This document shows positions 1-63,571 of a stretch of 63,571 bases of DNA, one piece after another. The first letter of the stretch is position 1. The number at the start of each line of letters is the position of its first letter. Under the pieces are notes generated by a model. It was not told the DNA's origin. It ran no database searches and saw only the letters and a program-made list of their open reading frames with translations. Position numbers and translations under genes: made by a program. The DNA is from Acidobacteriota bacterium (lineage in GTDB: Bacteria; Acidobacteriota; Vicinamibacteria; Vicinamibacterales; UBA2999), in contig VFZN01000017.1 of assembly GCA_016871195.1 (NCBI GenBank), positions 1 through 63,571 on the forward strand, in the 5' to 3' direction.

Positions 1-998
1 TGGGCACCGGCACTCGCCGTGAACTCCTGCCGCAGCGACACGTCTTTCACGCCGAGCGAACGCTCGAACACCACGTTGGCCAGCCCAATCGCCTGGTCGG
101 AAGGCGAATTCGACCGGCGGCTCGCGTTCTGGAACGCCGCATCCACGCCGAGCGTCGACCGCGTGTCCGAATAGCCGAGGATGGTGCGGGACTGGGCCCG
201 CGTCCCGAGCGTCTGGTCGAGCCGCAGCCACGACAGGTCGTTGTCCGTGTCGTCCTGGAACTCGCCCCGCGCATCATCTGAGTCGAGTTCGACGTTGGCG
301 GCCTGCCGGCTGATCATCCCGAAGGCCGACAGCCGCGTCCCGCCGGACGGTGCCCAGGTGACCTTCGACTGCAGGTCCTGGAACTGGGGAAAGTCCTGCC
401 CCGTGATGCGCGAGGCCACGAGGTCGTAGTACGTGCGCCGCCCGGTGACGAGCCACGACCCCTTCTGCCCGCCCGGCAGACCTCCTTCGAACACCGTGTT
501 GGTATCGGTGACACTGAGGCTCGCCGAGCCATTCATGCCGCCCGATCGGCCGTCGCGGTTTTCCACCACGAGCAATGACGACAGGCGGTCGCCGTACTTC
601 ACGCTGAAGCCACCGGTCGCCAGTTCGAAGCGCTGAATCGTTTCCGGATTGAACGCACTTGTCAGCCCGAACAGACGGAACGGGTCATGCACCTCCACCC
701 CGTCCATCATCGTCAGGTTCTGGTCGGGGGCACCGCCGCGGACCGAGAGGCGGCTGCCGAACTCGTCGGTCGGGGCCACGCCGGGCAGCGTCTGCAGGGT
801 GCGATAGATGTTATCGAGGGCTCCCGGCGTGCGGAGCACTTGCACCGGCTGCACGGTCTCCGCCGCAGGGGCGGCGGTCGGCGCCGAGGCCACCACCGCC
901 ACACTGGTCGAGAACCCGGCATCGCGCGCTAGGGCCAGCTCGAGGCGTTGCACATCACCACGCGAGACACGGGCGCCCTCATGGGTGAGGGGGCGCAA
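1..998 (-). CDS. TonB-dependent receptor, plug and early barrel (partial at left edge, no signal peptide)
   Basis: Reading the minus strand gives an open frame from just after a TGA (1032-1034) to the window edge, about 332 residues. It contains a recognisable plug domain: a VLRTPGALDNIYRTLQTLPG segment, then GSRLSVRGGAPDQN, MMDGVEVHDP and YGDRLSSLL, followed by beta-barrel-like sequence. Such receptors import large substrates across the outer membrane using TonB. The only plausible start near the 5' end is TTG at 998, preceded by GAGGGAG at good spacing; a GTG near 945 is an alternative. Neither gives a signal peptide, and the first residues look like the tail of a lost carboxypeptidase-regulatory-like domain (ARVSRGDVQRLELAL). 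It may therefore be a 5'-truncated gene. The 3' end lies outside the window. Family call is firm, start is not. Confidence 0.75.
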   Translation of the reverse strand, partial: MRPLTHEGARVSRGDVQRLELALARDAGFSTSVAVVASAPTAAPAAETVQPVQVLRTPGALDNIYRTLQTLPGVAPTDEFGSRLSVRGGAPDQNLTMMDGVEVHDPFRLFGLTSAFNPETIQRFELATGGFSVKYGDRLSSLLVVENRDGRSGGMNGSASLSVTDTNTVFEGGLPGGQKGSWLVTGRRTYYDLVASRITGQDFPQFQDLQSKVTWAPSGGTRLSAFGMISRQAANVELDSDDARGEFQDDTDNDLSWLRLDQTLGTRAQSRTILGYSDTRSTLGVDAAFQNASRRSNSPSDQAIGLANVVFERSLGVKDVSLRQEFTASAGA

Positions 999-1034
999 CG
1001 GGCACTCCCTCGTTCCTGCGGTCGGGACCGGTCA

Positions 1035-1064
1035 GCGCGCGACTACTCCCGGAGAGTCGCGCGC
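1035..1064 (-). terminator. GC-rich hairpin between NHL gene and receptor gene
   Basis: Perfect 10-bp arms (1035-1044 and 1055-1064) are extended by an inner CTCC/GGAG pairing (1046-1049 with 1051-1054). It sits 43 bp after the stop of the NHL-propeller gene and ahead of the receptor start. There is no U-tract, so it could be an attenuating hairpin or an RNA-stabilising end rather than a classical intrinsic terminator. Confidence 0.45.
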
Positions 1065-1106
1065 CGACGGGACACCCCGCCGACTCAACGGCGGTGCGGG
1101 CGCTGG

Positions 1107-2231
1107 CTACCGAGTGCCGCGCAGCGTCACGCGCTGTACGCGCCAGTTGGTCATCTCGCCGACAAGCAGCTCGGTGTCGCTCCGGCAGTCGAGGGAATTG
1201 GCGAGGCCGAACTGCTTCGGCATCTTGCCGGCGCTGCCGAAGCGGCCCACCACCTGGCCATCAAGCGTCACCTTGAAGATGGCGGCATCATCCATCCCGT
1301 CGGAGTCGCCCGCCTGCGAAATGAAGAGATGCTGTGTCGCCCCCCTGGTGATGCACATCGCCAGCGGGGTGCCGATGTTGGCGAACTGGTTCTTCACGTT
1401 GCCGTCCGCGTCGAACACCTGGATGCGCCGATTGCCGTAGTCGGCGGCGTAGACGTTGCCCCGGGCATCGATGGCCAACGCCTTCACACCACGGAATTCG
1501 CCGGGTTGCGAGCCGGCGGCCCCCCACTGGCGTATGAAGCGGCCCTCCTTGTCGAACTTCGCAATGCGGTTGTTCGCACCCATGCCGTCGGCCACGTAGA
1601 TGTTGCCGGCCGAATCCCACGCCACGTCCGATGGGCGGAAGAAGGTCGACCCTGGCGTACCCTCGCCGGGAAGCCGGTTCGCCGCCGCGCCACCCTGGCC
1701 GCCTCCTCCTGGGCCACCCGGTCCACCGCCGCCAGGCCCGCCACCGGCGGGAGGCGTGGCCGGTCGCACCGGCATCGTCTCGGGCTTGCGGCCGAGCACG
1801 AGCGCCACCTGACCGTTGGTGTCGAACTTGACGACCTGATTGGCGCCGGCGTCGATGGTCCACACGTTGTCCTGCGGGTCGACGCGCAAGCCGATGGCGG
1901 CATTGAAGCCGTAGACGTCCTGGCCCAGCTCGCGGACGAACTTGCCAGTCGGGTCGAACTGGAACAGACGCGAGCCGCCGCGGTAGAAGGTGCGGTTGTC
2001 GCCGAGCGTGGCGCAGGGATGCCCGGTGCGCGTGTAGACGAAGATCTGGCCCTTGGAGTTGGCGCCGACGCCTCCCACTTCACCGACGAACGTGTCCGGC
2101 GGCGTACGCAGGAAGTCGGCGTTGGTGTCGAAGGCAATCTCGGGGACCGGCGCCTGGGCGACGAGCGCCCCACCCGTGGCCACCACTCCGAACGCCAGTG
2201 CCAGGAACAGCCCCTGAGGCGTGCGGGTCAT
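1107..2231 (-). CDS. Secreted NHL-repeat (six-bladed beta-propeller) protein
   Basis: 374 residues. Residues 1-28 form a signal peptide ending near ALVAQA, so it is exported. The mature part is built of NHL/SMP-30-like blades with recurring patterns such as GNIYVADG, NRIAKFDKEGRFIRQWG and GNVYAADYGNRRIQVFDADG. A Gly/Pro-rich insert (roughly residues 140-165) interrupts one blade. NHL propellers bind ligands or proteins; some are lyases, but no specific activity can be assigned. The start was chosen because ATG at 2231 overlaps the TGA of the upstream paralogue in an ATGA, indicating translational coupling; longer frames upstream have no signal peptide. It is a paralogue of the upstream gene (shared NWR..K/RV ending and GxFGRAGK-like motifs). 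Confidence 0.85.
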   Translation of the reverse strand: MTRTPQGLFLALAFGVVATGGALVAQAPVPEIAFDTNADFLRTPPDTFVGEVGGVGANSKGQIFVYTRTGHPCATLGDNRTFYRGGSRLFQFDPTGKFVRELGQDVYGFNAAIGLRVDPQDNVWTIDAGANQVVKFDTNGQVALVLGRKPETMPVRPATPPAGGGPGGGGPGGPGGGGQGGAAANRLPGEGTPGSTFFRPSDVAWDSAGNIYVADGMGANNRIAKFDKEGRFIRQWGAAGSQPGEFRGVKALAIDARGNVYAADYGNRRIQVFDADGNVKNQFANIGTPLAMCITRGATQHLFISQAGDSDGMDDAAIFKVTLDGQVVGRFGSAGKMPKQFGLANSLDCRSDTELLVGEMTNWRVQRVTLRGTR

Positions 2232-3320
2232 CGCACACCTCCCGCCGGTGCACTGGGCGTCGTCGCACCCATGAGCAGGATCTTCTTCGACCGCCAGTTG
2301 TTGATCTCTGCGGTGTAGATCACGTTGGGATCGCGGCAGTCCATCTGGTGAATGGTCGCAAACTCGCCCGCGGCCTTTCCGGCGCGTCCGAACTTGCCCA
2401 CGATGGTGCCATCGAGCTCCATCTTGTAGACCTCGCCGGTGAACTCGGCGCCAGCGGCCGGCGCGCTGTCCTGCCAGGAATTCGACGAGTAGAGATACTG
2501 CTTGCCGAGATTCTTCGGTCCAGGTCCACCCGAGACGCACACCGCCCATGGATTGCCGACATTCGGGTACTTCGCCTTCCAGTTCAGATTGTTGTCGAGG
2601 ACCTGCACGCGGGCGTTGCCACGGTCGCCGACGTAGACGTTGCCCTGAAAATCCGTGGCAATCGAATGCGGCGTGTTGAACTCGAGGTTCCCGGTGCCGC
2701 GCCTGCCCACGGCCTTCAGGAAACGCCCGGTCTTGTCGTACTTCACGACGCGCGCGTCGAAGTAGCCGTCAGACACGAAGATGTTGCCCTGCTGGTCGAA
2801 GGCCACGTCAGTCTGACGGCCAAACCGGTAGCGCTCGTTTCGGCCGTGGTAGGAGCCGCTCCCGGGCATGTTCAGAATCGACTGCACCGGATCCTCGCGC
2901 CGGCCGATGACCATCATCACCCGACCTTCGGGGATTGAACTTGATGAGCATGTCGGTGCCTTCATCGACCGCCCAGATGTTGTCTTCGGCGTCGACGCGC
3001 ACCGAGTGGGCGAACGCGAAGCCGTAGTTATTGCGCCCGATCTCCCGGATGAACGTGCCATCGGGTCCGTACTCGAAGAGGCGTGTCTCGTAGGCACGGT
3101 GATACATGAAGATGTGCGCCTTCGAGTTGGTGGCGATGCCCATGTTCTCGCCGGTGTAAATCCCGGGCGGATGCTTGAAGAAGTTCGGCACGGCCTCGTG
3201 AGGAATCACCGGAACGTCGGTGGCCTTCGCACGCGACTGGGCCTCCAGCGGTGGTACCCCCATCGACACCACGGCGGCGACGGCAACAGCGCCGAGAAAA
3301 ATCGGCAGCAAGCGTTTCAT
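2228..3320 (-). pseudogene. Secreted NHL-repeat protein interrupted by a single-base frameshift
   Basis: Signal peptide at the N-terminus (MKRLLPIFLGAVAVAAVVSM, cleavage near LEAQS), start ATG 3320 with a GAGG ribosome-binding site. NHL blades follow (GTFIREIGRNNYG, DNIWAVDEGTDMLIKFNP). At 2930-2933 the coding strand reads CCCC; removing one C joins FNP in the first frame directly to EGRVMMVIGRRED in the second, after which the propeller continues to 2228. The annotated length (1093 nt) is one base more than a multiple of three, and the repaired protein would be 363 residues. Both halves keep good codon use and motifs, so the lesion is very recent or is a sequencing/assembly error. The downstream paralogue is coupled to this gene's stop codon. 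Confidence 0.8.
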
Positions 3321-3582
3321 TCGTACCTCGTGTGAGAAATTCAGCCCGAGAGCGCCGAACTGATGGGCGGACGATACCCGACGCCGGGAACGCCGGCAAG
3401 ACGCGCGTCGTTCGGCGACACGACGCCGTCGACCGGCGCGATCAGCTCGGCAGGCCGGGCCGCCCGTCGGATGCACCACGGTCACTATCTCGCACGACGC
3501 AGACCGGGCCGGACTGATTCGTCACAGGTGGCCGCTGGCACCGAGCCATCCCTCGCGCAGACAGACCACAAGAACATCCGGG

Positions 3583-3588
3583 TATAGT
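3583..3588 (+). promoter_or_regulatory. -10 box TATAGT for leaderless M20 peptidase gene
   Basis: TATAGT ends 6 bp before the ATG at 3595, and no Shine-Dalgarno sequence separates them. Transcription starting about 7 bp downstream of a -10 would begin at the start codon itself. No convincing -35 was seen. Confidence 0.5.
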
Positions 3589-3594
3589 GAAGCG

Positions 3595-5103
3595 ATGCCC
3601 GTCCGCCGCGCCTTCGGCCTTGCCCTGCTGCTCGCCGTCGGGGTCATGCCGACCCTGTCCGCCCAGATGTCGCCGGTCGATGCCTGGCGCGCCACGCGCG
3701 AGCGCGCCATCGTTGACGAACTGATGCAGTTCGTGGCCCTGCCGAACATTGCCACGAGCGACGCCGATATGCGCCGCAATGCGATACATGTCGCCGGGCT
3801 GTTCCGCGCCCGGGGATTCACCGTGACCAGCACCGAGGGGGCCGGCGCCCCCGTCGTCCTGGCCACGCTTGATGTGCCCAACCCGCGCGGCGTCATGACG
3901 CTCTACATTCACTATGACGGCCAGCCCGTGAACCCGGGGGAATGGAAGACATGCCCGCCCTTCGCCCCCTGCCTCGTTGCGCCGTCAGGGCCCCTCACAC
4001 TGACACCCGCAGTCACCACGTTCGACCCCGAAACCCGCATGTATGGGCGATCGACGTCTGACGACAAGGGTCCCATCATCGCGGTACTGAACGCGGTCGA
4101 TGCACTCAAGGCCACCGGCAAGGGTCCGCTCTGGAATCTCAGGGTCGTGCTCGACGGCGAAGAGGAAGCCGGATCGGCCAACTTCCGTCGCTTTGCTACC
4201 GAGCGCGCAGCGCTGCTGAAGGCGGATGTGGCCATCACCCTCGACGGTCCGCGTCATCCCAGCGGCCGCGCCACCCTCTACTACGGCGTGCGTGGCAGCA
4301 CCGGCATCACCGTGCGCATCTTCGGGGCCCGCCAGGAACTTCACTCGGGCAATTACGGCAACTGGGCACCCGATCCCTCCATGCGGCTGGCACGCCTGCT
4401 GGCGTCGATGAAGGACGACACAGGGCGCGTCACCGTCAAGGGGTTCTACGACGATGTGGTGCCGCTGACGGCGACCGAGCAGAAGGCCCTCGACGAGATG
4501 CCCAACGTCGAGGCGGCACTCAAGCGCGACTTCCTCGTCGCGATGCCTGAACGTGGCGAAGTGCGGCTCGAGCGGAAACTGAGCGAGCCCACCCTCAGCG
4601 TGCTCACGATGGAATCGGGCGACGGCCTCGAGTCGCCCTCGCGCACAGCCATCCCGGGCTGGGCAGGTGCGCGCCTCGAAATGCGTCTGGTCAACGGCCT
4701 CAACCCTTCGGTGATGAACCGGCGCCTGATCGCGCACATCCGCAGCCAGGGCTACCACATCGTCGTGGGGCGCGATCCCTCGGAGGAAGAGCGGCTGACG
4801 CATCCGCTGCTGGCTCGTGTAGACGAGCGCGCAGGATCGTATGCGCCTCGCGTGTCGATGGACGACCCCATGGCCAGCGCCGTGGCAGCCGCCGTGGCCC
4901 GCGGTGGACGGCCGATCATCCGCACCCCCACACTCGGCGGCAGCATGCCGTTCGCCAGCTTCAGCGAAGTGATGCCGACCGTCGGCATCTCGCTGGTGAA
5001 CCACGACAACAACCAGCACGGTCCCGACGAGAACCTCCAGTTGCGCAACCTGTGGGAGGGCATCGACATCATGGCGAGCGTGATGACGATGGAGACGCCA
5101 TGA
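3595..5103 (+). CDS. Exported M20-family metallopeptidase (dipeptidase/carboxypeptidase type)
   Basis: 502 residues with a signal peptide (residues 1-24, cleavage near LSAQ), so a periplasmic or secreted enzyme. M20 metal-binding signatures are intact: H106 and D108 in YIHYDGQ, the bridging Asp in RSTSDDKGP (about 156-157), the catalytic Glu pair in DGEEEAGS (about 189-191), a ligand Asp in ITLDGP (about 217) and the C-terminal His in NNQHGPDEN. The insert around 225-400 is the dimerisation domain. The family hydrolyses dipeptides or acylated amino acids with a di-zinc centre. The next gene, an aminotransferase, overlaps its stop codon, suggesting peptide cleavage followed by amino-acid catabolism. 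Substrate is not predictable. Confidence 0.9.
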   Translation: MPVRRAFGLALLLAVGVMPTLSAQMSPVDAWRATRERAIVDELMQFVALPNIATSDADMRRNAIHVAGLFRARGFTVTSTEGAGAPVVLATLDVPNPRGVMTLYIHYDGQPVNPGEWKTCPPFAPCLVAPSGPLTLTPAVTTFDPETRMYGRSTSDDKGPIIAVLNAVDALKATGKGPLWNLRVVLDGEEEAGSANFRRFATERAALLKADVAITLDGPRHPSGRATLYYGVRGSTGITVRIFGARQELHSGNYGNWAPDPSMRLARLLASMKDDTGRVTVKGFYDDVVPLTATEQKALDEMPNVEAALKRDFLVAMPERGEVRLERKLSEPTLSVLTMESGDGLESPSRTAIPGWAGARLEMRLVNGLNPSVMNRRLIAHIRSQGYHIVVGRDPSEEERLTHPLLARVDERAGSYAPRVSMDDPMASAVAAAVARGGRPIIRTPTLGGSMPFASFSEVMPTVGISLVNHDNNQHGPDENLQLRNLWEGIDIMASVMTMETP

Positions 5104-6266
5104 CCGAGGTGCCGATCCGCTCGGCCGTGCAGATGGTGCTGCGGGACGGCTGGGCCGAATTCGTCTTCGGACAGCCCCATCCCTCGCTGCTGCCGGTCGC
5201 CGCGATGCAGCGGGCAGCGCACGACACGTTCGCCGCCGTCGGCAGCGCTCCGCTCGCCTACGGATCGCCCGAGGGCGTGTGGCCGCTGCTCGAGTGGCAG
5301 CGCCAGCGTACCGCCGCGCTTGAGCAGATTGACCTGTCGGCGGAAGAAGTCATCGGGACGGCCGGCAACTCGCAGGGCCTCGACGAAGTGTGCACCCTCT
5401 TCACCAGGCCGGGTGACCTCTGCTTCGTCGAGTCTCCGACGTATCACCTGGCATTGAAGACGCTGCGTGACCATCAGCTCGACCTGCGTCCCGTTCCCAT
5501 CGACGCCGAGGGTCTCAGGGTCGACCTGCTTGAGGCGTCACTGCGTGCCCTCGAGGCTGATGGAAGGAAGGCCCGGGCGCTCTACACCATCCCGACGTTC
5601 CATAACCCCACCGGCATCTCGCTGTCACTGGAACGACGACACCAGCTCGTGGCCCTCGCCGAGCGCCATGACCTGCTCGTCATCGAAGACGACGTGTATC
5701 GCGAACTGTGGTTCGATGCGCCGCCGCCGCCGTCGCTGTTTGCGCTGGCGCCCCGCGGCCGCGTGATTCGCCTGGGCAGCTACTCGAAGACGCTGGCCCC
5801 GGGGCTGCGACTGGGCTTCGTCACCTGCAGTGCCGCGCAGGCCCTGAGATTTGCCGACGACGGGGTGCGTGACAGTGGGGGGGCTCCCAGCTTTGCCATG
5901 GGAATGATCGCAGCCACGCTGTGCCGCGCGGGAGGCTTTGACGCGCACCTCGGCCTGCTGCGCCAGTCGCTGCGCGTACGTCGCGATGCGCTGCTGCGGG
6001 CCCTCGACCGCGATCTGCCACCGGGCTGTCATGTGACGCGACCGGGGGGCGGGTATTTCGTCTGGGTGACGCTGCCTCCACCCGTGACGGTTGACCGGCT
6101 CCTGCCAGCCGCTGAACGGCATCGCGTATCGTTTGTGCCCGGCACTGCCGTGTGCATCGACGGGCGCGGACAGCATCAGCTGCGCCTGGCATTCAGCCTC
6201 CTGACCCCGGATGAGATGGCCGACGGTGTCAGGCGAATCGCCTCGGCCATCGCTGACGTCTCATAA
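5100..6266 (+). CDS. PLP-dependent class I/II aminotransferase
   Basis: 388 residues, fold-type I aminotransferase. The PLP lysine lies in GSYSKTLAPGLRLGF; other hallmarks are ESPTYHLALKTL, YTIPTFHNPTG (cofactor ring contacts), VIEDDVYRELWF and the substrate-carboxylate Arg in QLRLAFS near the C-terminus. It resembles the catalytic half of MocR/2-aminoadipate transaminases but has no DNA-binding wing, so it is a stand-alone cytosolic enzyme. ATG 5100 forms an ATGA overlap with the M20 peptidase stop, which fixes the start and implies co-translation. Likely function is transamination of an amino acid released by the peptidase; the substrate is unknown. Confidence 0.88.
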   Translation: MTEVPIRSAVQMVLRDGWAEFVFGQPHPSLLPVAAMQRAAHDTFAAVGSAPLAYGSPEGVWPLLEWQRQRTAALEQIDLSAEEVIGTAGNSQGLDEVCTLFTRPGDLCFVESPTYHLALKTLRDHQLDLRPVPIDAEGLRVDLLEASLRALEADGRKARALYTIPTFHNPTGISLSLERRHQLVALAERHDLLVIEDDVYRELWFDAPPPPSLFALAPRGRVIRLGSYSKTLAPGLRLGFVTCSAAQALRFADDGVRDSGGAPSFAMGMIAATLCRAGGFDAHLGLLRQSLRVRRDALLRALDRDLPPGCHVTRPGGGYFVWVTLPPPVTVDRLLPAAERHRVSFVPGTAVCIDGRGQHQLRLAFSLLTPDEMADGVRRIASAIADVS

Positions 6267-6295
6267 GCGTGTCTTTTTCAAGGAGCAGAACGCCC

Positions 6296-6844
6296 ATGCG
6301 TATCCGGATGACCGTCGCCGCCCTGACCCTGACCCTGGCCGCAACCACTGGACTGATCGCCCAGCAGATGACCCAGCTGAAGGTCGGTGGTGGAGGCAGC
6401 CCGCACGTCCGCAGCGAGTTTACGATTGACGGGGCCAACGTCTCGATTGAGTACGGCCGCCCGTCGCTGAAGGGCCGCCCCGAAGCGACGCTGATGCCTC
6501 CGGGCGCCGAGTGGCGCACGGGTGCTGACGAAGCCACCACGCTGAAGACCAGCACCGGGATCATGTTCGGCCCCGTGCACGTGAACCCGGGCACCTACAC
6601 CCTCTACACCGTTCCCGGCGAGCGCAACTGGCAGCTCGTCATCAGCAAGAAGACCGGCCAGTGGGGCATTCCCTATCCGAAGGGCGAGGACCTCGGCCGT
6701 GCCCTCATGACCGTCGGCAAGACCGCTGCGCCGGTCGAGACGCTGACGATCTCCATGGAAGACACAAAGGCCGGGGGCCTGCTGGTCATCGAGTGGGGCA
6801 CCACCCGCGTGACCACGCCGTTCACCGTCATGCCGAAGATGTAA
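6296..6844 (+). CDS. DUF2911 family exported protein
   Basis: 182 residues. The N-terminus (MRIRMTVAALTLTLAATTGL, cleavage after LIAQ) is a signal peptide. The rest matches the DUF2911 pattern typical of Acidobacteriota and Bacteroidota: IEYGRPSLKGR, PPGAEWRTGADEATT, VNPGTYTLYTVP, WQLVISKKTGQWG. The function of the family is not established. Start ATG 6296 has AAGGAG ten bases upstream; a GTG at 6269 would lengthen the n-region without an RBS. It follows the aminotransferase by 29 bp and may share its transcript. A strong bidirectional hairpin follows. Confidence 0.85.
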   Translation: MRIRMTVAALTLTLAATTGLIAQQMTQLKVGGGGSPHVRSEFTIDGANVSIEYGRPSLKGRPEATLMPPGAEWRTGADEATTLKTSTGIMFGPVHVNPGTYTLYTVPGERNWQLVISKKTGQWGIPYPKGEDLGRALMTVGKTAAPVETLTISMEDTKAGGLLVIEWGTTRVTTPFTVMPKM

Positions 6845-6854
6845 CACCGCCAGC

Positions 6855-6888
6855 GCTCCGGTGTCCGGATACGACCGGACCCCGGAGC
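6855..6888. terminator. Bidirectional terminator hairpin between converging genes
   Basis: A 14-bp stem with one mismatch (6855-6868 with 6875-6888, loop ATACGA) lies between the converging DUF2911 and nucleotidyltransferase genes. No long T-run on either side. Confidence 0.6.
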
Positions 6889-6898
6889 ACCCGGCCCG

Positions 6899-7558
6899 TC
6901 AGGCCAGGTCGGGTGCCCCCATCCTCAGCGCCCGCGCATAGTCGTCTGGCGTATCAAGATCGAAGAACGCGCCAGCGTCCTCCACCAGCACATTGACAAT
7001 TTGCGGCTCGTGCGCCCGAAGCACAGGCTTGGCGCCATACTGCGGATCAGCCGCCAGCAGTGCCGGAAGCACGGCCGCATCAAACAGCACCGGGTGTCCG
7101 TGGCTGCCTCCACGCATCGGTCGTATGATTGGTGCACCCGTGCGCTGCCAGGCCTCGAGCAGCTGCACCACCGTCTCGGGCCGGACCAGTGGCACATCAA
7201 CGAGGGTCACCATGGCACCCTCAACCGCGCCGTCCTGCCGCAGCGCGCGAAGGCCGCACTGCAACGAGGAGAGCTGCCCCTCAGCCCAGCCCGGATGAGG
7301 CACGATACGCACGCGACGGTCGGCAAGATCCACGGAATCGGCGACCCCTGGATGCGCCCCCACCACCACCACGACGCGCGGTACGCCCGCCTCGAACATC
7401 ACCCGAACGACGCGCTGGATGACCGTCTCGCCCTGAGGATTGAGCGGGAGGGCCCCCTTCGGCCGGCCCATGCGGGATGACGCACCGGCCGCCAGGATGA
7501 CCCCACCAACCTGTGACAACTCACGGGCTCGCTGCGGCATTGCATCCCACCTGCTCAT
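6899..7558 (-). CDS. MobA/MocA-like nucleotidyltransferase
   Basis: 219 residues. The nucleotide-binding loop GGVILAAGASSRMGRPKGAL near the N-terminus and the LVDVPLVRPE metal-binding region identify the MobA-like NTP transferase fold (GT-A). Members attach CMP or GMP to molybdopterin (MocA/MobA) or activate sugars. The pattern RMGRPKxxLPL and the HPVLFDAAVLPALL segment are close to molybdenum-cofactor cytidylyltransferases. moaE and moaD occur about 7 kb away, which is weakly supportive. Start ATG 7558 has GGAAGGG upstream; ATG 7540 is an alternative. Cytosolic; exact substrate uncertain. Confidence 0.8.
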   Translation of the reverse strand: MSRWDAMPQRARELSQVGGVILAAGASSRMGRPKGALPLNPQGETVIQRVVRVMFEAGVPRVVVVVGAHPGVADSVDLADRRVRIVPHPGWAEGQLSSLQCGLRALRQDGAVEGAMVTLVDVPLVRPETVVQLLEAWQRTGAPIIRPMRGGSHGHPVLFDAAVLPALLAADPQYGAKPVLRAHEPQIVNVLVEDAGAFFDLDTPDDYARALRMGAPDLA

Positions 7559-7597
7559 GGCATCCCTTCCATCCACCTGTCTCCGATCGTAATCATC

Positions 7598-7627
7598 TTG
7601 ACTTGCCCGAGGGGGCACTCCTACACT
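7598..7627 (+). promoter_or_regulatory. Sigma70-type promoter for the cold-shock gene
   Basis: TTGACT (7598-7603), 18-bp spacer, TACACT (7622-7627). It would give a 5' untranslated region of about 125 nt before the cold-shock ORF. Long leaders are characteristic of cspA-type mRNAs. Confidence 0.5.
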
Positions 7628-7687
7628 GCGCGCAGAAGGCACAGCCCACGCCCCCCGGACCTTGGCCGCATCCCGGCCGCAGTGTCT

Positions 7688-7702
7688 GATACTTCAAGTA
7701 TC
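7688..7702. promoter_or_regulatory. 15-bp palindrome in the cold-shock leader
   Basis: GATACTT-C-AAGTATC is a perfect 7-1-7 palindrome within the predicted leader of the cold-shock gene. It could be an operator or a small RNA hairpin; the sequence cannot decide between them. Confidence 0.4.
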
Positions 7703-7759
7703 CGTGGATGTGGCCGCAGGTGAGCCCCGCTCGCCTGATTGGAATCGGAGGACACGTGT

Positions 7760-7963
7760 ATGCCGACCGGGACGATTGCACGACTCTTGATTGATAAGGG
7801 ATTCGGGTTCATTCGCGATGAATCAGGCAGTGAGCACTTCTTCCATCGCAGCTCCGTACGCGGAAGCGTCTTCGAACTGCTCCGCGAGGGACAGCGCGTC
7901 GAGTTCACGCCGGAGGAATCCCAGAAAGGCCCCCGCGCCGGAGACATCCGCCTCATCGAATAA
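7760..7963 (+). CDS. Cold-shock domain protein
   Basis: 67 residues, a single OB-fold cold-shock domain. RNP1-like KGFGFI and RNP2-like HFFHRS motifs provide the aromatic RNA/ssDNA-binding surface; GTIARLLIDKG and GQRVEFTPEESQKGPRAGDI complete the fold. It probably acts as an RNA chaperone. Start ATG 7760 has GGAGG eight bases upstream; an in-frame GTG further upstream would add seven residues not typical of the family. The gene stands alone, with its own promoter and a long leader. Confidence 0.92.
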   Translation: MPTGTIARLLIDKGFGFIRDESGSEHFFHRSSVRGSVFELLREGQRVEFTPEESQKGPRAGDIRLIE

Positions 7964-8024
7964 CTGCGTCGACTGTTCCCGTCCGGCCCCGGGGAGGGCC
8001 GGCGGTGCAGCGGCCACCGAGGCG

Positions 8025-8122
8025 TGGCGGAAGCGCCTGAGAGTCGAACTCAGCCCGCCCTCTCGCGAAGGCAGCGGCCGGTTTTGAAGACCGGGAGGGC
8101 CACCGGGCCCCGTTCGCTTCCA
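8025..8122 (-). tRNA. selC: tRNA-Sec (anticodon UCA)
   Basis: 98 nt including an encoded CCA (complement of 8025-8027). The acceptor arms GGAAGCG (8122-8116) and CGCTTCC (8035-8029) pair perfectly, with discriminator G before CCA. The D arm has a 6-bp stem (GGGGCC/GGCCCT) and 4-nt CGGT loop, a hallmark of bacterial tRNA-Sec. The anticodon stem CCGGT/ACCGG encloses CTTCAAA with anticodon TCA (complement of 8085-8087), which reads UGA. A long variable arm and the T arm CTGAG-TTCGACT-CTCAG follow. It implies that the organism makes selenoproteins. selA, selB and selD are not in the window. Confidence 0.96.
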
Positions 8123-8148
8123 CCCGCGATCATAACGCGTGCGGACGC

Positions 8149-8877
8149 CTACCCCCTGCTCAGTGCACGTCTGACGCGGTCAAGAAAGCTGCCTCCCGGC
8201 ACCAGTTCCCCGGTCTTCGCACTCAGGGTCAGCACCTCGCCGCCAGCATGACCCGCCCAGTCAGGGTCGGCGGTCAGCGTCAGCAGGGCCGCCTGCCTTC
8301 GTCGGGCCACCGCAGCCACGTCCCTCGCCAGACCGGCGACGGCCTCACGCGGGACCCCCACCGTTGGATGCTCGGCGACAATCAGCGCGGGTGACTGCGC
8401 CAGGGCCCGTGCCAGTCGGACGCGCACGTGCGTCTCGGGGTCGATGCCGCCGAGGGGGCGATCGAGCGCCGTTTCGGCCACGCCCGCCTCGCGGGCCAGC
8501 GCATCGACCTGCGCTCGTACCTCTGCAGACATCGGGTCGATCTGCAACGTCAGCGGCATGGCCATGTTCTGCCGCACACTCAGCATGTCGACCAGCACGG
8601 CCCGGTGGCTGACTAGGCCGAGGGCATCAAGTGACCGAAGCCACCCGTCGGCATCCGTGATGTCGCGCGTGCTGGTGCCGAACAGCCGTACGTCACCCTC
8701 GTCCGGAAGTGCCGCGCCGGTCAGCAGGTGCACAAACATTTCGGCGGCCTCGGCATCAAACCCCGTCAGGTGCAGCACCGCCCCGGGGGCCACCTGCAGT
8801 TCTCGGACGCGCAGCGGCCGCAGGCCCTGATAGGCCCGCGTCAGGTTGCGCATCTCCAGCAGGTGCGCCGCGCTCAT
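8149..8877 (-). CDS. Degenerate ABC-type ATPase-like protein
   Basis: 242 residues with the overall layout of an ABC nucleotide-binding domain: A-loop-like region LTRAYQGLRPLRV (about 12-24), a structural Walker A position (about 36-47), VRQNMAMPLTL corresponding to the Q-loop-following region, and VRLARALAQSPALIVAEHP (about 153-171). The catalytic signatures are gone: Walker A reads LTGFDAEAAEM with no GK[ST], the LSGGQ signature is replaced by DPETH, and Walker B ends VAEHP instead of DEP. It is therefore probably not an ATPase but a structural or regulatory derivative. ATG 8877 overlaps the stop of the PHP gene (ATGA). No permease gene is adjacent. Function unknown. Confidence 0.7.
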   Translation of the reverse strand: MSAAHLLEMRNLTRAYQGLRPLRVRELQVAPGAVLHLTGFDAEAAEMFVHLLTGAALPDEGDVRLFGTSTRDITDADGWLRSLDALGLVSHRAVLVDMLSVRQNMAMPLTLQIDPMSAEVRAQVDALAREAGVAETALDRPLGGIDPETHVRVRLARALAQSPALIVAEHPTVGVPREAVAGLARDVAAVARRRQAALLTLTADPDWAGHAGGEVLTLSAKTGELVPGGSFLDRVRRALSRG

Positions 8878-9713
8878 TCGCGGCGGGTCGCCGGTGCCGG
8901 TCGACGGGCCTCCAGCCGGGCAAAGTCTGCCGGCGGCAGCCAGACCCGTCCCAGAAACGCGCGGGTGTCACCCGCGCCGTGGAAATCGGATCCGCCGCTG
9001 ACGGCCACCCCCAGCCCGTCGGCAAGCGCCCGGTAGCGCGCGCGCACGTCAGGGCCCTGATCCGAGTGATAGACCTCAATCGCGTCGAGTCCCTCGCTGA
9101 CCAGCGGTTCGATGAGATCGTCGCGCCGGGTCACGGCGGGATGCGCAAACGACACCACTCCCCCGATGCCATGCACCACGGCCAGCACCTCGAATGGGCT
9201 CGGCCCCTGCCGGGGGACAAAACCCGGCTGGCCCGTCGAGAGCAGGCGTTCGAAGGCATCGGCCACGCTCGAGGCATGACCGCTGCGCACGAGGGCCCGG
9301 GCAATCCACGGACGCCCCACCGACGTGCCGGGCTGCCGTCGGGCGTCGCGCAGCAATGCATCGACATCGAGCGGCACGCCGGCACGGGCCAGTCGCTCGC
9401 CGATGGCCTGCACCCGCTCGACGCGGCGCTCGCGCTGCCGCGCGAGAAAGGCTTCGAAGGCCGCGTCATGGTGATTGATGAAATACGCCAGCATATGGAC
9501 GTCACGCCCTTCGTCCACCGCCGTCAGTTCCACGCCGGGAATCACGCGGATGCCGTGCGCGGCCGCCAGCACCGTGGCCTCGTCGACCGCCCCGACCGTG
9601 TCGTGGTCGGTGACGGCAATCATCGTCAGGCCGGCCGCCGCCACGCGGGCCACCAGTTCGGCCGGCGTGAGCCGTCCGTCCGAGGCCGTCGTGTGCATGT
9701 GAAGATCGATCAT
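8874..9713 (-). CDS. PHP-domain phosphoesterase (RNase AM / 3',5'-nucleotide phosphatase type)
   Basis: 279 residues. PHP metal-site motifs are complete: DLHMHTTASDG (residues 3-13), VTDHDT, PGVELT, VSFAHP and SGGSDFHG. The order and the inserted helical region (about 85-165) match the TrpH/YciV family, in which E. coli YciV (RNase AM) trims RNA 5' ends and hydrolyses 3',5'-bisphosphonucleotides. Cytosolic, tri-metal enzyme. The start overlaps the stop of the Fur-rubrerythrin gene (ATGA), and its own stop overlaps the ABC-like gene start, so the three form a coupled unit. Confidence 0.85.
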   Translation of the reverse strand: MIDLHMHTTASDGRLTPAELVARVAAAGLTMIAVTDHDTVGAVDEATVLAAAHGIRVIPGVELTAVDEGRDVHMLAYFINHHDAAFEAFLARQRERRVERVQAIGERLARAGVPLDVDALLRDARRQPGTSVGRPWIARALVRSGHASSVADAFERLLSTGQPGFVPRQGPSPFEVLAVVHGIGGVVSFAHPAVTRRDDLIEPLVSEGLDAIEVYHSDQGPDVRARYRALADGLGVAVSGGSDFHGAGDTRAFLGRVWLPPADFARLEARRPAPATRRE

Positions 9714-10657
9714 GACGCGCGCCGCCGTTCGCGCAGCGCCCGGTATTCGCGAATCAGCAACGCCAGGTGCTGGCGTTCCTCCTCGGCAAATTCGAGGAAG
9801 ATCTGCTTGCCTTCCGAATCCTCGAACCGCGCGCCGTAGCGCTTGAAAAAACGGTGCGACCCGCGCTCGCAGCGAATGCCAATCCGCAACGCCTCGAGGT
9901 CGTCGACCCCCTCCCGTTGCACTTCCTCAGCACCGGCTGCAAACAGCCCGTTGGCGGCCCCCTTGAAAAACAGGAACGTCGGTTGCGCCTCGAGTGACGG
10001 GTCTTCCGCCAGCAGTTCCCGATAGCGCGCCTCGAGCGTGGTCAGGTGCTCCTGCTCCTCGCCCGCGAGCGCCTCGAACATCTGCCGCCCCCGCGGATCC
10101 TGAGCGATGCGGGCCGCCCGCGTATAGAAGTCGAGGCCGCTGCGCTCGGTCGCAATCGCCATGCGCAGGGCATCGCGCGCAAACAGGCGCTCCGACGTGG
10201 CAGTCACCGACTCGGACGCCGTCCGGCCCGTGCGGCATGCGTCACACTCGCCGTAGACGTGCACCACGCTCTGCACGGCAGTGAACGCCCGTGCCAGCGC
10301 CACTTCCTCGATGATCGATTCGATATCGGAGCTCAGAAACTCGAACGAGTGATTACAGGTCTTGCAGATGAGGTGGAAGTGCCGCGGATGCCGGTAGGAA
10401 TGCTCGAAGCGGAACCGGCCTTCGCCGAAGTCGACCTTGCGGGCCAGCCCGGCGTCGACCATCCAGTGCAGGGTGCGATACACCGTGGCACGGCTGATGC
10501 GGTGATCTTCACGGCGGATGAGGTCGACCAGGTCATCAGCGCTCAGGTGTCCCTCCTGGCGGAGGAACACCGAGACGATGAAGTCGCGCTTGCTTGAACG
10601 CTTCGTACCGGCGGGACGCAGCCGGTCGAGGTCGGGGAGGCGGGAAATGACGCCCAC
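9710..10657 (-). CDS. Fur-family regulator fused to a rubrerythrin-like diiron domain
   Basis: 315 residues in two parts. Residues about 15-145 are a Fur/PerR-type winged helix (ISRATVYRTLHWMVDAGL recognition region) with metal site HSYRHPRHFHLIC and two Zn-binding pairs, C98/C101 and C138/C141. Residues about 155-310 are a four-helix ferritin-like domain with the full rubrerythrin ligand set: E171, E201-x2-H204, E264, E294-x2-H297. No rubredoxin domain is present. The fusion would couple peroxide or iron chemistry directly to DNA binding. Start GTG 10657 lies 3 nt after AAGGAG; the frame stays open further upstream but only antisense to the erpA-like gene. Neighbours are an Fe-S carrier and Fe-S fumarase, fitting an iron/oxidative-stress role. 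Confidence 0.88.
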   Translation of the reverse strand: MGVISRLPDLDRLRPAGTKRSSKRDFIVSVFLRQEGHLSADDLVDLIRREDHRISRATVYRTLHWMVDAGLARKVDFGEGRFRFEHSYRHPRHFHLICKTCNHSFEFLSSDIESIIEEVALARAFTAVQSVVHVYGECDACRTGRTASESVTATSERLFARDALRMAIATERSGLDFYTRAARIAQDPRGRQMFEALAGEEQEHLTTLEARYRELLAEDPSLEAQPTFLFFKGAANGLFAAGAEEVQREGVDDLEALRIGIRCERGSHRFFKRYGARFEDSEGKQIFLEFAEEERQHLALLIREYRALRERRRAS

Positions 10658-10686
10658 AGGCTCCTTCGAAACGGCCCGTGGCCGGC

Positions 10687-11076
10687 CTAGGCGTTGAACG
10701 ACTGGCCGCACCCGCAGGTCGACGTCGCGTTCGGGTTCTTGATGGTGAACCCGCCGCCCGTGATGGTGTCGACAAAGTCGACTTCGGCACCCTTGAGGTA
10801 GCTGACGCTGACCGGGTCGACAAACAGCCGCACGCCGTTCGACTCGAACGCCTGATCGCCGACGCCGGCCCCCGACTCTTCGATCATCAGGCCGTACTGG
10901 AATCCGGAGCACCCGCCGCCCTGCACGAACACGCGCAGGCCGCTGTCGCTCTTGTTCTCCTCAGCCAGCAGCTCGCGGATCTTGCTGGCCGCCGCCTCGG
11001 TCACCGTGATGAAACTCGCGGCAGGAGGCATCACCGGCATGTCCACCGCGCTGGAGGTCTGCTGTTCTGTGTGCAT
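10687..11076 (-). CDS. erpA: HesB/IscA/ErpA-type iron-sulfur cluster carrier
   Basis: 129 residues. The A-type carrier fold is clear: ITVTEAAASKIRELL, LRVFVQGGGCSGFQYG, VDFVDTITGGGFTIKNPNA and the C-terminal CGCGQSF. The three cluster-binding cysteines (one in GGCSG, two in CGCG) are intact. It accepts Fe-S clusters and passes them to apo-enzymes, possibly the Fe-S fumarase upstream. The N-terminus has about 20 extra residues; ATG at 11040 is an alternative start. ATG 11076 is favoured because TAGAAT lies 6 bp upstream, a leaderless arrangement. The Fur-rubrerythrin gene follows 29 bp downstream. Confidence 0.9.
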   Translation of the reverse strand: MHTEQQTSSAVDMPVMPPAASFITVTEAAASKIRELLAEENKSDSGLRVFVQGGGCSGFQYGLMIEESGAGVGDQAFESNGVRLFVDPVSVSYLKGAEVDFVDTITGGGFTIKNPNATSTCGCGQSFNA

Positions 11077-11082
11077 GAGGGG

Positions 11083-11088
11083 ATTCTA
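11083..11088 (-). promoter_or_regulatory. -10 box TAGAAT for leaderless erpA
   Basis: On the minus strand TAGAAT is followed by six bases (CCCCTC) and the ATG of the Fe-S carrier. There is no Shine-Dalgarno sequence, so the transcript probably begins at or next to the start codon. Confidence 0.5.
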
Positions 11089-11103
11089 TCAAATGCGCCG
11101 CGC

Positions 11104-12633
11104 TCAGGCAGACGGCGAGACCAGACCGGCCAGCGCCGTGCCCGTCTCGGCTTCCACCTCGGCATGCAGGCTGTTGCCATGCGCATCCATCGTCACAATC
11201 GCCGGGAACCGGTTGAGCTGCAGGTGCCACATGGCTTCGGGCGTGCCGAACTCAAGGAATGAGACCCCGGTCACCTGGTCGATGCTCCGTGCGTAGTACT
11301 GCGCCGCGCCGCCAATCGCATTGAGGTAGACCGCGCCGTGCTGCTTGAGCCCTGCCAGCGTCTTCGCCCCCATACCGCCCTTGCCGATCACCGCCCGGAT
11401 CCCGAACTTCCCGATGATGTCGGCCTGATAGGGCTCTTCGCGGATGCTGGTCGTCGGCCCTGCGGCGGTCACGCGCCAGCCCCCGTCAGCCGTCTTCGCC
11501 ACGACCGGACCGCAGTGATACAGCACCGCCCCGCGCAGGTCGACGGGTGCCTCGTGCGACATCAGGTGGTGGTGCACCACGTCACGGCCCGTGTAGGCCG
11601 GCCCGGAGACCAGCACAATGTCGCCCACCTTCAGCGGCCGCACGTCATCTTCACTCAGGGGCGACTGCAGCACGATTTCCCGACCGGTCCGCGCAAACCC
11701 CGACTGATCGAACATCGGCGTCGTCGGTATCGAGGGGTCGCGGTAGATCCACTGGCGCAGGGCGCCGGTCTGTCCATCGAGCTGCACCCCGAGCCGGCGG
11801 AACGCCCAGCAGTTGTAGGCTACCGACACGAAGAAGCTCGCCGGCAGTCGGTTCAGCGCCCCGATCTTGCAGCCGATGAGCGACACCTTCCCGCCGAACC
11901 CCATCGTGCCGATGCCGAGCGTGTTGCACTCGCGCAGGACCTCGGCCTCGAGGGCCGCCAGCCGCGGATCGTCGTTCACGTCATCGAGCGTGCGGAAGAG
12001 CTGCTGCTTGGCTTCCGAGTAGCCGCTGGTGCGGTCACCCCCGATGGCGACCCCGATGGCTCCGGGACCGCAGCCCTTGCCCTGCGCCTGCCAGACCGCG
12101 TGCAGAATGCACTTGCGCACACCCTCGAGCGTGCGGTCGGCCCGGCCCAGCTTCGGCAACTCGGCCGGCAGCGAATACTGGATGTTCATGTTCTCGCAGC
12201 CGCCACCCTTCAGGATGAGGCGGATGTCGATGTCGTCGCGCTCCCACTGCTCGAAGTGGATGACCGGCGTACCCGGCCCGAGGTTGGTACCGCTGTTCTC
12301 ACCCGTGATGGAATCGACCGAGTTCGGACGCAGCTTGCCGAGGCGCGTCGCCTCGGCCACGGCCGCCTTGATCTGCTGCTTCATCCACACCTGATTGGCA
12401 CCGACGGGGGCTTTCACCTCGAAGGTCGGCATCCCGGTGTCCTGGCAGATGGCCCCCTCGCCCGTGGACGCCTGGTCGATGTTTTCGGCGATGATGCGCA
12501 GGGCCATGCCCGAGCGCGAATCGCCAGACTCGAGAGTTCGGGCCGCTGCGATGGCGGCCCGCACATCGGGGGGCAGGTCCGTCGACGTCTTGATGATCAG
12601 ATCGAGGACAGAGGCAAAGAAATCAGGCAGCAT
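11104..12633 (-). CDS. fumA: Class I (4Fe-4S) fumarate hydratase
   Basis: 509 residues, alpha and beta subunits fused in one chain as in E. coli FumA. The three cluster cysteines are visible: ICQDTGMP, KGGGCENMN and RECNTLGIG. Other family motifs are SITGENSGTNLGPGTP, GKGCGPGAIGVAIGGDR, and the beta-domain DIVLVSGPAYTGRDVVHH and AVIGKGGM. It interconverts fumarate and malate in the TCA cycle and is oxygen-labile. Start ATG 12633 was preferred over ATG 12654 because TAATAC is 7 bp upstream, giving a leaderless mRNA; the longer form would overlap the -10 itself. The -10 region is shared with the divergent methyltransferase gene. Confidence 0.93.
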   Translation of the reverse strand: MLPDFFASVLDLIIKTSTDLPPDVRAAIAAARTLESGDSRSGMALRIIAENIDQASTGEGAICQDTGMPTFEVKAPVGANQVWMKQQIKAAVAEATRLGKLRPNSVDSITGENSGTNLGPGTPVIHFEQWERDDIDIRLILKGGGCENMNIQYSLPAELPKLGRADRTLEGVRKCILHAVWQAQGKGCGPGAIGVAIGGDRTSGYSEAKQQLFRTLDDVNDDPRLAALEAEVLRECNTLGIGTMGFGGKVSLIGCKIGALNRLPASFFVSVAYNCWAFRRLGVQLDGQTGALRQWIYRDPSIPTTPMFDQSGFARTGREIVLQSPLSEDDVRPLKVGDIVLVSGPAYTGRDVVHHHLMSHEAPVDLRGAVLYHCGPVVAKTADGGWRVTAAGPTTSIREEPYQADIIGKFGIRAVIGKGGMGAKTLAGLKQHGAVYLNAIGGAAQYYARSIDQVTGVSFLEFGTPEAMWHLQLNRFPAIVTMDAHGNSLHAEVEAETGTALAGLVSPSA

Positions 12634-12640
12634 GCAGGTC

Positions 12641-12647
12641 GTATTAT
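12641..12647. promoter_or_regulatory. Symmetric -10 element shared by fumA and methyltransferase genes
   Basis: GTATTAT reads TATTAT (12642-12647) on the plus strand, 10 bp before ATG 12658, and TAATAC (12646-12641) on the minus strand, 7 bp before fumA ATG 12633. One AT-rich core can therefore serve both directions. Confidence 0.5.
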
Positions 12648-12657
12648 GAAACATCCC

Positions 12658-13311
12658 ATGCAGCGCGTCAGCCTGCGGCTCGCCGTGCTTTGTGTCCTCG
12701 TCGCCCCGGTGGCCGCGCTGGCGGTGCAGTCACCGGCGACGCCCAGGCGCTCGGCTCCGATCGACCTGGGCGTGCTCGAAGCGCCCGACCGCGATCAGTG
12801 GCAGATGCCCGACCGCATCATGGACGCGCTGTCGATTGGCGACAATTCCGTGGTGGCCGATGTCGGCGCCGGGGCCGGGTGGTTTACGGTGCGCCTGTCG
12901 GCGCGCGTCGGTCCTGGCGGGACGGTCTATGCCCAGGATGTGCAACCTGAAATGCTGGCGGCGATCGAACGGCGTGTGCAGGGGCAGGGGCGGCGGAATG
13001 TCCGCACGGTGCTCGGCACACCCACCGACCCCCGGTTACCCGCCGGCACGATTGACGCGATCCTCGTCGTCGATGCCTATCACGAGCTGGTTGATGCGGC
13101 CGCGCTGCTGCGTCGGCTGGCCCAGTCACTCACCCCAGAGGGGCGCCTGGCCATCATCGACTTTTATCCGGGGCAGGGAGGTCCCGGGCCTGACGCCCAG
13201 GAACGCGTGGCTCCCGAACGGGTCCAGACCGACGCCGCACGCGCCGGTCTGACCCTTGAACGGTCAGAGTCGTTCCTGCCGTTCCAGTATCTGCTGGTCT
13301 TCCGTCGCTAG
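12658..13311 (+). CDS. Exported class I SAM-dependent methyltransferase-like protein
   Basis: 217 residues. The N-terminus (MQRVSLRLAVLCVLVAPVAA) is a signal peptide with a probable cleavage near ALAVQ, unusual for a SAM enzyme. Rossmann motifs are intact: VVADVGAGAGWFTVRLSARV (motif I), GGTVYAQDVQPEML (motif II with acidic residue), DAILVVDAYHEL (motif IV) and GRLAIIDFYPG (motif V). The DAYHEL segment is typical of UbiE/Methyltransf_11-like proteins found in soil bacteria. Whether it really acts outside the cytosol is uncertain because SAM is cytosolic. ATG 12646 is an alternative start four codons upstream but overlaps the -10 box. Confidence 0.75.
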   Translation: MQRVSLRLAVLCVLVAPVAALAVQSPATPRRSAPIDLGVLEAPDRDQWQMPDRIMDALSIGDNSVVADVGAGAGWFTVRLSARVGPGGTVYAQDVQPEMLAAIERRVQGQGRRNVRTVLGTPTDPRLPAGTIDAILVVDAYHELVDAAALLRRLAQSLTPEGRLAIIDFYPGQGGPGPDAQERVAPERVQTDAARAGLTLERSESFLPFQYLLVFRR

Positions 13312-13325
13312 GGTCAGCGACCGGC

Positions 13326-13928
13326 TCACTCGGCGCGGTGGCCGAGTAGCCGCCAGGCTGCCGGCAGCAGCGTCGACGCGGCCGCGATCTTCAAAACGTC
13401 GACCAGCACGAACGGATACAAGCCCAGCGTCAGCGCCGTCGACACTCCCAGATCCTTCGCCAGCCACGCGACACCGCCCGCGAAGATCACCGCCAGGCCG
13501 GCCAGCATCGCCAGGACAGCGCCACTGACGCGCCGATCGAGGCCCCGCGATGCCAGGGCGCCCACGAGTGCGGCGGCGAGGGGATAGGCCATCAGGTAGC
13601 CGCCGGTCGGCCCGACCAGCCGCAGCAGGCCCATGGACAGGTCGCCCGACAGGGCGAACACCGGGAGTCCGGCGACACCCGCCATAAGATAGAGGCACTG
13701 GCTGGCGGCTCCCAGCCGGGCCCCAAGCATCGCGCCCCCGAGCAGCACCACCATCGGCTGCAGGGTCAGCGGCACGGGCGTGAATGGCAGCGGCACCGAC
13801 ACCTGCGAGGCCACGGCCGTGGCCGTCGCCACACCCGCCACCGCGAGCATGTGGGCAACGGGAGACGACACCGTCAGGCGATCAAGCAGTGTCGCAGGCA
13901 GGGCTGAAGAGGCAGTAGTCATCGACAT
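13326..13928 (-). CDS. bioY: Biotin transporter substrate-binding subunit BioY
   Basis: 200 residues, six predicted membrane segments. BioY motifs include SQVSVPLPFTPVPLTLQPM, the GAMLGARLGAASQ region, LMAGVAGLPVFA and the GPTGGYLMAYPLAA signature. It is the S-component of an ECF biotin importer in the inner membrane; no dedicated A or T component is adjacent, so it may use shared ECF modules or act alone. ATG 13928 was chosen because TAGAAT ends 8 bp upstream; ATG 13934 and 13922 are alternatives. This start codon overlaps the divergent thiD start. Confidence 0.9.
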   Translation of the reverse strand: MSMTTASSALPATLLDRLTVSSPVAHMLAVAGVATATAVASQVSVPLPFTPVPLTLQPMVVLLGGAMLGARLGAASQCLYLMAGVAGLPVFALSGDLSMGLLRLVGPTGGYLMAYPLAAALVGALASRGLDRRVSGAVLAMLAGLAVIFAGGVAWLAKDLGVSTALTLGLYPFVLVDVLKIAAASTLLPAAWRLLGHRAE

Positions 13929-14742
13929 GACCATGGATTCTATCGGCAGGCCGAGGGCCCTGACAATCGCCGGCTCGGATTCCGGCGCAGGAGCGGGCAT
14001 TCAGGCCGACCTCAAGACATTTGCCGCATGGGGCGTCTACGGCACCTCAGCCATCACGGCACTGACCGCCCAGAACACCGTCGCCGTCACCGCGGTGCAA
14101 CTCGTCCCCCCCGAGATCGTCACGGCCCAGATCGATGCCGTCGTCACCGACATCGGATGCGATGCCGTCAAGACCGGTATGCTCGGCACGGCCGCACTGG
14201 TCGACGCGGTAGCTTCCGCCCTGCGCCGCCACCAGCTGCCACACGTCGTCGTCGACCCGGTCATGGTGGCCAAGAGCGGCGATGCGCTGCTCAGTGATGA
14301 TGCCGTGCAGGCCGTCATTCGTCACCTGCTGCCCCTGGCACGCGTGGTCACTCCGAATATTCCGGAGGCCGAAGTGCTCACCGGCCGCCCCATCCGCACC
14401 GTCGCCGACATGCGCGACGCCGCCCGGCAGCTGGTCGATCTCGGGGCGACCGCCGCTCTGGTGAAGGGGGGCCATCTCGACGGAGCGACACTGGTCGACG
14501 TAGTCTGCGATGCGGGAGACCTGCACGAGCTGGACGGGCCTCGGCTGCACAGCCGGCACACCCACGGCACCGGCTGCACCATGGCCGCCTCGGTGGCCGC
14601 GCAGCTGGCGCGGGGCGTTGCCCTCGTCGAAGCAGTGGCCGGCGCCAAGGTGTACATCGCCGGGGCCATGCGTCACGGCGTCAGCGTCGGTCATGGCCAC
14701 CAGCCTCTCGACCACTTCTGGCGGGGCGTCGGCACGGCCTGA
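13927..14742 (+). CDS. thiD: Hydroxymethylpyrimidine/phosphomethylpyrimidine kinase
   Basis: 271 residues of the ribokinase fold. ThiD signatures are complete: ALTIAGSDSGAGAGIQADLK (HMP-binding N-terminus), VKTGMLGTAALVDAV, VVDPVMVAKSGDALL, TPNIPEAEVLTG, and the anion-hole/catalytic THGTGCTMAASVAA. It phosphorylates HMP to HMP-PP for thiamine synthesis. No other thi gene is nearby. ATG 13927 or ATG 13933 could be the start; both give normal length. The ATG at 13927 overlaps the divergent bioY start codon by two bases. Confidence 0.93.
   Translation: MTMDSIGRPRALTIAGSDSGAGAGIQADLKTFAAWGVYGTSAITALTAQNTVAVTAVQLVPPEIVTAQIDAVVTDIGCDAVKTGMLGTAALVDAVASALRRHQLPHVVVDPVMVAKSGDALLSDDAVQAVIRHLLPLARVVTPNIPEAEVLTGRPIRTVADMRDAARQLVDLGATAALVKGGHLDGATLVDVVCDAGDLHELDGPRLHSRHTHGTGCTMAASVAAQLARGVALVEAVAGAKVYIAGAMRHGVSVGHGHQPLDHFWRGVGTA
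13937..13942 (-). promoter_or_regulatory. -10 box TAGAAT for bioY
   Basis: TAGAAT on the minus strand ends 8 bp before bioY ATG 13928. It lies inside the first codons of thiD, so the divergent genes overlap at their 5' ends. Confidence 0.45.
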
Positions 14743-14761
14743 AGACTCGGTGCATCACGCG

Positions 14762-14767
14762 TATACT
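14762..14767 (+). promoter_or_regulatory. -10 box TATACT for moaE-moaD
   Basis: TATACT located 10 bp before the moaE ATG, giving a leader of only a few nucleotides. It sits in the 35-bp gap after thiD. Confidence 0.4.
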
Positions 14768-14777
14768 CGTGACACGC

Positions 14778-15251
14778 ATGACTTCCCTGACGGCCATCAC
14801 GCCGTCCGTGCTCGACCCGGTGGCGCTGGCGCATCTCGTCGAGGCCGCGGGCCACGGCGCCGTGTGCACCTTCGTCGGTGTGGTGCGCGACCACCATGCC
14901 GGTCGGCAGGTCACGCACCTCGTCTACGAAGCGTACGAACCGCTGGCCCTGAAGGCCCTTGACCGCATTCTGATCGAATGCGCAGACACCTGGCCGACCG
15001 CCCGCGTCGCCATCCATCACCGGACCGGGCCGCTCGCCATTGGCGAGGCCAGCGTGGTCATCGCCGCCGGGTCGCCCCATCGGGCCGAGGCCTTCGCCGC
15101 CACCCGCTACAGCATCGAACGCCTCAAGCAGATCGTGCCCATCTGGAAGCACGAGTTCTTCGACGGCGGCACCGAGTGGGTAGAAGGGGCCACCGCCGAT
15201 CCGGACGACGCCGGGGCCCGTGCCGAGGCCATGAGGCGCGCATGCGCGTAA
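14778..15251 (+). CDS. moaE: Molybdopterin synthase catalytic subunit
   Basis: 157 residues. MoaE motifs: GAVCTFVGVVRDH, LVYEAYEPLALKAL, VAIHHRTGPLAIGEASVVIA, and the active-site KQIVPIWKHEFFDGGTEWV with its conserved lysines. With MoaD it inserts the dithiolene sulfurs into precursor Z to form molybdopterin. Start ATG 14778 follows TATACT (14762-14767) by 10 bp; an in-frame GTG at 14769 lies too close to the -10. moaD overlaps the last ten bases. Confidence 0.93.
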   Translation: MTSLTAITPSVLDPVALAHLVEAAGHGAVCTFVGVVRDHHAGRQVTHLVYEAYEPLALKALDRILIECADTWPTARVAIHHRTGPLAIGEASVVIAAGSPHRAEAFAATRYSIERLKQIVPIWKHEFFDGGTEWVEGATADPDDAGARAEAMRRACA

Positions 15252-15490
15252 CCGTTCGGCTCTTCGCCCGGCTGCGCGAACTGGCGGGCCGTGGCGACCT
15301 CGACTGCGAGTGCCCGGGAGACGCCGCAACCGTGGCCGATGTCTGGCAACAGCTCGTCGCCAGGTACCCGGCCCTCGCGCCCTACGAACGCGCCGTGTCA
15401 TGCGCGGTCAACGCCGAGTATGCGCGGCGCACATCGCCGGTCGCCGACGGCGACGAGGTCGCCTTCCTGCCACCCGTCTCCGGCGGTTAG
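15242..15490 (+). CDS. moaD: Molybdopterin synthase sulfur carrier subunit
   Basis: 82 residues, ubiquitin-like fold ending in the obligatory Gly-Gly (PPVSGG), which is thiocarboxylated and donates sulfur to MoaE. N-terminal VTVRLFARLRELAG and the DGDEVAFLPPV segment are diagnostic. It overlaps moaE by 10 bp, so the two subunits are translated together. Cytosolic. Confidence 0.93.
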   Translation: MRVTVRLFARLRELAGRGDLDCECPGDAATVADVWQQLVARYPALAPYERAVSCAVNAEYARRTSPVADGDEVAFLPPVSGG

Positions 15491-15559
15491 TGCAGCCGTC
15501 ATCGTGTTCATGCGCTCGAGGCGAGCGCTCGTGTTCCGGATTCTTCAGAGGCCCCGATC

Positions 15560-16642
15560 GTGTTTGACAAGCTTGCCGCCGTGGAAATGCGTTACGAGGA
15601 GCTCACCTCCTCACTCGGCACCGCCGAGGTACAGTCTGACCCGACCGAGTACCGCACGCAGGCCAAGATGCTCGCCGACATCGAGGCGCTCGTGCTCAAG
15701 TATCGCGAGCACCGCACGGTGACCGAGGAGATCGCACAGGCCGAAGACCTGATGAAGAGCGGCGACCCCGAGATGCGCGATCTCGCCCAGGAGGAGCTGG
15801 CCGATCTCACGGCCCGTCAGTCACGCATCGTTGATGAGCTCAAGATTCTGCTGATTCCGAAAGATCCGAATGACGACAAGAACGTGCTGGTCGAAATCAG
15901 GGCTGGCACCGGGGGCGAGGAAGCCGCGCTGTTTGCCGGCGAACTGTATCGGATGTACACCCGCTACGCCGAACGACAGGGTTGGAAGCTCGAAGTGCTG
16001 GGCATGAGCGAAGCCGGCCAGGGAGGCCTCAAGGAAGTCATCGTCAGCATCACCGGGCAGGGCGCCTACAGCCGCCTCAAGTACGAGAGCGGCGTGCACC
16101 GCGTGCAGCGCGTGCCGGCGACCGAAGCGTCGGGCCGTATCCACACGTCGACCGCCACCGTGGCCGTGCTGCCCGAAGCCGACGACATCGACATCCAGAT
16201 CAACGACAAGGACCTGCGCATCGACACGTTCTGCTCGAGCGGCCCGGGTGGACAGAGTGTCAACACCACGTATTCGGCCGTGCGTGTCACACATCTGCCC
16301 ACCGGCATCGTCGTGTCGCAGCAGGACGAAAAATCGCAGATCAAGAACCGCGCCAAGGCACTCAAGGTGCTGCGATCGCGCCTCTACGATCTCGAGATGC
16401 AGAAGCAGCAGGATGCCATCGCGAAGGAACGCCGCGGCCAGGTCGGCTCGGGGGATCGGTCAGAGAAGATTCGCACCTACAACTTCCCGCAGAGCCGCAT
16501 CACCGACCATCGCATCAACTTCACGACGCATCAGCTGACGGCCGTCCTCGACGGCAGCCTCGCGGAGCTCATCGACGCCCTGACGACCTACTACACCGCC
16601 GAAAAACTCAAGGAAGTGACCGCCGTCGAGACGGGACTCTAG
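15560..16642 (+). CDS. prfA: Peptide chain release factor 1
   Basis: 360 residues, start GTG. The codon-recognition region has the RF1-type PAT motif ([14 protein letters not shown]) and the catalytic GGQ is in [14 protein letters not shown]. The N-terminal helical domain and C-terminal [12 protein letters not shown] region are complete. RF1 terminates at UAA and UAG, so UGA is left to RF2 and, in this organism, partly to selenocysteine. prmC follows 9 bp downstream; its product methylates the GGQ glutamine. Confidence 0.95.
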
Positions 16643-16651
16643 CCACCGGGC

Positions 16652-17500
16652 ATGCAGATTCACGAGGGACTCCGCCAGGCGCGCCAGGCCCTGCACACCG
16701 CCGGCCTCTCGGACGAGGCCGCACGCGATGCCGAGTGGCTGGCCTGTCACGCCCTCAGCCTCGACCGCGCGTCACTGCTCGCACGACTGCGCGACGACTG
16801 GCCCTCGCCCGAATCACACCACGCGTTCATGACACTGATCGCCCGTCGCTGTGCACGCGAGCCGATGGCGTACATCGTCGGCGAGCATGACTTCTGCGGT
16901 CGAATCTTCGAGGTCGGCCCGGGCGTGCTGATTCCCCGCCCCGAAACCGAACTGCTGATCGACGAAGCCCTGCGGCGACTGCCCCGGCACAAGGACACAC
17001 GCGTCATCGACATCGGCACCGGCAGCGGCTGCCTCGCCATCACCATCGCCTGCGAGCGCCCGCGCGCGCAGGTCTCTGCCACCGACATTTCCGCAGACGC
17101 CCTCCGCATCGCCAGGCGGAATGCGAACCGTCATCACGCGGAGGTGGCATGGCACGACGGTGCGCTGTTCGCCGGAGCCACAGGCCACTGGGATCTCATC
17201 GTGTCAAACCCGCCATACATCGCCGAACGCGACCGCGCCACGCTGATGCCCGATGTCGTGCACTATGAACCGCCGCAGGCGCTCTTTGCCGGAGCCGAAG
17301 GCCTCGATGTCATCGCCGGGCTCATTGCCGGTGCGCCAACTGCGCTGGCTGTGGGCGGGACGCTGCTGATGGAAATGGGAACCGGCCAGGACCGCGCCGT
17401 CGCCGCACTCGTGCACGCGCAGCCCTCGCTGCGCCTCGAGGACGTCCGGCCCGATCAGCAGGGCATCCCGCGCATGGTGATCGCCGTGCGCACCGCCTGA
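16652..17500 (+). CDS. prmC: Release factor glutamine methyltransferase
   Basis: 282 residues. N-terminal helical RF-binding domain, then MAYIVGEHDFCGRIFEVGPG and IPRPETELLI, SAM motif VIDIGTGSGCLAITIA and the NPPY active-site motif (IVSNPPYIAERD) that positions the glutamine. It methylates the GGQ motif of RF1 and RF2. The gene directly follows prfA, the classical arrangement. Normal length for the family. Confidence 0.94.
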   Translation: MQIHEGLRQARQALHTAGLSDEAARDAEWLACHALSLDRASLLARLRDDWPSPESHHAFMTLIARRCAREPMAYIVGEHDFCGRIFEVGPGVLIPRPETELLIDEALRRLPRHKDTRVIDIGTGSGCLAITIACERPRAQVSATDISADALRIARRNANRHHAEVAWHDGALFAGATGHWDLIVSNPPYIAERDRATLMPDVVHYEPPQALFAGAEGLDVIAGLIAGAPTALAVGGTLLMEMGTGQDRAVAALVHAQPSLRLEDVRPDQQGIPRMVIAVRTA

Positions 17501-17542
17501 CCGCTTGTCGCCAGCCCCCGCCATGGGGCAGCATGACGGGTC

Positions 17543-17884
17543 ATGAGCTGCCTCTTCTGCCGCATCGCCGAGGGAAGCATTCCCGCATCGAAAGTGTACG
17601 AAGACGACGAAATGGTCGCCTTCCACGACATTCACCCGCAGGCACCGCTGCACGTGCTGGTCGTGCCTCGGGCGCATGTGGCCACGCTCAACGACCTGTC
17701 GCCTGAGCACGATGCCATGGTCGGCCGACTGCAGCGCCGGGCCGCAGCAATCGCGGCGGCTTCCGGCTACGGCGAGTCGGGGTTCCGCACCGTCATGAAC
17801 TGCAACGCCGACGCCGGGCAGACGGTGTTCCACATCCATCTGCACCTGCTCGCCGGCCGCTCGCTGGCCTGGCCTCCGGGCTAG
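17543..17884 (+). CDS. HIT-family nucleotide hydrolase/transferase
   Basis: 113 residues, Hint/HinT-like. The catalytic histidine triad is FHIHLHL (H97, H99, H101), with H44 in VVPRAHVATL and an N-terminal zinc pair C3/C6 in SCLFCRI. The family hydrolyses AMP-lysine or nucleoside phosphoramidates. Residue C3/C6 and length match the HinT branch. The terminal TAG shares the palindrome CTAG with the stop of the converging acetyltransferase gene, so the two coding regions overlap by four bases. Confidence 0.92.
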   Translation: MSCLFCRIAEGSIPASKVYEDDEMVAFHDIHPQAPLHVLVVPRAHVATLNDLSPEHDAMVGRLQRRAAAIAAASGYGESGFRTVMNCNADAGQTVFHIHLHLLAGRSLAWPPG

Positions 17885-18738
17885 GGGGTCGGAGTCGTGC
17901 CTGCGCGTGACGGATCCGCCAGGAGATAACGACCCACGCCGTCCTCACGTCTGACCGCAAAGTCGACCACCCGATAGCCACGGGAAAAATAGGCCTCGAA
18001 GACCTCGCGGGTCTGCAGTCGCCAGGTCATCGCCATCTCGGGGGCATCGCGTTGCAGTTCGGTCCAGCCCACGGGAATCTCAAGCCACAGGCGCGGAGCA
18101 TCGAGGGCAAGATCGATCGACTCACACGCCCGCCAGGCTCCCGCGTGCACCGTGCGGTTGATGGTCGGGACAGCTGCGACCTCGGCGCTGGCCACACGCA
18201 TCGCCTCGGGCGTCTGCAGCCGACGCTCGACGTGCGCATCGGTGATGTGCCACTGGGCCACCAGCCGGTCGGTTGGCGTGCCGCGATGCAGGTCGCTGGT
18301 CGATTCGCCGTAGACGTTCCGATGATATTCCTCGGCCACGCAGCCCAGCTTCGCCACGTTCAGGTGCGCATTCATCGTCTGCAGGGGATCGAATGTCCAT
18401 TCAATCAGGTGATAGCCCAGCGCAATGGCGCGCTCACGCTGCGTGAGCTTGAGCCGCAACCCCAGCCCTCCCCGATACTCGGGCAGCACGCCGGTCATGT
18501 GTGACCACTGCAGCGGCGTGTGCCCCTTCATGCCCACCAGCGAATACGAGAATCCCACCATGCGGTCGTCCGCATCGAAGGCGCCGAGCAGAATCGCACC
18601 GCGCTTGACAGTGATGGTGAACACGACCGGCGGCACCATGTCGAGCGGGTCGGAAAATCCCCACACCGTGCGTTCAAGGTCGTAGACCCGCAGGTAATCG
18701 TCGTATGTCGACAGCTGGCGAATAGTGATGGCTGACAT
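17881..18738 (-). CDS. GNAT-fold acetyltransferase-like protein (COG3375 type)
   Basis: 285 residues. An N-terminal GNAT domain (about 1-150) is recognised from VWGFSDPLDMVPP, LVGMKGHTPLQWSHMTGV and VLPEYRGGLGLRLKLTQRERA (acyl-CoA pyrophosphate loop), then WTFDPLQTMNAHLNVAKLG. The second half (LWLEIPVGW, TREVFEAYFSRGYRVVDF) matches the C-terminal part of COG3375 proteins. In Acidobacteria such genes are often close to menC-like genes, and a MenC/NSAR-type gene is present at 56348-57469, but far away. Substrate unknown. Confidence 0.78.
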   Translation of the reverse strand: MSAITIRQLSTYDDYLRVYDLERTVWGFSDPLDMVPPVVFTITVKRGAILLGAFDADDRMVGFSYSLVGMKGHTPLQWSHMTGVLPEYRGGLGLRLKLTQRERAIALGYHLIEWTFDPLQTMNAHLNVAKLGCVAEEYHRNVYGESTSDLHRGTPTDRLVAQWHITDAHVERRLQTPEAMRVASAEVAAVPTINRTVHAGAWRACESIDLALDAPRLWLEIPVGWTELQRDAPEMAMTWRLQTREVFEAYFSRGYRVVDFAVRREDGVGRYLLADPSRAGTTPTP

Positions 18739-18757
18739 GGAATCGGCGAAGAGAATA

Positions 18758-19456
18758 TCAGACGTGCTGCAGCACTTCGTGCAGCGACCGAATCACCGGC
18801 ACCCCGGGCGGTACCCCCGGGGGATGGTCGCCTGACCGGCGCAACAGCAGCGCCCGCATGCCCACCGCCAATGCGCCGCCCACATCGGCCTTGAGGCTGT
18901 CGCCCACCATCAGCGATGCATCGGCCGTAGCACCGGCCCGATCCAGGGCCTCCGTGAAGATGCTGGGATGCGGCTTCAGATACCCGTGCTCGTGTGAGGA
19001 AATGGTCGTGCTCACCACATCGGTCAGGGCAAAGTGGTCGAGGAAGGCATCGAGGCTGCGATGACTGTTGGAAATGAGGCCCAGATGGAAGCCTCGCTGC
19101 AGCAGGGCCTGCAGCACCTCGACCGAATCGTCATAAAGCTCGAAGTGGTGGATGACCGCCCATTCGAGATAGATGCTGCGTGCCGCGTCGACCACCCTAG
19201 CGCCCCGCCCTCCCATGTGCTCGATGATCGAGGCGGTGTAGTGGATGAACAGGTCATCCTGATAGAGCGGCTCCTCAACCTCGTCGAGAATGAATGACGA
19301 GGCCTTCACGGCCGCATCAAACCGCAGAGGGTCGACCTCGACGCCAAAGTGCCGGCACGCCTCCGCATAGCCGGGCCCCTGAAAGGTCGGCCCGGGATAG
19401 ATGAGTGTGAAATCGACATCGAAGAACACCGTGGTGACCGGCCGTGTGTCTGACAT
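18758..19456 (-). CDS. HAD-superfamily hydrolase (subfamily IA)
   Basis: 232 residues. HAD motifs in order: DVDFT with nucleophile D13 and acid D15, motif II ISNSHRS, motif III lysine in YLKPHPSIF, motif IV VGDSLKADVGGA. The helical cap between motif I and II (about 25-110) places it in subfamily I. Members dephosphorylate sugar phosphates, phosphoglycolate or nucleotides; the substrate cannot be read from sequence. Divergent from ileS; a shared TACAAT/TATTGT core lies between them. Confidence 0.85.
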   Translation of the reverse strand: MSDTRPVTTVFFDVDFTLIYPGPTFQGPGYAEACRHFGVEVDPLRFDAAVKASSFILDEVEEPLYQDDLFIHYTASIIEHMGGRGARVVDAARSIYLEWAVIHHFELYDDSVEVLQALLQRGFHLGLISNSHRSLDAFLDHFALTDVVSTTISSHEHGYLKPHPSIFTEALDRAGATADASLMVGDSLKADVGGALAVGMRALLLRRSGDHPPGVPPGVPVIRSLHEVLQHV

Positions 19457-19499
19457 GTCTCGCCTGTGGCTCCTCCCTCGCGTCCCGAGCCCCTGACAC

Positions 19500-19506
19500 T
19501 ACAATA
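19500..19506. promoter_or_regulatory. TACAATA core between ileS and HAD gene
   Basis: TACAAT (19500-19505) lies 11 bp before the ileS ATG. Read on the minus strand the same bases give TATTGT, 44 bp upstream of the HAD gene. A single bidirectional -10 is possible. Confidence 0.4.
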
Positions 19507-19516
19507 GGGTCTCGCC

Positions 19517-22309
19517 ATGGCTGACTGGAAAGACACCTGCAACCTGCCCCGCACGGCCTTCTCGATGAAGGCCAACCTGCAGACGGCCGAACCCGAGGCC
19601 ATCGCCCGCTGGGAGGCCATGGACCTCTACGGTCAGATTCGCCAGGCCCGCGCCGGCGCCCCAATGTATCTGCTGCACGACGGGCCGCCGTACGCCAACG
19701 GCGAAATCCACATCGGTACGGCCCTCAACAAGATTCTGAAGGATCTGGTCGTCAAGTCGCACAACATGGCCGGCTTCGACGCGCCGTATCTGCCGGGGTG
19801 GGACTGCCACGGCCTGCCCATCGAGCTCAAGGTCGACCGTGAACTCGGGCCGAAGAAGAAGACGCTGTCGACGGCCGACTTCCGGCGCGAGTGCCGCGCC
19901 TATGCCGAGAAATACCTCGACATCCAGCGCCGTGATTTCAAGCGTCTCGGCATCCTCGGCCTCTGGGACGACCCCTACAAGACGATGGCGTTCCGCTATC
20001 AGGCGTCGATTGTCCGGGCCCTCGGGAAGTTTGTGGCGCAGGACATGGTCTACAAGGGCAAGAAGCCCGTGCACTGGTGCACGCACTGCCGCACGGCACT
20101 GGCCGAAGCCGAAGTCGAGTACGAGGCGCATGTGTCGCCCTCCATCTACGTCGAGTTTCCGCTGGCCGACTCCGCGCACGCCGACCTCGCCGCACGGGTA
20201 CCGGCCTTTGCCGGTCGCCAGGTTTCGGTGCTGATCTGGACGACCACGCCGTGGACCATTCCATCGAATCTCGCCGTGGCGTTCCACCCGAACTACGTCT
20301 ACGGGGCATACGACGTCAACGGGACAGCGGTCATCATCGCCCGCGACCTCGCAGAGGCCGTGGCCTCGCGCACCGGCCACTCCCTGGGCGAACCGGTAGT
20401 CACGTTCGAGGGCGCCGTGATGGACCGGCTGACGTTCCGGCATCCGCTCTACGAGCGCGATTCGCTGGCCATCCTGGCCGACTACGTGACGCTCGAGGCC
20501 GGCACCGGCATCGTGCACACCGCGCCCGGCCATGGCGCAGACGACTATCAGAGCGGCGTGCGCTATGGCCTCGACATCTACGCACCACTCGATGCCGGTG
20601 GCCACTTCAACGACACCGTGGAACTGTTCGCCGGCCTGCAGGTCTGGCAGGCAAACCCGAAGGTCGCCGAGGCGCTCACGGCACGCGGACGCCTCTGGAC
20701 GCAGGAGGAATATCACCATCAGTATCCCCACTGCTGGCGGTGCCACCATCCCGTGATCTTCCTGGCCACCGCGCAGTGGTTCATCGCCATGGAATCACAC
20801 CAGCTCCGCGCGCGGGCCCTCGAGGAAATCCGTGGCCGCGTGCGGTGGATTCCGTCCTGGGGTCAGGCCCGCATCGAGGGCATGATTGCCAATCGCCCCG
20901 ACTGGTGCATCTCACGCCAGCGCGCCTGGGGCGTGCCGATTCCTGCCGTCGACTGCACGGCCTGCGGCCATGCCCTGCTCACCGCAGCGCTGGTGGAACA
21001 GGCGGCCACCGTGTTCGACACCTACGGGGCCGATGCCTGGTACGAGCGCCCGGTCGGCGAATTCATTCCCCAGGGACTCGCCTGCCCCTCGTGCGGCGGC
21101 ACCCACTTCGAGCGCGAGCACAATATTCTCGACGTGTGGTTCGACTCGGGTTCAAGCCACGAGGCCGTGTTGCCCTTCCGCGAGCACCATCACTGGCCCG
21201 CCGACATCTATCTCGAGGGCAGTGACCAGCACCGCGGGTGGTTCCACAGCTCACTGCTGGTCGGCATCGGCACGCGCGGGCGTGCGCCATTCAACCAGGT
21301 GCTGACGCACGGCTTCGTCGTCGATGAAGACGGCCGCAAGATGTCCAAGTCGGTGGGCAACACCGTGGCGCCTCAGGATGTCATCCGTCAGAGCGGCGCC
21401 GAAATTCTACGGCTCTGGGTGTCGATGGTCGATTACCGCGAAGACATCCGACTGGGCAAGGAGATCCTCGCGCGCACGGTCGAGGCCTACCGGAAGTTCC
21501 GCAACGTGCTGCGCGTGCTCGTCGCCAACCTGTTCGACTTCAATCCGGCGACCGATCTCGTCCCCGTCGACGACATGCTCGACATCGACCGATGGGCGCT
21601 GGCCACCTACGCCGCCGCGGCCGAACGCATCGTGCAGGCCTACGACGATTATGACTATCCGGCGATGTATCAGGCCGCCAACACCCTCATCACCACCGAC
21701 ATCAGCGCCTTCTATGTCGACGTGACAAAGGACCGGATGTACACGGTGGGTGCCGCCTCGACGGCACGCCGTTCTGGCCAGACTGCGATGTACCTCATCG
21801 TCGAAGGGCTGTCGCGCCTGCTCGCCCCGATCCTGTCGGTGACGATGGACGAGCTGTGGCGGGCACTGCCGGGGGGACGCCTGCCGTCCGTGCACCTGGC
21901 GCTCTTCCCCATGGGCGACGAACTCGCCCCGTGGCGTGATGCAGACCGTCTGGCGCGCTGGGCACGACTGCGTGCCGTTCGTGATGAGGTCAACCTGGCG
22001 CTCGAACAGCGACGCCAGGAGCAGCTCATCAAAGCCAACCTGTCTGCGCAGGTGGTCGTGCGCACCGGCGGCGACGACCTCGCGCTGCTCGACGCGCACC
22101 GTGACTTTCTGCCGACCCTGTTCGGGGTCTCGGCCGTGACCCTGCACGCAGTGGCTGACGGGCAGACCCGGGAAATCGACGTGCAGAAGGCCGAGGGCCA
22201 CAAGTGCGAGCGCTGCTGGCGCTATGTGCCCGAAGTCAGCACCGTCGAGGCCACGGCCGGCCTGTGCCCGCGTTGCGTCGATGCCCTGCCGGTGGCGGGT
22301 GCCGCGTGA
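19517..22309 (+). CDS. ileS: Isoleucyl-tRNA synthetase
   Basis: 930 residues, type I (bacterial) enzyme. Class I signatures: HIGH variant in EIHIGTALNK (about 65-68) and KMSKS in GRKMSKSVGN (about 607-611). The editing domain contains WTTTPWTIPSN and the GTGIVHTAPGHGADDY motif. The C-terminal zinc site is formed by CERCW and CPRC. Charges tRNA-Ile and hydrolyses Val-tRNA-Ile. lspA overlaps its stop codon; ileS-lspA is a common bacterial pair. First gene of an eight-gene overlapping chain. Confidence 0.96.
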   Translation: MADWKDTCNLPRTAFSMKANLQTAEPEAIARWEAMDLYGQIRQARAGAPMYLLHDGPPYANGEIHIGTALNKILKDLVVKSHNMAGFDAPYLPGWDCHGLPIELKVDRELGPKKKTLSTADFRRECRAYAEKYLDIQRRDFKRLGILGLWDDPYKTMAFRYQASIVRALGKFVAQDMVYKGKKPVHWCTHCRTALAEAEVEYEAHVSPSIYVEFPLADSAHADLAARVPAFAGRQVSVLIWTTTPWTIPSNLAVAFHPNYVYGAYDVNGTAVIIARDLAEAVASRTGHSLGEPVVTFEGAVMDRLTFRHPLYERDSLAILADYVTLEAGTGIVHTAPGHGADDYQSGVRYGLDIYAPLDAGGHFNDTVELFAGLQVWQANPKVAEALTARGRLWTQEEYHHQYPHCWRCHHPVIFLATAQWFIAMESHQLRARALEEIRGRVRWIPSWGQARIEGMIANRPDWCISRQRAWGVPIPAVDCTACGHALLTAALVEQAATVFDTYGADAWYERPVGEFIPQGLACPSCGGTHFEREHNILDVWFDSGSSHEAVLPFREHHHWPADIYLEGSDQHRGWFHSSLLVGIGTRGRAPFNQVLTHGFVVDEDGRKMSKSVGNTVAPQDVIRQSGAEILRLWVSMVDYREDIRLGKEILARTVEAYRKFRNVLRVLVANLFDFNPATDLVPVDDMLDIDRWALATYAAAAERIVQAYDDYDYPAMYQAANTLITTDISAFYVDVTKDRMYTVGAASTARRSGQTAMYLIVEGLSRLLAPILSVTMDELWRALPGGRLPSVHLALFPMGDELAPWRDADRLARWARLRAVRDEVNLALEQRRQEQLIKANLSAQVVVRTGGDDLALLDAHRDFLPTLFGVSAVTLHAVADGQTREIDVQKAEGHKCERCWRYVPEVSTVEATAGLCPRCVDALPVAGAA

Positions 22310-22809
22310 CGGGTCTCACCCGTCCCACCCGATTCGAGACGGGGCTGGTGGTCACGGTGATTGTGGCCGACCAGATCACCAAGTCGCTGGTGCGCGAACG
22401 GCTGGCCCTGTACGACAGCGTCACGGTTATTCCCGGGTGGCTCGACCTGACCCGGGTGCACAACACCGGCGTCGCCTTCGGGATGATGAACAGCACCGAC
22501 TTTCCATTCAAGGCGATCGTCGTGCCCGCCCTCGCCGTGCTGGCGATGCTCGGTGTGCTGTGGTTCGCACTCACCATCCCTGCGACTGACCGCTTCGCCC
22601 GGTGGGGCATGGCCGGGGTCGTCGGTGGCGCAATCGGCAACCTCATCGATCGAGCCACCGTTGGCTACGTGCTCGACTTCGTCGACGCCTACTGGGGCGA
22701 CTGGCATTTCTGGGCGTTCAATGTCGCCGATGCCGCGATCAGCATCGGCGTGGTCTGTCTACTTCTTGATGTGCTGGGGGTCGGGCGCCGTGCATCCCAT
22801 CCTGTTTGA
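22306..22809 (+). CDS. lspA: Lipoprotein signal peptidase (signal peptidase II)
   Basis: 167 residues, four membrane segments. Conserved LspA blocks: ADQITKSLVRE, LTRVHNTGVAFG, GGAIGNLIDRATVGYVLDFVD and FNVADAAISIG, which include the two catalytic aspartates. It removes signal peptides from diacylated prolipoproteins, completing the step prepared by Lgt, encoded next. Start GTG 22306 is in a GTGA overlap with the ileS stop. The gene overlaps lgt by 20 bp. Confidence 0.95.
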   Translation: MTGLTRPTRFETGLVVTVIVADQITKSLVRERLALYDSVTVIPGWLDLTRVHNTGVAFGMMNSTDFPFKAIVVPALAVLAMLGVLWFALTIPATDRFARWGMAGVVGGAIGNLIDRATVGYVLDFVDAYWGDWHFWAFNVADAAISIGVVCLLLDVLGVGRRASHPV

Positions 22810-23581
22810 TCTCGGACCGTTCACCATCTACTCGTACGGCGTGCTGCTGGCCGCCGCCTATCTGGTCGGGCTGTGGATGGCCGTCCGCCGCGCCCGGGCC
22901 GCCGGCCTCGACGGCGACCGCGTGCTCGACCTCGGCATCTGGGTCATCATCGCCGCGCTCGTCGGCGCCAAAGCCCTGCTGTTCATCGTCGACTTCCGGC
23001 ATTTCACGAGCAGCTGGGCCGATTTCACGCAACTGCTGCGGTCGGGCGGTGTGTTTTACGGGGGCCTGATTGCCGCGACCGTCACCTGCATCTATCAGCT
23101 GCGCAAGCACAAGCTGCCCGTATGGCCGGCCGGCGACCTGTTTGCCCCGGGCATCGCCCTTGGCTACATGGTGGGCCGCCTCGGGTGCCTCATGGCCGGC
23201 TGCTGCTACGGCAAGCCCACCCAGGTGGCCTGGGCCATCACGTTCACCGATCCGGCGGCTGCGATCAACGTCGGCACACCACTCAACGTGCCGCTGCATC
23301 CCACGCAGGTCTACGAATCACTGGCCGGCCTGATGATCTTCCTCGTGCTCATGGTCACCGAACGGCGCGGCCGTCAGTTTGCCGGCCGATCGTTCTGGCT
23401 GTTCGTCCTGCTGTATGCCGTGTCGCGCTTCATCATCGAGTTCTATCGTGGTGACGAACGGGGCTTTGTATTCGACATGGTCTCGACGTCACAGGCCATC
23501 TCGCTGGCCCTGGCGCCGCTCAGCCTGGCCATGCTGTGGTACCTGAGCCGGCCAAGACTCGCCGGATCATGGAAACGCTGA
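22790..23581 (+). CDS. lgt: Prolipoprotein diacylglyceryl transferase (variant active-site motif)
   Basis: 263 residues, about seven membrane segments. Lgt architecture: N-terminal FTIYSYGVLLAAAYLVG, SGGVFYGGLIAA, GYMVGRLGCLMAGCCYGKPT, PLHPTQVYESLAGL and SRFIIEFYRGDERG. The usual GRxGNFxNxE signature is replaced by GRLGCLMAGCCYG and the HGG motif by FYGG, a variant also familiar in deltaproteobacterial and acidobacterial Lgt homologues. It transfers diacylglycerol to the lipobox cysteine. Start GTG 22790 lies inside lspA. Confidence 0.92.
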   Translation: MHPILFDLGPFTIYSYGVLLAAAYLVGLWMAVRRARAAGLDGDRVLDLGIWVIIAALVGAKALLFIVDFRHFTSSWADFTQLLRSGGVFYGGLIAATVTCIYQLRKHKLPVWPAGDLFAPGIALGYMVGRLGCLMAGCCYGKPTQVAWAITFTDPAAAINVGTPLNVPLHPTQVYESLAGLMIFLVLMVTERRGRQFAGRSFWLFVLLYAVSRFIIEFYRGDERGFVFDMVSTSQAISLALAPLSLAMLWYLSRPRLAGSWKR

Positions 23582-24573
23582 CCCTCACCATCGCTGCCGA
23601 AGCCGAGGGCGAGCGACTCGATCGATATCTGGCTGGAGAAATTCCGCATTATTCGCGTTCGCAGATTCAGCGCCTCATCGACGAGGGCCACGTGGTGGTA
23701 CCACGGGTTAAGGTCACGAAAGCCAACTGTGCCCTGCGCATTGGCGACACCGTGCACATCACCCTGCCCGACGCACGAGCGGCGCGCCCCGAGCCCCAGG
23801 ACCTGCCGGTCGATATCCTCTTCAACGATCAGGACGTCGTGGTCGTCAACAAACCGGCGGGCATGGTGGTGCACCCGGCGGCCGGCAATCACGACGGCAC
23901 GCTGGTCAATGCCCTGCTGCACCACGTGAAGGACCTGAGCGCGATTGGCGGCGAAATCAGGCCCGGCATTGTCCACCGACTCGACAAGGGCACCAGCGGC
24001 GTCATGGTGGTTGCCAAGAACGACGCGGCGCACCAGGAACTGTCGCGACAGTTTCATGACCGTGAAGTGGAAAAAGAGTACGTGGCGCTTGTGTGGGGCC
24101 TGGTCCAGCAGCGTAAGCGCATCGACGCCTCGATCGGGCGCGATCCGAAGCACCGCCAGAAGATGTCGACCCGCGCGACACGCGCACGGGAAGCTGTCAC
24201 GCGCATCACATGGGCGCGCGACCTCAAGGGCCTCACGTTACTGCGGGTGAGCATCGCCACGGGACGCACGCACCAGATTCGGGTGCACCTCAGCGGCATC
24301 GGCCACCCGATTGTCGGAGACGCCCTCTACGGAGGCGTCCACCGGCGCGTTCCTGGGCAGTTTCGTGCCTTGCAGCGGCTGACCCGACCCTTTCTGCATG
24401 CCGAACGCCTGGCCTTCACCCATCCGCGCACCGGCGAGCGTCTAACCTTTACAGCCCCCCTGCCAGACGACCTGCTGGAGGTGCTGATGGCCGTCACCCC
24501 GTTCGAACTCCAGCCGACGCTCTTTGCACGGCCCGAGGACGGTGCCGGACTCGGCCACCCCGACGACGAGTAG
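23569..24573 (+). CDS. rluD: Pseudouridine synthase, RluD family
   Basis: 334 residues. An N-terminal S4 RNA-binding domain (about 12-65; ERLDRYLAGEIPHYSRSQIQ) precedes the catalytic domain with IVHRLDKGTSGVMVVAKN, nucleophile D139, and RTHQIRVHLSGIGHPIVGD. Family members modify 23S rRNA U1911/1915/1917. It overlaps lgt by 13 bp. The RluD assignment within the RluA/C/D group is by similarity of layout only. Confidence 0.9.
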   Translation: METLTLTIAAEAEGERLDRYLAGEIPHYSRSQIQRLIDEGHVVVPRVKVTKANCALRIGDTVHITLPDARAARPEPQDLPVDILFNDQDVVVVNKPAGMVVHPAAGNHDGTLVNALLHHVKDLSAIGGEIRPGIVHRLDKGTSGVMVVAKNDAAHQELSRQFHDREVEKEYVALVWGLVQQRKRIDASIGRDPKHRQKMSTRATRAREAVTRITWARDLKGLTLLRVSIATGRTHQIRVHLSGIGHPIVGDALYGGVHRRVPGQFRALQRLTRPFLHAERLAFTHPRTGERLTFTAPLPDDLLEVLMAVTPFELQPTLFARPEDGAGLGHPDDE

Positions 24574-24604
24574 CGCCGCCGGGGGGTTCACTCAGGGAGA
24601 CACC

Positions 24605-24964
24605 ATGCTGGGCACGACCGGACTCAAGGCATTGCGCGTCGACTGCATCGTCGGCATCTACCCCCACGAGCGCGAGCGCACCCAAACCGTGTTCCTCGAC
24701 GTCGCCCTCGACTATGACTTTGGCCCTGCGGCGGCGTCCGATGCCATCAGCGACGCTGTCGACTACGACCGCATCGCCTCCGGCCTCATCCGCCTGCTGG
24801 TCGATCGCCAGTTCCAGTTGATCGAAGCGATGGCCGAGGCCTCTGCTGCCTGGGTGTTCGCACACATTCCAGAGGCCCGTCGCGTCGCTATCGAAGTGCG
24901 CAAGCCTGCGGCTGTCCCTGCGGCCGAGTGCTCGTTCGTCCGCGTCGAGCGGGTGCGCCCATGA
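24605..24964 (+). CDS. folB: Dihydroneopterin aldolase
   Basis: 119 residues, T-fold (tunnelling fold) enzyme. Motifs: VDCIVGIYPHERERTQTVFLD, AVDYDRIASGLIRLL, FQLIEAMAEASA and the catalytic-lysine region VAIEVRKPAA. It cleaves or epimerises dihydroneopterin in folate synthesis. Start ATG 24605 has AGGGAG five bases upstream. The following SDR starts inside its stop codon, and that SDR carries a pteridine-reductase motif, so the pair is likely functional. Confidence 0.92.
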   Translation: MLGTTGLKALRVDCIVGIYPHERERTQTVFLDVALDYDFGPAAASDAISDAVDYDRIASGLIRLLVDRQFQLIEAMAEASAAWVFAHIPEARRVAIEVRKPAAVPAAECSFVRVERVRP

Positions 24965-25692
24965 GCCAGACCGCTACCCCTCCTGTCGCCGTGGTCACCG
25001 GGGGCGCAAGGCGGCTGGGCCGCCACCTCTGCGACGACCTGGCAGAGGCCGGTTACCAGGTCGTCGTGTGCTATCGCCACTCGCGCGCTGAGGCACAGAC
25101 CGTGGCTGACGGCATCACGGCACGCGGTGGCCATGCCCGTGCCGTCGACATTGATGTGGCGCAGTCCGCCTCGGTCGCCGACGCGTTCCAGAACATTGCC
25201 CGCCACGAAGGCCGCGTCGATCTGCTCATCAATAACGTCGGCAATTACACCCCGCAGCCCCTCGATGCCATCACCGTCGATAGCTGGAATGCCACAATCG
25301 CGGCCAACCTGTCAGGTCCGTTCTACTGTGTGCACGCCGCACTGCCACTGATGCCCGAAGGCTCGCTCATCATCAGCATCGGCATGGCGGGGCTCGACAG
25401 CATCCGGGCCAATCCCATCGCAGCCGATTACTACGTGAGCAAGACCGGTCTGCTCTCGCTCACCCGATCGCTGGCGGTGTCGCTGGGACCACGACATATC
25501 CGGGTCAACATGGTGTCGCCCGGTCAGCTCGACAATTCCATCGACCTTCCGGACGCGACCACGCTACCTCACCTGATTCCGCTCGGTCGCGCCGGCAGGC
25601 TGCACGATATCGCCTCGGCCGTTCGTTACCTCATCGGCGCCGACTATGTGACCGGAGCCAACATCGACGTCGCCGGCGGTTATCGCCTCTGA
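24961..25692 (+). CDS. Short-chain dehydrogenase, FolM/pteridine reductase-like
   Basis: 243 residues, classical SDR. The cofactor loop VVTGGARRLG fits the TGxxxRxG pattern that marks pteridine reductase 1 and FolM. Active-site elements: LLINNVGNYTPQP, S139 region in SLIISIGMAG, and Y157-x3-K161 in DYYVSKTG. It probably reduces a dihydropterin (dihydromonapterin) or dihydrofolate with NADPH. Its ATGA overlap with folB supports a pterin role; a general oxidoreductase remains possible. Confidence 0.78.
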   Translation: MSQTATPPVAVVTGGARRLGRHLCDDLAEAGYQVVVCYRHSRAEAQTVADGITARGGHARAVDIDVAQSASVADAFQNIARHEGRVDLLINNVGNYTPQPLDAITVDSWNATIAANLSGPFYCVHAALPLMPEGSLIISIGMAGLDSIRANPIAADYYVSKTGLLSLTRSLAVSLGPRHIRVNMVSPGQLDNSIDLPDATTLPHLIPLGRAGRLHDIASAVRYLIGADYVTGANIDVAGGYRL

Positions 25693-26837
25693 TGCCGACC
25701 GCCGCCACGTTTGTGCCCCTGTGGGACCGCGCCGACGAGTGGGCCCATCGCCTGCGGCACATCCGTGATGCCCGACGGTTTCTCTACCTGTCGGCGTTCT
25801 ATCTCGAGTTCGACCGCTACGGTCAGGACATGCTCAACGCCCTTCTCGATGCGCAGCGTCGGGGGGTGGCTGTCCAACTCATCCTCGATGCGTTCGGGCA
25901 GACGCTGGGCGGCGTCCTCATGACTGCCGCCCAGCGGCGGGCATTGGCCCTGCACTGCGAACAACTCATCAGGGCGGGCGGCGTCGTGACCCACTATCGA
26001 CCGGCGTCACTGGTGCAGCGTCTGACCGGTGGTGGTCAGCACGTGAAGATTCAGGTGAGCGACACCGGAGAGGTGCTGTTTGGGAGCAGCAACATCACGG
26101 CCTCGTCCTACGAAGGCTGGCATGAATACTCGGTGGCCATGACCGGGCCCGTTGCTCGGACGTTGCTCGACAGCCTGCAGCACATTGGCGGCATCGTCGA
26201 CCCGACGCATCTTGACGCCCTGCCACCGGACGACAGTCGCGACGATCTGGCGTTCGACTACTGGTTCTGCAATCCCAACCTGACGCAAGCGTGGCGCGGC
26301 CCCTTCGGCTGGCGCGGCCACAATGAGGTGACGCAGCAGGTCATCGGCATGGTCAAATCTGCCCGGCACACGCTGCGCATCACCAGCTTCTACTTCAAGC
26401 CCACGCCTTCGCTGCTGCGTGCTGTGGCCGCCGCCGCCCGGCGTGGTGTGCGCGTCGAAGTGTTCCATTCACATCGCGATGCACTGCCGACGACCGATCT
26501 CGCCTGGATCGCTGCCGCCTCGACCTACACCGATCTGCTTGATGCCGGCGTGCAGATCTACGAACATCCCACGGGTGAACACTCCAAGCTCATCCTGGTC
26601 GACGATGAGTGGGTGGCATTCGGCAGCTACAACTGTGAAGACGCGGCACACGATCGGCTGGCTGAGGCGATGCTCGCCTCGCGCGATTCCCGCGTGGTTG
26701 CACCAGTCCGCGAGATCTTCCGCCAGCTGACCGATGACCCGGCCCAGGTGCATGTGACTCCGGAACTCTATCGCCAGTGGCCGCGCCGCCTTCACGCACG
26801 CGTGCGCATCCTTGGCCGCTTCAAATGGTGGATGTGA
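25692..26837 (+). CDS. Phospholipase D-like protein (cardiolipin synthase type)
   Basis: 381 residues with two complete HKD motifs: HVKIQVSD followed by VLFGSSN, and HSKLILVD followed by VAFGSYN. Each half also shows the preceding strand (FLYLSAFYLEF; LRITSFYFKPTPSLL). Two HKD domains in one chain of this size are typical of cardiolipin synthases and related phosphatidyl transferases; there is no N-terminal membrane anchor, as in ClsB. Start ATG 25692 shares its A with the preceding TGA (TGATG). The CYTH gene starts the same way at its end. Confidence 0.85.
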   Translation: MPTAATFVPLWDRADEWAHRLRHIRDARRFLYLSAFYLEFDRYGQDMLNALLDAQRRGVAVQLILDAFGQTLGGVLMTAAQRRALALHCEQLIRAGGVVTHYRPASLVQRLTGGGQHVKIQVSDTGEVLFGSSNITASSYEGWHEYSVAMTGPVARTLLDSLQHIGGIVDPTHLDALPPDDSRDDLAFDYWFCNPNLTQAWRGPFGWRGHNEVTQQVIGMVKSARHTLRITSFYFKPTPSLLRAVAAAARRGVRVEVFHSHRDALPTTDLAWIAAASTYTDLLDAGVQIYEHPTGEHSKLILVDDEWVAFGSYNCEDAAHDRLAEAMLASRDSRVVAPVREIFRQLTDDPAQVHVTPELYRQWPRRLHARVRILGRFKWWM

Positions 26838-27403
26838 TGCGTTTCCTCGAGATTGAGCACAAGTTTGTGGTGCCGCCTGATTTTGATCTGGCCGCGTTCA
26901 CGGCCGCCGTCGAAGCCTTGCAGCCGCGGCGCCGAACGGCGCTCGACGTCCGCGATCGCTACTTCCTCACCAGGCACGGCCGCCAGCAGCGCTACGTCAT
27001 CCGGCACCGCTTCGATGCCGAACTGCATCAGCTGACGCTGAAGTCGTTCGGTGATGACCCCGAAACACGCACGGAGGTCTCGCTCGACCTCGGGCACCAT
27101 GCGGGTGACCAGGTGGCGGCCGTCGATGCGTTCTTGCAGCCGCAAGAGCTCGAGTGGCACGGCCGTATCGAGAAGACGATTCGGGTCTGGTACTTCGATG
27201 ACTGCGAGGTGGTGCACTACACGGCCTCGACCGACGTACGCACCATCGCGTGCATCGAGTTCGAAGCCGTGCATGCGGCATCGGTAGACGAGGCGCTCTC
27301 TGTGCTGCACCGGTACGAGCGCGCCACGGGGTTCGAGAACACACCGCGCGCCATGACTTCGCTGGTGGGATTGCTGTTTCCGGGCGTGCTGCCCGACGCC
27401 TGA
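26837..27403 (+). CDS. CYTH-domain protein (triphosphate tunnel metalloenzyme)
   Basis: 188 residues. The N-terminal ExExK signature is E5-I-E7-H-K9. Alternating basic and acidic strands follow (RDRYFLTRH, QRYVIRHRF, LTLKSFGDDPETRTEVSLDL, CIEFEAVH), as expected for the eight-stranded tunnel. Members include class IV adenylate cyclases, inorganic triphosphatases and thiamine triphosphatases; which applies here is unclear. Start ATG 26837 overlaps the PLD stop (TGATG). Last gene of the ileS chain. Confidence 0.82.
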   Translation: MRFLEIEHKFVVPPDFDLAAFTAAVEALQPRRRTALDVRDRYFLTRHGRQQRYVIRHRFDAELHQLTLKSFGDDPETRTEVSLDLGHHAGDQVAAVDAFLQPQELEWHGRIEKTIRVWYFDDCEVVHYTASTDVRTIACIEFEAVHAASVDEALSVLHRYERATGFENTPRAMTSLVGLLFPGVLPDA

Positions 27404-27425
27404 TGCCGTCCGGGGGAAGAAGGCA

Positions 27426-27461
27426 GGCGCCTGTCACCAGCATCTGGTGATGTCAGGCGCC
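27426..27461. terminator. Long hairpin between converging CYTH and lon genes
   Basis: GGCGCCTG+TCACCAG (27426-27440) pairs with CTGGTGA (27444-27450) and CAGGCGCC (27454-27461), a 15-bp stem with a 3-nt bulge and CAT loop. It closes the ileS chain and probably lon as well. Confidence 0.75.
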
Positions 27462-27468
27462 TCTCCGT

Positions 27469-29937
27469 TCAGCGTCCGCGTGCCGTCGCGCTGCGGCGCG
27501 GCGGTACCGGGCGACGCGGGACCGACACGCTGTGGCTGCGGGTCTTCTTCGGCTGATCGTTCTGTCGCACCAGTGCCAGCAGCAGCACTTCGTCGATGGT
27601 CGAGGCCAGATGAATGGTCAGGCCCCGGCGCAACTCGTCGGTCAGATCTTCCTGGACGTTCTTCTCGTTGAGCTTGGGAAGAATCACCTCGGTGATGCCG
27701 GCACGCTTGGCTGCCAGCACCTTCTCCTTGATGCCGCCGACCGGCAGCACCTTGCCCGAGAGGGTAATCTCGCCGGTCATTGCGACATCACTGCGCACCG
27801 CGCGCCGCGTCAGCACCGACACGAGAGCGCTGACCATGGTAACGCCCGCCGACGGCCCGTCTTTCGGAATCGCGCCGGACGGCACGTGCAGGTGAATCTC
27901 TGACGCCTTGAAAAACTCGGGGTCGATGCTCCATTCGGCCGCGTGGGTGCGCACCCACGACAACGCCGCACGGGCCGATTCCTTCATCACATCGCCGAGC
28001 TGACCGGTCAGCGTGAGCGTGCCGGCTCCGGCCATGCGGGTAGCCTCGACGAAGAGCACCTCACCACCCACCGGGGTCCAGGCCATGCCTGTGGCCACGC
28101 CGGGCGCCTTCGTGCGCATCGCCACTTCTTCGTCGACGAATCGCGGGGCCCCCAGCAATTCCATCACCAGCTCGGGTGTCACCTTCACGCGCCGATCGTC
28201 GCCCTCGGACAGGCGACGGGCCACTTTGCGGCAAACGGCTCCCACCTCGCGCTCGAGATTGCGCACCCCGGCCTCGCGGGTGTAGCCGCGAATCAGCAGA
28301 CGTAGCCCCGCATCGGTGAAGCTCAGCCGCTTCGCCGTCAGGCCATGGTTGGTGACCTGACGGGCCACCAGATGATCACGGGCAATCGCCAGCTTCTCGT
28401 GCTCGGTGTACCCGGCCAGTTCGAGAATCTCCATGCGATCGCGGAGGGGGCCCGGAATGGTGTCGAGGACGTTGGCGGTGGTGATGAACATCACATCCGA
28501 CAGATCGAACGGCACATCGAGGTAATGGTCGCGGAACGTCGCGTTCTGCTCGGGATCGAGCACCTCGAGCAGCGCCGACGAAGGGTCGCCCCGGAAGTCG
28601 TTGCCGAGCTTGTCGATCTCATCAAGGATGAATACCGGATTCTTCGACTCGACGCGCCTGAGGCCCTGCACGATCTGGCCGGGCAGCGCCCCGACGTAGG
28701 TACGGCGATGTCCGCGGATTTCGGCCTCGTCGCGCACGCCTCCGAGAGAAATGCGCACGAACTTGCGGCCGATCGACTGTGCAATGGAGCGCGCCAGTGA
28801 TGTCTTGCCGACGCCCGGCGGTCCGACGAAGCAGAGGATGGGCCCCTTCAGCGACGGGTTGAGCTTGCGGACGGAGAGGTACTCGAGGATGCGGTCCTTC
28901 AGCTTTTCGAGGCCGGAATGATCAGCATCCAGCACCTGCTTGGTGCGGGCGAGGTCGATGACCTCGTCGGTCTTCTTCGACCACGGCAGCGCCACGACCC
29001 AGTCGAGATACGTCCGCGCGACGGTGTACTCCGACGCCGAGGGCGACATCTTCGAGAGCCGATCGAGTTCGCGCAGAGCTTCTTTCCGCACCGCCTCCGG
29101 CAGCCCGGCGGCCTCGATCTTCTCGCGCAGTTCGTCGACTTCACGCGACTGATCGTCGCCCTCGCCCAGTTCCTTCTGAATGGCCTTGAGCTGTTCGCGC
29201 AGGAAGTAATCGCGCTGGTTCTTGCCGACTTCCGACTGCACCTGCGACTGGATCTTCGAACCCAGTTCGAGCACTTCCAGTTCCTTGATGAGCAGGCGGT
29301 TGAGCAGGTCGAGGCGTGCACGCACATCGACGGTCGCCAGCACTTCCTGCTTGCCGTCGGTGCTGAGACTGCCAAGGCTGGCCGCGATGAAATCGGCCAG
29401 ACGACCAGGCTCTTCGATGTTCATGGCCAGGGTCTGCAGGTCGTCGGACATCAGCGGCGACAGGGTGACCACCTGCTGATAGTTGGCGCGTATGTTCCGC
29501 TGCAGCGCATCAATCTGGAGGGTATCGGTCGCCCCTGGCACATCGGGCAGTTCCGTCACCCGCGCCTTGAGATAGGGGCTGGTCGCCACCACCTCATCGA
29601 GCCGCACGCGGGCCACGCCCTGCACGATGATGCGCAGGCTGCCGTCAGGCAGTTTGAACATCTTGTGGATATGGCTGGCCGTGCCGACCTTTTGGAGGTC
29701 CGCCTGCTTCGGGTCGTCTTCGGCGGGGTCGGTCTGGGCGAACACCCCGATCATGCGTCCCGCCGTCACGGCCTCGTCAATGAGCCTGACCGAGTTGTCT
29801 CGGGCCACGGCCAGCGGCATGAAGGCCTGCGGAAACAGCACGGTGTCGCGCAGCGGAAGAATCGCCAGTTCCCCGGGAACAGGCGTGAGCGTCCGCTCGG
29901 ACGCGTCGGACGGAAGAGACTGTGTGTGATCGCTCAT
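27469..29937 (-). CDS. lon: ATP-dependent protease La
   Basis: 822 residues. N-terminal LON substrate domain (LAILPLRDTVLFPQAFMPLA), coiled-coil linker, AAA+ module with Walker A GPPGVGKTSLARSIA and FILDEIDKLG, and the C-terminal Ser-Lys protease: catalytic Ser in PKDGPSAGVTMVSAL and Lys in GIKEKVLAAKRAG. It degrades misfolded and regulatory proteins in the cytosol. The C-terminus carries an unusual Arg/Pro/Ser-rich basic tail of about 30 residues. Start ATG 29937 has GAGGAGGG. A DksA/TraR-type gene lies upstream in the same direction, separated by a strong hairpin. Confidence 0.96.
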   Translation of the reverse strand: MSDHTQSLPSDASERTLTPVPGELAILPLRDTVLFPQAFMPLAVARDNSVRLIDEAVTAGRMIGVFAQTDPAEDDPKQADLQKVGTASHIHKMFKLPDGSLRIIVQGVARVRLDEVVATSPYLKARVTELPDVPGATDTLQIDALQRNIRANYQQVVTLSPLMSDDLQTLAMNIEEPGRLADFIAASLGSLSTDGKQEVLATVDVRARLDLLNRLLIKELEVLELGSKIQSQVQSEVGKNQRDYFLREQLKAIQKELGEGDDQSREVDELREKIEAAGLPEAVRKEALRELDRLSKMSPSASEYTVARTYLDWVVALPWSKKTDEVIDLARTKQVLDADHSGLEKLKDRILEYLSVRKLNPSLKGPILCFVGPPGVGKTSLARSIAQSIGRKFVRISLGGVRDEAEIRGHRRTYVGALPGQIVQGLRRVESKNPVFILDEIDKLGNDFRGDPSSALLEVLDPEQNATFRDHYLDVPFDLSDVMFITTANVLDTIPGPLRDRMEILELAGYTEHEKLAIARDHLVARQVTNHGLTAKRLSFTDAGLRLLIRGYTREAGVRNLEREVGAVCRKVARRLSEGDDRRVKVTPELVMELLGAPRFVDEEVAMRTKAPGVATGMAWTPVGGEVLFVEATRMAGAGTLTLTGQLGDVMKESARAALSWVRTHAAEWSIDPEFFKASEIHLHVPSGAIPKDGPSAGVTMVSALVSVLTRRAVRSDVAMTGEITLSGKVLPVGGIKEKVLAAKRAGITEVILPKLNEKNVQEDLTDELRRGLTIHLASTIDEVLLLALVRQNDQPKKTRSHSVSVPRRPVPPRRSATARGR

Positions 29938-30000
29938 GCGACCCTCCTCGAGTGGCAGCCCCGGCGCCCCTCCGGGGGCCTCGTTCGGGTGGGAAGAGGG

Positions 30001-30029
30001 GCAGGCCCCGCCACTCCGGCGGGGCCTGC
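30001..30029 (-). terminator. Strong hairpin after the DksA/TraR gene
   Basis: Perfect 12-bp stem GCAGGCCCCGCC / GGCGGGGCCTGC around ACTCC, located between the DksA-type gene stop (30049) and lon. No long U-tract follows; it probably separates the two genes transcriptionally or tunes readthrough. Confidence 0.65.
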
Positions 30030-30048
30030 GGTCGGAAGGACGCGGAAC

Positions 30049-30510
30049 CTAGCCCTGAAATTCGTAGAACAGATTGCTCGACCCGCGACGCTGCGCCAGA
30101 CGCTCGCGCTTCTGGGCATTTTCGCGCGCTTCCTCGCAGTCCTTGCAGCGGACGGCAAAGGGCAGGGCGCGGAGGCGTGGTTCGGCAATGTCTTCACCGC
30201 ACTCGAAGCAGTTGCCGTAGGTGCCTTCTTCAAGGCGCGAGAGCGCCTCATTGATCTTATTGAGCGTCTCTGCCTTCATCTGGATGAGGGCAAATTCGAT
30301 ATCTTCCTGGATGTCGACCTCGCTGGTCTCACCCTGGTCCATGCCCTCGTGCGCCTTCTCGGACCCTTCGGCGCGCACGCCGCGGATGCGACCCTGCACT
30401 TCCCGCACGATGTCACGACGACGGTCTTCGAGGATCTGCCGGAGTTCGGCATATCGCGAACGGGGCGAATCGATGATGGTTGCTGCCTGCCGCTTTGCTG
30501 TCCTGGCCAT
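30049..30510 (-). CDS. DksA/TraR-type zinc-finger transcription factor
   Basis: 153 residues. A long coiled-coil (about 15-95) is followed by a C4 zinc finger: C101, C104 (CFEC) and C122, C125 (CKDC), then a C-terminal helix. This is the DksA secondary-channel regulator layout, which modifies RNA polymerase with ppGpp. Coiled-coil tip residues include GMDQGETSEVDIQED, resembling the DxxDxA tip region only loosely. Start ATG 30510 has AAGGAG eight bases upstream; GTG 30519 would overlap that site. A bifunctional Rel is encoded nearby. Confidence 0.88.
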   Translation of the reverse strand: MARTAKRQAATIIDSPRSRYAELRQILEDRRRDIVREVQGRIRGVRAEGSEKAHEGMDQGETSEVDIQEDIEFALIQMKAETLNKINEALSRLEEGTYGNCFECGEDIAEPRLRALPFAVRCKDCEEARENAQKRERLAQRRGSSNLFYEFQG

Positions 30511-30999
30511 GTCAGCCACTCCTTCCTGCGGTGCCGCCGAGTCACTTCGGCGTGCACCTTTAAACGCTTCCTGGCAATTGCGATGCCGTCTTCGGGTCTC
30601 ACTGCAAAACCCGCTCGCCTCGCGTCAACCCTGCCCTGAACCTCACTCGGTGTCGGCTTCCACAACTGGAAGTCGTCGCTGAACCGGCCTCGGAAGGGGG
30701 GCACGAGCCCTCTGAGGCATAATGAAACTGACAAGTCCTTAATTATCAATAGTTTCAGAGATGTTACCCCGACTGCACCCGCCGGATGTTTTGTCCGGTT
30801 ACAGGCATTAGACGCCGCCGGCCCCCGCAGGGTTCTCGGACATTTGTCCCCTGCTGATGTCCTCCGCGAGAGACACCACAAACCGCCAGACGTTAGCACG
30901 GGGCGCGCTCGCGGGGCAAAGCGTCGCGTCGCGGTGCTGCGGAAAAGGGCCCGGGCGGTGCGGAACGTCCCGTCGCAGGAAGGTAAGCTTCACACACCC
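30511..30999. other. 489-bp intergenic region between divergent genes
   Basis: No convincing coding region was found. It contains the only AT-rich patch of the neighbourhood (about 30718-30765). On the minus strand TTGATA (30749-30744) and CATTAT (30724-30719), spaced 19 bp, are a weak promoter candidate for the DksA-type gene, giving a leader of about 200 nt. A small hairpin CCGGA/TCCGG lies at 30782-30798. On the plus strand TAAGCT (30984-30989) lies 10 bp before the ATG at 31000. Confidence 0.5.
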
Positions 31000-31632
31000 A
31001 TGTGCCCCCGCTGTGAACGCCGACCGGCGAAACGAGACTGCCCTGCCCTGGTCACCCGCATCTGCGCGACGTGCTGCGCCTCCGAACGCCAGGTGCGTAT
31101 CGCGTGTCCGGATGACTGTCGGCATCTCATCGCCGCACAGGCCCATCCCGCAGCCCAGGTCAGGCGCCGGCAAGAGTCGGACGTCACACGGCTGATGACC
31201 GCCGTGGGTCGCCGGTTCACCGAGGCGGAACTCCAGGTGTTCTTCCTGCTGGCCAGCCAGGTGGTCCGGTATCGCGCTGACAGCCTGGCACCGCTGCATG
31301 ACGAAGACGTCGCAGACGCGGCGGCGGCCATGGCCGGTACCCTCGAGGCCGCGTCCCAGGGGCTGGTGGCCCACCTGACGGGCGCAAATACGGTCAGCGA
31401 GGGGTTGCGTCGGGCGTTCGACGAGATGGTCGCCGTGCTGGGCCAACAGGGGGGACCCTCGGTCGCCCCGCTGGCCGCCAGCGTGCTCCGCGGGCTGGCG
31501 CAGGGCGCGCGGGCGCTGCATGTCGCAACTCCCGGAGACCCCGTCGCCTTTCTGACCCTGCTGCGGCGCATCATGCCGCTGCCTGCGGCGGAAGACCCGC
31601 CAGAGGCCCGCTCACCGATCATTCTGCCGTGA
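31000..31632 (+). CDS. Cysteine-rich zinc-binding protein of unknown function
   Basis: 210 residues. The first 40 residues hold eight cysteines: MCPRC, RDCPALVTRICATCC and ACPDDC. The pattern CxxC...CP...ICxxCC...CPxDC is a conserved N-terminal module that I recognise from uncharacterised acidobacterial proteins; it should bind one or two zinc ions. The remainder is mostly helical (RLMTAVGRRFTEAELQVFFLL) without known motifs. ATG 31000 was chosen as it immediately precedes the Cys module; the frame is open further upstream but without RBS. Function unknown. Confidence 0.75.
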   Translation: MCPRCERRPAKRDCPALVTRICATCCASERQVRIACPDDCRHLIAAQAHPAAQVRRRQESDVTRLMTAVGRRFTEAELQVFFLLASQVVRYRADSLAPLHDEDVADAAAAMAGTLEAASQGLVAHLTGANTVSEGLRRAFDEMVAVLGQQGGPSVAPLAASVLRGLAQGARALHVATPGDPVAFLTLLRRIMPLPAAEDPPEARSPIILP

Positions 31633-31672
31633 GCCCGTGGTATGCTCTGGGTTTGTTTCTGGAGTCCTGACC

Positions 31673-31864
31673 ATGGCTATGCGTTGTGAAATCTGCGGCA
31701 AGGGACCGTCCTACGGTCGCCGCGTGTCCCATGCCCACAATGTCCGTCCCCGCCGCTTTGAACCCAACCTGCAGAACGTGCGGGCTGAGGTGAATGGGGC
31801 GACCCGTCAGATGCGCGTCTGCACCCGCTGCATCCGCTCCCAGAAGGTGACGAAGGCCGCCTAG
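31673..31864 (+). CDS. rpmB: 50S ribosomal protein L28
   Basis: 63 residues. L28 motifs: MRCEICGKGPSYGRRVSHAH, RRFEPNLQNVRA and TRQMRVCTRCIRSQKV. It is the zinc-containing (C+) form, with C5/C8 and C50/C53. Start ATG 31673 has GGAG upstream; TATGCT at 31640-31645 is a possible -10. ridA begins at the last base of its stop codon. Confidence 0.95.
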   Translation: MAMRCEICGKGPSYGRRVSHAHNVRPRRFEPNLQNVRAEVNGATRQMRVCTRCIRSQKVTKAA

Positions 31865-32247
31865 TGGCTCACGAGGCCCTCACCCCGTCGGGGGCGGCTC
31901 CGGCCATCGGCCCCTACTCGCCGGTGGTGCGTGTCGGCCGTACTCTATACCTGTCGGGGTCTATTCCTCTCGATCCGGCCTCAGGCCAACTGGTCGCCGG
32001 AGACATCACGGCACAGACCGAGCGCGTGATGCAGAACATGAGGGCCCTGTTGGCGGCTGGCGGTGTCGGCTTCGGCCACGTCGTCAAGACCACCGTGTTT
32101 CTGGCCGACATGAATGAGTTTGCGGCCATGAATGAGGTGTATGCGCGCTACTTCTCGGCGCCATATCCTGCCCGGTCCACGGTGCAGGTCGCCCGGCTGC
32201 CGCGCGACTGCCGCGTCGAAATCGAAGCTATCGCGATTCTCGACTGA
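31864..32247 (+). CDS. ridA: RidA-family enamine/imine deaminase
   Basis: 127 residues. RidA motifs: AIGPYSPVVRVGRTLYLSGS, QTERVMQNMRALL, VVKTTVFLADM and YPARSTVQVARLP with the key Arg (R104), plus the terminal VEIEAIAI. It hydrolyses reactive 2-aminoacrylate-type enamines formed by PLP enzymes. Start GTG 31864 overlaps the rpmB stop by one base (TAGTG). Its 3' end overlaps the converging rel gene by 20 bp. Confidence 0.94.
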   Translation: MAHEALTPSGAAPAIGPYSPVVRVGRTLYLSGSIPLDPASGQLVAGDITAQTERVMQNMRALLAAGGVGFGHVVKTTVFLADMNEFAAMNEVYARYFSAPYPARSTVQVARLPRDCRVEIEAIAILD

Positions 32248-34390
32248 CGTCGAGGACCCCTTCCACGCCCCGCAGCGCCCTGACGACCTTCTCGAGGTGT
32301 GTCAGATCCCTGATCTCCACGGTCATCGCAATGGTCGCGTGGACGTCGTCGCCTGTCGTCGCCTCGAGGCTGCTGATGTTCGTGTTGATGTCGGCCACCT
32401 TCGCGCTGAGGGTGGCCAACATGCCCCTGCGGTCTTCGACCGTCAGCACCAGCCGTACCGTATAGGGTGCCGGGTCACCGCCCTTGTCCCACTCGACGTC
32501 GATGCGCCGTGCCGGATCGAGTTGCAGGTTGACCACGTTGGGGCACTGCAGGGAGTGTACCGAGACCCCCTTGCCTCGGGTGATGTAGCCGACGATCTGT
32601 TCGCCGCGAATGGGGTTGCAGCAGCGCGCACGCACCACCATGAGGTCGTCAGCCCCGCTGACCTTGACCCGGTCGACACGATCGCCCGGGGCCAGCACCC
32701 GTCGTACGGCCTTCAGCACCGGATGCTCCGGGGCCTTCTCCCGCAGGTCTCCTGCCGGCACCAGCTTCTCGATCACCTGCCGCGCCGAGACCTTGCCGTA
32801 CCCCATCTGCGCCAGCAGATCGTCCGCACGGGTCGCCCCGAAATCCGGAGCCACCGCCGTCAGGCGGTCGCCGTCCATGAGCTTCGTGGCATTGAGATCG
32901 AACCGCCGCGCTTCACGTTCAAAGACCTTCCGTCCGAGCTCGATGGCCCTTGTCACCTCTTCCTGCTGGATCAGGTGCTTGATGCGGTTGCGGGCCCGCG
33001 CCGTGACGGCAAACGACAGCCAGTCGCGGCTGGGCGTATGACCCGCCGAGGTCATCACCTCGACGATGTCGCCGTTCTTCAGCCGGGTGCGCAGCGGCAC
33101 CATGCGCCCGTTCACCCGGGCGCCGACACACTGGTGGCCCACGTCGGTGTGCACCGCATAGGCGAAGTCGATGGGCGTGGCCCCGCGGGGCATCACCTTG
33201 ACCTGTCCCCGGGGCGTGAAGGTGTACACCTCCTCCGGATAGAGGTCGACTTTGAGGTTTGACAGAAACTCCTGCGGGTCACGTACTTCCTGCTGCCACT
33301 CGAGCAGCTGACGCAGCCACTGGAAGTACTGCTCGTCGCGGCCTGAACCGACGCGGCCCTCCTTGTATTTCCAGTGGGCCGCGATGCCTTCCTCGGCCCG
33401 GTGGTGCATGTCGGCGGTGCGCACCTGCACCTCGAAGGCGAGTCCGCGCTCGCTGATGACCGTGGTGTGCAGCGACTGGTAGCCGTTGGGCCGCGGCATG
33501 GCGATGAAGTCCTTGAACCGCCCCGGCACGGGCGTCCACGTCTGGTGGATGATGCCCAGGGCGGCGTAGCAGTCCTTGACCGAGCCGGTGACCACCCGCA
33601 GCGCAATGAGGTCGTACATCTGCTCGAGATCGATCTTCTGCCGCTTGAGCTTGACCCAGATGCTGTAGAGGCGCTTCATGCGTCCATCGACCGACACGAC
33701 GGGAATCTGGGCCTCGGGCAGCGTGGTGACGATGCGGCGCTTGAGGTCGTCGATGCTGTCCTCGGCTGCCTGCCGGCGTGCCTCGACGCGGGTCTTCAGG
33801 CTTTCGTAGCCGACGGGTTCGAGGAAGCGGAACGACAGCTCTTCGAGTTCGTTCTTGATCTTCGACATGCCCAGGCGGTTGGCGATCGGGGCATAGATGT
33901 CGAGAGTCTCCTGCGCGATACGCTGCCGCCGGTCCTCGGTCATGTGCTGCAGCGTTCGCATGTTGTGCAGGCGATCCGCCAGCTTGACGAGGATGACGCG
34001 AATATCGTCGACCATCGCCAGCAGCATCTTGCGGAAGTTCTCGACCTGCCGTTCTTCGCGCGACGACAGCGGGATGGCCCCGAGCTTGGTCACGCCCTCG
34101 ACGATGTGGGCCACGTCGCCGCCGAAACGCTCGCGCAGCGTGTCCGGGGTGGTCAGGGTGTCTTCCAGCACGTCGTGCAGCAGCCCGGCGGCCACGCAGA
34201 CGGCATCGAGCTTCATGCCGGCCAGGATGTCGGCCACCTCGAGCGGGTGCACCAGGTATGGCTCGCCGGAATGGCGCACCTGCCCCTTGTGCTCGAGGGC
34301 TGAAAACACGTAAGCCCGGCGCAGCAGTTCAAGGTCGGCGTCGGGATGGTAGGCACGGACCCGATCGAGCAGGTCCTCAAAGCGAATCAT
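32228..34390 (-). CDS. rel: Bifunctional (p)ppGpp synthetase/hydrolase
   Basis: 720 residues. The hydrolase HD domain is intact (HSGEPYLVHPLEVA, LLHDVLEDT, LVKLADRLHNMRTL), as is the synthetase domain (LYSIWVKLKRQ, DLIALRVV, YQSLHTTV). TGS (VYTFTPRGQVKVMPRGATPIDFAYAVHTDVG), zinc-finger-like (RCCNPIRG) and C-terminal ACT domains follow. Such Rel/SpoT enzymes make and degrade ppGpp during starvation. A DksA-type partner lies 2 kb away. TATCAT lies 15 bp upstream of the ATG. Confidence 0.95.
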   Translation of the reverse strand: MIRFEDLLDRVRAYHPDADLELLRRAYVFSALEHKGQVRHSGEPYLVHPLEVADILAGMKLDAVCVAAGLLHDVLEDTLTTPDTLRERFGGDVAHIVEGVTKLGAIPLSSREERQVENFRKMLLAMVDDIRVILVKLADRLHNMRTLQHMTEDRRQRIAQETLDIYAPIANRLGMSKIKNELEELSFRFLEPVGYESLKTRVEARRQAAEDSIDDLKRRIVTTLPEAQIPVVSVDGRMKRLYSIWVKLKRQKIDLEQMYDLIALRVVTGSVKDCYAALGIIHQTWTPVPGRFKDFIAMPRPNGYQSLHTTVISERGLAFEVQVRTADMHHRAEEGIAAHWKYKEGRVGSGRDEQYFQWLRQLLEWQQEVRDPQEFLSNLKVDLYPEEVYTFTPRGQVKVMPRGATPIDFAYAVHTDVGHQCVGARVNGRMVPLRTRLKNGDIVEVMTSAGHTPSRDWLSFAVTARARNRIKHLIQQEEVTRAIELGRKVFEREARRFDLNATKLMDGDRLTAVAPDFGATRADDLLAQMGYGKVSARQVIEKLVPAGDLREKAPEHPVLKAVRRVLAPGDRVDRVKVSGADDLMVVRARCCNPIRGEQIVGYITRGKGVSVHSLQCPNVVNLQLDPARRIDVEWDKGGDPAPYTVRLVLTVEDRRGMLATLSAKVADINTNISSLEATTGDDVHATIAMTVEIRDLTHLEKVVRALRGVEGVLDVSRESR

Positions 34391-34420
34391 GGGGCGGTTG
34401 GGTCAATGATAGGGGCGGGG

Positions 34421-34450
34421 TTGCAGGGGGTCAAGAAACGGGGCTATACT
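34421..34450 (+). promoter_or_regulatory. Promoter for the TPR lipoprotein gene
   Basis: TTGCAG (34421-34426), 18-bp spacer, TATACT (34445-34450), giving a leader of about 75 nt before ATG 34531. Confidence 0.45.
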
Positions 34451-34530
34451 CTGCGTTCCGTTGGCTCTCCGTCCGCAGGTTTCGGCCGGATGGTTGACGA
34501 AACGGGAGTTTCACAGCTCGACAGGGGGAC

Positions 34531-35523
34531 ATGATGAGGATTCGGTCAGCAGGAGCGTACCTGGCTCTGGTTGTCGGAATGAGTGTGGCGATGGCCGGGT
34601 GCGAACGCCTAGGCCAGGTTCAGGCAATGAAGGCGTTCAAGGACGGCAACAAGATGTTCGCCTCGAACGACTTCCGTGGCGCCGCCAAGAGATACGAAGA
34701 TGCATTGGCTGCCGACCCGAACGGCACGCTCAACTCGTGCGGTGACAGCCCGGGGTGCGTGTACTTCTACCTGGCCAACTCGTACGAGCGCCTCTACCGT
34801 CCGGCCCGCGCCGGCACGCCCGAGAACGACGAGTTGCTGACGAAGGCGGTCACCAACTACAAACTGGCGGCTGAGAAGATCACCAACCCGCTGATGAAGT
34901 CACGCTCGCTGCAGTACCTCGTGGCTGCCTACGGCCCCGACAAGATCAACGATCCGACGTCGGCCGAGCCGATTATCCAGCAGATGATTCAGCTCGAACC
35001 GAAGGAACCGACGAACTACTTCATGCTGTCGCGCCTCTACCAGGACTCGGGTGAGTACGAGCTGGCCGAGCAGGCGCTGACGCAGGCCCAGCAGGCCAGC
35101 CCCAACTCGCCCGACGTCTACCTGCAGCTCGCCAGCTTCTACAACACGCAGGGCGACTTCCCGAAGACGATTCAGTTCCTGAACGAGCGCATCAAGGTGG
35201 AGCCGAACAACCCCGAAGCTCACTACACCGTGGCCACCTACTACTGGGACAAGGCCAACCGCGACTTCCGGCTGAGCGACGCCGAGAAGATGCAGATGAT
35301 TCAGGACGGTCTCACCTCGGTCGACAAGGCCATCGAAATCAAGACCGACTACATGGAGGCCATTGCCTATAAGAACCTCCTGCTCCGCCTACAGGCTAAC
35401 GTCGAGAAGAGCCCGGCCAAGCAGCAGGCGCTGCTCAAGGAAGCCGACCGCCTGCGCGACATGGCCAACGACCTGCGCAAGAAGCAGCAGGAAGGCGCCA
35501 AGGCGCCGGCTGGCACCGAGTAA
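34531..35523 (+). CDS. TPR-repeat lipoprotein
   Basis: 330 residues. A signal peptide ends in VAMAGC, a lipobox-like sequence with C24; the -3 Met is unusual but tolerated. The mature protein consists of tetratricopeptide repeats (KDGNKMFASNDFRGAAKRYEDAL; YFMLSRLYQDSGEYELAEQAL; YLQLASFYNTQGDFPKTIQFL; HYTVATYYWDKA) and ends in a Lys-rich tail. Probably a periplasm-facing scaffold of unknown partner. It stands alone between a promoter and a strong hairpin terminator, followed by a TonB-dependent receptor. Confidence 0.85.
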   Translation: MMRIRSAGAYLALVVGMSVAMAGCERLGQVQAMKAFKDGNKMFASNDFRGAAKRYEDALAADPNGTLNSCGDSPGCVYFYLANSYERLYRPARAGTPENDELLTKAVTNYKLAAEKITNPLMKSRSLQYLVAAYGPDKINDPTSAEPIIQQMIQLEPKEPTNYFMLSRLYQDSGEYELAEQALTQAQQASPNSPDVYLQLASFYNTQGDFPKTIQFLNERIKVEPNNPEAHYTVATYYWDKANRDFRLSDAEKMQMIQDGLTSVDKAIEIKTDYMEAIAYKNLLLRLQANVEKSPAKQQALLKEADRLRDMANDLRKKQQEGAKAPAGTE

Positions 35524-35569
35524 CGGCATGCACGCGCCGGGTCGCCTCGCGGTCCGGACGACAGCCGCT

Positions 35570-35617
35570 CAGCACGGCCCGACGCCGCCCCCTCCCCCGG
35601 GGGGCGGCGTTGTGCTG
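35570..35617 (+). terminator. Strong terminator hairpin after the TPR lipoprotein gene
   Basis: ACGCCGCCCCC (35582-35592) pairs with GGGGGCGGCGT (35600-35610); flanking CAGCAC (35570-35575) and GTGCTG (35612-35617) extend the structure. Lacks a U-run. Confidence 0.65.
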
Positions 35618-35700
35618 TACGCCCGAAGCCACTTCCCCGTTTACATCGCGGTCACAGTAGAATGGTACGTTTCTGTTTGAGAGAGGACCCCGACGCTTCT

Positions 35701-38700
35701 ATGGATGCACTTGTGAATCGCCTTCGCTTCGTCATGCCCCTTCTGGCCTGCCTGCTGCTCGTCGCCTCAGTGCACGCCCACGCTCAGGGTGTCACCACCG
35801 GTTCGATGACCGGGGTGGTCACCGATGCCCAGAACGCGCCCGTCAGCGGGGCCAGCGTCATCGCCATTCACACGCCATCCGGCACCAACTACGAAGCCAC
35901 GACCCGCACCGACGGCCGTTTCACCATCATCGGCATGCGCGTCGGCGGTCCCTATGTCGTGACTGTCACCTACACCGGCTCGGGCACCGCCTTCGAGCCG
36001 CAGACCGTCGAGAACATCACGGTCAACCTGGGCGTCTCCACCGACGTGAAGGTGGCTGTGCGCAACATCGCCGTGCAGGAGACCGTGACGGTCGTCGGCC
36101 AGTCAGACACCGTGTTCAGCTCGAACCGCACCGGTGCCGCCACGGCCGTCAGCCGCGACCAGATTCAGACGCTGCCGAACATCACCAACCGCCTCGAGAA
36201 CTTCACGCGCCTGACCCCGCAGGCCAGCGGCCTGTCAATGGCCGGCCAGGACAGCCGCCTCAACAACATCACGGTTGACGGTTCGTACTTCAACAACTCA
36301 TTCGGGCTGGGCAGCGCGCCCGGCGACCGCTCGGGTGTCGCGCCGATCTCGCCGCAGGCCATCGAGCAAATCCAGGTGAACATCGCCCCGTATGACGTCC
36401 GGCAGGGCAACTTCGTGGGCGCGGGCATCAACACCGTCACCCGCAGCGGCACCAACCAGTTCCGCGGGTCGGTCTACCGCCAGCAGCGTGACCAGAGCCT
36501 GGTGGGCACCGAGGCCAAGGACGCCACGGTCAACCCCGGCACCTTCACTTTTGCCAACACCGGTGGCTGGCTGGGTGGCCCCATCGTGAAGAACAGACTG
36601 TTCTTCTTCGGCAACTTCGAGGACGAGGCCCTGACCCGTCCCGGCACGATTTTCCGCGCCAACACCGGCCAGGCGTCGGCAGGCACCATTACCCGCGTGA
36701 TGGCCTCAGACCTCGACGGCGTCAGCAGCTTCCTCAAGAACCGCTTCAACTACGACACCGGTGCGTATGAGGGCTACAACTTCCAGACCCCTGCGCGCCG
36801 CTCGCTGGCCAAGGTCGACTACAACCTCAACGCCAGCAACAAGATCACGATGCGCTACACGCAGCTCGACTCGAACACTGACGTGCTGATGTCCAACTCG
36901 AGCTCACTCGGGTTCGGTGGCCGCAACAACAGCCTGTTCTCGATGAGCTACGACAACTCGAACTACCGCATCCTCGAAAACATCAAGTCGGGCATCGGCG
37001 AGTGGAACTCGGTCATCGGCAACAGCATGTCCAACTCGCTGATTGTCGGCTACACCTATCAGGATGAGAGCCGCGAGGCCCGGGGCACGTTTTTCCCGAC
37101 CATCGACATCCTGGGCGGTGACAATACGGGCTACATCTCGACCGGCTTCGAGCCGTTCACGCCGAACAACGAGCTGCGCTACAAGACCTTCCAGCTGCAG
37201 AACAATTTCACCAAGTTCACCAGCAAGCACACGATGACGTTCGGTGCCACGCTCGAACGCTACGAGTCTGAGAACGTGTTCTTCCCGGGGTCGCAGAGCG
37301 TTTACGTGTACAACTCGCTCAGCGACTTCTACACCGACCTCAACGGCTACCTGGCCAACCCGAACCGCACCACGTCGCCCGTGACGCTGCGCCGCTTCCA
37401 GGTGCGCTACAACAACATCCCCGGGCAGGAGAAGCCCGTGCAGCCCCTCGAGGTGCTCTACGGCGGCGTGTATGGTCAGGACGAGTGGAGCGTGTCTGAC
37501 AACCTCAAGGTCACCGCAGGCCTGCGCCTCGATGTGCCGAAGTTCGGCGAAACCGGTTTCCAGAATGCGCTGGCCGACGCCCTCACCTTCCGGGACGAGA
37601 ACGGCCAGCCGGTCCGGTATCAGACCGCCAAGCTGCCCGACCCGAAGATTCTGTGGTCGCCGCGCCTCGGCTTCAACTGGAACGCCAACGAGGCCCGCAC
37701 TACCCAGTTCCGCGGCGGCACGGGCATCTTCACCGGCCGCCCGGCGTATGTCTGGATCTCGAACCAGATCGGCAACACCGGCGTGCTGACCGGCTTTGCC
37801 CAGGCCGACAATACGACGGCGTTCCCCTTCAATCCTGACCCGGCCCGCTACAAGCCCACGAACGTGACCGGCGCGCCGGCCGCCACCTACGAGCTGGCGC
37901 TCACCGATCCCGAGTTCAAGTTCCCGCAGGTGTGGCGCAGTAACTTCGCGGTCGACCAGCGCCTGCCCTGGGGTGTGTCGGTGACAGCCGAGTTCCTGTA
38001 CAACAAGGACGTGAACGGCGTGTACTACATCAACGCCAATCTGCCGGCTGCGCAGGCGTCCTTTACGGGTGCCGACAACCGTCCGCGCTACACCAGCAAC
38101 CGCATTTTCTCGAACGTCGCCAACGCGGTGGTGCTCAAGAACCAGAACGTGGGCAGCTCGTGGAATGCGGCCTTCTCGGCAAACAAGACGTTCCGCGGCG
38201 GGTTTGTGCGCACCGCTTACAGCTACGGCGAGGCCAAGAACACCGTCGACGCCGGATCGATCGCCTTCGGCTCGTGGAACGGTAACCCGAACCCCGGCGA
38301 TCCGAACAACCCCGGCGTCGGCTTCTCAGGAGGCTCACTCGGCCACCGCGCCTTCCTGACCGGTTCATACACCCGCGAGTACTTCGGCTTCGGTGCGACG
38401 GGCTTCTCGTTCTTCTACGAAGCCCGTACCATCGGCAACACCAGCTACCTCGTCTCGGGCGACATCAACGGTGATGGCGGCACACTGAACGACCTGGTCT
38501 ACGTGGCCCGCAACACGTCGGAGACGAACTTCGAGACGTTCACGGCCAGTGGCCGTACGTTCACGGCCGCCGAGCAGGCAGCCGCGTGGAATGCCTACAT
38601 CGACCAGGACAAGTATCTCAGCCGCAACCGCGGGCGCTTCGCGCAGCGCGGTGCCGTGTTCCTTCCGCTGGTCCACCGCATGGACTTCAGCGTGACGCAG

Positions 38701-38973
38701 GACCTGTTCAAGGCGCTGAAGGGTCGCCGGCACGAGCTCCAGTTCCGCGCCGACGTCCTCAACTTCGGGAACCTGCTGAACAAGAACTGGGGCGTGGCCC
38801 AACGCCTCATTTCCAACCAGCCCCTCATCGCCCGCGGAGCGGATGCCGAGGGTAAGGCGCTCTACCGGCTGCGCAACATCGGCACCAACCTGCTGTCGAA
38901 GAGCTACCAGCAGACGGCCGATCTCAGCGACGTCTACCGCGTGCAGTTCATGCTGCGCTACTCGTTCAACTAG
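35701..38973 (+). CDS. Oar-like TonB-dependent outer-membrane receptor
   Basis: 1090 residues. Signal peptide 1-28 (LLACLLLVASVHAHAQ), then a carboxypeptidase-regulatory-like beta-sandwich (GSMTGVVTDAQNAPVSGASV; TRTDGRFTIIGMRVGGPYVV), a plug (TLPNITNRLENFTRLTPQ; ITVDGSYFNNSFGLG; YDVRQGNFVGAGINTVTRSG) and a long barrel ending in the aromatic strand VQFMLRYSFN. This Oar/SusC-like layout is abundant in Acidobacteriota and is thought to import glycans or peptides using TonB energy; a tonB-exbB-exbD-exbD cluster lies 2 kb downstream. Start ATG 35701 has GAGAGAGGA. TAGAAT lies at about 35657. Confidence 0.92.
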   Translation: MDALVNRLRFVMPLLACLLLVASVHAHAQGVTTGSMTGVVTDAQNAPVSGASVIAIHTPSGTNYEATTRTDGRFTIIGMRVGGPYVVTVTYTGSGTAFEPQTVENITVNLGVSTDVKVAVRNIAVQETVTVVGQSDTVFSSNRTGAATAVSRDQIQTLPNITNRLENFTRLTPQASGLSMAGQDSRLNNITVDGSYFNNSFGLGSAPGDRSGVAPISPQAIEQIQVNIAPYDVRQGNFVGAGINTVTRSGTNQFRGSVYRQQRDQSLVGTEAKDATVNPGTFTFANTGGWLGGPIVKNRLFFFGNFEDEALTRPGTIFRANTGQASAGTITRVMASDLDGVSSFLKNRFNYDTGAYEGYNFQTPARRSLAKVDYNLNASNKITMRYTQLDSNTDVLMSNSSSLGFGGRNNSLFSMSYDNSNYRILENIKSGIGEWNSVIGNSMSNSLIVGYTYQDESREARGTFFPTIDILGGDNTGYISTGFEPFTPNNELRYKTFQLQNNFTKFTSKHTMTFGATLERYESENVFFPGSQSVYVYNSLSDFYTDLNGYLANPNRTTSPVTLRRFQVRYNNIPGQEKPVQPLEVLYGGVYGQDEWSVSDNLKVTAGLRLDVPKFGETGFQNALADALTFRDENGQPVRYQTAKLPDPKILWSPRLGFNWNANEARTTQFRGGTGIFTGRPAYVWISNQIGNTGVLTGFAQADNTTAFPFNPDPARYKPTNVTGAPAATYELALTDPEFKFPQVWRSNFAVDQRLPWGVSVTAEFLYNKDVNGVYYINANLPAAQASFTGADNRPRYTSNRIFSNVANAVVLKNQNVGSSWNAAFSANKTFRGGFVRTAYSYGEAKNTVDAGSIAFGSWNGNPNPGDPNNPGVGFSGGSLGHRAFLTGSYTREYFGFGATGFSFFYEARTIGNTSYLVSGDINGDGGTLNDLVYVARNTSETNFETFTASGRTFTAAEQAAAWNAYIDQDKYLSRNRGRFAQRGAVFLPLVHRMDFSVTQDLFKALKGRRHELQFRADVLNFGNLLNKNWGVAQRLISNQPLIARGADAEGKALYRLRNIGTNLLSKSYQQTADLSDVYRVQFMLRYSFN

Positions 38974-39006
38974 GCGGCGCCCGCCCGGCGGGTCGCTCGT
39001 GTTCAC

Positions 39007-39037
39007 AACGGGCTCCGTGGTCTCCACGGAGCCCGTT
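39007..39037 (+). terminator. Intrinsic terminator of the Oar-like receptor gene
   Basis: Perfect 14-bp stem (39007-39020 with 39024-39037), loop TCT, followed by CCTTGT. Confidence 0.8.
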
Positions 39038-39097
39038 CCTTGTACGGCATCCCGCTCAGTGCCGTACGCTAGACTGCGGGCAGAGGGAGGTCGTGCA

Positions 39098-40771
39098 TTG
39101 AGGCAGGGACCGGCAGTGGCGATGGTGGTTCTTCTTGCGCTGATGGCGCCGCCCGTCCCGAGGGTCGTGGCACTGCGGGGTGCCACGCAGGACACCACGT
39201 CCGAGGCGTGGACGCTCTTCCATCGATTCGATGATGAGGGGGCGCGTGAGGCGTTTGCCCGGGCTTCCTCCCCCGGCGCGGTATCGTTCGCGGCAACCGC
39301 CGGGTCGGCCCTGACATGGCTTCCCCACCCTTATCAGCCTGGCTCGTATGTGGCCGGGCGCGAGGCGTTGCTGGCACTGGGTGCCACCCGCGAGGCAAGA
39401 CTCGCGCGCACCAGCACCAATGCAGACCGGCTGTGGCTGCGTATGCTGGAGGCGGCGTTTGGCAGCGAGCAGCCCTCTCACTCCTGGCCCGAACTGATTC
39501 AGGCGGCAGAGGCCCTGGGCGCGACTGGTGCGGTCGACCACCGGTCGTCGGTGCTTCTGGCGGCGAGACTGATCGTGTCGGCGCCTGCCACTGGCGGATC
39601 AGCTCCGCAGGACGGAGTGCTTCTGCGTTCGGTGGCGGCCCTGGAAGAATGGCTCGCGGCGTCGGCGGATGATATCGACGTCCGGCATTCTCTGGTGCGG
39701 ATGTATCTTCGGCGCGGCGAGGCCCCGCAGGCGAGACGGCATGCGCGTGTGCTGCTCGCGCAGCAGCCGCCTCATCCTCTCGCGGAAGCCGCGCTGCGTG
39801 CCCTGACCTCGGCTGGTGACTGGGCCGGGGCGACCGACGCCATGAAGGCGATTGGGCCGTCACTCGGCCTGCCTGATTCCACGCGCGACCTCTGGCACGC
39901 CTATCTTCTGCTGCAGGAAGGGCGCATGGGTGAGGCCGAGGCGCTGCTTCGCCCGCTCTGGGCCATTCCAGCGGATTCGGCGCTGCCGGCTCGTGTGAGC
40001 CAGGCCCGCGCGAGGGCGCTCTGGGTCATCGAGTCGCGGCGATGGGTCGATGCCCGACTGGTTCCCTCTGTGACGGGGATGGAACCCGACGTTGTCGCGG
40101 GCGAGCTGCTGGCCGCCGGCGTGGCCGGGGTGCGGGTGGGGAATCAGCAGCAGGCGATGGATGCGCTGGCGCGGATGGCCCTCCTTGTGGGCGACGGCGA
40201 TCAGGCGCTGCCCGTGGTGACAGCGGCTCGGCCCGCACCGTTACCGGGCAGACCGGGCGTCAACCGTCCAGGCGTCTCCGCCATCCCCACGTCGCGGCCG
40301 ATGCGTCCCGGTGCCACAGGGACTGCACCGGTCACGGAAGAGCCTGCGGCAGTGCGACTGGGTGTTCAGCGTCGGCGTGCCGCGGTGATGGCCCAGCAGC
40401 TTGAGGCCTATTCTATTTTTGCTGAAGGTCGCCGGGACGAGGCCATTGTGCTGGCCCGGCAGGCGGCTGCTGTGGCAGACGAGCTGCCTTCAGAGGCCAT
40501 GTGGCCCGTTCCTGTGAAGCCGTCGCACGAGCTGGTGGGTGACCTGCTGCTCGAAGCCCGACGGCCACTGGAGGCGATGGCTGCGTATCAGGACTCACTG
40601 AACCGCTGGCCGATGCGTCCCCTGTCATTGCTGGGGCTCTATCGTGCCGCCACGCTCGCGCGAGACATCGACCGTGCCGCCGCTGCCAGGGCACAGTTGT
40701 CCTCAGTCTGGAAGCGAGGCGACCGGAACTGGTCGGACATTGCGGAAGTCACAGTGACGGCGAAACCCTAG
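39098..40771 (+). CDS. Exported TPR-like protein of unknown function
   Basis: 557 residues from TTG 39098, which has GGGAGG seven bases upstream. The N-terminus MRQGPAVAMVVLLALMAPPV is a signal peptide. Helical repeats resembling TPRs run through the protein (WTLFHRFDDEGAREAFARA; DIDVRHSLVRMYLRRGEAPQ; HAYLLLQEGRMGEAEALL; VGDLLLEARRPLEAMAAYQ). A Pro/Arg-rich linker (about 385-430) interrupts them. No enzymatic motif. TAGACT at 39069-39074 could be a -10. It is the fourth exported repeat protein in the window. Confidence 0.72.
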   Translation: MRQGPAVAMVVLLALMAPPVPRVVALRGATQDTTSEAWTLFHRFDDEGAREAFARASSPGAVSFAATAGSALTWLPHPYQPGSYVAGREALLALGATREARLARTSTNADRLWLRMLEAAFGSEQPSHSWPELIQAAEALGATGAVDHRSSVLLAARLIVSAPATGGSAPQDGVLLRSVAALEEWLAASADDIDVRHSLVRMYLRRGEAPQARRHARVLLAQQPPHPLAEAALRALTSAGDWAGATDAMKAIGPSLGLPDSTRDLWHAYLLLQEGRMGEAEALLRPLWAIPADSALPARVSQARARALWVIESRRWVDARLVPSVTGMEPDVVAGELLAAGVAGVRVGNQQQAMDALARMALLVGDGDQALPVVTAARPAPLPGRPGVNRPGVSAIPTSRPMRPGATGTAPVTEEPAAVRLGVQRRRAAVMAQQLEAYSIFAEGRRDEAIVLARQAAAVADELPSEAMWPVPVKPSHELVGDLLLEARRPLEAMAAYQDSLNRWPMRPLSLLGLYRAATLARDIDRAAAARAQLSSVWKRGDRNWSDIAEVTVTAKP

Positions 40772-40807
40772 GACGCCGCTCGCACCCGCGAACCCACCAC
40801 AAACGTC

Positions 40808-40839
40808 AACGGCCACTCCGCCAGAGCGGAGTGGCCGTT
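40808..40839. terminator. Bidirectional terminator between TPR gene and exbD
   Basis: Perfect 14-bp stem AACGGCCACTCCGC / GCGGAGTGGCCGTT with loop CAGA between converging genes. Confidence 0.8.
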
Positions 40840-40880
40840 CATATTCCGATAGGGCCCCCCTTGTGGGGATGCCACTGTCG

Positions 40881-41351
40881 CTAGTTGGCTCCTGCGCTGG
40901 CGCCCGCGGCGCGGCGCATGGCCTCGGTGACGATGCCGACCTTTTCCACACCAGCACCTCTGGCGGCGTCGATGCACGCGATGATTTCGCCGTAGGTCAG
41001 CGAACCGGCACCGGCAATGAACATCGTCTTGTCCTTACGGGTTTCGAAGATGGTTCTAAGACGGCTTTCCAGTTCCTGAATGGTCACGTCCTGCTTGTTG
41101 ACCGAGATGCGGCGGTCAGCCGTGTACTCGAGCACGATCTGCGAGACGTCGACCTGCTGCTGCTGCGCCTGCTGCGTTTCGGCGGGCAGGTTGATGTCGA
41201 GGCCCTTCTGCGACAGTGGCAGCGCGGCCATGAAGATGACGAGCAGCACGAGCAGCACGTCGATCATGGGGGTGATGTTCATGTCCGAAGAAGCTTCGAG
41301 CTTCTTCGCCATCATCACTTTGTCGGCGCCGTGGTGCTTTGATGCGGCCAT
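40881..41351 (-). CDS. exbD: ExbD/TolR-type proton channel subunit (second copy)
   Basis: 156 residues. Cytoplasmic N-terminus, a single membrane helix NITPMIDVLLVLLVIFMAAL with the essential Asp (D31), and a periplasmic domain (ADRRISVNKQDVTIQELESR, FIAGAGSLTYGEIIACIDAA). It works with ExbB to power TonB. It follows the first exbD by three bases, so both are probably made. Differences in the periplasmic domain suggest distinct roles or a hetero-dimer. Confidence 0.92.
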   Translation of the reverse strand: MAASKHHGADKVMMAKKLEASSDMNITPMIDVLLVLLVIFMAALPLSQKGLDINLPAETQQAQQQQVDVSQIVLEYTADRRISVNKQDVTIQELESRLRTIFETRKDKTMFIAGAGSLTYGEIIACIDAARGAGVEKVGIVTEAMRRAAGASAGAN

Positions 41352-41354
41352 GGC

Positions 41355-41783
41355 TTAGTTCCCCCCTGCGTTCGGTTTCGGGTCGGTGATGAGCCCGATG
41401 TCTTCGATACCCACGAGCCTGAGCTGATCCATCGCGGCCATGATGGCGCCGTACTGGGCTTCGTCATCGGCCTTGATGAGCACAATGCGCTCGGACTTGT
41501 CGGCGAGGATGTCATCGACGCGCTGCCGCATCTCTTCCTCGCGCACGGGCACGCCGTTCACGAAGTAGCGGCCCTGGTTGTCGATGGCAACAACCGTCTG
41601 ATCCTGGGTCTCAGGCTTTTCCGAACTGAATGCTGCGGTGGGGAGTCGCACGTCGGCGCCCTTCTGCAGCAGTGGTGCCACGATCATCATGATGATCAGC
41701 AGCACCAGCATCACGTCGACCAGCGGGGTGACATTGATGTCTGATTTCGGTCCGCCTTTTGACGCGCCTATATCCATACCCAT
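41355..41783 (-). CDS. exbD: ExbD/TolR-type proton channel subunit (first copy)
   Basis: 142 residues. Membrane helix INVTPLVDVMLVLLIIMMIV with conserved D23, then the periplasmic domain (GADVRLPTAAFSSE, NGQ-like QGRYFVNGVPV, IVLIKADDEAQYGAIMAAMD). The second gene of a pair downstream of exbB. Tandem exbD genes are frequent in gliding and polymer-degrading bacteria. Confidence 0.92.
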   Translation of the reverse strand: MGMDIGASKGGPKSDINVTPLVDVMLVLLIIMMIVAPLLQKGADVRLPTAAFSSEKPETQDQTVVAIDNQGRYFVNGVPVREEEMRQRVDDILADKSERIVLIKADDEAQYGAIMAAMDQLRLVGIEDIGLITDPKPNAGGN

Positions 41784-41871
41784 GGCAGGTCCTCCTTGTC
41801 AGGCCTCGGTGGTGGTCGTGTGCAGCCGCGGAATGGCTGCTGCACAGGACCACCATCCCCAGGGCAGGTAC

Positions 41872-42633
41872 TTAGGCCGTCTTCTTGATGAAGTAGTCGA
41901 CCATCTCCGACGAGGAGTTGTCCATCTCCACGTTGAAGTATTCGAGGCGACCCGAGAGGTAGTTGTAGAACCACACCGCCGGGATGGCAACGACGAGGCC
42001 GAGCGCGGTTTCGACGAGCGCTTCCGCGATACCGGCCGACACGGCACCGATACCACCCGAGCCGCTTGACGCGATACCGACGAACGCGTTGATCACGCCG
42101 ACCACCGTGCCGAGCAGACCCACGAACGGCGCGGTCGCGCCGATCGTCGCCAGGCTCGAGACGCCCTTCTTGAGGTCGTTCGAGGTCAGCGCGGTTGCGC
42201 GCAGAATCGAACGGCGGACCGTGTCGAGCACGTCTTCGCGACCGAGCTGGCCACCGCTCTCCTGCTGGAACTGGTATTCCGAGAGACCGGCACCGACCAC
42301 CTTGGCGAGGTGGCTGTAGCGGTAGTCCTTCGATGAGGACAGCGCAATGGCCTCCTTCAGCTTGCCGTCCTTCAGGTGCTTGGCCACCTGAGGCGCGTAG
42401 GCCTTCGACTGCTTGGTGGCCTGGCCGAAGGTGTAGATGCGCTCGATGGCCACGCCCACCGACAGGAACGACATGGCGAACAGCATGAACGCGATGATCT
42501 TGGCCACGACGCCCATCTGCTCATACATCTCAATCCAGTCGAGTTCCTGCGCGAACGCAGGCGAGCTGACCAGTGCCATTACGAGAGCGGCGAATGCGAT
42601 ACGCCCCATCTGAACCATCTTCCGACCTTTCAT
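41872..42633 (-). CDS. exbB: ExbB/MotA/TolQ-type proton channel
   Basis: 253 residues. A cleavable-looking N-terminal segment (MGRIAFAALVMALVSSPAFA) precedes three membrane helices. The MotA/TolQ/ExbB signature is LKKGVSSLATIGATAPFVGLLGTVVGVINAF, here in two parts, followed by GIAEALVETALGLVVAIPAV. It forms the pentameric proton channel with ExbD in the inner membrane. Start ATG 42633 has GGGAGGA five bases upstream. Confidence 0.93.
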   Translation of the reverse strand: MKGRKMVQMGRIAFAALVMALVSSPAFAQELDWIEMYEQMGVVAKIIAFMLFAMSFLSVGVAIERIYTFGQATKQSKAYAPQVAKHLKDGKLKEAIALSSSKDYRYSHLAKVVGAGLSEYQFQQESGGQLGREDVLDTVRRSILRATALTSNDLKKGVSSLATIGATAPFVGLLGTVVGVINAFVGIASSGSGGIGAVSAGIAEALVETALGLVVAIPAVWFYNYLSGRLEYFNVEMDNSSSEMVDYFIKKTA

Positions 42634-42692
42634 TGCGTTCCTCCCGAAAGAGACCGAGTACCCAGTTGAAACCATTGCCACCATCTCCTGAA

Positions 42693-43403
42693 CTACTGCA
42701 GCGTGAACTGCACCGTGACGGTCATGATGACCGGCACCGGCACGCCGTTCAGGAGCGTCGGCGTGAACTGCCACTGGCGCACGGCGTCGAGGGCCGACGC
42801 ATCCAGCAGCGGAATTGAGCGGAGCACCCGGGCGTCCTTGACGGCGCCGTCAGGGCCAATCGTGGCTTCGATGATGACCACGCCCTGCACACGCGCCGAC
42901 TGAGCGATCGGGGGGTATGTGGGATTGACGTGTTTCATCTTGGCCGGGGGCTTGATGTTGCCACCCACACGCACCGGCGCGGCCGGCGGAGGCGGCGGAG
43001 GAGGCTCGGGGATGCCGCCGCTGATGCTACCGGCCACACCACCCACGATGCCGCCATCAATGCCGACATTGCGTTCGAAGTTTTCCAGACCCGTTTCCGG
43101 TTTGATCTCCGACGGAGCCTCGACGGGCGCCGCGTTCGGATTCACATCGACCGGCGGCGGAGGCGGAGCATCTGCCGGTGGGGGCGGAGGCGGAGGCGGG
43201 GGGGGCGGAGGCGGAGGGGCCACCGACACCATCATCAGAGAATCTGACATAGCGGGCAGGGCTCCCACGGCCATGAGCGGCACAATCACCAGTGTCGCCA
43301 GAATCGATGCCTGAATCAGCATCGTCAGCGGCACTGTATACCACATCTTGTTTCCCATCTTGATCGATGGGTCAACAATGTCGCCAAACATGTCGCGTGG
43401 CAC
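42693..43403 (-). CDS. tonB: TonB energy transducer with long polyproline tract
   Basis: 236 residues. One N-terminal membrane helix (about 22-48), a periplasmic linker beginning with about 14 consecutive prolines (roughly residues 63-76) and a second Pro-rich stretch PEPPPPPPPAAPV, then the TonB C-terminal domain (HVNPTYPPIAQSARVQGVVI; GPDGAVKDARVLRSIPLLD; AVRQWQFTPTLLNGVPV). It transmits proton-motive force to TonB-dependent receptors. Start GTG 43403 has GAGGAGG; ATG 43391 is an alternative. Confidence 0.93.
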   Translation of the reverse strand: MPRDMFGDIVDPSIKMGNKMWYTVPLTMLIQASILATLVIVPLMAVGALPAMSDSLMMVSVAPPPPPPPPPPPPPPADAPPPPPVDVNPNAAPVEAPSEIKPETGLENFERNVGIDGGIVGGVAGSISGGIPEPPPPPPPAAPVRVGGNIKPPAKMKHVNPTYPPIAQSARVQGVVIIEATIGPDGAVKDARVLRSIPLLDASALDAVRQWQFTPTLLNGVPVPVIMTVTVQFTLQ

Positions 43404-43445
43404 GAATCCTCCTCACATTCCCGGCGGCAACCGCAAAGGTCACCG

Positions 43446-43475
43446 ATTATAGCCAGCCCGAAAAAACAGTGTCAA
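43446..43475 (-). promoter_or_regulatory. Perfect-hexamer sigma70-type promoter of the tonB-exbB-exbD-exbD operon
   Basis: On the minus strand TTGACA (43475-43470), an 18-bp spacer with a T6 run, and TATAAT (43451-43446). Both hexamers match consensus. The start codon lies 42 bp downstream of the -10. Confidence 0.85.
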
Positions 43476-43522
43476 CGAATATGCCTTCGTCAGGCCGCTG
43501 TCACTGCTCGGATAGTCCCTTA

Positions 43523-43554
43523 GACCCCAGGGGAACATTTTTGCTCCCGGGGTC
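43523..43554 (-). terminator. Inverted repeat between tonB promoter and hppA 3' end
   Basis: GACCCC-A-GGGGA (43523-43534) pairs with TCCC-GGGGTC (43545-43554) around a T-rich loop, about 70 bp past the hppA stop codon. It probably ends the long tgt-to-hppA run. Confidence 0.5.
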
Positions 43555-43622
43555 GTTGGGGGTTTTTCCAACGCCCGGCGATTCTAGCTGCCCGGCGTCA
43601 CCGCGTCAACGATTCTTCGTGG

Positions 43623-46112
43623 TTACTGCTCGATCCGCATGCCGTAGAACGAGCGGTAGACGAACACCATGCTCGCCACGAAAAACACCGCCGCCAGGCC
43701 GCCCGTCAGCAGGGGCCCCGACTGCGCCGACAGATAGACCCCCAGCTCGACCGCCAGCAGGCCAAACAGCGTGGTGAACTTGATCACCGGGTTCATCGCC
43801 ACCGAGGACGTGTCCTTGAACGGGTCGCCCACCGTGTCGCCCACGACCGAGGCGGCGTGCAGGTCGGTGCCCTTCATCTTCAGCTCGGTTTCCACAATCT
43901 TCTTCGCGTTGTCCCACGCGCCACCGGCGTTGGCCATGAAAATCGCCTGATAGAGCCCGAAGAGCGCGATGGAGATCAGGTAGCCGATGAAGAAGAACGG
44001 CTCGACAAAGGCGAACGCCAGGGTCGAGAAGAACACCCCGAGGAAGATGTTGAACATCCCCTTCTGGGCATACTGGGTGCAGATTTCCACCACCTTGCGG
44101 CTGTCTTCCACCGAGGCCTTCGTGGCGCCCTCGAGATCGATGTTCGCCTTGATGAATTCAACGGCCCGGTACGCCCCGGTCGTGACAGCCTGCATCGAGG
44201 CACCCGTGAACCAGTAGATCACCGCGCCGCCCGTGATGAGGCCCAGCAGGAAGGGCGGGTGCAGAATCGACAGCTTGCTGATCGCCGACTGGTCCGTCAG
44301 CCCGCCGGTCAGCGCCATAATGATCGAGAAGATCATCGTGGTGGCGCCCACCACCGCCGTGCCGATCAGCACCGGTTTGGCCGTGGCCTTGAAGGTATTG
44401 CCCGCGCCGTCGTTTTCCTCGAGCAGGTCCTTGGCGACGTGGAAGTTGACCGCGAAGCCAAAGTCCTTCTTGATGTCCTGCTCAATGCCGGGCAGCTGCT
44501 CGATGGTCGACAGCTCGTACACCGACTGCGCATTGTCAGTGACCGGGCCGTAGGAGTCGACCGCGATGGTCACCGGGCCCATGCCCAGGAAACCGAAGGC
44601 CACCAGGCCGAACGCAAAGATGGCAGGCGCCTGCATCAGGTTGCCAAGGCCCATGCCCGACACCCAGTAGGCAATCGCCATGAGGCCCATAATGGCCAGA
44701 CCGAGCCAGTAGCTACTGAAGTTGCCCGCCACCAGGCCCGACAGGATGTTGAGCGAAGGCCCGCCTTCACGCGACGAGGTCACCACCTCGCGCACATGCG
44801 ACGAGTTGGTCGACGTGAACACCTTCACGAATTCCGGGATGATGGCGCCGGCCAGGGTGCCGCACGTAATCACCGTCGACAGCTGCCACCAGAGGTCGGT
44901 GTTGCCCCCTAGGGAGGGAATCAGCAGGTAGCTCAGCACATAGGTCAGCACCATCGACACGATGGACGTCAGCCACACCAGCACGGTCAGCGGCGCCTCG
45001 AAGTCCATCTTCTGCACGCCGGCGTACTTGCCGGCCGCGATGGCGTTGTTGACGAGGTAGGACCCGGCCGAGGCCAGCACCATCATCACGCGCATCATGA
45101 AGATCCACACCAGCAGCTGCACCTGTATCGCCGGGTCGCTGACCGCCAGCATGATGAACGAGATGAGCGCCACACCCGTGACGCCGTAGGTTTCGAAGCC
45201 GTCAGCGGTCGGGCCCACCGAGTCGCCGGCGTTGTCGCCCGTGCAGTCGGCAATCACGCCGGGGTTGCGAGCATCGTCTTCCTTGATCTTGAAGACGACC
45301 TTCATGAGGTCGGAACCGATGTCGGCAATCTTCGTAAAAATCCCGCCGGCAATGCGCAGGGCCGCCGCACCAAGCGACTCGCCGATGGCGAAGCCGAGGA
45401 AGCAGACGCCGGCGTATTCCCCGGGAATGAAGAGCAGGATGGCCAGCATGAACAGCAGCTCGACCGAGATCAGCATCATGCCGACGCTCATGCCGGCCCG
45501 CAGCGGAATATCACAGACCGGAAACGCTTCGCCCCGCAGGCTGGCGAACGCCGTGCGCGAGTTGGCCAGGGTGTTGATGCGGATGCCGTACCACGCCACG
45601 CCGTAGCTGCCCGCAATGCCCACCAGGCTGAACAGCAGGACAATGCCGATCTTCCAGGCCTCGAGACCAATCAGCGAGAAGTAGGCGACCATCACGACGC
45701 CGATGAACAGCTCGAGAATCAGCAGGAACTTGCCCTGCTGCACCATGTAGGCCTTGCACGTCTCGTAGATGAGCTCGGAGATCTCGGCCATCGAGCGGTG
45801 CACCGGCAGGGTTTTCACCCCCCGGTAAACCCAGGCACCGAACAGCAGGCCCAGAACCGAGACCACGAGACCCGTCAGGAGAATGTCGTGCCCGGTCATG
45901 CCCAGGAAGTTGCCCTGGTTGAGGTCGGGCAGCTGGATGTTGATTTCCCCGCCGGGGGCGTGGCCACCGGCGTGAGCCGCTGTCACGTGTTCCTGCCCGG
46001 CGTGTTCCTGAGCCGCCACGACCACCGGAGCGGCCACCCCCGCCAGCGTCAACGCCAGCAGCAGTGCCGCCGCACGGCGTCCCATCATTTGCGCGCGAAG
46101 TCTCGTCAGCAT
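43623..46112 (-). CDS. hppA: Membrane-bound proton/sodium-translocating pyrophosphatase
   Basis: 829 residues, about 16 membrane segments. Catalytic acidic clusters are present: DIGSDLMKVVFKIKEDDARN, DCTGDNAGDSVGPTADGFET and GDTVGDPFKDTSSVAMNP. The determinant region reads GAGNTFKATAK; Lys in the position usually occupied by Ala in K+-dependent enzymes points to a K+-independent H+ pump, though the second determinant is Ala rather than Thr. The N-terminus has a signal-like helix and a His-rich stretch (QEHAGQEHVTAAHAGGHAPG) not usual for the family. It uses PPi hydrolysis to energise the inner membrane. Confidence 0.94.
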   Translation of the reverse strand: MLTRLRAQMMGRRAAALLLALTLAGVAAPVVVAAQEHAGQEHVTAAHAGGHAPGGEINIQLPDLNQGNFLGMTGHDILLTGLVVSVLGLLFGAWVYRGVKTLPVHRSMAEISELIYETCKAYMVQQGKFLLILELFIGVVMVAYFSLIGLEAWKIGIVLLFSLVGIAGSYGVAWYGIRINTLANSRTAFASLRGEAFPVCDIPLRAGMSVGMMLISVELLFMLAILLFIPGEYAGVCFLGFAIGESLGAAALRIAGGIFTKIADIGSDLMKVVFKIKEDDARNPGVIADCTGDNAGDSVGPTADGFETYGVTGVALISFIMLAVSDPAIQVQLLVWIFMMRVMMVLASAGSYLVNNAIAAGKYAGVQKMDFEAPLTVLVWLTSIVSMVLTYVLSYLLIPSLGGNTDLWWQLSTVITCGTLAGAIIPEFVKVFTSTNSSHVREVVTSSREGGPSLNILSGLVAGNFSSYWLGLAIMGLMAIAYWVSGMGLGNLMQAPAIFAFGLVAFGFLGMGPVTIAVDSYGPVTDNAQSVYELSTIEQLPGIEQDIKKDFGFAVNFHVAKDLLEENDGAGNTFKATAKPVLIGTAVVGATTMIFSIIMALTGGLTDQSAISKLSILHPPFLLGLITGGAVIYWFTGASMQAVTTGAYRAVEFIKANIDLEGATKASVEDSRKVVEICTQYAQKGMFNIFLGVFFSTLAFAFVEPFFFIGYLISIALFGLYQAIFMANAGGAWDNAKKIVETELKMKGTDLHAASVVGDTVGDPFKDTSSVAMNPVIKFTTLFGLLAVELGVYLSAQSGPLLTGGLAAVFFVASMVFVYRSFYGMRIEQ

Positions 46113-46156
46113 GTTCTCCTGTCCTCAGTGAAACCAGACGCCACCATGTTCTGCCT

Positions 46157-46786
46157 CTACCGCCCCTGCTCCCTCGTCGGCGGAGGCGGCGGCGTCAGCC
46201 CCCCCACCCGGCCGGGCAGCGCCATGCCCCCGGTCAGGAAGATCCGTATGCCCTCTTCCACCGTGATGTCCGGCGCCGACACCTGTCCTCTGGGCACCAC
46301 GACGATGTCGCCCAGATACAGGTGGTTCGTCGGCACATACACGGCCGCGAATGCCTCGGGGCCCTGGCCTCGGTCGAGCGTGAACTCGCGGGTCAAAAAG
46401 CCCAGTAGCAATCCGCGTCGCGGCTCGTCCACCAGAACGACCCGCTTGAATCCCTGCTCGTTCTCTGGCGAAAACGCCACAACGAGTTGCTTGACTGGCG
46501 CATAGATTGTCCTGAAGACCGGCACCTGAAGCAACCAGTGCTCAGCCTTCGACAACAACCGCCGCCCCAGCACGTTGGTCGCCAGTGTGCCCACCAGCAG
46601 CACCACCAGGGCGGTCAGCAGCACCCCGAGTCCGGCCACCGGACGCCCGATCCAGCGTTGCGCCAGGGGAATGGCGACGCCGTCGACCGCGCGGAAAAAC
46701 CATCCGAGCGTGACGACACTAACCAGTACCGGCACCATCACGACGATGCCCGTCAGGAAACGTCGACGCAACCAGGCCATCGCCAT
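46157..46786 (-). CDS. DUF502 family membrane protein
   Basis: 209 residues. Two N-terminal membrane helices (FLTGIVVMVPVLVSVVTLGW; LLTALVVLLVGTLATNVLG), then a soluble domain with PVFRTIYAPVKQLVVAF, LVDEPRRGLLLGFLTRE and YVPTNHLYLGDIVVVPR, a pattern typical of DUF502. The C-terminus is Pro-rich. Function unknown; likely inner-membrane. Start ATG 46786 lies just after the uppP stop. Confidence 0.85.
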   Translation of the reverse strand: MAMAWLRRRFLTGIVVMVPVLVSVVTLGWFFRAVDGVAIPLAQRWIGRPVAGLGVLLTALVVLLVGTLATNVLGRRLLSKAEHWLLQVPVFRTIYAPVKQLVVAFSPENEQGFKRVVLVDEPRRGLLLGFLTREFTLDRGQGPEAFAAVYVPTNHLYLGDIVVVPRGQVSAPDITVEEGIRIFLTGGMALPGRVGGLTPPPPPTREQGR

Positions 46787-46788
46787 CG

Positions 46789-47601
46789 TCAGTCCCGTCC
46801 CAGCCACAGGAGGGTTGCCACTGACACCACCAGCCGATACACGGCAAACCCGTGAAGTGTATGCCCAACCAGATAGCGGAGGAAATACTTCACCGTGACG
46901 TATCCCACCAGCGCCGACACCGCCAACCCCATCAGCAGCAGGGCCACCGGGACGGGTGCGTCGGCCGGGGCCTGGACGACCTCCACCACTTCGTTCGCCG
47001 CCGCGGCGGTGACCGCCGGAAGTCCCAGCAGAAACACAAACCGCGCCGCCGATTCACGCGTGAGCCCCAGCAGCATCGCCACCGTCAGCGTCGCCCCCGA
47101 CCGCGACACGCCAGGCACCAGAGCGGCCACCTGCGCGAGACCAATTAGCAGGGCCTCCCCGTATCCCAGCGTCGCGGCCTCGCGAGTGCGGGCACCCCGC
47201 CACTCAGCCAGCGACAGCCCCACCGCCCCAACGGCCATGGTGACGACCACCACCCCGGGCGAACGCAGGGGGCCCGACACGAGGTCGGAAAATCCCAGCC
47301 CCACCAGTCCGACGGGCATCGTCCCAACCACGATCAGCCGTCCCAGATGTTCCCAGCGTCCCTGGTGGCCCAGCAGGGCTCGGGGCGCCGCCACCGTCAG
47401 GCTGACCACCTCAGCCCGGAAGAACCAGGAGACCGACAGGAGGGTGCCAGCGTGACACGCGACGTCGAACGCCAGGCCAAACCGGCCCGAATCCCAGCCG
47501 GTGACGGCCCGCGCCAGAATGAGATGTCCCGAGCTCGAGACCGGCAGAAACTCGGTCAGGCCCTGAATGACGCCGAGCAGGGCTGCGGCAACCAGTTCCA
47601 A
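46789..47601 (-). CDS. uppP: Undecaprenyl-diphosphate phosphatase
   Basis: 270 residues, about eight membrane helices. Signatures: GVIQGLTEFLPVSSSGHLIL (with the catalytic Glu and Ser motif) and LVPGVSRSGATLTVAMLLG. It recycles the lipid carrier for peptidoglycan and O-antigen synthesis. Start is TTG 47601, preceded by TAAGG and only three bases after the secF stop. Confidence 0.94.
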   Translation of the reverse strand: MELVAAALLGVIQGLTEFLPVSSSGHLILARAVTGWDSGRFGLAFDVACHAGTLLSVSWFFRAEVVSLTVAAPRALLGHQGRWEHLGRLIVVGTMPVGLVGLGFSDLVSGPLRSPGVVVVTMAVGAVGLSLAEWRGARTREAATLGYGEALLIGLAQVAALVPGVSRSGATLTVAMLLGLTRESAARFVFLLGLPAVTAAAANEVVEVVQAPADAPVPVALLLMGLAVSALVGYVTVKYFLRYLVGHTLHGFAVYRLVVSVATLLWLGRD

Positions 47602-47604
47602 GCC

Positions 47605-48537
47605 TTACGCCTTGCGAGCCGGCTGGGGGCGCCCCTCGGCCTGCCGGCCACTGACCACAATCGCGATGGCCGCTGCAATGAACACGGTCGAATAGGTGCC
47701 ACTAATGATGCCCACCAGCATCGTGAAAGCAAAGCCCTCGAGCACCTCTCCGCCGAACAGATACAGCGACAGCACCGACAGGAACGTGGTGCCTGCCGTG
47801 ATGACCGTGCGGCTCAGGGTCTCATTGACACTGGCGTTGACCACGGCCTCGAGCGGATCGCGACGGCGTGACTTCAGGTTCTCACGCACGCGGTCGAAGA
47901 TGACAATGGTGTCATTCACCGAGTAGCCAGTGATGGTGAGAATGGCGGCCACGATGTTCAGCGACAGGTCGTATCCGAAGAACACCAGGAATGCGAGCGT
48001 CACGAGCACGTCGTGCAGGGTCGCGGCGATGGCGCCGATGGCAAAGGCGAACCGGAACCGGATGCCGATGTAGATCGTGATGCCGACAATGGAGGCGAGC
48101 GTCGCGTAGATGCCTTTCAGCTGCAGGTCACGCCCGATGACCGGACCCACGATGTCGCGGCTGATGACCTCGAAGGTGCCCAGATTGGCGGAGGTCACGG
48201 CATCGACCACCTGACGGGCCCCCTGCTCGAGGCTCGTGCCCTGCTCTGCTGCCTCGACGAGCGGCAGGCGCACCAGCCACTCATGGGCCTGCGCCTCACC
48301 GTACTGCTGGACGATCTTTTCGCCCGGAATGGTGTCGAGAGCGCGCCGGAGCCCGTCTTCGGCGACCGGCTGCTGGAAGCGCAGGACGAGGCTCGTACCT
48401 CCCGAGAAGTCGATACCGAGCGGCAGACCGCGCGTGATGATGAGGGCGATGCCCGCGGCGATCACTAGTGTCGACAGGCCCAGGGCCTGCCACCGCCACT
48501 GGATGAAATTGTAATTGGCGTGCTCGAAGATGCGCAT
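47605..48537 (-). CDS. secF: Protein translocase subunit SecF
   Basis: 310 residues, six membrane helices of the RND-like SecDF family. Motifs: LGIDFSGGTSLVLRF, GPVIGRDLQLKGIYATLASI, VLVTLAFLVFFGYDLSLNIV, ITGYSVNDTIVIFDRVREN and NETLSRTVITAGTTFLSVL. It uses proton-motive force to pull exported proteins. secD ends two bases before its start. Confidence 0.95.
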   Translation of the reverse strand: MRIFEHANYNFIQWRWQALGLSTLVIAAGIALIITRGLPLGIDFSGGTSLVLRFQQPVAEDGLRRALDTIPGEKIVQQYGEAQAHEWLVRLPLVEAAEQGTSLEQGARQVVDAVTSANLGTFEVISRDIVGPVIGRDLQLKGIYATLASIVGITIYIGIRFRFAFAIGAIAATLHDVLVTLAFLVFFGYDLSLNIVAAILTITGYSVNDTIVIFDRVRENLKSRRRDPLEAVVNASVNETLSRTVITAGTTFLSVLSLYLFGGEVLEGFAFTMLVGIISGTYSTVFIAAAIAIVVSGRQAEGRPQPARKA

Positions 48538-48539
48538 GA

Positions 48540-50102
<1,563 letters not shown>

Positions 50103-50123
50103 GGTTGCTGGAATGAGGGGGAA

Positions 50124-50471
50124 TCAGGCGGACTGGTCGGCCACGGGCGGCTGTCCCTGATAGCCGACAACGGCGGTCCGCACGATCGTGATGCGGACGC
50201 TCGGGGCGATTTGCAGCTGAATGCCATCCTCAGACACGCGGGTCACCTCGCCCATGATGCCGCCAGAGGTGACCACGCGATCGCCGTTCTTGAGCGCCGA
50301 CAGGAACTCGTCGACCTTCTTCTGGCGCCGCTTCATCGGCAGCATCACCAGAAAATAGAAGATGGCGATGACGAAGACGAAGGGCAGCAGTTGCAGGAGG
50401 GGACTCGAGGCCAGCGCCGGGGGCGCAGCCATGGCGAGCAGGCCGGGCAGACTGTGGGCGGTCGGGGTCAT
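50124..50471 (-). CDS. yajC: Preprotein translocase accessory subunit YajC
   Basis: 115 residues. One membrane helix ([20 protein letters not shown]), then [21 protein letters not shown] and the [14 protein letters not shown] motif. The start overlaps the tgt stop (ATGA), the classical tgt-yajC-secD-secF order. Confidence 0.94.
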
Positions 50472-51610
50472 GCGTTCAGCGCGCCAGCGGAAAAAGTTTG
50501 GCGAAACTCCTGTCTGAAACGGGCAAACGTTCCAAACACAATAGCGTCCCTTACCCTCCGCATCGTGTCAAGGTAAAAGAAGACGTTGTGCACCGTGTTG
50601 AGGATGCCGGCCGTCATCTCTCCGGCCACGAAGAGGTGTCGCAGATAGGCCCGTGACACGGTGCGGCACGCATAGCAGCCGCACGCCGGGTCAACGGGCC
50701 CATCGTCCTCGGCATGCACGGCATTTTTGATGTTGAGCACGCCGTGACGCGTGAACAGCCGGCCGTTGCGTGCATTGCGTGTGGGCATCACGCAGTCGAA
50801 CATGTCGATGCCGCTACCCACCGCCTCGATCAGATCGAGCGGCGTGCCCACACCCATCAGATATCTGGGCTGGTCCTCGGGTAGGAGCGGTGCGGTGTGC
50901 GCCACCATGTCGTACATCACGGCGCTGGGTTCCCCGACGCTGAGGCCCCCGATGGCGTATCCGTCGAAGCCCACCTCGCGGGTGAGCGCCGCACTCCGGA
51001 TCCGCTGCGCCGGGTCGGCACCGCCCTGCACGATGCCGAACTGCATCTGCCCGGCGCCATGAGCCGAGCCATCTCGTCGCTGGAGAAAATGTGCGCGGGC
51101 TCGCGCCGCCCAGCGCGCGGTCAGCCCGACCGAAGCGGCAATGGCATCCGGCGGCGCGGGCAGGGCCGGACACTCATCAAGCACCATCGCAATGTCAGAG
51201 CCCAGATTGAGCTGGATGTCGACCACCGACTCGGGTGTGAGCAGGTGGCGGCTGCCGTCCAGGTGTGACGAAAAGGCCACGCCGTCTTCCGTCAGACGCC
51301 GGCGATCGGCGAGGCTGAAGACCTGGAATCCGCCGCTGTCGGTGAGGATGGGTCTCGGCCATCCCGAGAACGCATGCAGGCCACCCCGCCGTGCGATGAG
51401 CGCATCCCCGGGCCGTAGATGCAGGTGATAGGTGTTCCCGAGGATGATTTGCGCCCCGGCTTCGAACAGATCCCTCGGGGTCAGGGCCTTGACGACGCCC
51501 TGCGTGCCGACAGGCATGAAGACCGGCGTCTCGATGGTGCCGTGCGCCGTGCGCAGACGACCGCGGCGGGCCTGGCCGTCGCGGGCCAGCAGTTGGAAGC
51601 CTTCAGACAT
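50468..51610 (-). CDS. tgt: Queuine tRNA-ribosyltransferase
   Basis: 380 residues, TIM-barrel. Motifs: [35 protein letters not shown] (catalytic Asp), [43 protein letters not shown], and the zinc site [18 protein letters not shown]. It exchanges guanine-34 for preQ1 in GUN-anticodon tRNAs. No que genes nearby. A -10 (TAATAC) shared with ddl lies 14 bp upstream. Confidence 0.95.
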
Positions 51611-51624
51611 TGCGTAAACGCTGT

Positions 51625-51631
51625 GTATTAT
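51625..51631. promoter_or_regulatory. Symmetric -10 element shared by tgt and ddl
   Basis: GTATTAT reads TATTAT (51626-51631) on plus, 7 bp before ddl GTG 51639, and TAATAC (51630-51625) on minus, 14 bp before tgt ATG 51610. The same heptamer is found between fumA and the methyltransferase gene. Confidence 0.5.
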
Positions 51632-51638
51632 CGCTGAC

Positions 51639-52769
51639 GTGAACAGACTGCGCGTAGGCGTGCTCTATGGCGGCCGGTCGGGCGAGCATGAAGTGTCATT
51701 GGCGTCGGCCGCCTCGGTGCTGGCGCATCTCGACCGCTCACGTTACGACCCTGTGGCGATTCGTATCGGGCGCGATGGCGTGTGGCGCCTCGACGGCGCG
51801 GGCCCGACGCGCGTGTCGGCGGCCGAGGTGATCACCGCGGCGCAGCAGGGCGATGCCGGAGGCGCAGCGGGTGCCGTGGTGATGCTGCGGCCATATCGGT
51901 CCACCGAGCCGCTGCTGGTACTGGCGGCCGACGGGACGGTTGCAGACCGTCGTCCGATCGACGTGATCTTTCCAGTGCTGCATGGGCCCTTCGGCGAGGA
52001 CGGTACGCTGCAGGGCCTTCTGGAACTGGCGGACATCGCATACGTCGGCCCAGGGGTGGCCGCGTCAGCTGTCGGCATGGACAAAGTGCTGATGAAGCAG
52101 GTCTTCGAGGCCCACGGTATGCCGCAGGTACGCTGGTGCGCCTGCACGGCGTTCGAATGGCAGCAGGCTGCGGCCTCCGTGCGTGCGCGCGCACTGGCCC
52201 TCGGCCTTCCGCTGTTCGTGAAGCCGGCCAACCTCGGGTCCAGCGTCGGTATCTCGAAGGTGCTCACCGGCGACGCCCTCGATGCCGCCATCTGCGAGGC
52301 ACTGCACTACGACCGTCGGATCATCATCGAGGCCGGCGTTGACCAGGCCCGCGAAATCGAGTGTGCCGTGCTCGGTAATGACGAACCGCGCGCGTCTGTG
52401 GCCGGCGAGATCATCCCCGGCCGCGACTTCTACGACTACGAGGCCAAGTATCTGGATGACACGTCGGTGTCGGTGATTCCCGCTGAGTTGTCCGGGGCGC
52501 AGGTCCGCGAGGTGCAGCGGCTCGCCGTGGCGGCATTCCGCGCCATCGACGCCACGGGATTGTCGCGCGTCGATTTTCTGCTATCCCGGTCGACGGGTGC
52601 CCTGCTGCTGAATGAGATCAACACCATGCCGGGCTTTACCACCATCAGTATGTTCGCCAAACTGTGGGCGGCCAGCGGTGTGGCCTTCGGTCCGCTGCTC
52701 GACGTATTGATTGCACTGGCGCGCGAGCGACACGCGGCACGGCAGGCGCTACGCACCAACCCGCTGTGA
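51639..52769 (+). CDS. ddl: D-alanine--D-alanine ligase
   Basis: 376 residues, ATP-grasp. Motifs: [86 protein letters not shown] and [13 protein letters not shown]. It makes the D-Ala-D-Ala of peptidoglycan. Start GTG 51639 follows TATTAT by 7 bp without an RBS. The next gene begins in a GTGA overlap at its stop. Confidence 0.95.
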
Positions 52770-53827
52770 ACACGTCTCACTGGACCGGGCGCGCCGCCAC
52801 CGGCCTCGCGGCGCTGGCCATCACGACTGCGCTCTGGTCGCTCCCGGCCGCACAGGCGCCCGCAGGGGGCGGGCTCACCGCCGGCGACGCTGTGGCACGC
52901 GCATACGACGTCGTGCTCGACGCCGACTTCACCCGGATGCCTGCCGTCGTGGCCGAGACGTGCGGCCCGGCGCCTGTCGAGGTGTGCACGGGCCTCATGA
53001 CCATGAGCCGGTGGTGGGAGCTGATGCTCGACCCGGAACATCCGGGACGCGATGCGCGCTTTGTGACGTCCGTGCAGCGCGCCGTCGCTGAGACCACGGC
53101 GTGGACCGTGCGTGAACCCCGGCGCGCCGAGGCCTGGTTCTATCTCGGCGTCGCGCTCGGGGCGCGAGGGCAGTGGCGTGTGCTGCATGAGGAGAAACTC
53201 GCGGCGGCACGCGAGGGCAAGCGCGTGAAGGAGGCACTCGACCGCGCCCTCGCCCTCGATCCCTCGCTGCAGGATGCCGAGTTCGGGACCGGGATGTACC
53301 GGTATTACGCCGGCATTGTGCCGTCCTACATGCGCTGGCTGCAATGGATGTTTTCGCTGCCTGGCGGCGATCGGGCCGATGGACTCGCGCGCATGGAGCG
53401 CGCCAGTCGCGGCGGGCAGCTCGTCACGGCAGAAGCCGACTATCAGCTGCACCTCATCTACCTCTGGTATGAGGGACGCATTCCCGACGCGCTCGCGAAG
53501 ATTCGTCACCTGCAGCAGCGCTATCCGCGCAATCCGCACTTCCAGGATGCGGAGGCAGCGATTCACCGCCGCTATCGCGGTGACCATCGCGCGGCGCTGC
53601 AGGTGGGCGAGCGACTGCTGGCCATGGCCATGCAGGGCCGCGTGCATGAAGCGGCGCTGGCAGCGCCGCGCGCCCGCCTGATCATGTCGCAGGCCTACGA
53701 TGCCCTCGGGCAGCGCGAAGCGGCGCGTCCGCTCGTTGCCGCCATCATCGCGGATGCGCGCACGGCACCAGTCGATGTAGTGCGTATCGCGCGCCAGATG
53801 GACCGCGCATCACGCGTGCGTCCGTGA
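52766..53827 (+). CDS. Exported TPR-like protein of unknown function
   Basis: 353 residues. Signal peptide at the N-terminus (AALAITTALWSLPAAQA). Helical repeat features: AEAWFYLGVALGARGQWRV, VKEALDRALALDPSLQDAEF, YQLHLIYLWYEGRIPDALAK. Conserved Trp/Tyr-rich MYRYYAGIVPSYMRWLQWM is distinctive. No enzyme motif. Start GTG 52766 overlaps the ddl stop (GTGA), implying coupling to peptidoglycan precursor synthesis, possibly only by convenience. Confidence 0.75.
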   Translation: MNTSHWTGRAATGLAALAITTALWSLPAAQAPAGGGLTAGDAVARAYDVVLDADFTRMPAVVAETCGPAPVEVCTGLMTMSRWWELMLDPEHPGRDARFVTSVQRAVAETTAWTVREPRRAEAWFYLGVALGARGQWRVLHEEKLAAAREGKRVKEALDRALALDPSLQDAEFGTGMYRYYAGIVPSYMRWLQWMFSLPGGDRADGLARMERASRGGQLVTAEADYQLHLIYLWYEGRIPDALAKIRHLQQRYPRNPHFQDAEAAIHRRYRGDHRAALQVGERLLAMAMQGRVHEAALAAPRARLIMSQAYDALGQREAARPLVAAIIADARTAPVDVVRIARQMDRASRVRP

Positions 53828-53883
53828 GGAACTTGACAACCGCATCAGCGGCGTGAGGGCGCGGACACCATGTGCGCGGCTTA

Positions 53884-53943
53884 GCAAAAACGCTTTCGCA
53901 ATACAACCAAGAAAAGATTTCTGCTTGACAAGCGCGTTTTTGC
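53884..53943. repeat. 10-bp perfect inverted repeat around a strong promoter
   Basis: GCAAAAACGC (53884-53893) and GCGTTTTTGC (53934-53943) are exact reverse complements, centre-to-centre 50 bp. The second arm lies in the spacer of the promoter of the small basic peptide gene, as expected of an operator pair; a cruciform or RNA origin is also possible. Confidence 0.6.
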
Positions 53944-53952
53944 ACTCATAAT
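53925..53952 (+). promoter_or_regulatory. Strong promoter of the lysine-rich peptide gene
   Basis: TTGACA (53925-53930), 16-bp spacer, CATAAT (53947-53952). The -35 matches consensus and the -10 matches five of six. The leader is about 88 nt and contains the palindrome CAAGCC-AC-GGCTTG (53980-53993). Confidence 0.7.
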
Positions 53953-54046
53953 CTACATCTGGTATGAGGGCGTGAAACTCAAGCCACGGCTTGTGATTGA
54001 CAAGTCGGGGCTGCCAAAAGGCAGGGTGCGCCCGTCAGGAGGCATC

Positions 54047-54145
54047 ATGGCGAAGAAGGCTGCGAAGAAGGCCGCAAAGAAGGCCACCAAGAAGGTTGCG
54101 AAGAAGGCTGCAAAGAAGGCCAAGAAGAAGGCTGCGAAGAAGTAG
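54047..54145 (+). CDS. 32-residue lysine/alanine-rich basic peptide (histone H1-tail-like)
   Basis: Starts MAKKAAKKAAKKATKKVAKK and continues with the same KKAA pattern to the stop at 54143-54145. All residues are Lys or Ala except Met1, one Thr and one Val; 17 are lysine. RBS AGGAGG lies 4 bases before ATG. It resembles the Lys/Ala/Pro-type tails of bacterial histone H1-like proteins but has no other domain. Likely binds DNA, RNA or other polyanions. It has its own promoter, operator-like repeat and intrinsic terminator, so it is a genuine stand-alone transcription unit. Function is inference. Confidence 0.8.
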   Translation: MAKKAAKKAAKKATKKVAKKAAKKAKKKAAKK

Positions 54146-54176
54146 CGCAGGCTGTTCGCTGCGAACTCGCCAAAAG

Positions 54177-54200
54177 AGGGGGCCCTGCGCCCCCTTTTTT
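54177..54200 (+). terminator. Intrinsic terminator of the lysine-rich peptide gene
   Basis: AGGGGGC (54177-54183), loop CCTGC, GCCCCCT (54189-54195), then a run of T to 54200; preceded by AAAA. Textbook intrinsic terminator. Confidence 0.92.
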
Positions 54201-54266
54201 GCTGTACGGCGCCGGGAGCCACCACAGGCACACGCCGCACGCCCCCTCGGGTCCGCGCGCGTGGTG

Positions 54267-56348
54267 CTAGCGATCGGATCCGATCCAGCGCACCCCGTCC
54301 CAAATACGGATCTGCAGGATGCTGTCCCACGGCTCAAGCCGATCCACGACATCCATGCCGCCAATAACCTGGCCGAAGGCCGGATACCGCGCGTCGAGGT
54401 GCGGCTGTGGCGTGTGGGTGATGAAGAACTGGCTGCCGCCGGTGTCGGCCCAGTCGAGCGCGATGCCCACGGTGCCCCGCAGGAACGGACGCTGATTGAG
54501 CTCATCGCGCATCGTGAAGCCGGGGCCCCCCTCGCCATCGCCGCGCGGATCACCCGCCTGCGCCACGAAGTCGGCCACCACCCGGTGCCACGGCACGTTG
54601 GTATAGAACCCCTGGCGCACCAGCGCCGTGACGTGCGCCACGGTGCGCGGCGCATCGACCACGGCGAGTTCGATCTGCACGCTGCCCTGTGTGGTGTCGA
54701 GATACGCCGTCGGTGTCACGGTCGGACGCAGCAGTGCATTGAGGTCGGTCACTTCGGGCAGGGTAGACGCCGGTGCCGGCGTCACCGGTTGCACAGGCAC
54801 CTCGGGCTGCATCTGCCGCAGCAGTGCGGCGGCCTTGAGGCGCACGGCCCAGTCGCGGTCCCCGAGTGCGACGGTCAGCACGTCGGTGGCCTGGGCCCCG
54901 GCGATCACCTGCAGCGCTTCAAGCATCGCCGCGCGCGCCACATACGTCGTGTCATTCGCGGCGCGCGCCAGCGCCTCACGCAGGGCGGGCACCGCATCAG
55001 CCGCCTGCAGCGCCGCGAGTGCCCGCGCCGCAGCCATGCGCACGACCGGGTCATCACTGCCGAGCCGTGTCCGTGCAACCTCTGCGGCCGTGGGAGCCTT
55101 GATCGCCACAAGGGCCGCGACCACGGCTGGCACGACGCGCTGATCGCTGTCCCCCAGCATGGCGGTGAGGCGCGGCTCGGCGCGATCGGCCCTCAGCGTG
55201 CCGAGGGCGGTCGCGACGGCGGCGCGTACAGACCAGTGCGGGTCGGCATCAAGGCTCGAGAGCACCGTGAAAAACGCCTCGCTATCGATTTGCGATAGTG
55301 TCGTCAGGGCCGCAGCACGCATCGCCGGCGCACCGGCCGACACCAGGTCGTAGCACACCTCAACCGCCGCGCGCGCACGCAGTTGTCCGAGGGCCACCAC
55401 GACCTCGCGCTGAATCACCGGCGGCGTCACTCCCCTCGTCAGCAGTGCCAGCAGTGGTGCGGCGTCGACGCCGTCGCGGATGCGCGCGAGGGCGCGGATC
55501 GCTTCCACCCGTACCGGCACGGGCTGTGCGTGCTCTGTGGCCAGCGCGGTGAGGGTCGCACGTGCACCAGCGTGCCTGATGCCACCCAGCCCCTTCGCTG
55601 CGAAACTGCGAGTGATCTGCCCTGCCGACGTCAGCAGCGCCTCAAGCACCGGAGCCGAACGCGGATCAGCCATGCGCTGCACCGCGTAGGCCAAGGGCCA
55701 CCAGTGGCTTCGTGGCTGTCCTTCGGCACTGACGGCCGCCGACGCCAGTGCCTCGTAGGCCGACATCCGCGCGAGCGCATACGCGCCCAGCCGCACCGCT
55801 TCCACCGCCGGTGCGCGCGGATAGCCAAGGTCATCTGGCGGAATGCCCTCGAGCACCCCGGCATCGACATGACGACGCACCATGGCGGCCACGGCGGTGC
55901 CCGACGCCACGTGCCCGATGAGCCCGAGTGCTTCGGCAGCACGTCCCTGCAGCACCACATCATCGCTGCCCAGCGCGGCTGTCAGTGCGGGCACCGCCCG
56001 GTCATCGCCGATGAGCCCCAAGGCGAAGGCCGCCATCTGCCGCACCTCGGCATCGGGCTCGGCCGTCAGCAGGGCGCCCAGTGGGCCGATCGCCTCTGTC
56101 GCACGCACCCGCCCGAGCGCCTGCGCGGCGCGACGCCGGATGTGCGCCTGCGGGTCGGCCAGCAGCACCAGCAAGTCCTGTCCCTCGGCTTCGCCGCGCA
56201 CCCGGCGCTCGTCCTCGAGCGACAGGGTCCACTCGAGTTTCTGCTGGGCGGTGGGCGGCGGCGGCCCGGCGGGCACGACGATGGGGGGCGCCGAGGCACA
56301 TCCCCACAGGCCCGCGACGAGCCCGCACAGGACGAGGCGGAGGCGCAT
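54267..56348 (-). CDS. HEAT-repeat lipoprotein fused to a cyclophilin peptidyl-prolyl isomerase
   Basis: 693 residues. Signal peptide with lipobox GLWGC (C17). Residues about 55-520 are consecutive HEAT/PBS-lyase-type repeats (VLLADPQAHIRRRAAQALGRV; QMAAFALGLIGDDRAVPAL; HWSVRAAVATALGTLRADRA; VVRMAAARALAALQAADAV). Residues about 560-690 are a cyclophilin domain (VQIELAVVDAPRTVAHVTAL; YTNVPWHRVVADFVAQAGDP; GTVGIALDWADTGGSQFFIT; FGQVIGGMDVVDRL). The catalytic-Arg region PWHRVV and the QFFI segment are retained. It may be a periplasmic folding factor with a scaffold. Start ATG 56348 overlaps the menC-like stop (TGATG). Confidence 0.88.
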   Translation of the reverse strand: MRLRLVLCGLVAGLWGCASAPPIVVPAGPPPPTAQQKLEWTLSLEDERRVRGEAEGQDLLVLLADPQAHIRRRAAQALGRVRATEAIGPLGALLTAEPDAEVRQMAAFALGLIGDDRAVPALTAALGSDDVVLQGRAAEALGLIGHVASGTAVAAMVRRHVDAGVLEGIPPDDLGYPRAPAVEAVRLGAYALARMSAYEALASAAVSAEGQPRSHWWPLAYAVQRMADPRSAPVLEALLTSAGQITRSFAAKGLGGIRHAGARATLTALATEHAQPVPVRVEAIRALARIRDGVDAAPLLALLTRGVTPPVIQREVVVALGQLRARAAVEVCYDLVSAGAPAMRAAALTTLSQIDSEAFFTVLSSLDADPHWSVRAAVATALGTLRADRAEPRLTAMLGDSDQRVVPAVVAALVAIKAPTAAEVARTRLGSDDPVVRMAAARALAALQAADAVPALREALARAANDTTYVARAAMLEALQVIAGAQATDVLTVALGDRDWAVRLKAAALLRQMQPEVPVQPVTPAPASTLPEVTDLNALLRPTVTPTAYLDTTQGSVQIELAVVDAPRTVAHVTALVRQGFYTNVPWHRVVADFVAQAGDPRGDGEGGPGFTMRDELNQRPFLRGTVGIALDWADTGGSQFFITHTPQPHLDARYPAFGQVIGGMDVVDRLEPWDSILQIRIWDGVRWIGSDR

Positions 56349-57469
56349 CAGCGGTGTCCGTCAGCGTCGATGACCAGATGCCGTTCGGTGGCCTTCTCGA
56401 CGCGGTCGCGCATGACGCGCACACCGATGCCCGGTTCGGTCGGCACGGCGATGGTGCCGTCGGCCGCGATATCGATGGCCGGCTCGATGAGATCGGGGAC
56501 GTAGTAGCGTTTGCTCGCGGCAATATCCCCGGGCAGGCGGAAGTTCGGCAGGCTGGCCAGGTGAATGTTGTGGGCCCGGCCAATACCGCTTTCGAGCATG
56601 CCGCCGTGCCACACGGGAATGTTGTGTGCGGCGCAGAGGTCATGCAGTTCGATCGACTGCTGGTGACCACCGACGCGCCCGGGTTTGATGTTGATGATGC
56701 GGCACGCCCCAGCCGCAATTGCATCGCGGCCGATGCGCACGGTGTGAATCGATTCGTCGAGGCAGATCGGCGTGCCGATTGCCCGCTGCAAGGTGACGTG
56801 ATCCATCACATCGTCGTAGTCGAGCGGCTGCTCGATCATCATGAGGTCGTAGGGATCGAGCTTTGCGAGATGCGCTGCGTCGGACAGCTGATAGGCGGCA
56901 TTGGCATCGACCATCAGCGGAATGTTGCCGAAGCGGGCGCGCACGCGCTCGACGGCGTCGAGATCCCATCCGGGCTTGATCTTGATCTTGATACGCTGAT
57001 ACCCCGCTGCACGCTCGCGGTCGACCTTCTCGACGAGCTGGTCAAGGGAGTCTTGGATGCCAATGGACACACCCGAGGCAATGCGCGTGCGGGTGCCGCC
57101 GAGCACGGCCGACAGCGGCTGCCCCTGCCCTGTCGCATAGAGATCCCACGCGGCCATCTCGAGCACGGCCTTGGCCATGTTGTGTGTGCGCACCCGCTTG
57201 AGGGCCGGGAACACGTCGCGGGGATGGGCGAACTCGCGGCCCACTACGAGCGGTGCGAGGAACTGCGTGATGACGTGCCAGACCGTCTCTGTCGTCTCCC
57301 CGGAGTAGTAGGGATGCCCTTCGGCGACGGCTTCACCCCAGCCCTCGTGTCCCTCGCCCTCGATGCGGGCGAGGATGAACTCGCGCTCGTAGGATCGGCC
57401 AAAACTGGTTTCGAAGAACTGCACGAGCGGCAGGCGACAGAGAAAGAGTTCGAGGCGTTCTATTTTCAT
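56348..57469 (-). CDS. menC: Enolase-superfamily o-succinylbenzoate synthase / N-acylamino acid racemase
   Basis: 373 residues. MLE-subgroup catalytic residues are in place: K161-x-K163 (RIKIKIKPG), metal ligands D188, E213 and D238, and K262 (INIKPGRVGG). Numbering and sequence agree closely with the MenC2/NSAR family, which either dehydrates SHCHC in menaquinone synthesis or racemises N-succinylamino acids. No other men genes are in the window, so the racemase role is quite possible. Start ATG 57469 has GGAG; an upstream GTG/ATG frame is not needed. Confidence 0.88.
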   Translation of the reverse strand: MKIERLELFLCRLPLVQFFETSFGRSYEREFILARIEGEGHEGWGEAVAEGHPYYSGETTETVWHVITQFLAPLVVGREFAHPRDVFPALKRVRTHNMAKAVLEMAAWDLYATGQGQPLSAVLGGTRTRIASGVSIGIQDSLDQLVEKVDRERAAGYQRIKIKIKPGWDLDAVERVRARFGNIPLMVDANAAYQLSDAAHLAKLDPYDLMMIEQPLDYDDVMDHVTLQRAIGTPICLDESIHTVRIGRDAIAAGACRIINIKPGRVGGHQQSIELHDLCAAHNIPVWHGGMLESGIGRAHNIHLASLPNFRLPGDIAASKRYYVPDLIEPAIDIAADGTIAVPTEPGIGVRVMRDRVEKATERHLVIDADGHR

Positions 57470-57494
57470 CGGGTCTCCGGAAACATACTCCTGC

Positions 57495-57502
57495 AATATA
57501 CT
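57495..57502. promoter_or_regulatory. Symmetric -10 element between menC-like and dNK genes
   Basis: AATATACT reads TATACT (57497-57502) on plus, 8 bp before GTG 57511, and TATATT (57500-57495) on minus, 25 bp before ATG 57469. Confidence 0.5.
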
Positions 57503-57510
57503 CGGGCCGC

Positions 57511-58149
57511 GTGGTGTTTCGTCATCTGGCGGTCGAAGGACCCATTGGTGCGGGCAAGACGGCCTTGGCGCGCCGCCTGGCCCGCTGCCTCGATGCCACG
57601 ACCATCCTGGAAGACCCCGAGAATCCCTTTCTCGGCGACTTTTACAGTGAACGTCCCGGGGCTGCCCTGCAGGCGCAACTCTTTTACCTGCTGAACCGCC
57701 ATCGCCAGCTGACCCACCTGCGCCAGGGCGACCTCTTCCTGCAATCCACCGTCGTCGACTATGTGTTCGACAAGGACAAGATTTTCGCTTACCTGAACCT
57801 CGACGACAACGAACTATTCATCTACCAACGCCTGTTCGATTTGCTGGCGCGTGATGTGCCGTCGCCTGATCTGGTCATCTATCTGCAGTCGCGGACCGAG
57901 CAGCTGCTCGAACGGCTCTCACGAGCGACACCTGACGGCGATCCTGAGGCACCCCAGCCTGGCGACGAGTACGTGCGTGAACTGAACGAGGCTTACCAGC
58001 ACTACTTTTTCCACTACTCCGCGACTCCACTCCTCGTGGTCGATACCTCCCAGTTCGATCCCGACACCGACGATGAGGCCCTGGATGAACTGGTGCGGCA
58101 GATCAGGGGCATGGGCAAGGGAACGCGGTATTACATCGCGAGGAAGTAG
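57511..58149 (+). CDS. Deoxynucleoside kinase family protein
   Basis: 212 residues. P-loop GPIGAGKT (residues 10-17), DRS-like region absent but LQSTVVDYVFDKDKIFAYLN matches the bacterial dGK/dAK type, then LVIYLQSRTEQLLERL (LID region). The family phosphorylates purine deoxynucleosides for salvage. Start GTG 57511 (or GTG 57514) with TATACT 8 bp upstream and no RBS. accD follows 19 bp downstream with its own TAAGCT. Confidence 0.85.
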   Translation: MVFRHLAVEGPIGAGKTALARRLARCLDATTILEDPENPFLGDFYSERPGAALQAQLFYLLNRHRQLTHLRQGDLFLQSTVVDYVFDKDKIFAYLNLDDNELFIYQRLFDLLARDVPSPDLVIYLQSRTEQLLERLSRATPDGDPEAPQPGDEYVRELNEAYQHYFFHYSATPLLVVDTSQFDPDTDDEALDELVRQIRGMGKGTRYYIARK

Positions 58150-58168
58150 GGTAAGCTGAGGGCTGTTT

Positions 58169-59011
58169 ATGGCCTGGTTCAAGAAGGCGCGCAAGCCGCT
58201 GCCCTCCCCCCAGAAAGTCAGCCGGGTGCCCGAAGGCCTCTGGGAGAAGTGCCCGGGCTGCGAAGCCATTCTCTACACCAAGGACCTGGTCGCCAACCAT
58301 CAGGTCTGCGATAAGTGCGGCCATCACTTCCGGTTGGGTGCTGTCGAACGGCTCTCACTCCTCTTTGACGGCGGCACATGGCACGAGTTGGCCCCCGCCC
58401 TCCGTTCGAACGACCCACTGCGGTTCACCGACACCAAACCCTACGCGGAGCGCCTCCGCAAGACGATCGCCTCCACGGGGCGCAATGACGCTGTGATTGT
58501 GGGCAGCGGGCGCATCGGTGGACGCGACGCGGTGGTGGCCTCGATGGACTACAGCTTCATCGGCGGTTCGATGGGTGTGGTGGTCGGCGAGAAGATCACG
58601 CGCGGCATCGAGCACGCGATCGCCCACCGCGCCGGTGTGGTCATTGTGTCGTGCTCCGGTGGCGCGCGCATGATGGAAGGCGCGCTGTCGCTGATGCAGA
58701 TGGCGAAGATATCAGCTGCGCTCGCCCGCCTCGACCGCGAGCGCCTGCCCTACATTTCGCTGCTGACCGACCCGACCACCGGAGGCGTCACGGCCAGCTA
58801 CGCCATGCTGGGCGACCTGAATATCGCCGAGCCTGGGGCCCTCATCGGGTTCGCCGGCCCGCGCGTCATCGAACAGACCATCCGGCAGAAGCTGCCCGAG
58901 GGTTTCCAGCGCGCCGAATTTCTGCTGGAACGCGGCATGCTCGATCTGGTGGTCGATCGACGCGAGCAGCAGGCAGTCATCGCTCGGGCCCTGCGCTTCC
59001 TGCACACGTGA
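58169..59011 (+). CDS. accD: Acetyl-CoA carboxylase carboxyltransferase subunit beta
   Basis: 280 residues. N-terminal zinc ribbon C28/C31/C47/C50 (KCPGC, CDKCGHHFR), then the crotonase-like carboxyltransferase with SFIGGSMGVVVGEKI, VSCSGGARMMEGALSLMQM, LTDPTTGGVTASYAMLGD and GFAGPRVIEQTI. It transfers carboxyl from biotin to acetyl-CoA with AccA. TAAGCT lies 11 bp upstream of the ATG. accD-folC is a widespread pair; folC overlaps by GTGA. Confidence 0.95.
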   Translation: MAWFKKARKPLPSPQKVSRVPEGLWEKCPGCEAILYTKDLVANHQVCDKCGHHFRLGAVERLSLLFDGGTWHELAPALRSNDPLRFTDTKPYAERLRKTIASTGRNDAVIVGSGRIGGRDAVVASMDYSFIGGSMGVVVGEKITRGIEHAIAHRAGVVIVSCSGGARMMEGALSLMQMAKISAALARLDRERLPYISLLTDPTTGGVTASYAMLGDLNIAEPGALIGFAGPRVIEQTIRQKLPEGFQRAEFLLERGMLDLVVDRREQQAVIARALRFLHT

Positions 59012-60300
59012 CCCTGCGCGATCGGCTGACGTCGCTCGAGCACTTCGGCATCAAGCTCGGGCTCGACTCGATGCACCTGCTGGTCGAGGCACTGCAGCAT
59101 CCCGAGCGTGCCTACCAGACCGTGCACGTCGCCGGCACGAACGGCAAGGGCTCTGTCTGCGCCATGGTGTCCGCGGGCCTTCGTGCTGCCGGCTATCGCA
59201 CGGGCGTCTACACTTCTCCGCACCTCGACCGCATCGAGGAGCGCATCGCCGTGGACGATGCGCCAGTGCCCCCCGAGGCGTTCGATGCCGCGCTGGCCGA
59301 GGTGTTCGGAGCCATTGACGCGCTGCAGCGCCGCGGTCAGCTCGCCGTGACGCCGACATTCTTCGAGGTGGTCACTGCGACCGCGTTCGTGGCCTTCCGT
59401 GAGGCAGGCGTGTCGATGGCCGTCATCGAAGTGGGGCTGGGCGGACGGATGGACGCGACCAACGTCGTCACTCCCATCGCCACGGCAGTCACCTCCGTCG
59501 CATTCGACCACGAACGCCACCTCGGGTTCACGCTGGCATCGATCGCGTTCGAAAAGGCGGGCATCACCAAGCGCGGCGTGCCCATGGTGATGGGTGCGCT
59601 CGCGGATGAGGCTGGTGTTGTCGTCGAAGCCCAGGCGCAGGCTGTTCAGGCGCCCCTCATCCATGCCGGTGCTGCCGCGCACGTGGTGAATACTGACGCG
59701 GGGAGATGCGTGGTGCGCTGTGCGTCGTGGGGTCCCACGGGCGATCTGCGTCTGTCGCTCGCAGGCCGGCATCAGGGCGCCAACGCGGCCACCGCCGTGG
59801 CCCTGCTGCGCATCATCGATGCGACAGGGTTCACGATACCGACCGCCGCCGTGGCGCATGCCCTCACGCAGGCGCACTGGCCCGGGCGACTTGAGTGGCT
59901 GAGCGTCGGCGGCGGGCGCCTGCTGGTGGACGCGGCCCACAATCCGTCCGGCGCCGCCGCCCTCGGCCACTACCTGACAGATGCCCGAGTGGCGCCGATG
60001 CCGATGGCGCTGGTAGTGATGGAGGATAAGGTGCTCGAAGGTATCGTCGGGCCGCTCGGGCCGCACGTGTCGCACTGGTGGTGCACGCAGGTGCCGATGG
60101 CGCGTTCGCGCACCCACGAGGCGCTGGCGCAGTCGGTGCGTGCCCTGTTCCCGGACACGCCTGTGTCATCGACGCCTGATCCGATGGACGCGATTCACCT
60201 GGCCATGCGCGAGCAGGGACGCGCGATGGCCGCCGGCTCAATCTATTTCATCGGTCCGGCACGGGCCCGACTGCTCACCTCAGGTGACGCATCGATTTGA
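59008..60300 (+). CDS. folC: Folylpolyglutamate/dihydrofolate synthase
   Basis: 430 residues, Mur-ligase-like. Motifs: LGLDSMHLLVEAL, VHVAGTNGKGSVCAMVSAGL (P-loop), YTSPHLDRIEERI, VIEVGLGGRMDATNVV, FDHERHLGFTLASIAFEKAG, LAGRHQGANAATA, PGRLEWLSVGGGRLLVDAAH. It adds glutamate to dihydropteroate/folate. Start GTG 59008 overlaps the accD stop. Confidence 0.94.
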   Translation: MTLRDRLTSLEHFGIKLGLDSMHLLVEALQHPERAYQTVHVAGTNGKGSVCAMVSAGLRAAGYRTGVYTSPHLDRIEERIAVDDAPVPPEAFDAALAEVFGAIDALQRRGQLAVTPTFFEVVTATAFVAFREAGVSMAVIEVGLGGRMDATNVVTPIATAVTSVAFDHERHLGFTLASIAFEKAGITKRGVPMVMGALADEAGVVVEAQAQAVQAPLIHAGAAAHVVNTDAGRCVVRCASWGPTGDLRLSLAGRHQGANAATAVALLRIIDATGFTIPTAAVAHALTQAHWPGRLEWLSVGGGRLLVDAAHNPSGAAALGHYLTDARVAPMPMALVVMEDKVLEGIVGPLGPHVSHWWCTQVPMARSRTHEALAQSVRALFPDTPVSSTPDPMDAIHLAMREQGRAMAAGSIYFIGPARARLLTSGDASI

Positions 60301-60317
60301 TATCCTCGACGGCGACC

Positions 60318-62663
60318 GTGCGACGCTCCATCCTCCCTCTTCCAGCCGTCTGGCTGCTCGTGGTGGCAGGGTGCCTCCTGTGGCCGACGACGGCCCGCGC
60401 GCAGACCGTACCCGGCTGGACAACACGTCAGTTCACGCTTGAGCGCCTCGATGCCGACCGCGTGCGCATGACACGGGAAGTCGAAGTGGAAGGCGACCCC
60501 TCCTCGCCGAATGCCGGCCAGAAGTTTTTTGCGGACGAGATGGAGTGGAACACCCGGACTGGTGAGCTGACCGCGTCGGGCAACGTGGTGTTCTCGTCAG
60601 CCGATTCCCGTATTGCCGCCGACCGCGTGGTCTTCAACACCCGCACGCGCACAGGTACCTTCTACAGTGCGTCAGGCATGGCGTCGCTGGGTGCTGCAGG
60701 GCAGCGCAGCCAGGCCATGTTCGGCTCGCTCGATCCGGACGTGTACTTCTACGGTGAAACCATCGAGAAGCTCGATGTCGACAAGTACCGCATTCGCAGG
60801 GGCGGCTTCACGACCTGCGTACAGCCCACACCCCGCTGGGAGATGGTCAGCAGTTCGGCCACCATCGACCTCGACGACTACGCCGCGCTGCGGCAAGTGG
60901 TACTGCGCGTGAAGGACGTGCCCCTGTTCTATCTGCCAGCGCTGTATGTGCCGCTGCAGAAGGACGGGCGAGCCACGGGCATTCTGATGCCCACCTATGG
61001 GCGGTCGACCTATCGCGGCCTGTCGATCAGCAACGGTTTTTTCTGGGCCCTCAACCGCAGCCAGGACCTGACGGTCATGCACGACTGGTTCACCTCGCGC
61101 GGACACGGTGTCGGGGCCGAGTATCGCTACATCTCCGGACCGGCGGCACAGGGAAATTTCCGCGCGTACTGGCTGAATGAGCGGACGCGAACGCTGCAGA
61201 CCATCACCGGACCTGTGGAGGAGCCCGGACGCCGCAGCTACATGTTGATCAGCAATCTAGTGCAGCCGCTGCCCGGTGGGTTGCGGGCCACCGCACGCGT
61301 AGACTACTTCTCGGATGTCTCTGCACAGCAGCTCTACAACAACAATCTCTACCAGATGGCCTTCAGCAACCGCAGCATCGGCGGCGGCCTGTCTGGGTCC
61401 TGGGGACCGCTCAGCGCCTCGGGGGCGTTCCAGCGCACCGAGTCGTTCTATTCGTCGACCAGCTCATTTGTGAGCGGGCAGGCGCCGAACGTGCAGCTGT
61501 CCTACACCGGCCAGCGTCTCGGCCGGCTTCCGCTCTACCTGTCGGCCGTGACTGACGCCGGCCGTGTGCTCTATCAGCAGAAGTCCGGTACCAGCGTCTC
61601 CGATCTCAGCATGGGCCGGATTGATATCCGGCCGTCGATCCGGTTTCCGCTCAGCTCGCTGCCTTACCTGTCGGCCAATGCCACCGCGACCTATCGCGTC
61701 ACCTACTTCAGCCAGAGCCTCGACACGACGACGGGGGTGCAGATTCCCGACCCGGTGACGCGCAAGTACTTCGACTTGCGCACCGACCTGATCGGCCCCA
61801 TTTTCATGCGCGTGTACAGCCCGCGCAATGCCCTGGCCGATCGCCTGAAGCACGTGGTCGAGCCGAGCGTCTCACTGCAGCGCATTACGTTCATTCCAGA
61901 GCAGCGCCGCATTCCGACAGCGGCCTCGTCCGAATTCATCATCGGCGGCGTCACGCGCGTCACCTACGGCCTGGCCAATCGTGTCCTGATCCGGAAAGCC
62001 GCGGCCCCGGCCGCAGGCGTCGACCCGGCGGCGGTATCGTCAACCAGTTCGGCCCCGCGTGAACTGCTATCGGTCGGCGTCACCCAGAGCTACTACACCG
62101 ACAAGGCGGCCAGCGTCTACGACAACGCCTACGGGTTCTCGACGTTCTATCGGAAGGCCAGTCCGTTTTCGACCATCGCCTTTAATGCCCGATCGGCACT
62201 GAGCACGACCTCATCGATTACAGCCCGAGCCGAGTATGACCCGAGGGCCGAGTCGGCGAAACTTGTCGGGGTCGGATTGAACGGCACGATTCAGTCATCA
62301 ATTGCCGACATCACCGCGGGCTGGAGTCGGCAGGTATTCGGGGGCGTCGCCCTGGCCGGCACGCTGACGTCCAGCCACTATCTGCAGCAGGCCACCACCG
62401 TGCGTCTGCTTGGTGGACAGCTGCGTGGCACCGCCTCGTTCAACTATGACATCAGCCGCTCGACGCTGCTCAACCAGCGGTATATCGCGAGCTATAGCGC
62501 GCAGTGCTGCAGCGTGGGCTTCGAGTATCAGTCCTTCAATTTTCCGGGCATCGATCCGCGCTTCCTGATTCCGCAAGACCGGCGGTTCAACTTCACCTTC
62601 ACGCTGGCCGGCCTCGGCACGTTCTCGAATTTCTTCGGCACCTTCGGGGGCCAGTCCTTCTAG
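60318..62663 (+). CDS. lptD: LPS-assembly protein LptD
   Basis: 781 residues from GTG 60318; TTG 60297, in a TTGA overlap with folC, would add seven residues and is also possible. Signal peptide (LPLPAVWLLVVAGCLLW..ARA), OstA/LptA-like domain (ADEMEWNTRTGELTASGNVV; IAADRVVFNTRT), then a large barrel. Cysteines for the rearranging disulfides are partly kept: one in FTTCVQPTP and a Cys-Cys pair in SAQCCSVGFEYQ; no N-terminal partner cysteine was seen in the mature region. It inserts LPS into the outer leaflet, so the cell has LPS. Confidence 0.9.
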   Translation: MRRSILPLPAVWLLVVAGCLLWPTTARAQTVPGWTTRQFTLERLDADRVRMTREVEVEGDPSSPNAGQKFFADEMEWNTRTGELTASGNVVFSSADSRIAADRVVFNTRTRTGTFYSASGMASLGAAGQRSQAMFGSLDPDVYFYGETIEKLDVDKYRIRRGGFTTCVQPTPRWEMVSSSATIDLDDYAALRQVVLRVKDVPLFYLPALYVPLQKDGRATGILMPTYGRSTYRGLSISNGFFWALNRSQDLTVMHDWFTSRGHGVGAEYRYISGPAAQGNFRAYWLNERTRTLQTITGPVEEPGRRSYMLISNLVQPLPGGLRATARVDYFSDVSAQQLYNNNLYQMAFSNRSIGGGLSGSWGPLSASGAFQRTESFYSSTSSFVSGQAPNVQLSYTGQRLGRLPLYLSAVTDAGRVLYQQKSGTSVSDLSMGRIDIRPSIRFPLSSLPYLSANATATYRVTYFSQSLDTTTGVQIPDPVTRKYFDLRTDLIGPIFMRVYSPRNALADRLKHVVEPSVSLQRITFIPEQRRIPTAASSEFIIGGVTRVTYGLANRVLIRKAAAPAAGVDPAAVSSTSSAPRELLSVGVTQSYYTDKAASVYDNAYGFSTFYRKASPFSTIAFNARSALSTTSSITARAEYDPRAESAKLVGVGLNGTIQSSIADITAGWSRQVFGGVALAGTLTSSHYLQQATTVRLLGGQLRGTASFNYDISRSTLLNQRYIASYSAQCCSVGFEYQSFNFPGIDPRFLIPQDRRFNFTFTLAGLGTFSNFFGTFGGQSF

Positions 62664-62665
62664 TC

Positions 62666-63571
62666 ATGGCCGACCGCAGCGACGTGCTGGTCACCGGCGC
62701 GGCCGGATTTGTCGGCGCACACCTGGTCGCACGGCTGCAGCGCGAGGGCGTGCGAGTCACCGGCTGGTGCAGGCCGGATGCCCCTCCGCTCGATCGCCTG
62801 TCGATCGAGTGGCAGGCCGTCGACCTGCTCGATCCCGCACGCGTCAGGGCCGCACTCGACGATCTCCGGCCCACGGCGATTTATCATCTCGCCGGTTCGG
62901 CCCACTTGGCTGACTCGTGGCACCACACACGCGACACATTCGAGGGCAATGTGCTGGCCACGCAGCACCTGCTGACGGCACTGCGCCTGCTGCACCAGTC
63001 GCCGCGCGTGCTCGTCAGCGGCTCGGCCACGATCTATGCGCCGTCGGCCACGCCCCTGACCGAGCACTCGCCCCTGGGACCCTCGAGTCCCTACGGCACC
63101 AGCAAGCTGGCGCAGGAACGTCTGGCGGCGCAGGCCTTCAGCGAGTGGCACCTGCCGACGCTGCTCGTGCGCGCGTTCAACCATATCGGTCCCGGCCAGT
63201 CACCGGCCTATGTCGCATCGAGCATCGCCCGTCAGATCGCCCTCATCGAACGTGGCGCCCTGCCACCGGTGCTGCGTCTCGGCAATCTCGATCCGCTGCG
63301 CGATCTGATGGATGTGCGTGACACCGTCGAGGCCTATGTGCAGATGATGCGGGCCGCCACGCCGGGGCGTCCCTACAATGTGTGTCGCGGCGAGGCACTG
63401 CGCATCGGGCATCTGGTCGACCTCTTCCTCGCGCAGGCACGGGCGACCGTGACCATCGAGCAGGATCCTGGCAAGATGCGGCCCAGTGACGTGCCCTTCC
63501 AATGCGGCAGCCATGCGCGTCTGTCCGAGGACACCGGCTGGCATCCGACGATCCCGCTCGAGCAGACCGTT
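62666..63571 (+). CDS. NAD-dependent epimerase/dehydratase, GDP-6-deoxy-D-mannose reductase-like (partial at right edge)
   Basis: 302 residues to the window edge, extended SDR. Cofactor loop VLVTGAAGFVGAHLVARL, IYHLAGSAHLADSW, SGSATIYAPS, YGTSKLAQE (YxxxK), then LLVRAFNHIGPGQSPAYV, a motif typical of GDP-4-keto-6-deoxy-mannose reductases (Rmd) and GDP-mannose 4,6-dehydratases, and RDLMDVRDTVEAYVQMM. It probably makes GDP-rhamnose or a related sugar for LPS. ATG 62666 lies two bases after the lptD stop. The 3' end is missing. Confidence 0.88.
   Translation, partial: MADRSDVLVTGAAGFVGAHLVARLQREGVRVTGWCRPDAPPLDRLSIEWQAVDLLDPARVRAALDDLRPTAIYHLAGSAHLADSWHHTRDTFEGNVLATQHLLTALRLLHQSPRVLVSGSATIYAPSATPLTEHSPLGPSSPYGTSKLAQERLAAQAFSEWHLPTLLVRAFNHIGPGQSPAYVASSIARQIALIERGALPPVLRLGNLDPLRDLMDVRDTVEAYVQMMRAATPGRPYNVCRGEALRIGHLVDLFLAQARATVTIEQDPGKMRPSDVPFQCGSHARLSEDTGWHPTIPLEQTV

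Follow-up and report, generated by a model that had tools for sequence, protein, structure and literature searches.

Several bacterial proteins carry Lys/Ala-rich segments that recall histone H1. Hc2 binds both DNA and RNA, and its length varies through Lys-rich repeats (PMC2848022). The K/A-rich tail of AlgP resembles the C-terminal tail of histone H1, and peptides of this KPAA tail bind DNA in vitro; AlgP, a K-rich H1-like protein, also associates with polyphosphate granules, which it spaces apart (PMC9239181).

The locus described here encodes a Lys/Ala peptide that stands by itself. It lies in the window (i.e. the whole 63.6-kb stretch of DNA that was analysed), where a scan of the open reading frames for products of at least 16 aa with K+A of at least 75% found a single one of this composition, encoding MAKKAAKKAAKKATKKVAKKAAKKAKKKAAKK (17 K and 12 A among 32 residues). 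A preliminary description had presented it as a stand-alone micro-gene with its own promoter, AGGAGG ribosome-binding site (RBS) and terminator. All three signals are present in the window sequence (Table 1), and the micro-gene is real, with its start, RBS, promoter and locus position conserved across the order Vicinamibacterales. That description had also named a lack of conservation of the start, RBS and terminator as grounds for abandoning the gene; examined in related genomes on these points, the gene held up. We found no description of such a micro-gene in Acidobacteriota in the open-access literature.

The micro-gene and its signals in the window

Table 1. Coordinates of the micro-gene, its signals and its neighbours in the window.
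Feature	Position	Strand	Remarks
TPR-like gene after ddl	52664..53827	+	Neighbour; start codon provisional
Inverted repeat, left arm	53884..53893	.	Present, not conserved
-35 hexamer TTGACA	53925..53930	+	Relatives have TTTGTGCTTGACA
Inverted repeat, right arm, in promoter spacer	53934..53943	.	Present, not conserved
-10 hexamer CATAAT	53947..53952	+	Conserved
Near-invariant core TAATCTACATCTGGTATGAGG	53949..53969	+	Spans -10, presumed start site and first RNA bases
5' leader RNA	53957..54046	+	Matched by family covariance model
First leader hairpin, CGTG...CACG	53971..53988	+	Alignment read by eye
Second leader hairpin, GGCTTGT-GATTG-ACAAGTC	53988..54006	+	Read from sequence; single-strand fold consistent
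Shine-Dalgarno AGGAGG	54037..54042	+	Kept in relatives
Micro-ORF, 32-aa Lys/Ala peptide	54047..54145	+	99 nt; homologous micro-ORFs in relatives
Intrinsic terminator	54171..54201	+	13-bp stem, -20.8 kcal/mol, T-run
HEAT-repeat/cyclophilin peptidyl-prolyl isomerase, convergent	54267..56348	-	Neighbour; Pfam; synteny marker

The window promoter is an 11/12 match (TTGACA/CATAAT) with a spacer of 16 nt, and one promoter-like site was found in 3 kb against 0.3 expected. We infer that transcription starts at about 53957-53959, and the consensus -35, the spacing and a T-rich tract upstream suggest high expression. Window positions 53953-54051 are matched by the covariance model built for the family leader (E 5e-9), and the first leader hairpin is, from the alignment read by eye, a shifted form of the family hairpin P1. 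The terminator stem is flanked by T-runs both ways and is common to the micro-gene and the convergent cyclophilin gene.

The perfect 10-bp inverted repeat around the promoter (arms GCAAAAACGC and GCGTTTTTGC) is physically present, but the operator role first proposed for it is unsupported, as is specific repression through GCAAAAACGC, since the repeat was seen in the window genome only. A perfect 10-bp repeat of any kind at this promoter position occurs in three of 89 dereplicated promoters, the other two being unrelated in sequence, and GCAAAAACGC was rejected as an operator because it is unconserved among these 89. K/A micro-ORFs are conserved in related genomes, but the same repeat is absent there. 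Conservation lies instead in an upstream TTGAC box, in the TCTCAyCC spacer that precedes the -10 and in the structured leader. In the promoter consensus, CTCAyCC and GGTATGAG form inverted arms around the -10/start region in most relatives; these arms are partly missing from the window. A dedicated regulator, if there is one, might bind at the upstream TTGAC box or at the CTCAyCC...GGTATGAG arms, which are better candidates than the repeat.

The TPR-like gene, which gave no match in a Pfam search, contains a look-alike of the leader core with two mismatches at 53454-53474 (TCATCTACCTCTGGTATGAGG). Such look-alikes within the TPR-like gene were also seen in locus L013 and apparently in genomes G457, G029 and G475, and are probably a coincidence of the conserved protein motif IYLWYEG. 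Elsewhere in the window a tRNA-Sec gene with anticodon TCA was found at 8025-8121 (- strand), given which the window genome may use selenocysteine.

The unit in related genomes

A unit composed of promoter, structured leader, AGGAGG, micro-ORF and usually a terminator was recovered at 96 distinct Vicinamibacterales loci, the micro-ORFs following the pattern MAKK...KK(R/K) with lengths of 14-60 aa across the order. The order promoter consensus comprises TTTGTGCTTGACA, a spacer ending in TTTTCTCAyCC, CATAAT and the near-invariant CTACATCTkGTATGAGG, with a TTGAC box about 25 nt 5' of the -35 in about 81 of the 89 dereplicated promoters. The window promoter is the most diverged of the set and has neither the upstream TTGAC box nor the conserved spacer. 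In relatives the leader is about 90 nt long and is followed by AGGAGG and the micro-ORF.

Mostly, the unit has two tandem micro-ORFs. The second lies 94-249 nt further on in at least 51 loci, and 72 of 74 late ORFs have their own G-rich Shine-Dalgarno (SD) sequence, AAGGGGGGAT. In about a dozen loci, including the window, there is a single early ORF of greater length (mostly 26-60 aa), and in about 20 the late ORF alone (mostly 16 aa); all these counts are approximate because the peptide filter overlooks some real ORFs. The single 32-aa ORF of the window looks like a derived, atypical form when compared with its congeners L003 and L005, which have two 18-aa ORFs each. A further element, TGCCAGGCGGCAG, was noted between leader/ORF1 and ORF2 (e.g. 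in L040 and L047). All of its 42 occurrences are within the unit and none was found outside it in 639 kb of loci; it is unit-specific, precedes ORF2 in many loci and is absent from the window.

A DNA search matched 38 of 40 relatives, partly via other K/A-coding DNA and often also via the promoter and leader. Scanning one genome per species for the motif returned 90 contigs, nearly all of them labelled Acidobacteria, Acidobacteriota or Vicinamibacteria. The few labelled Cyanobacteria, Woeseiaceae, Acidimicrobiia or Bifidobacterium belong to MAGs, and we take these labels as wrong because the neighbouring genes are the same ones as at the remaining loci. From the labels we infer that the window belongs to the class Vicinamibacteria of the Acidobacteriota. 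The strict MAKK...KKR ORF pattern was present in 33 of 42 order genomes, and 354 other acidobacterial genomes gave no match. When as many as three mismatches were allowed, the 21-nt core was detected in 81 of 98 genomes of the order and in none of the 31 from sister orders within the class, the match in G475 being the look-alike in the TPR gene. The leader covariance model detected 51 of 60 order genomes, in single copy save for two genomes of one genus, which had two copies. Two leader copies were recorded in G302:C2 and G494 (order family f14); in G302 the two are on opposite strands, separated by about 34 kb. In some genomes of the order no unit was detected (17 of 98 in the core scan, and several in family f8), so that it appears dispensable or replaceable there.

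In sister orders, diverged copies (MAAKKKAKKAAKKKK, MPAKKKAAKKATKKKK, MAKKKRAKKAAKKTAKKAAKKKK and similar) lie close to the HEAT-cyclophilin gene, preceded by CTTGACA...CTACnnnTrGTATG or a close variant, several with the SD AAGGGGGGAT. A diverged unit was found in seven of the eight sister-order genomes examined; in one of the sister-order genomes (G101) the unit, with two ORFs, lies about 3 kb away. Among 24 genomes of other acidobacterial classes, ten have a cyclophilin relative, and the cyclophilin neighbourhoods of these ten contain no K/A micro-ORF. The class-level promoter motif was absent outside the class in a sample of 217 genomes of the phylum.

Downstream of the unit, the convergent HEAT-cyclophilin gene was found at 73 of the 75 loci with enough sequence, and upstream lies ddl, often with a TPR-like gene in between. 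In locus L058 an inversion in place has turned the entire unit round; it is intact and has the same neighbours, a natural test of its self-containment. The typical-promoter pattern was matched in eight of 11 genomes, there at the micro-gene unit only, and no other genes under the same promoter were found in the 11. By comparison of these sequences, the unit is a transcription unit in its own right, inherited vertically, and the micro-gene is about as old as the class Vicinamibacteria.

Leader RNA, peptide and proposed function

The loop of the first leader hairpin (GCTCAGC) is complementary to GCTGAGC, a nearly fixed site just upstream of the RBS, at 16-21 nt from the end of the tested leader segment. 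Of the cells in the order-wide alignment, 81% are paired for the first hairpin and 84% for the pseudoknot, and the whole leader structure is 66.5% paired, against 31-49% in slid controls. Two-sided changes were counted in 89 cells, compared with a shuffle mean of 61.8, and none of 500 shuffles reached 89. Compensated variants include L051 (G:C reversed) and L061 (AATC:GATT), and the leaders of L018, L057 and L101 have an added T:A pair. Within one clade the leader changes were one-sided and not above shuffles, and RNAalifold returned no nested consensus structure from the order-wide MAFFT alignment. These pair counts make a leader pseudoknot probable in the family; in the window it is unproven, and the pairing of loop and downstream site is weak in the window genome and its genus. 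Rfam searches, run to an E-value of 5 for the window region and of 1 for nine relatives, gave unrelated sub-threshold matches only. We regard the leader as a candidate for a new kind of cis-regulatory RNA. That it regulates dosage, via the peptide or otherwise, is speculation.

Across 145 peptides, Lys and Ala make up 49% and 29% of residues and Pro 0.5%, and 143 of the 145 terminate in KKR or KKK. Since our search demanded an ATGGCnAAr start, the MAKK beginning is partly built in; the KKR/KKK ending was not imposed. Pairwise pN/pS was 0.19, a crude value from non-independent pairs, and there is good evidence at this level that the amino-acid sequence is under purifying selection.

On balance, we lean towards an ancient, class-wide micro-gene whose product would be an abundant free polycation, similar to an H1 or Hc2 tail, that binds DNA or RNA. 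A dedicated sigma-70-type promoter would drive a short mRNA, its leader structured and its Shine-Dalgarno strong, and transcription would stop at the hairpin terminator. The very basic, low-complexity peptide, joined in most relatives by the product of a second micro-ORF with its own SD (AAGGGGGGAT) and encoded in the window by the one longer ORF left, would be produced in quantity. As a free polycation, comparable to an isolated tail of the histone H1, Hc2 or AlgP type, it would neutralise DNA or RNA and condense or coat it, and the leader would tune its amount. Nucleic-acid binding is favoured on the analogies with AlgP tail peptides, Hc2 and the tail of a SWIB-domain protein of the same genome.

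K/A composition alone cannot separate DNA, RNA, polyphosphate and the ribosome as partner. The peptide could be a real polycation whose partner is polyphosphate granules, the ribosome/rRNA or some other polyanion, which we regard as possible though rather unlikely. AlgP, which is K-rich and H1-like, is found at such granules (PMC9239181). The size, the charge and the strong-looking promoter would also fit a ribosome-bound peptide; against this, a search of PDB chains to an E-value of 10 gave no match, a weak test for low-complexity queries, and a length range of 14-60 aa ill suits a fixed ribosomal site. It is doubtful that the abundant class-wide polycation regulates itself, the peptide binding the conserved pseudoknot of its own leader and closing the RBS once its level suffices; if true, this would be an autoregulating microprotein among the most abundant polycations in these soil bacteria.

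We consider it improbable that the RNA is the main product, i.e. a structured regulatory RNA whose K/A ORF is incidental or merely stabilising. The leader and start region are better conserved than the ORF, the hairpin and pseudoknot are backed by the pair counts, and the unit-specific TGCCAGGCGGCAG stands ahead of ORF2 in many loci. The low pN/pS, however, points to selection on the codons, the two separate ORFs each have their own SD and share the KKR/KKK ending, and sister orders keep micro-ORFs though their leader has diverged.

Very little weight can be given to ORF1 as an attenuation leader peptide, in which the reading of Lys codons would control a terminator past ORF1 and hence the downstream ORF. 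A T-run hairpin does lie about 17 nt past the ORF1 stop in 30 of the 51 two-ORF loci (against two of 153 shuffles), and because promoter-like sites in the gap between ORF1 and ORF2 were found in just two of the 51, ORF2 may depend on read-through. What follows, however, is a K/A micro-ORF, a second terminator and the convergent cyclophilin gene, with no biosynthetic gene and no biosynthetic or transport operon such as follows a classical attenuator, and in the window the + strand is empty downstream until the convergent gene. That the ORF is a chance artefact, an open low-complexity repeat with look-alike signals, is scarcely credible. K/A-coding repeats do occur as protein tails at other places in the genome, but for the family the idea is contradicted by conservation throughout the order and the class, by synteny and by selection.

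Comparison with known Lys/Ala-rich and small basic proteins

The peptide matches no family in Pfam or NCBIfam. Its longest relative (60 aa) scored 13.7 bits with PF07382 and 12.6 bits with NF038053, for which the cut-offs are 40 and 80 respectively, and the window peptide did not match either profile; by profile score, the micro-protein falls outside the Hc2/BpH1 families. Hc2 of Chlamydia and BpH1 of Bordetella are likewise Lys/Ala-rich low-complexity repeats that form a disordered polycation and vary in length by repeat number, but they are 165-237 aa long, whereas the micro-protein has 14-60 aa, a tandem gene pair and a structured leader. Very small basic ribosomal proteins of the bTHX, bL36 and eL41 type belong to the same size and charge class; unlike the micro-protein, they have fixed, non-repetitive sequences.

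Within the same genome, a SWIB-domain protein (G000:C7, L142:637-1017) has a K/A N-terminal tail, MAKKAKKAAKPAKTAKKAVKKAAAKK, closely similar to the micro-protein; it differs in possessing a SWIB/MDM2 domain and a separate locus. The C-terminal end of another K/A-rich protein (KTVAKKTVAKKPVAKKVAAKKKAAKKKAPARARR) was seen at L143:1-102, at the start of a contig (G000:C9) whose edge cuts it.

A class-old gene at a fixed locus is easily overlooked in annotation when its product is often of 14-20 residues and low complexity, and this one would offer a simple natural system for the effects of a bare polycation in cells. The KPAA tails of AlgP (Pseudomonas) and PhaF-type proteins are K/A-rich, as is the micro-protein; AlgP, however, joins a helical domain at its N terminus to a KPAA tail of 154 aa, whereas the micro-protein is body-less and almost Pro-free. 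The H1-like tails otherwise found within larger bacterial proteins would here have a free-standing counterpart. On this reading by analogy, the micro-protein would work like an isolated tail, resembling that of H1 but lacking a body, and its gene has a promoter of its own and a structured leader.
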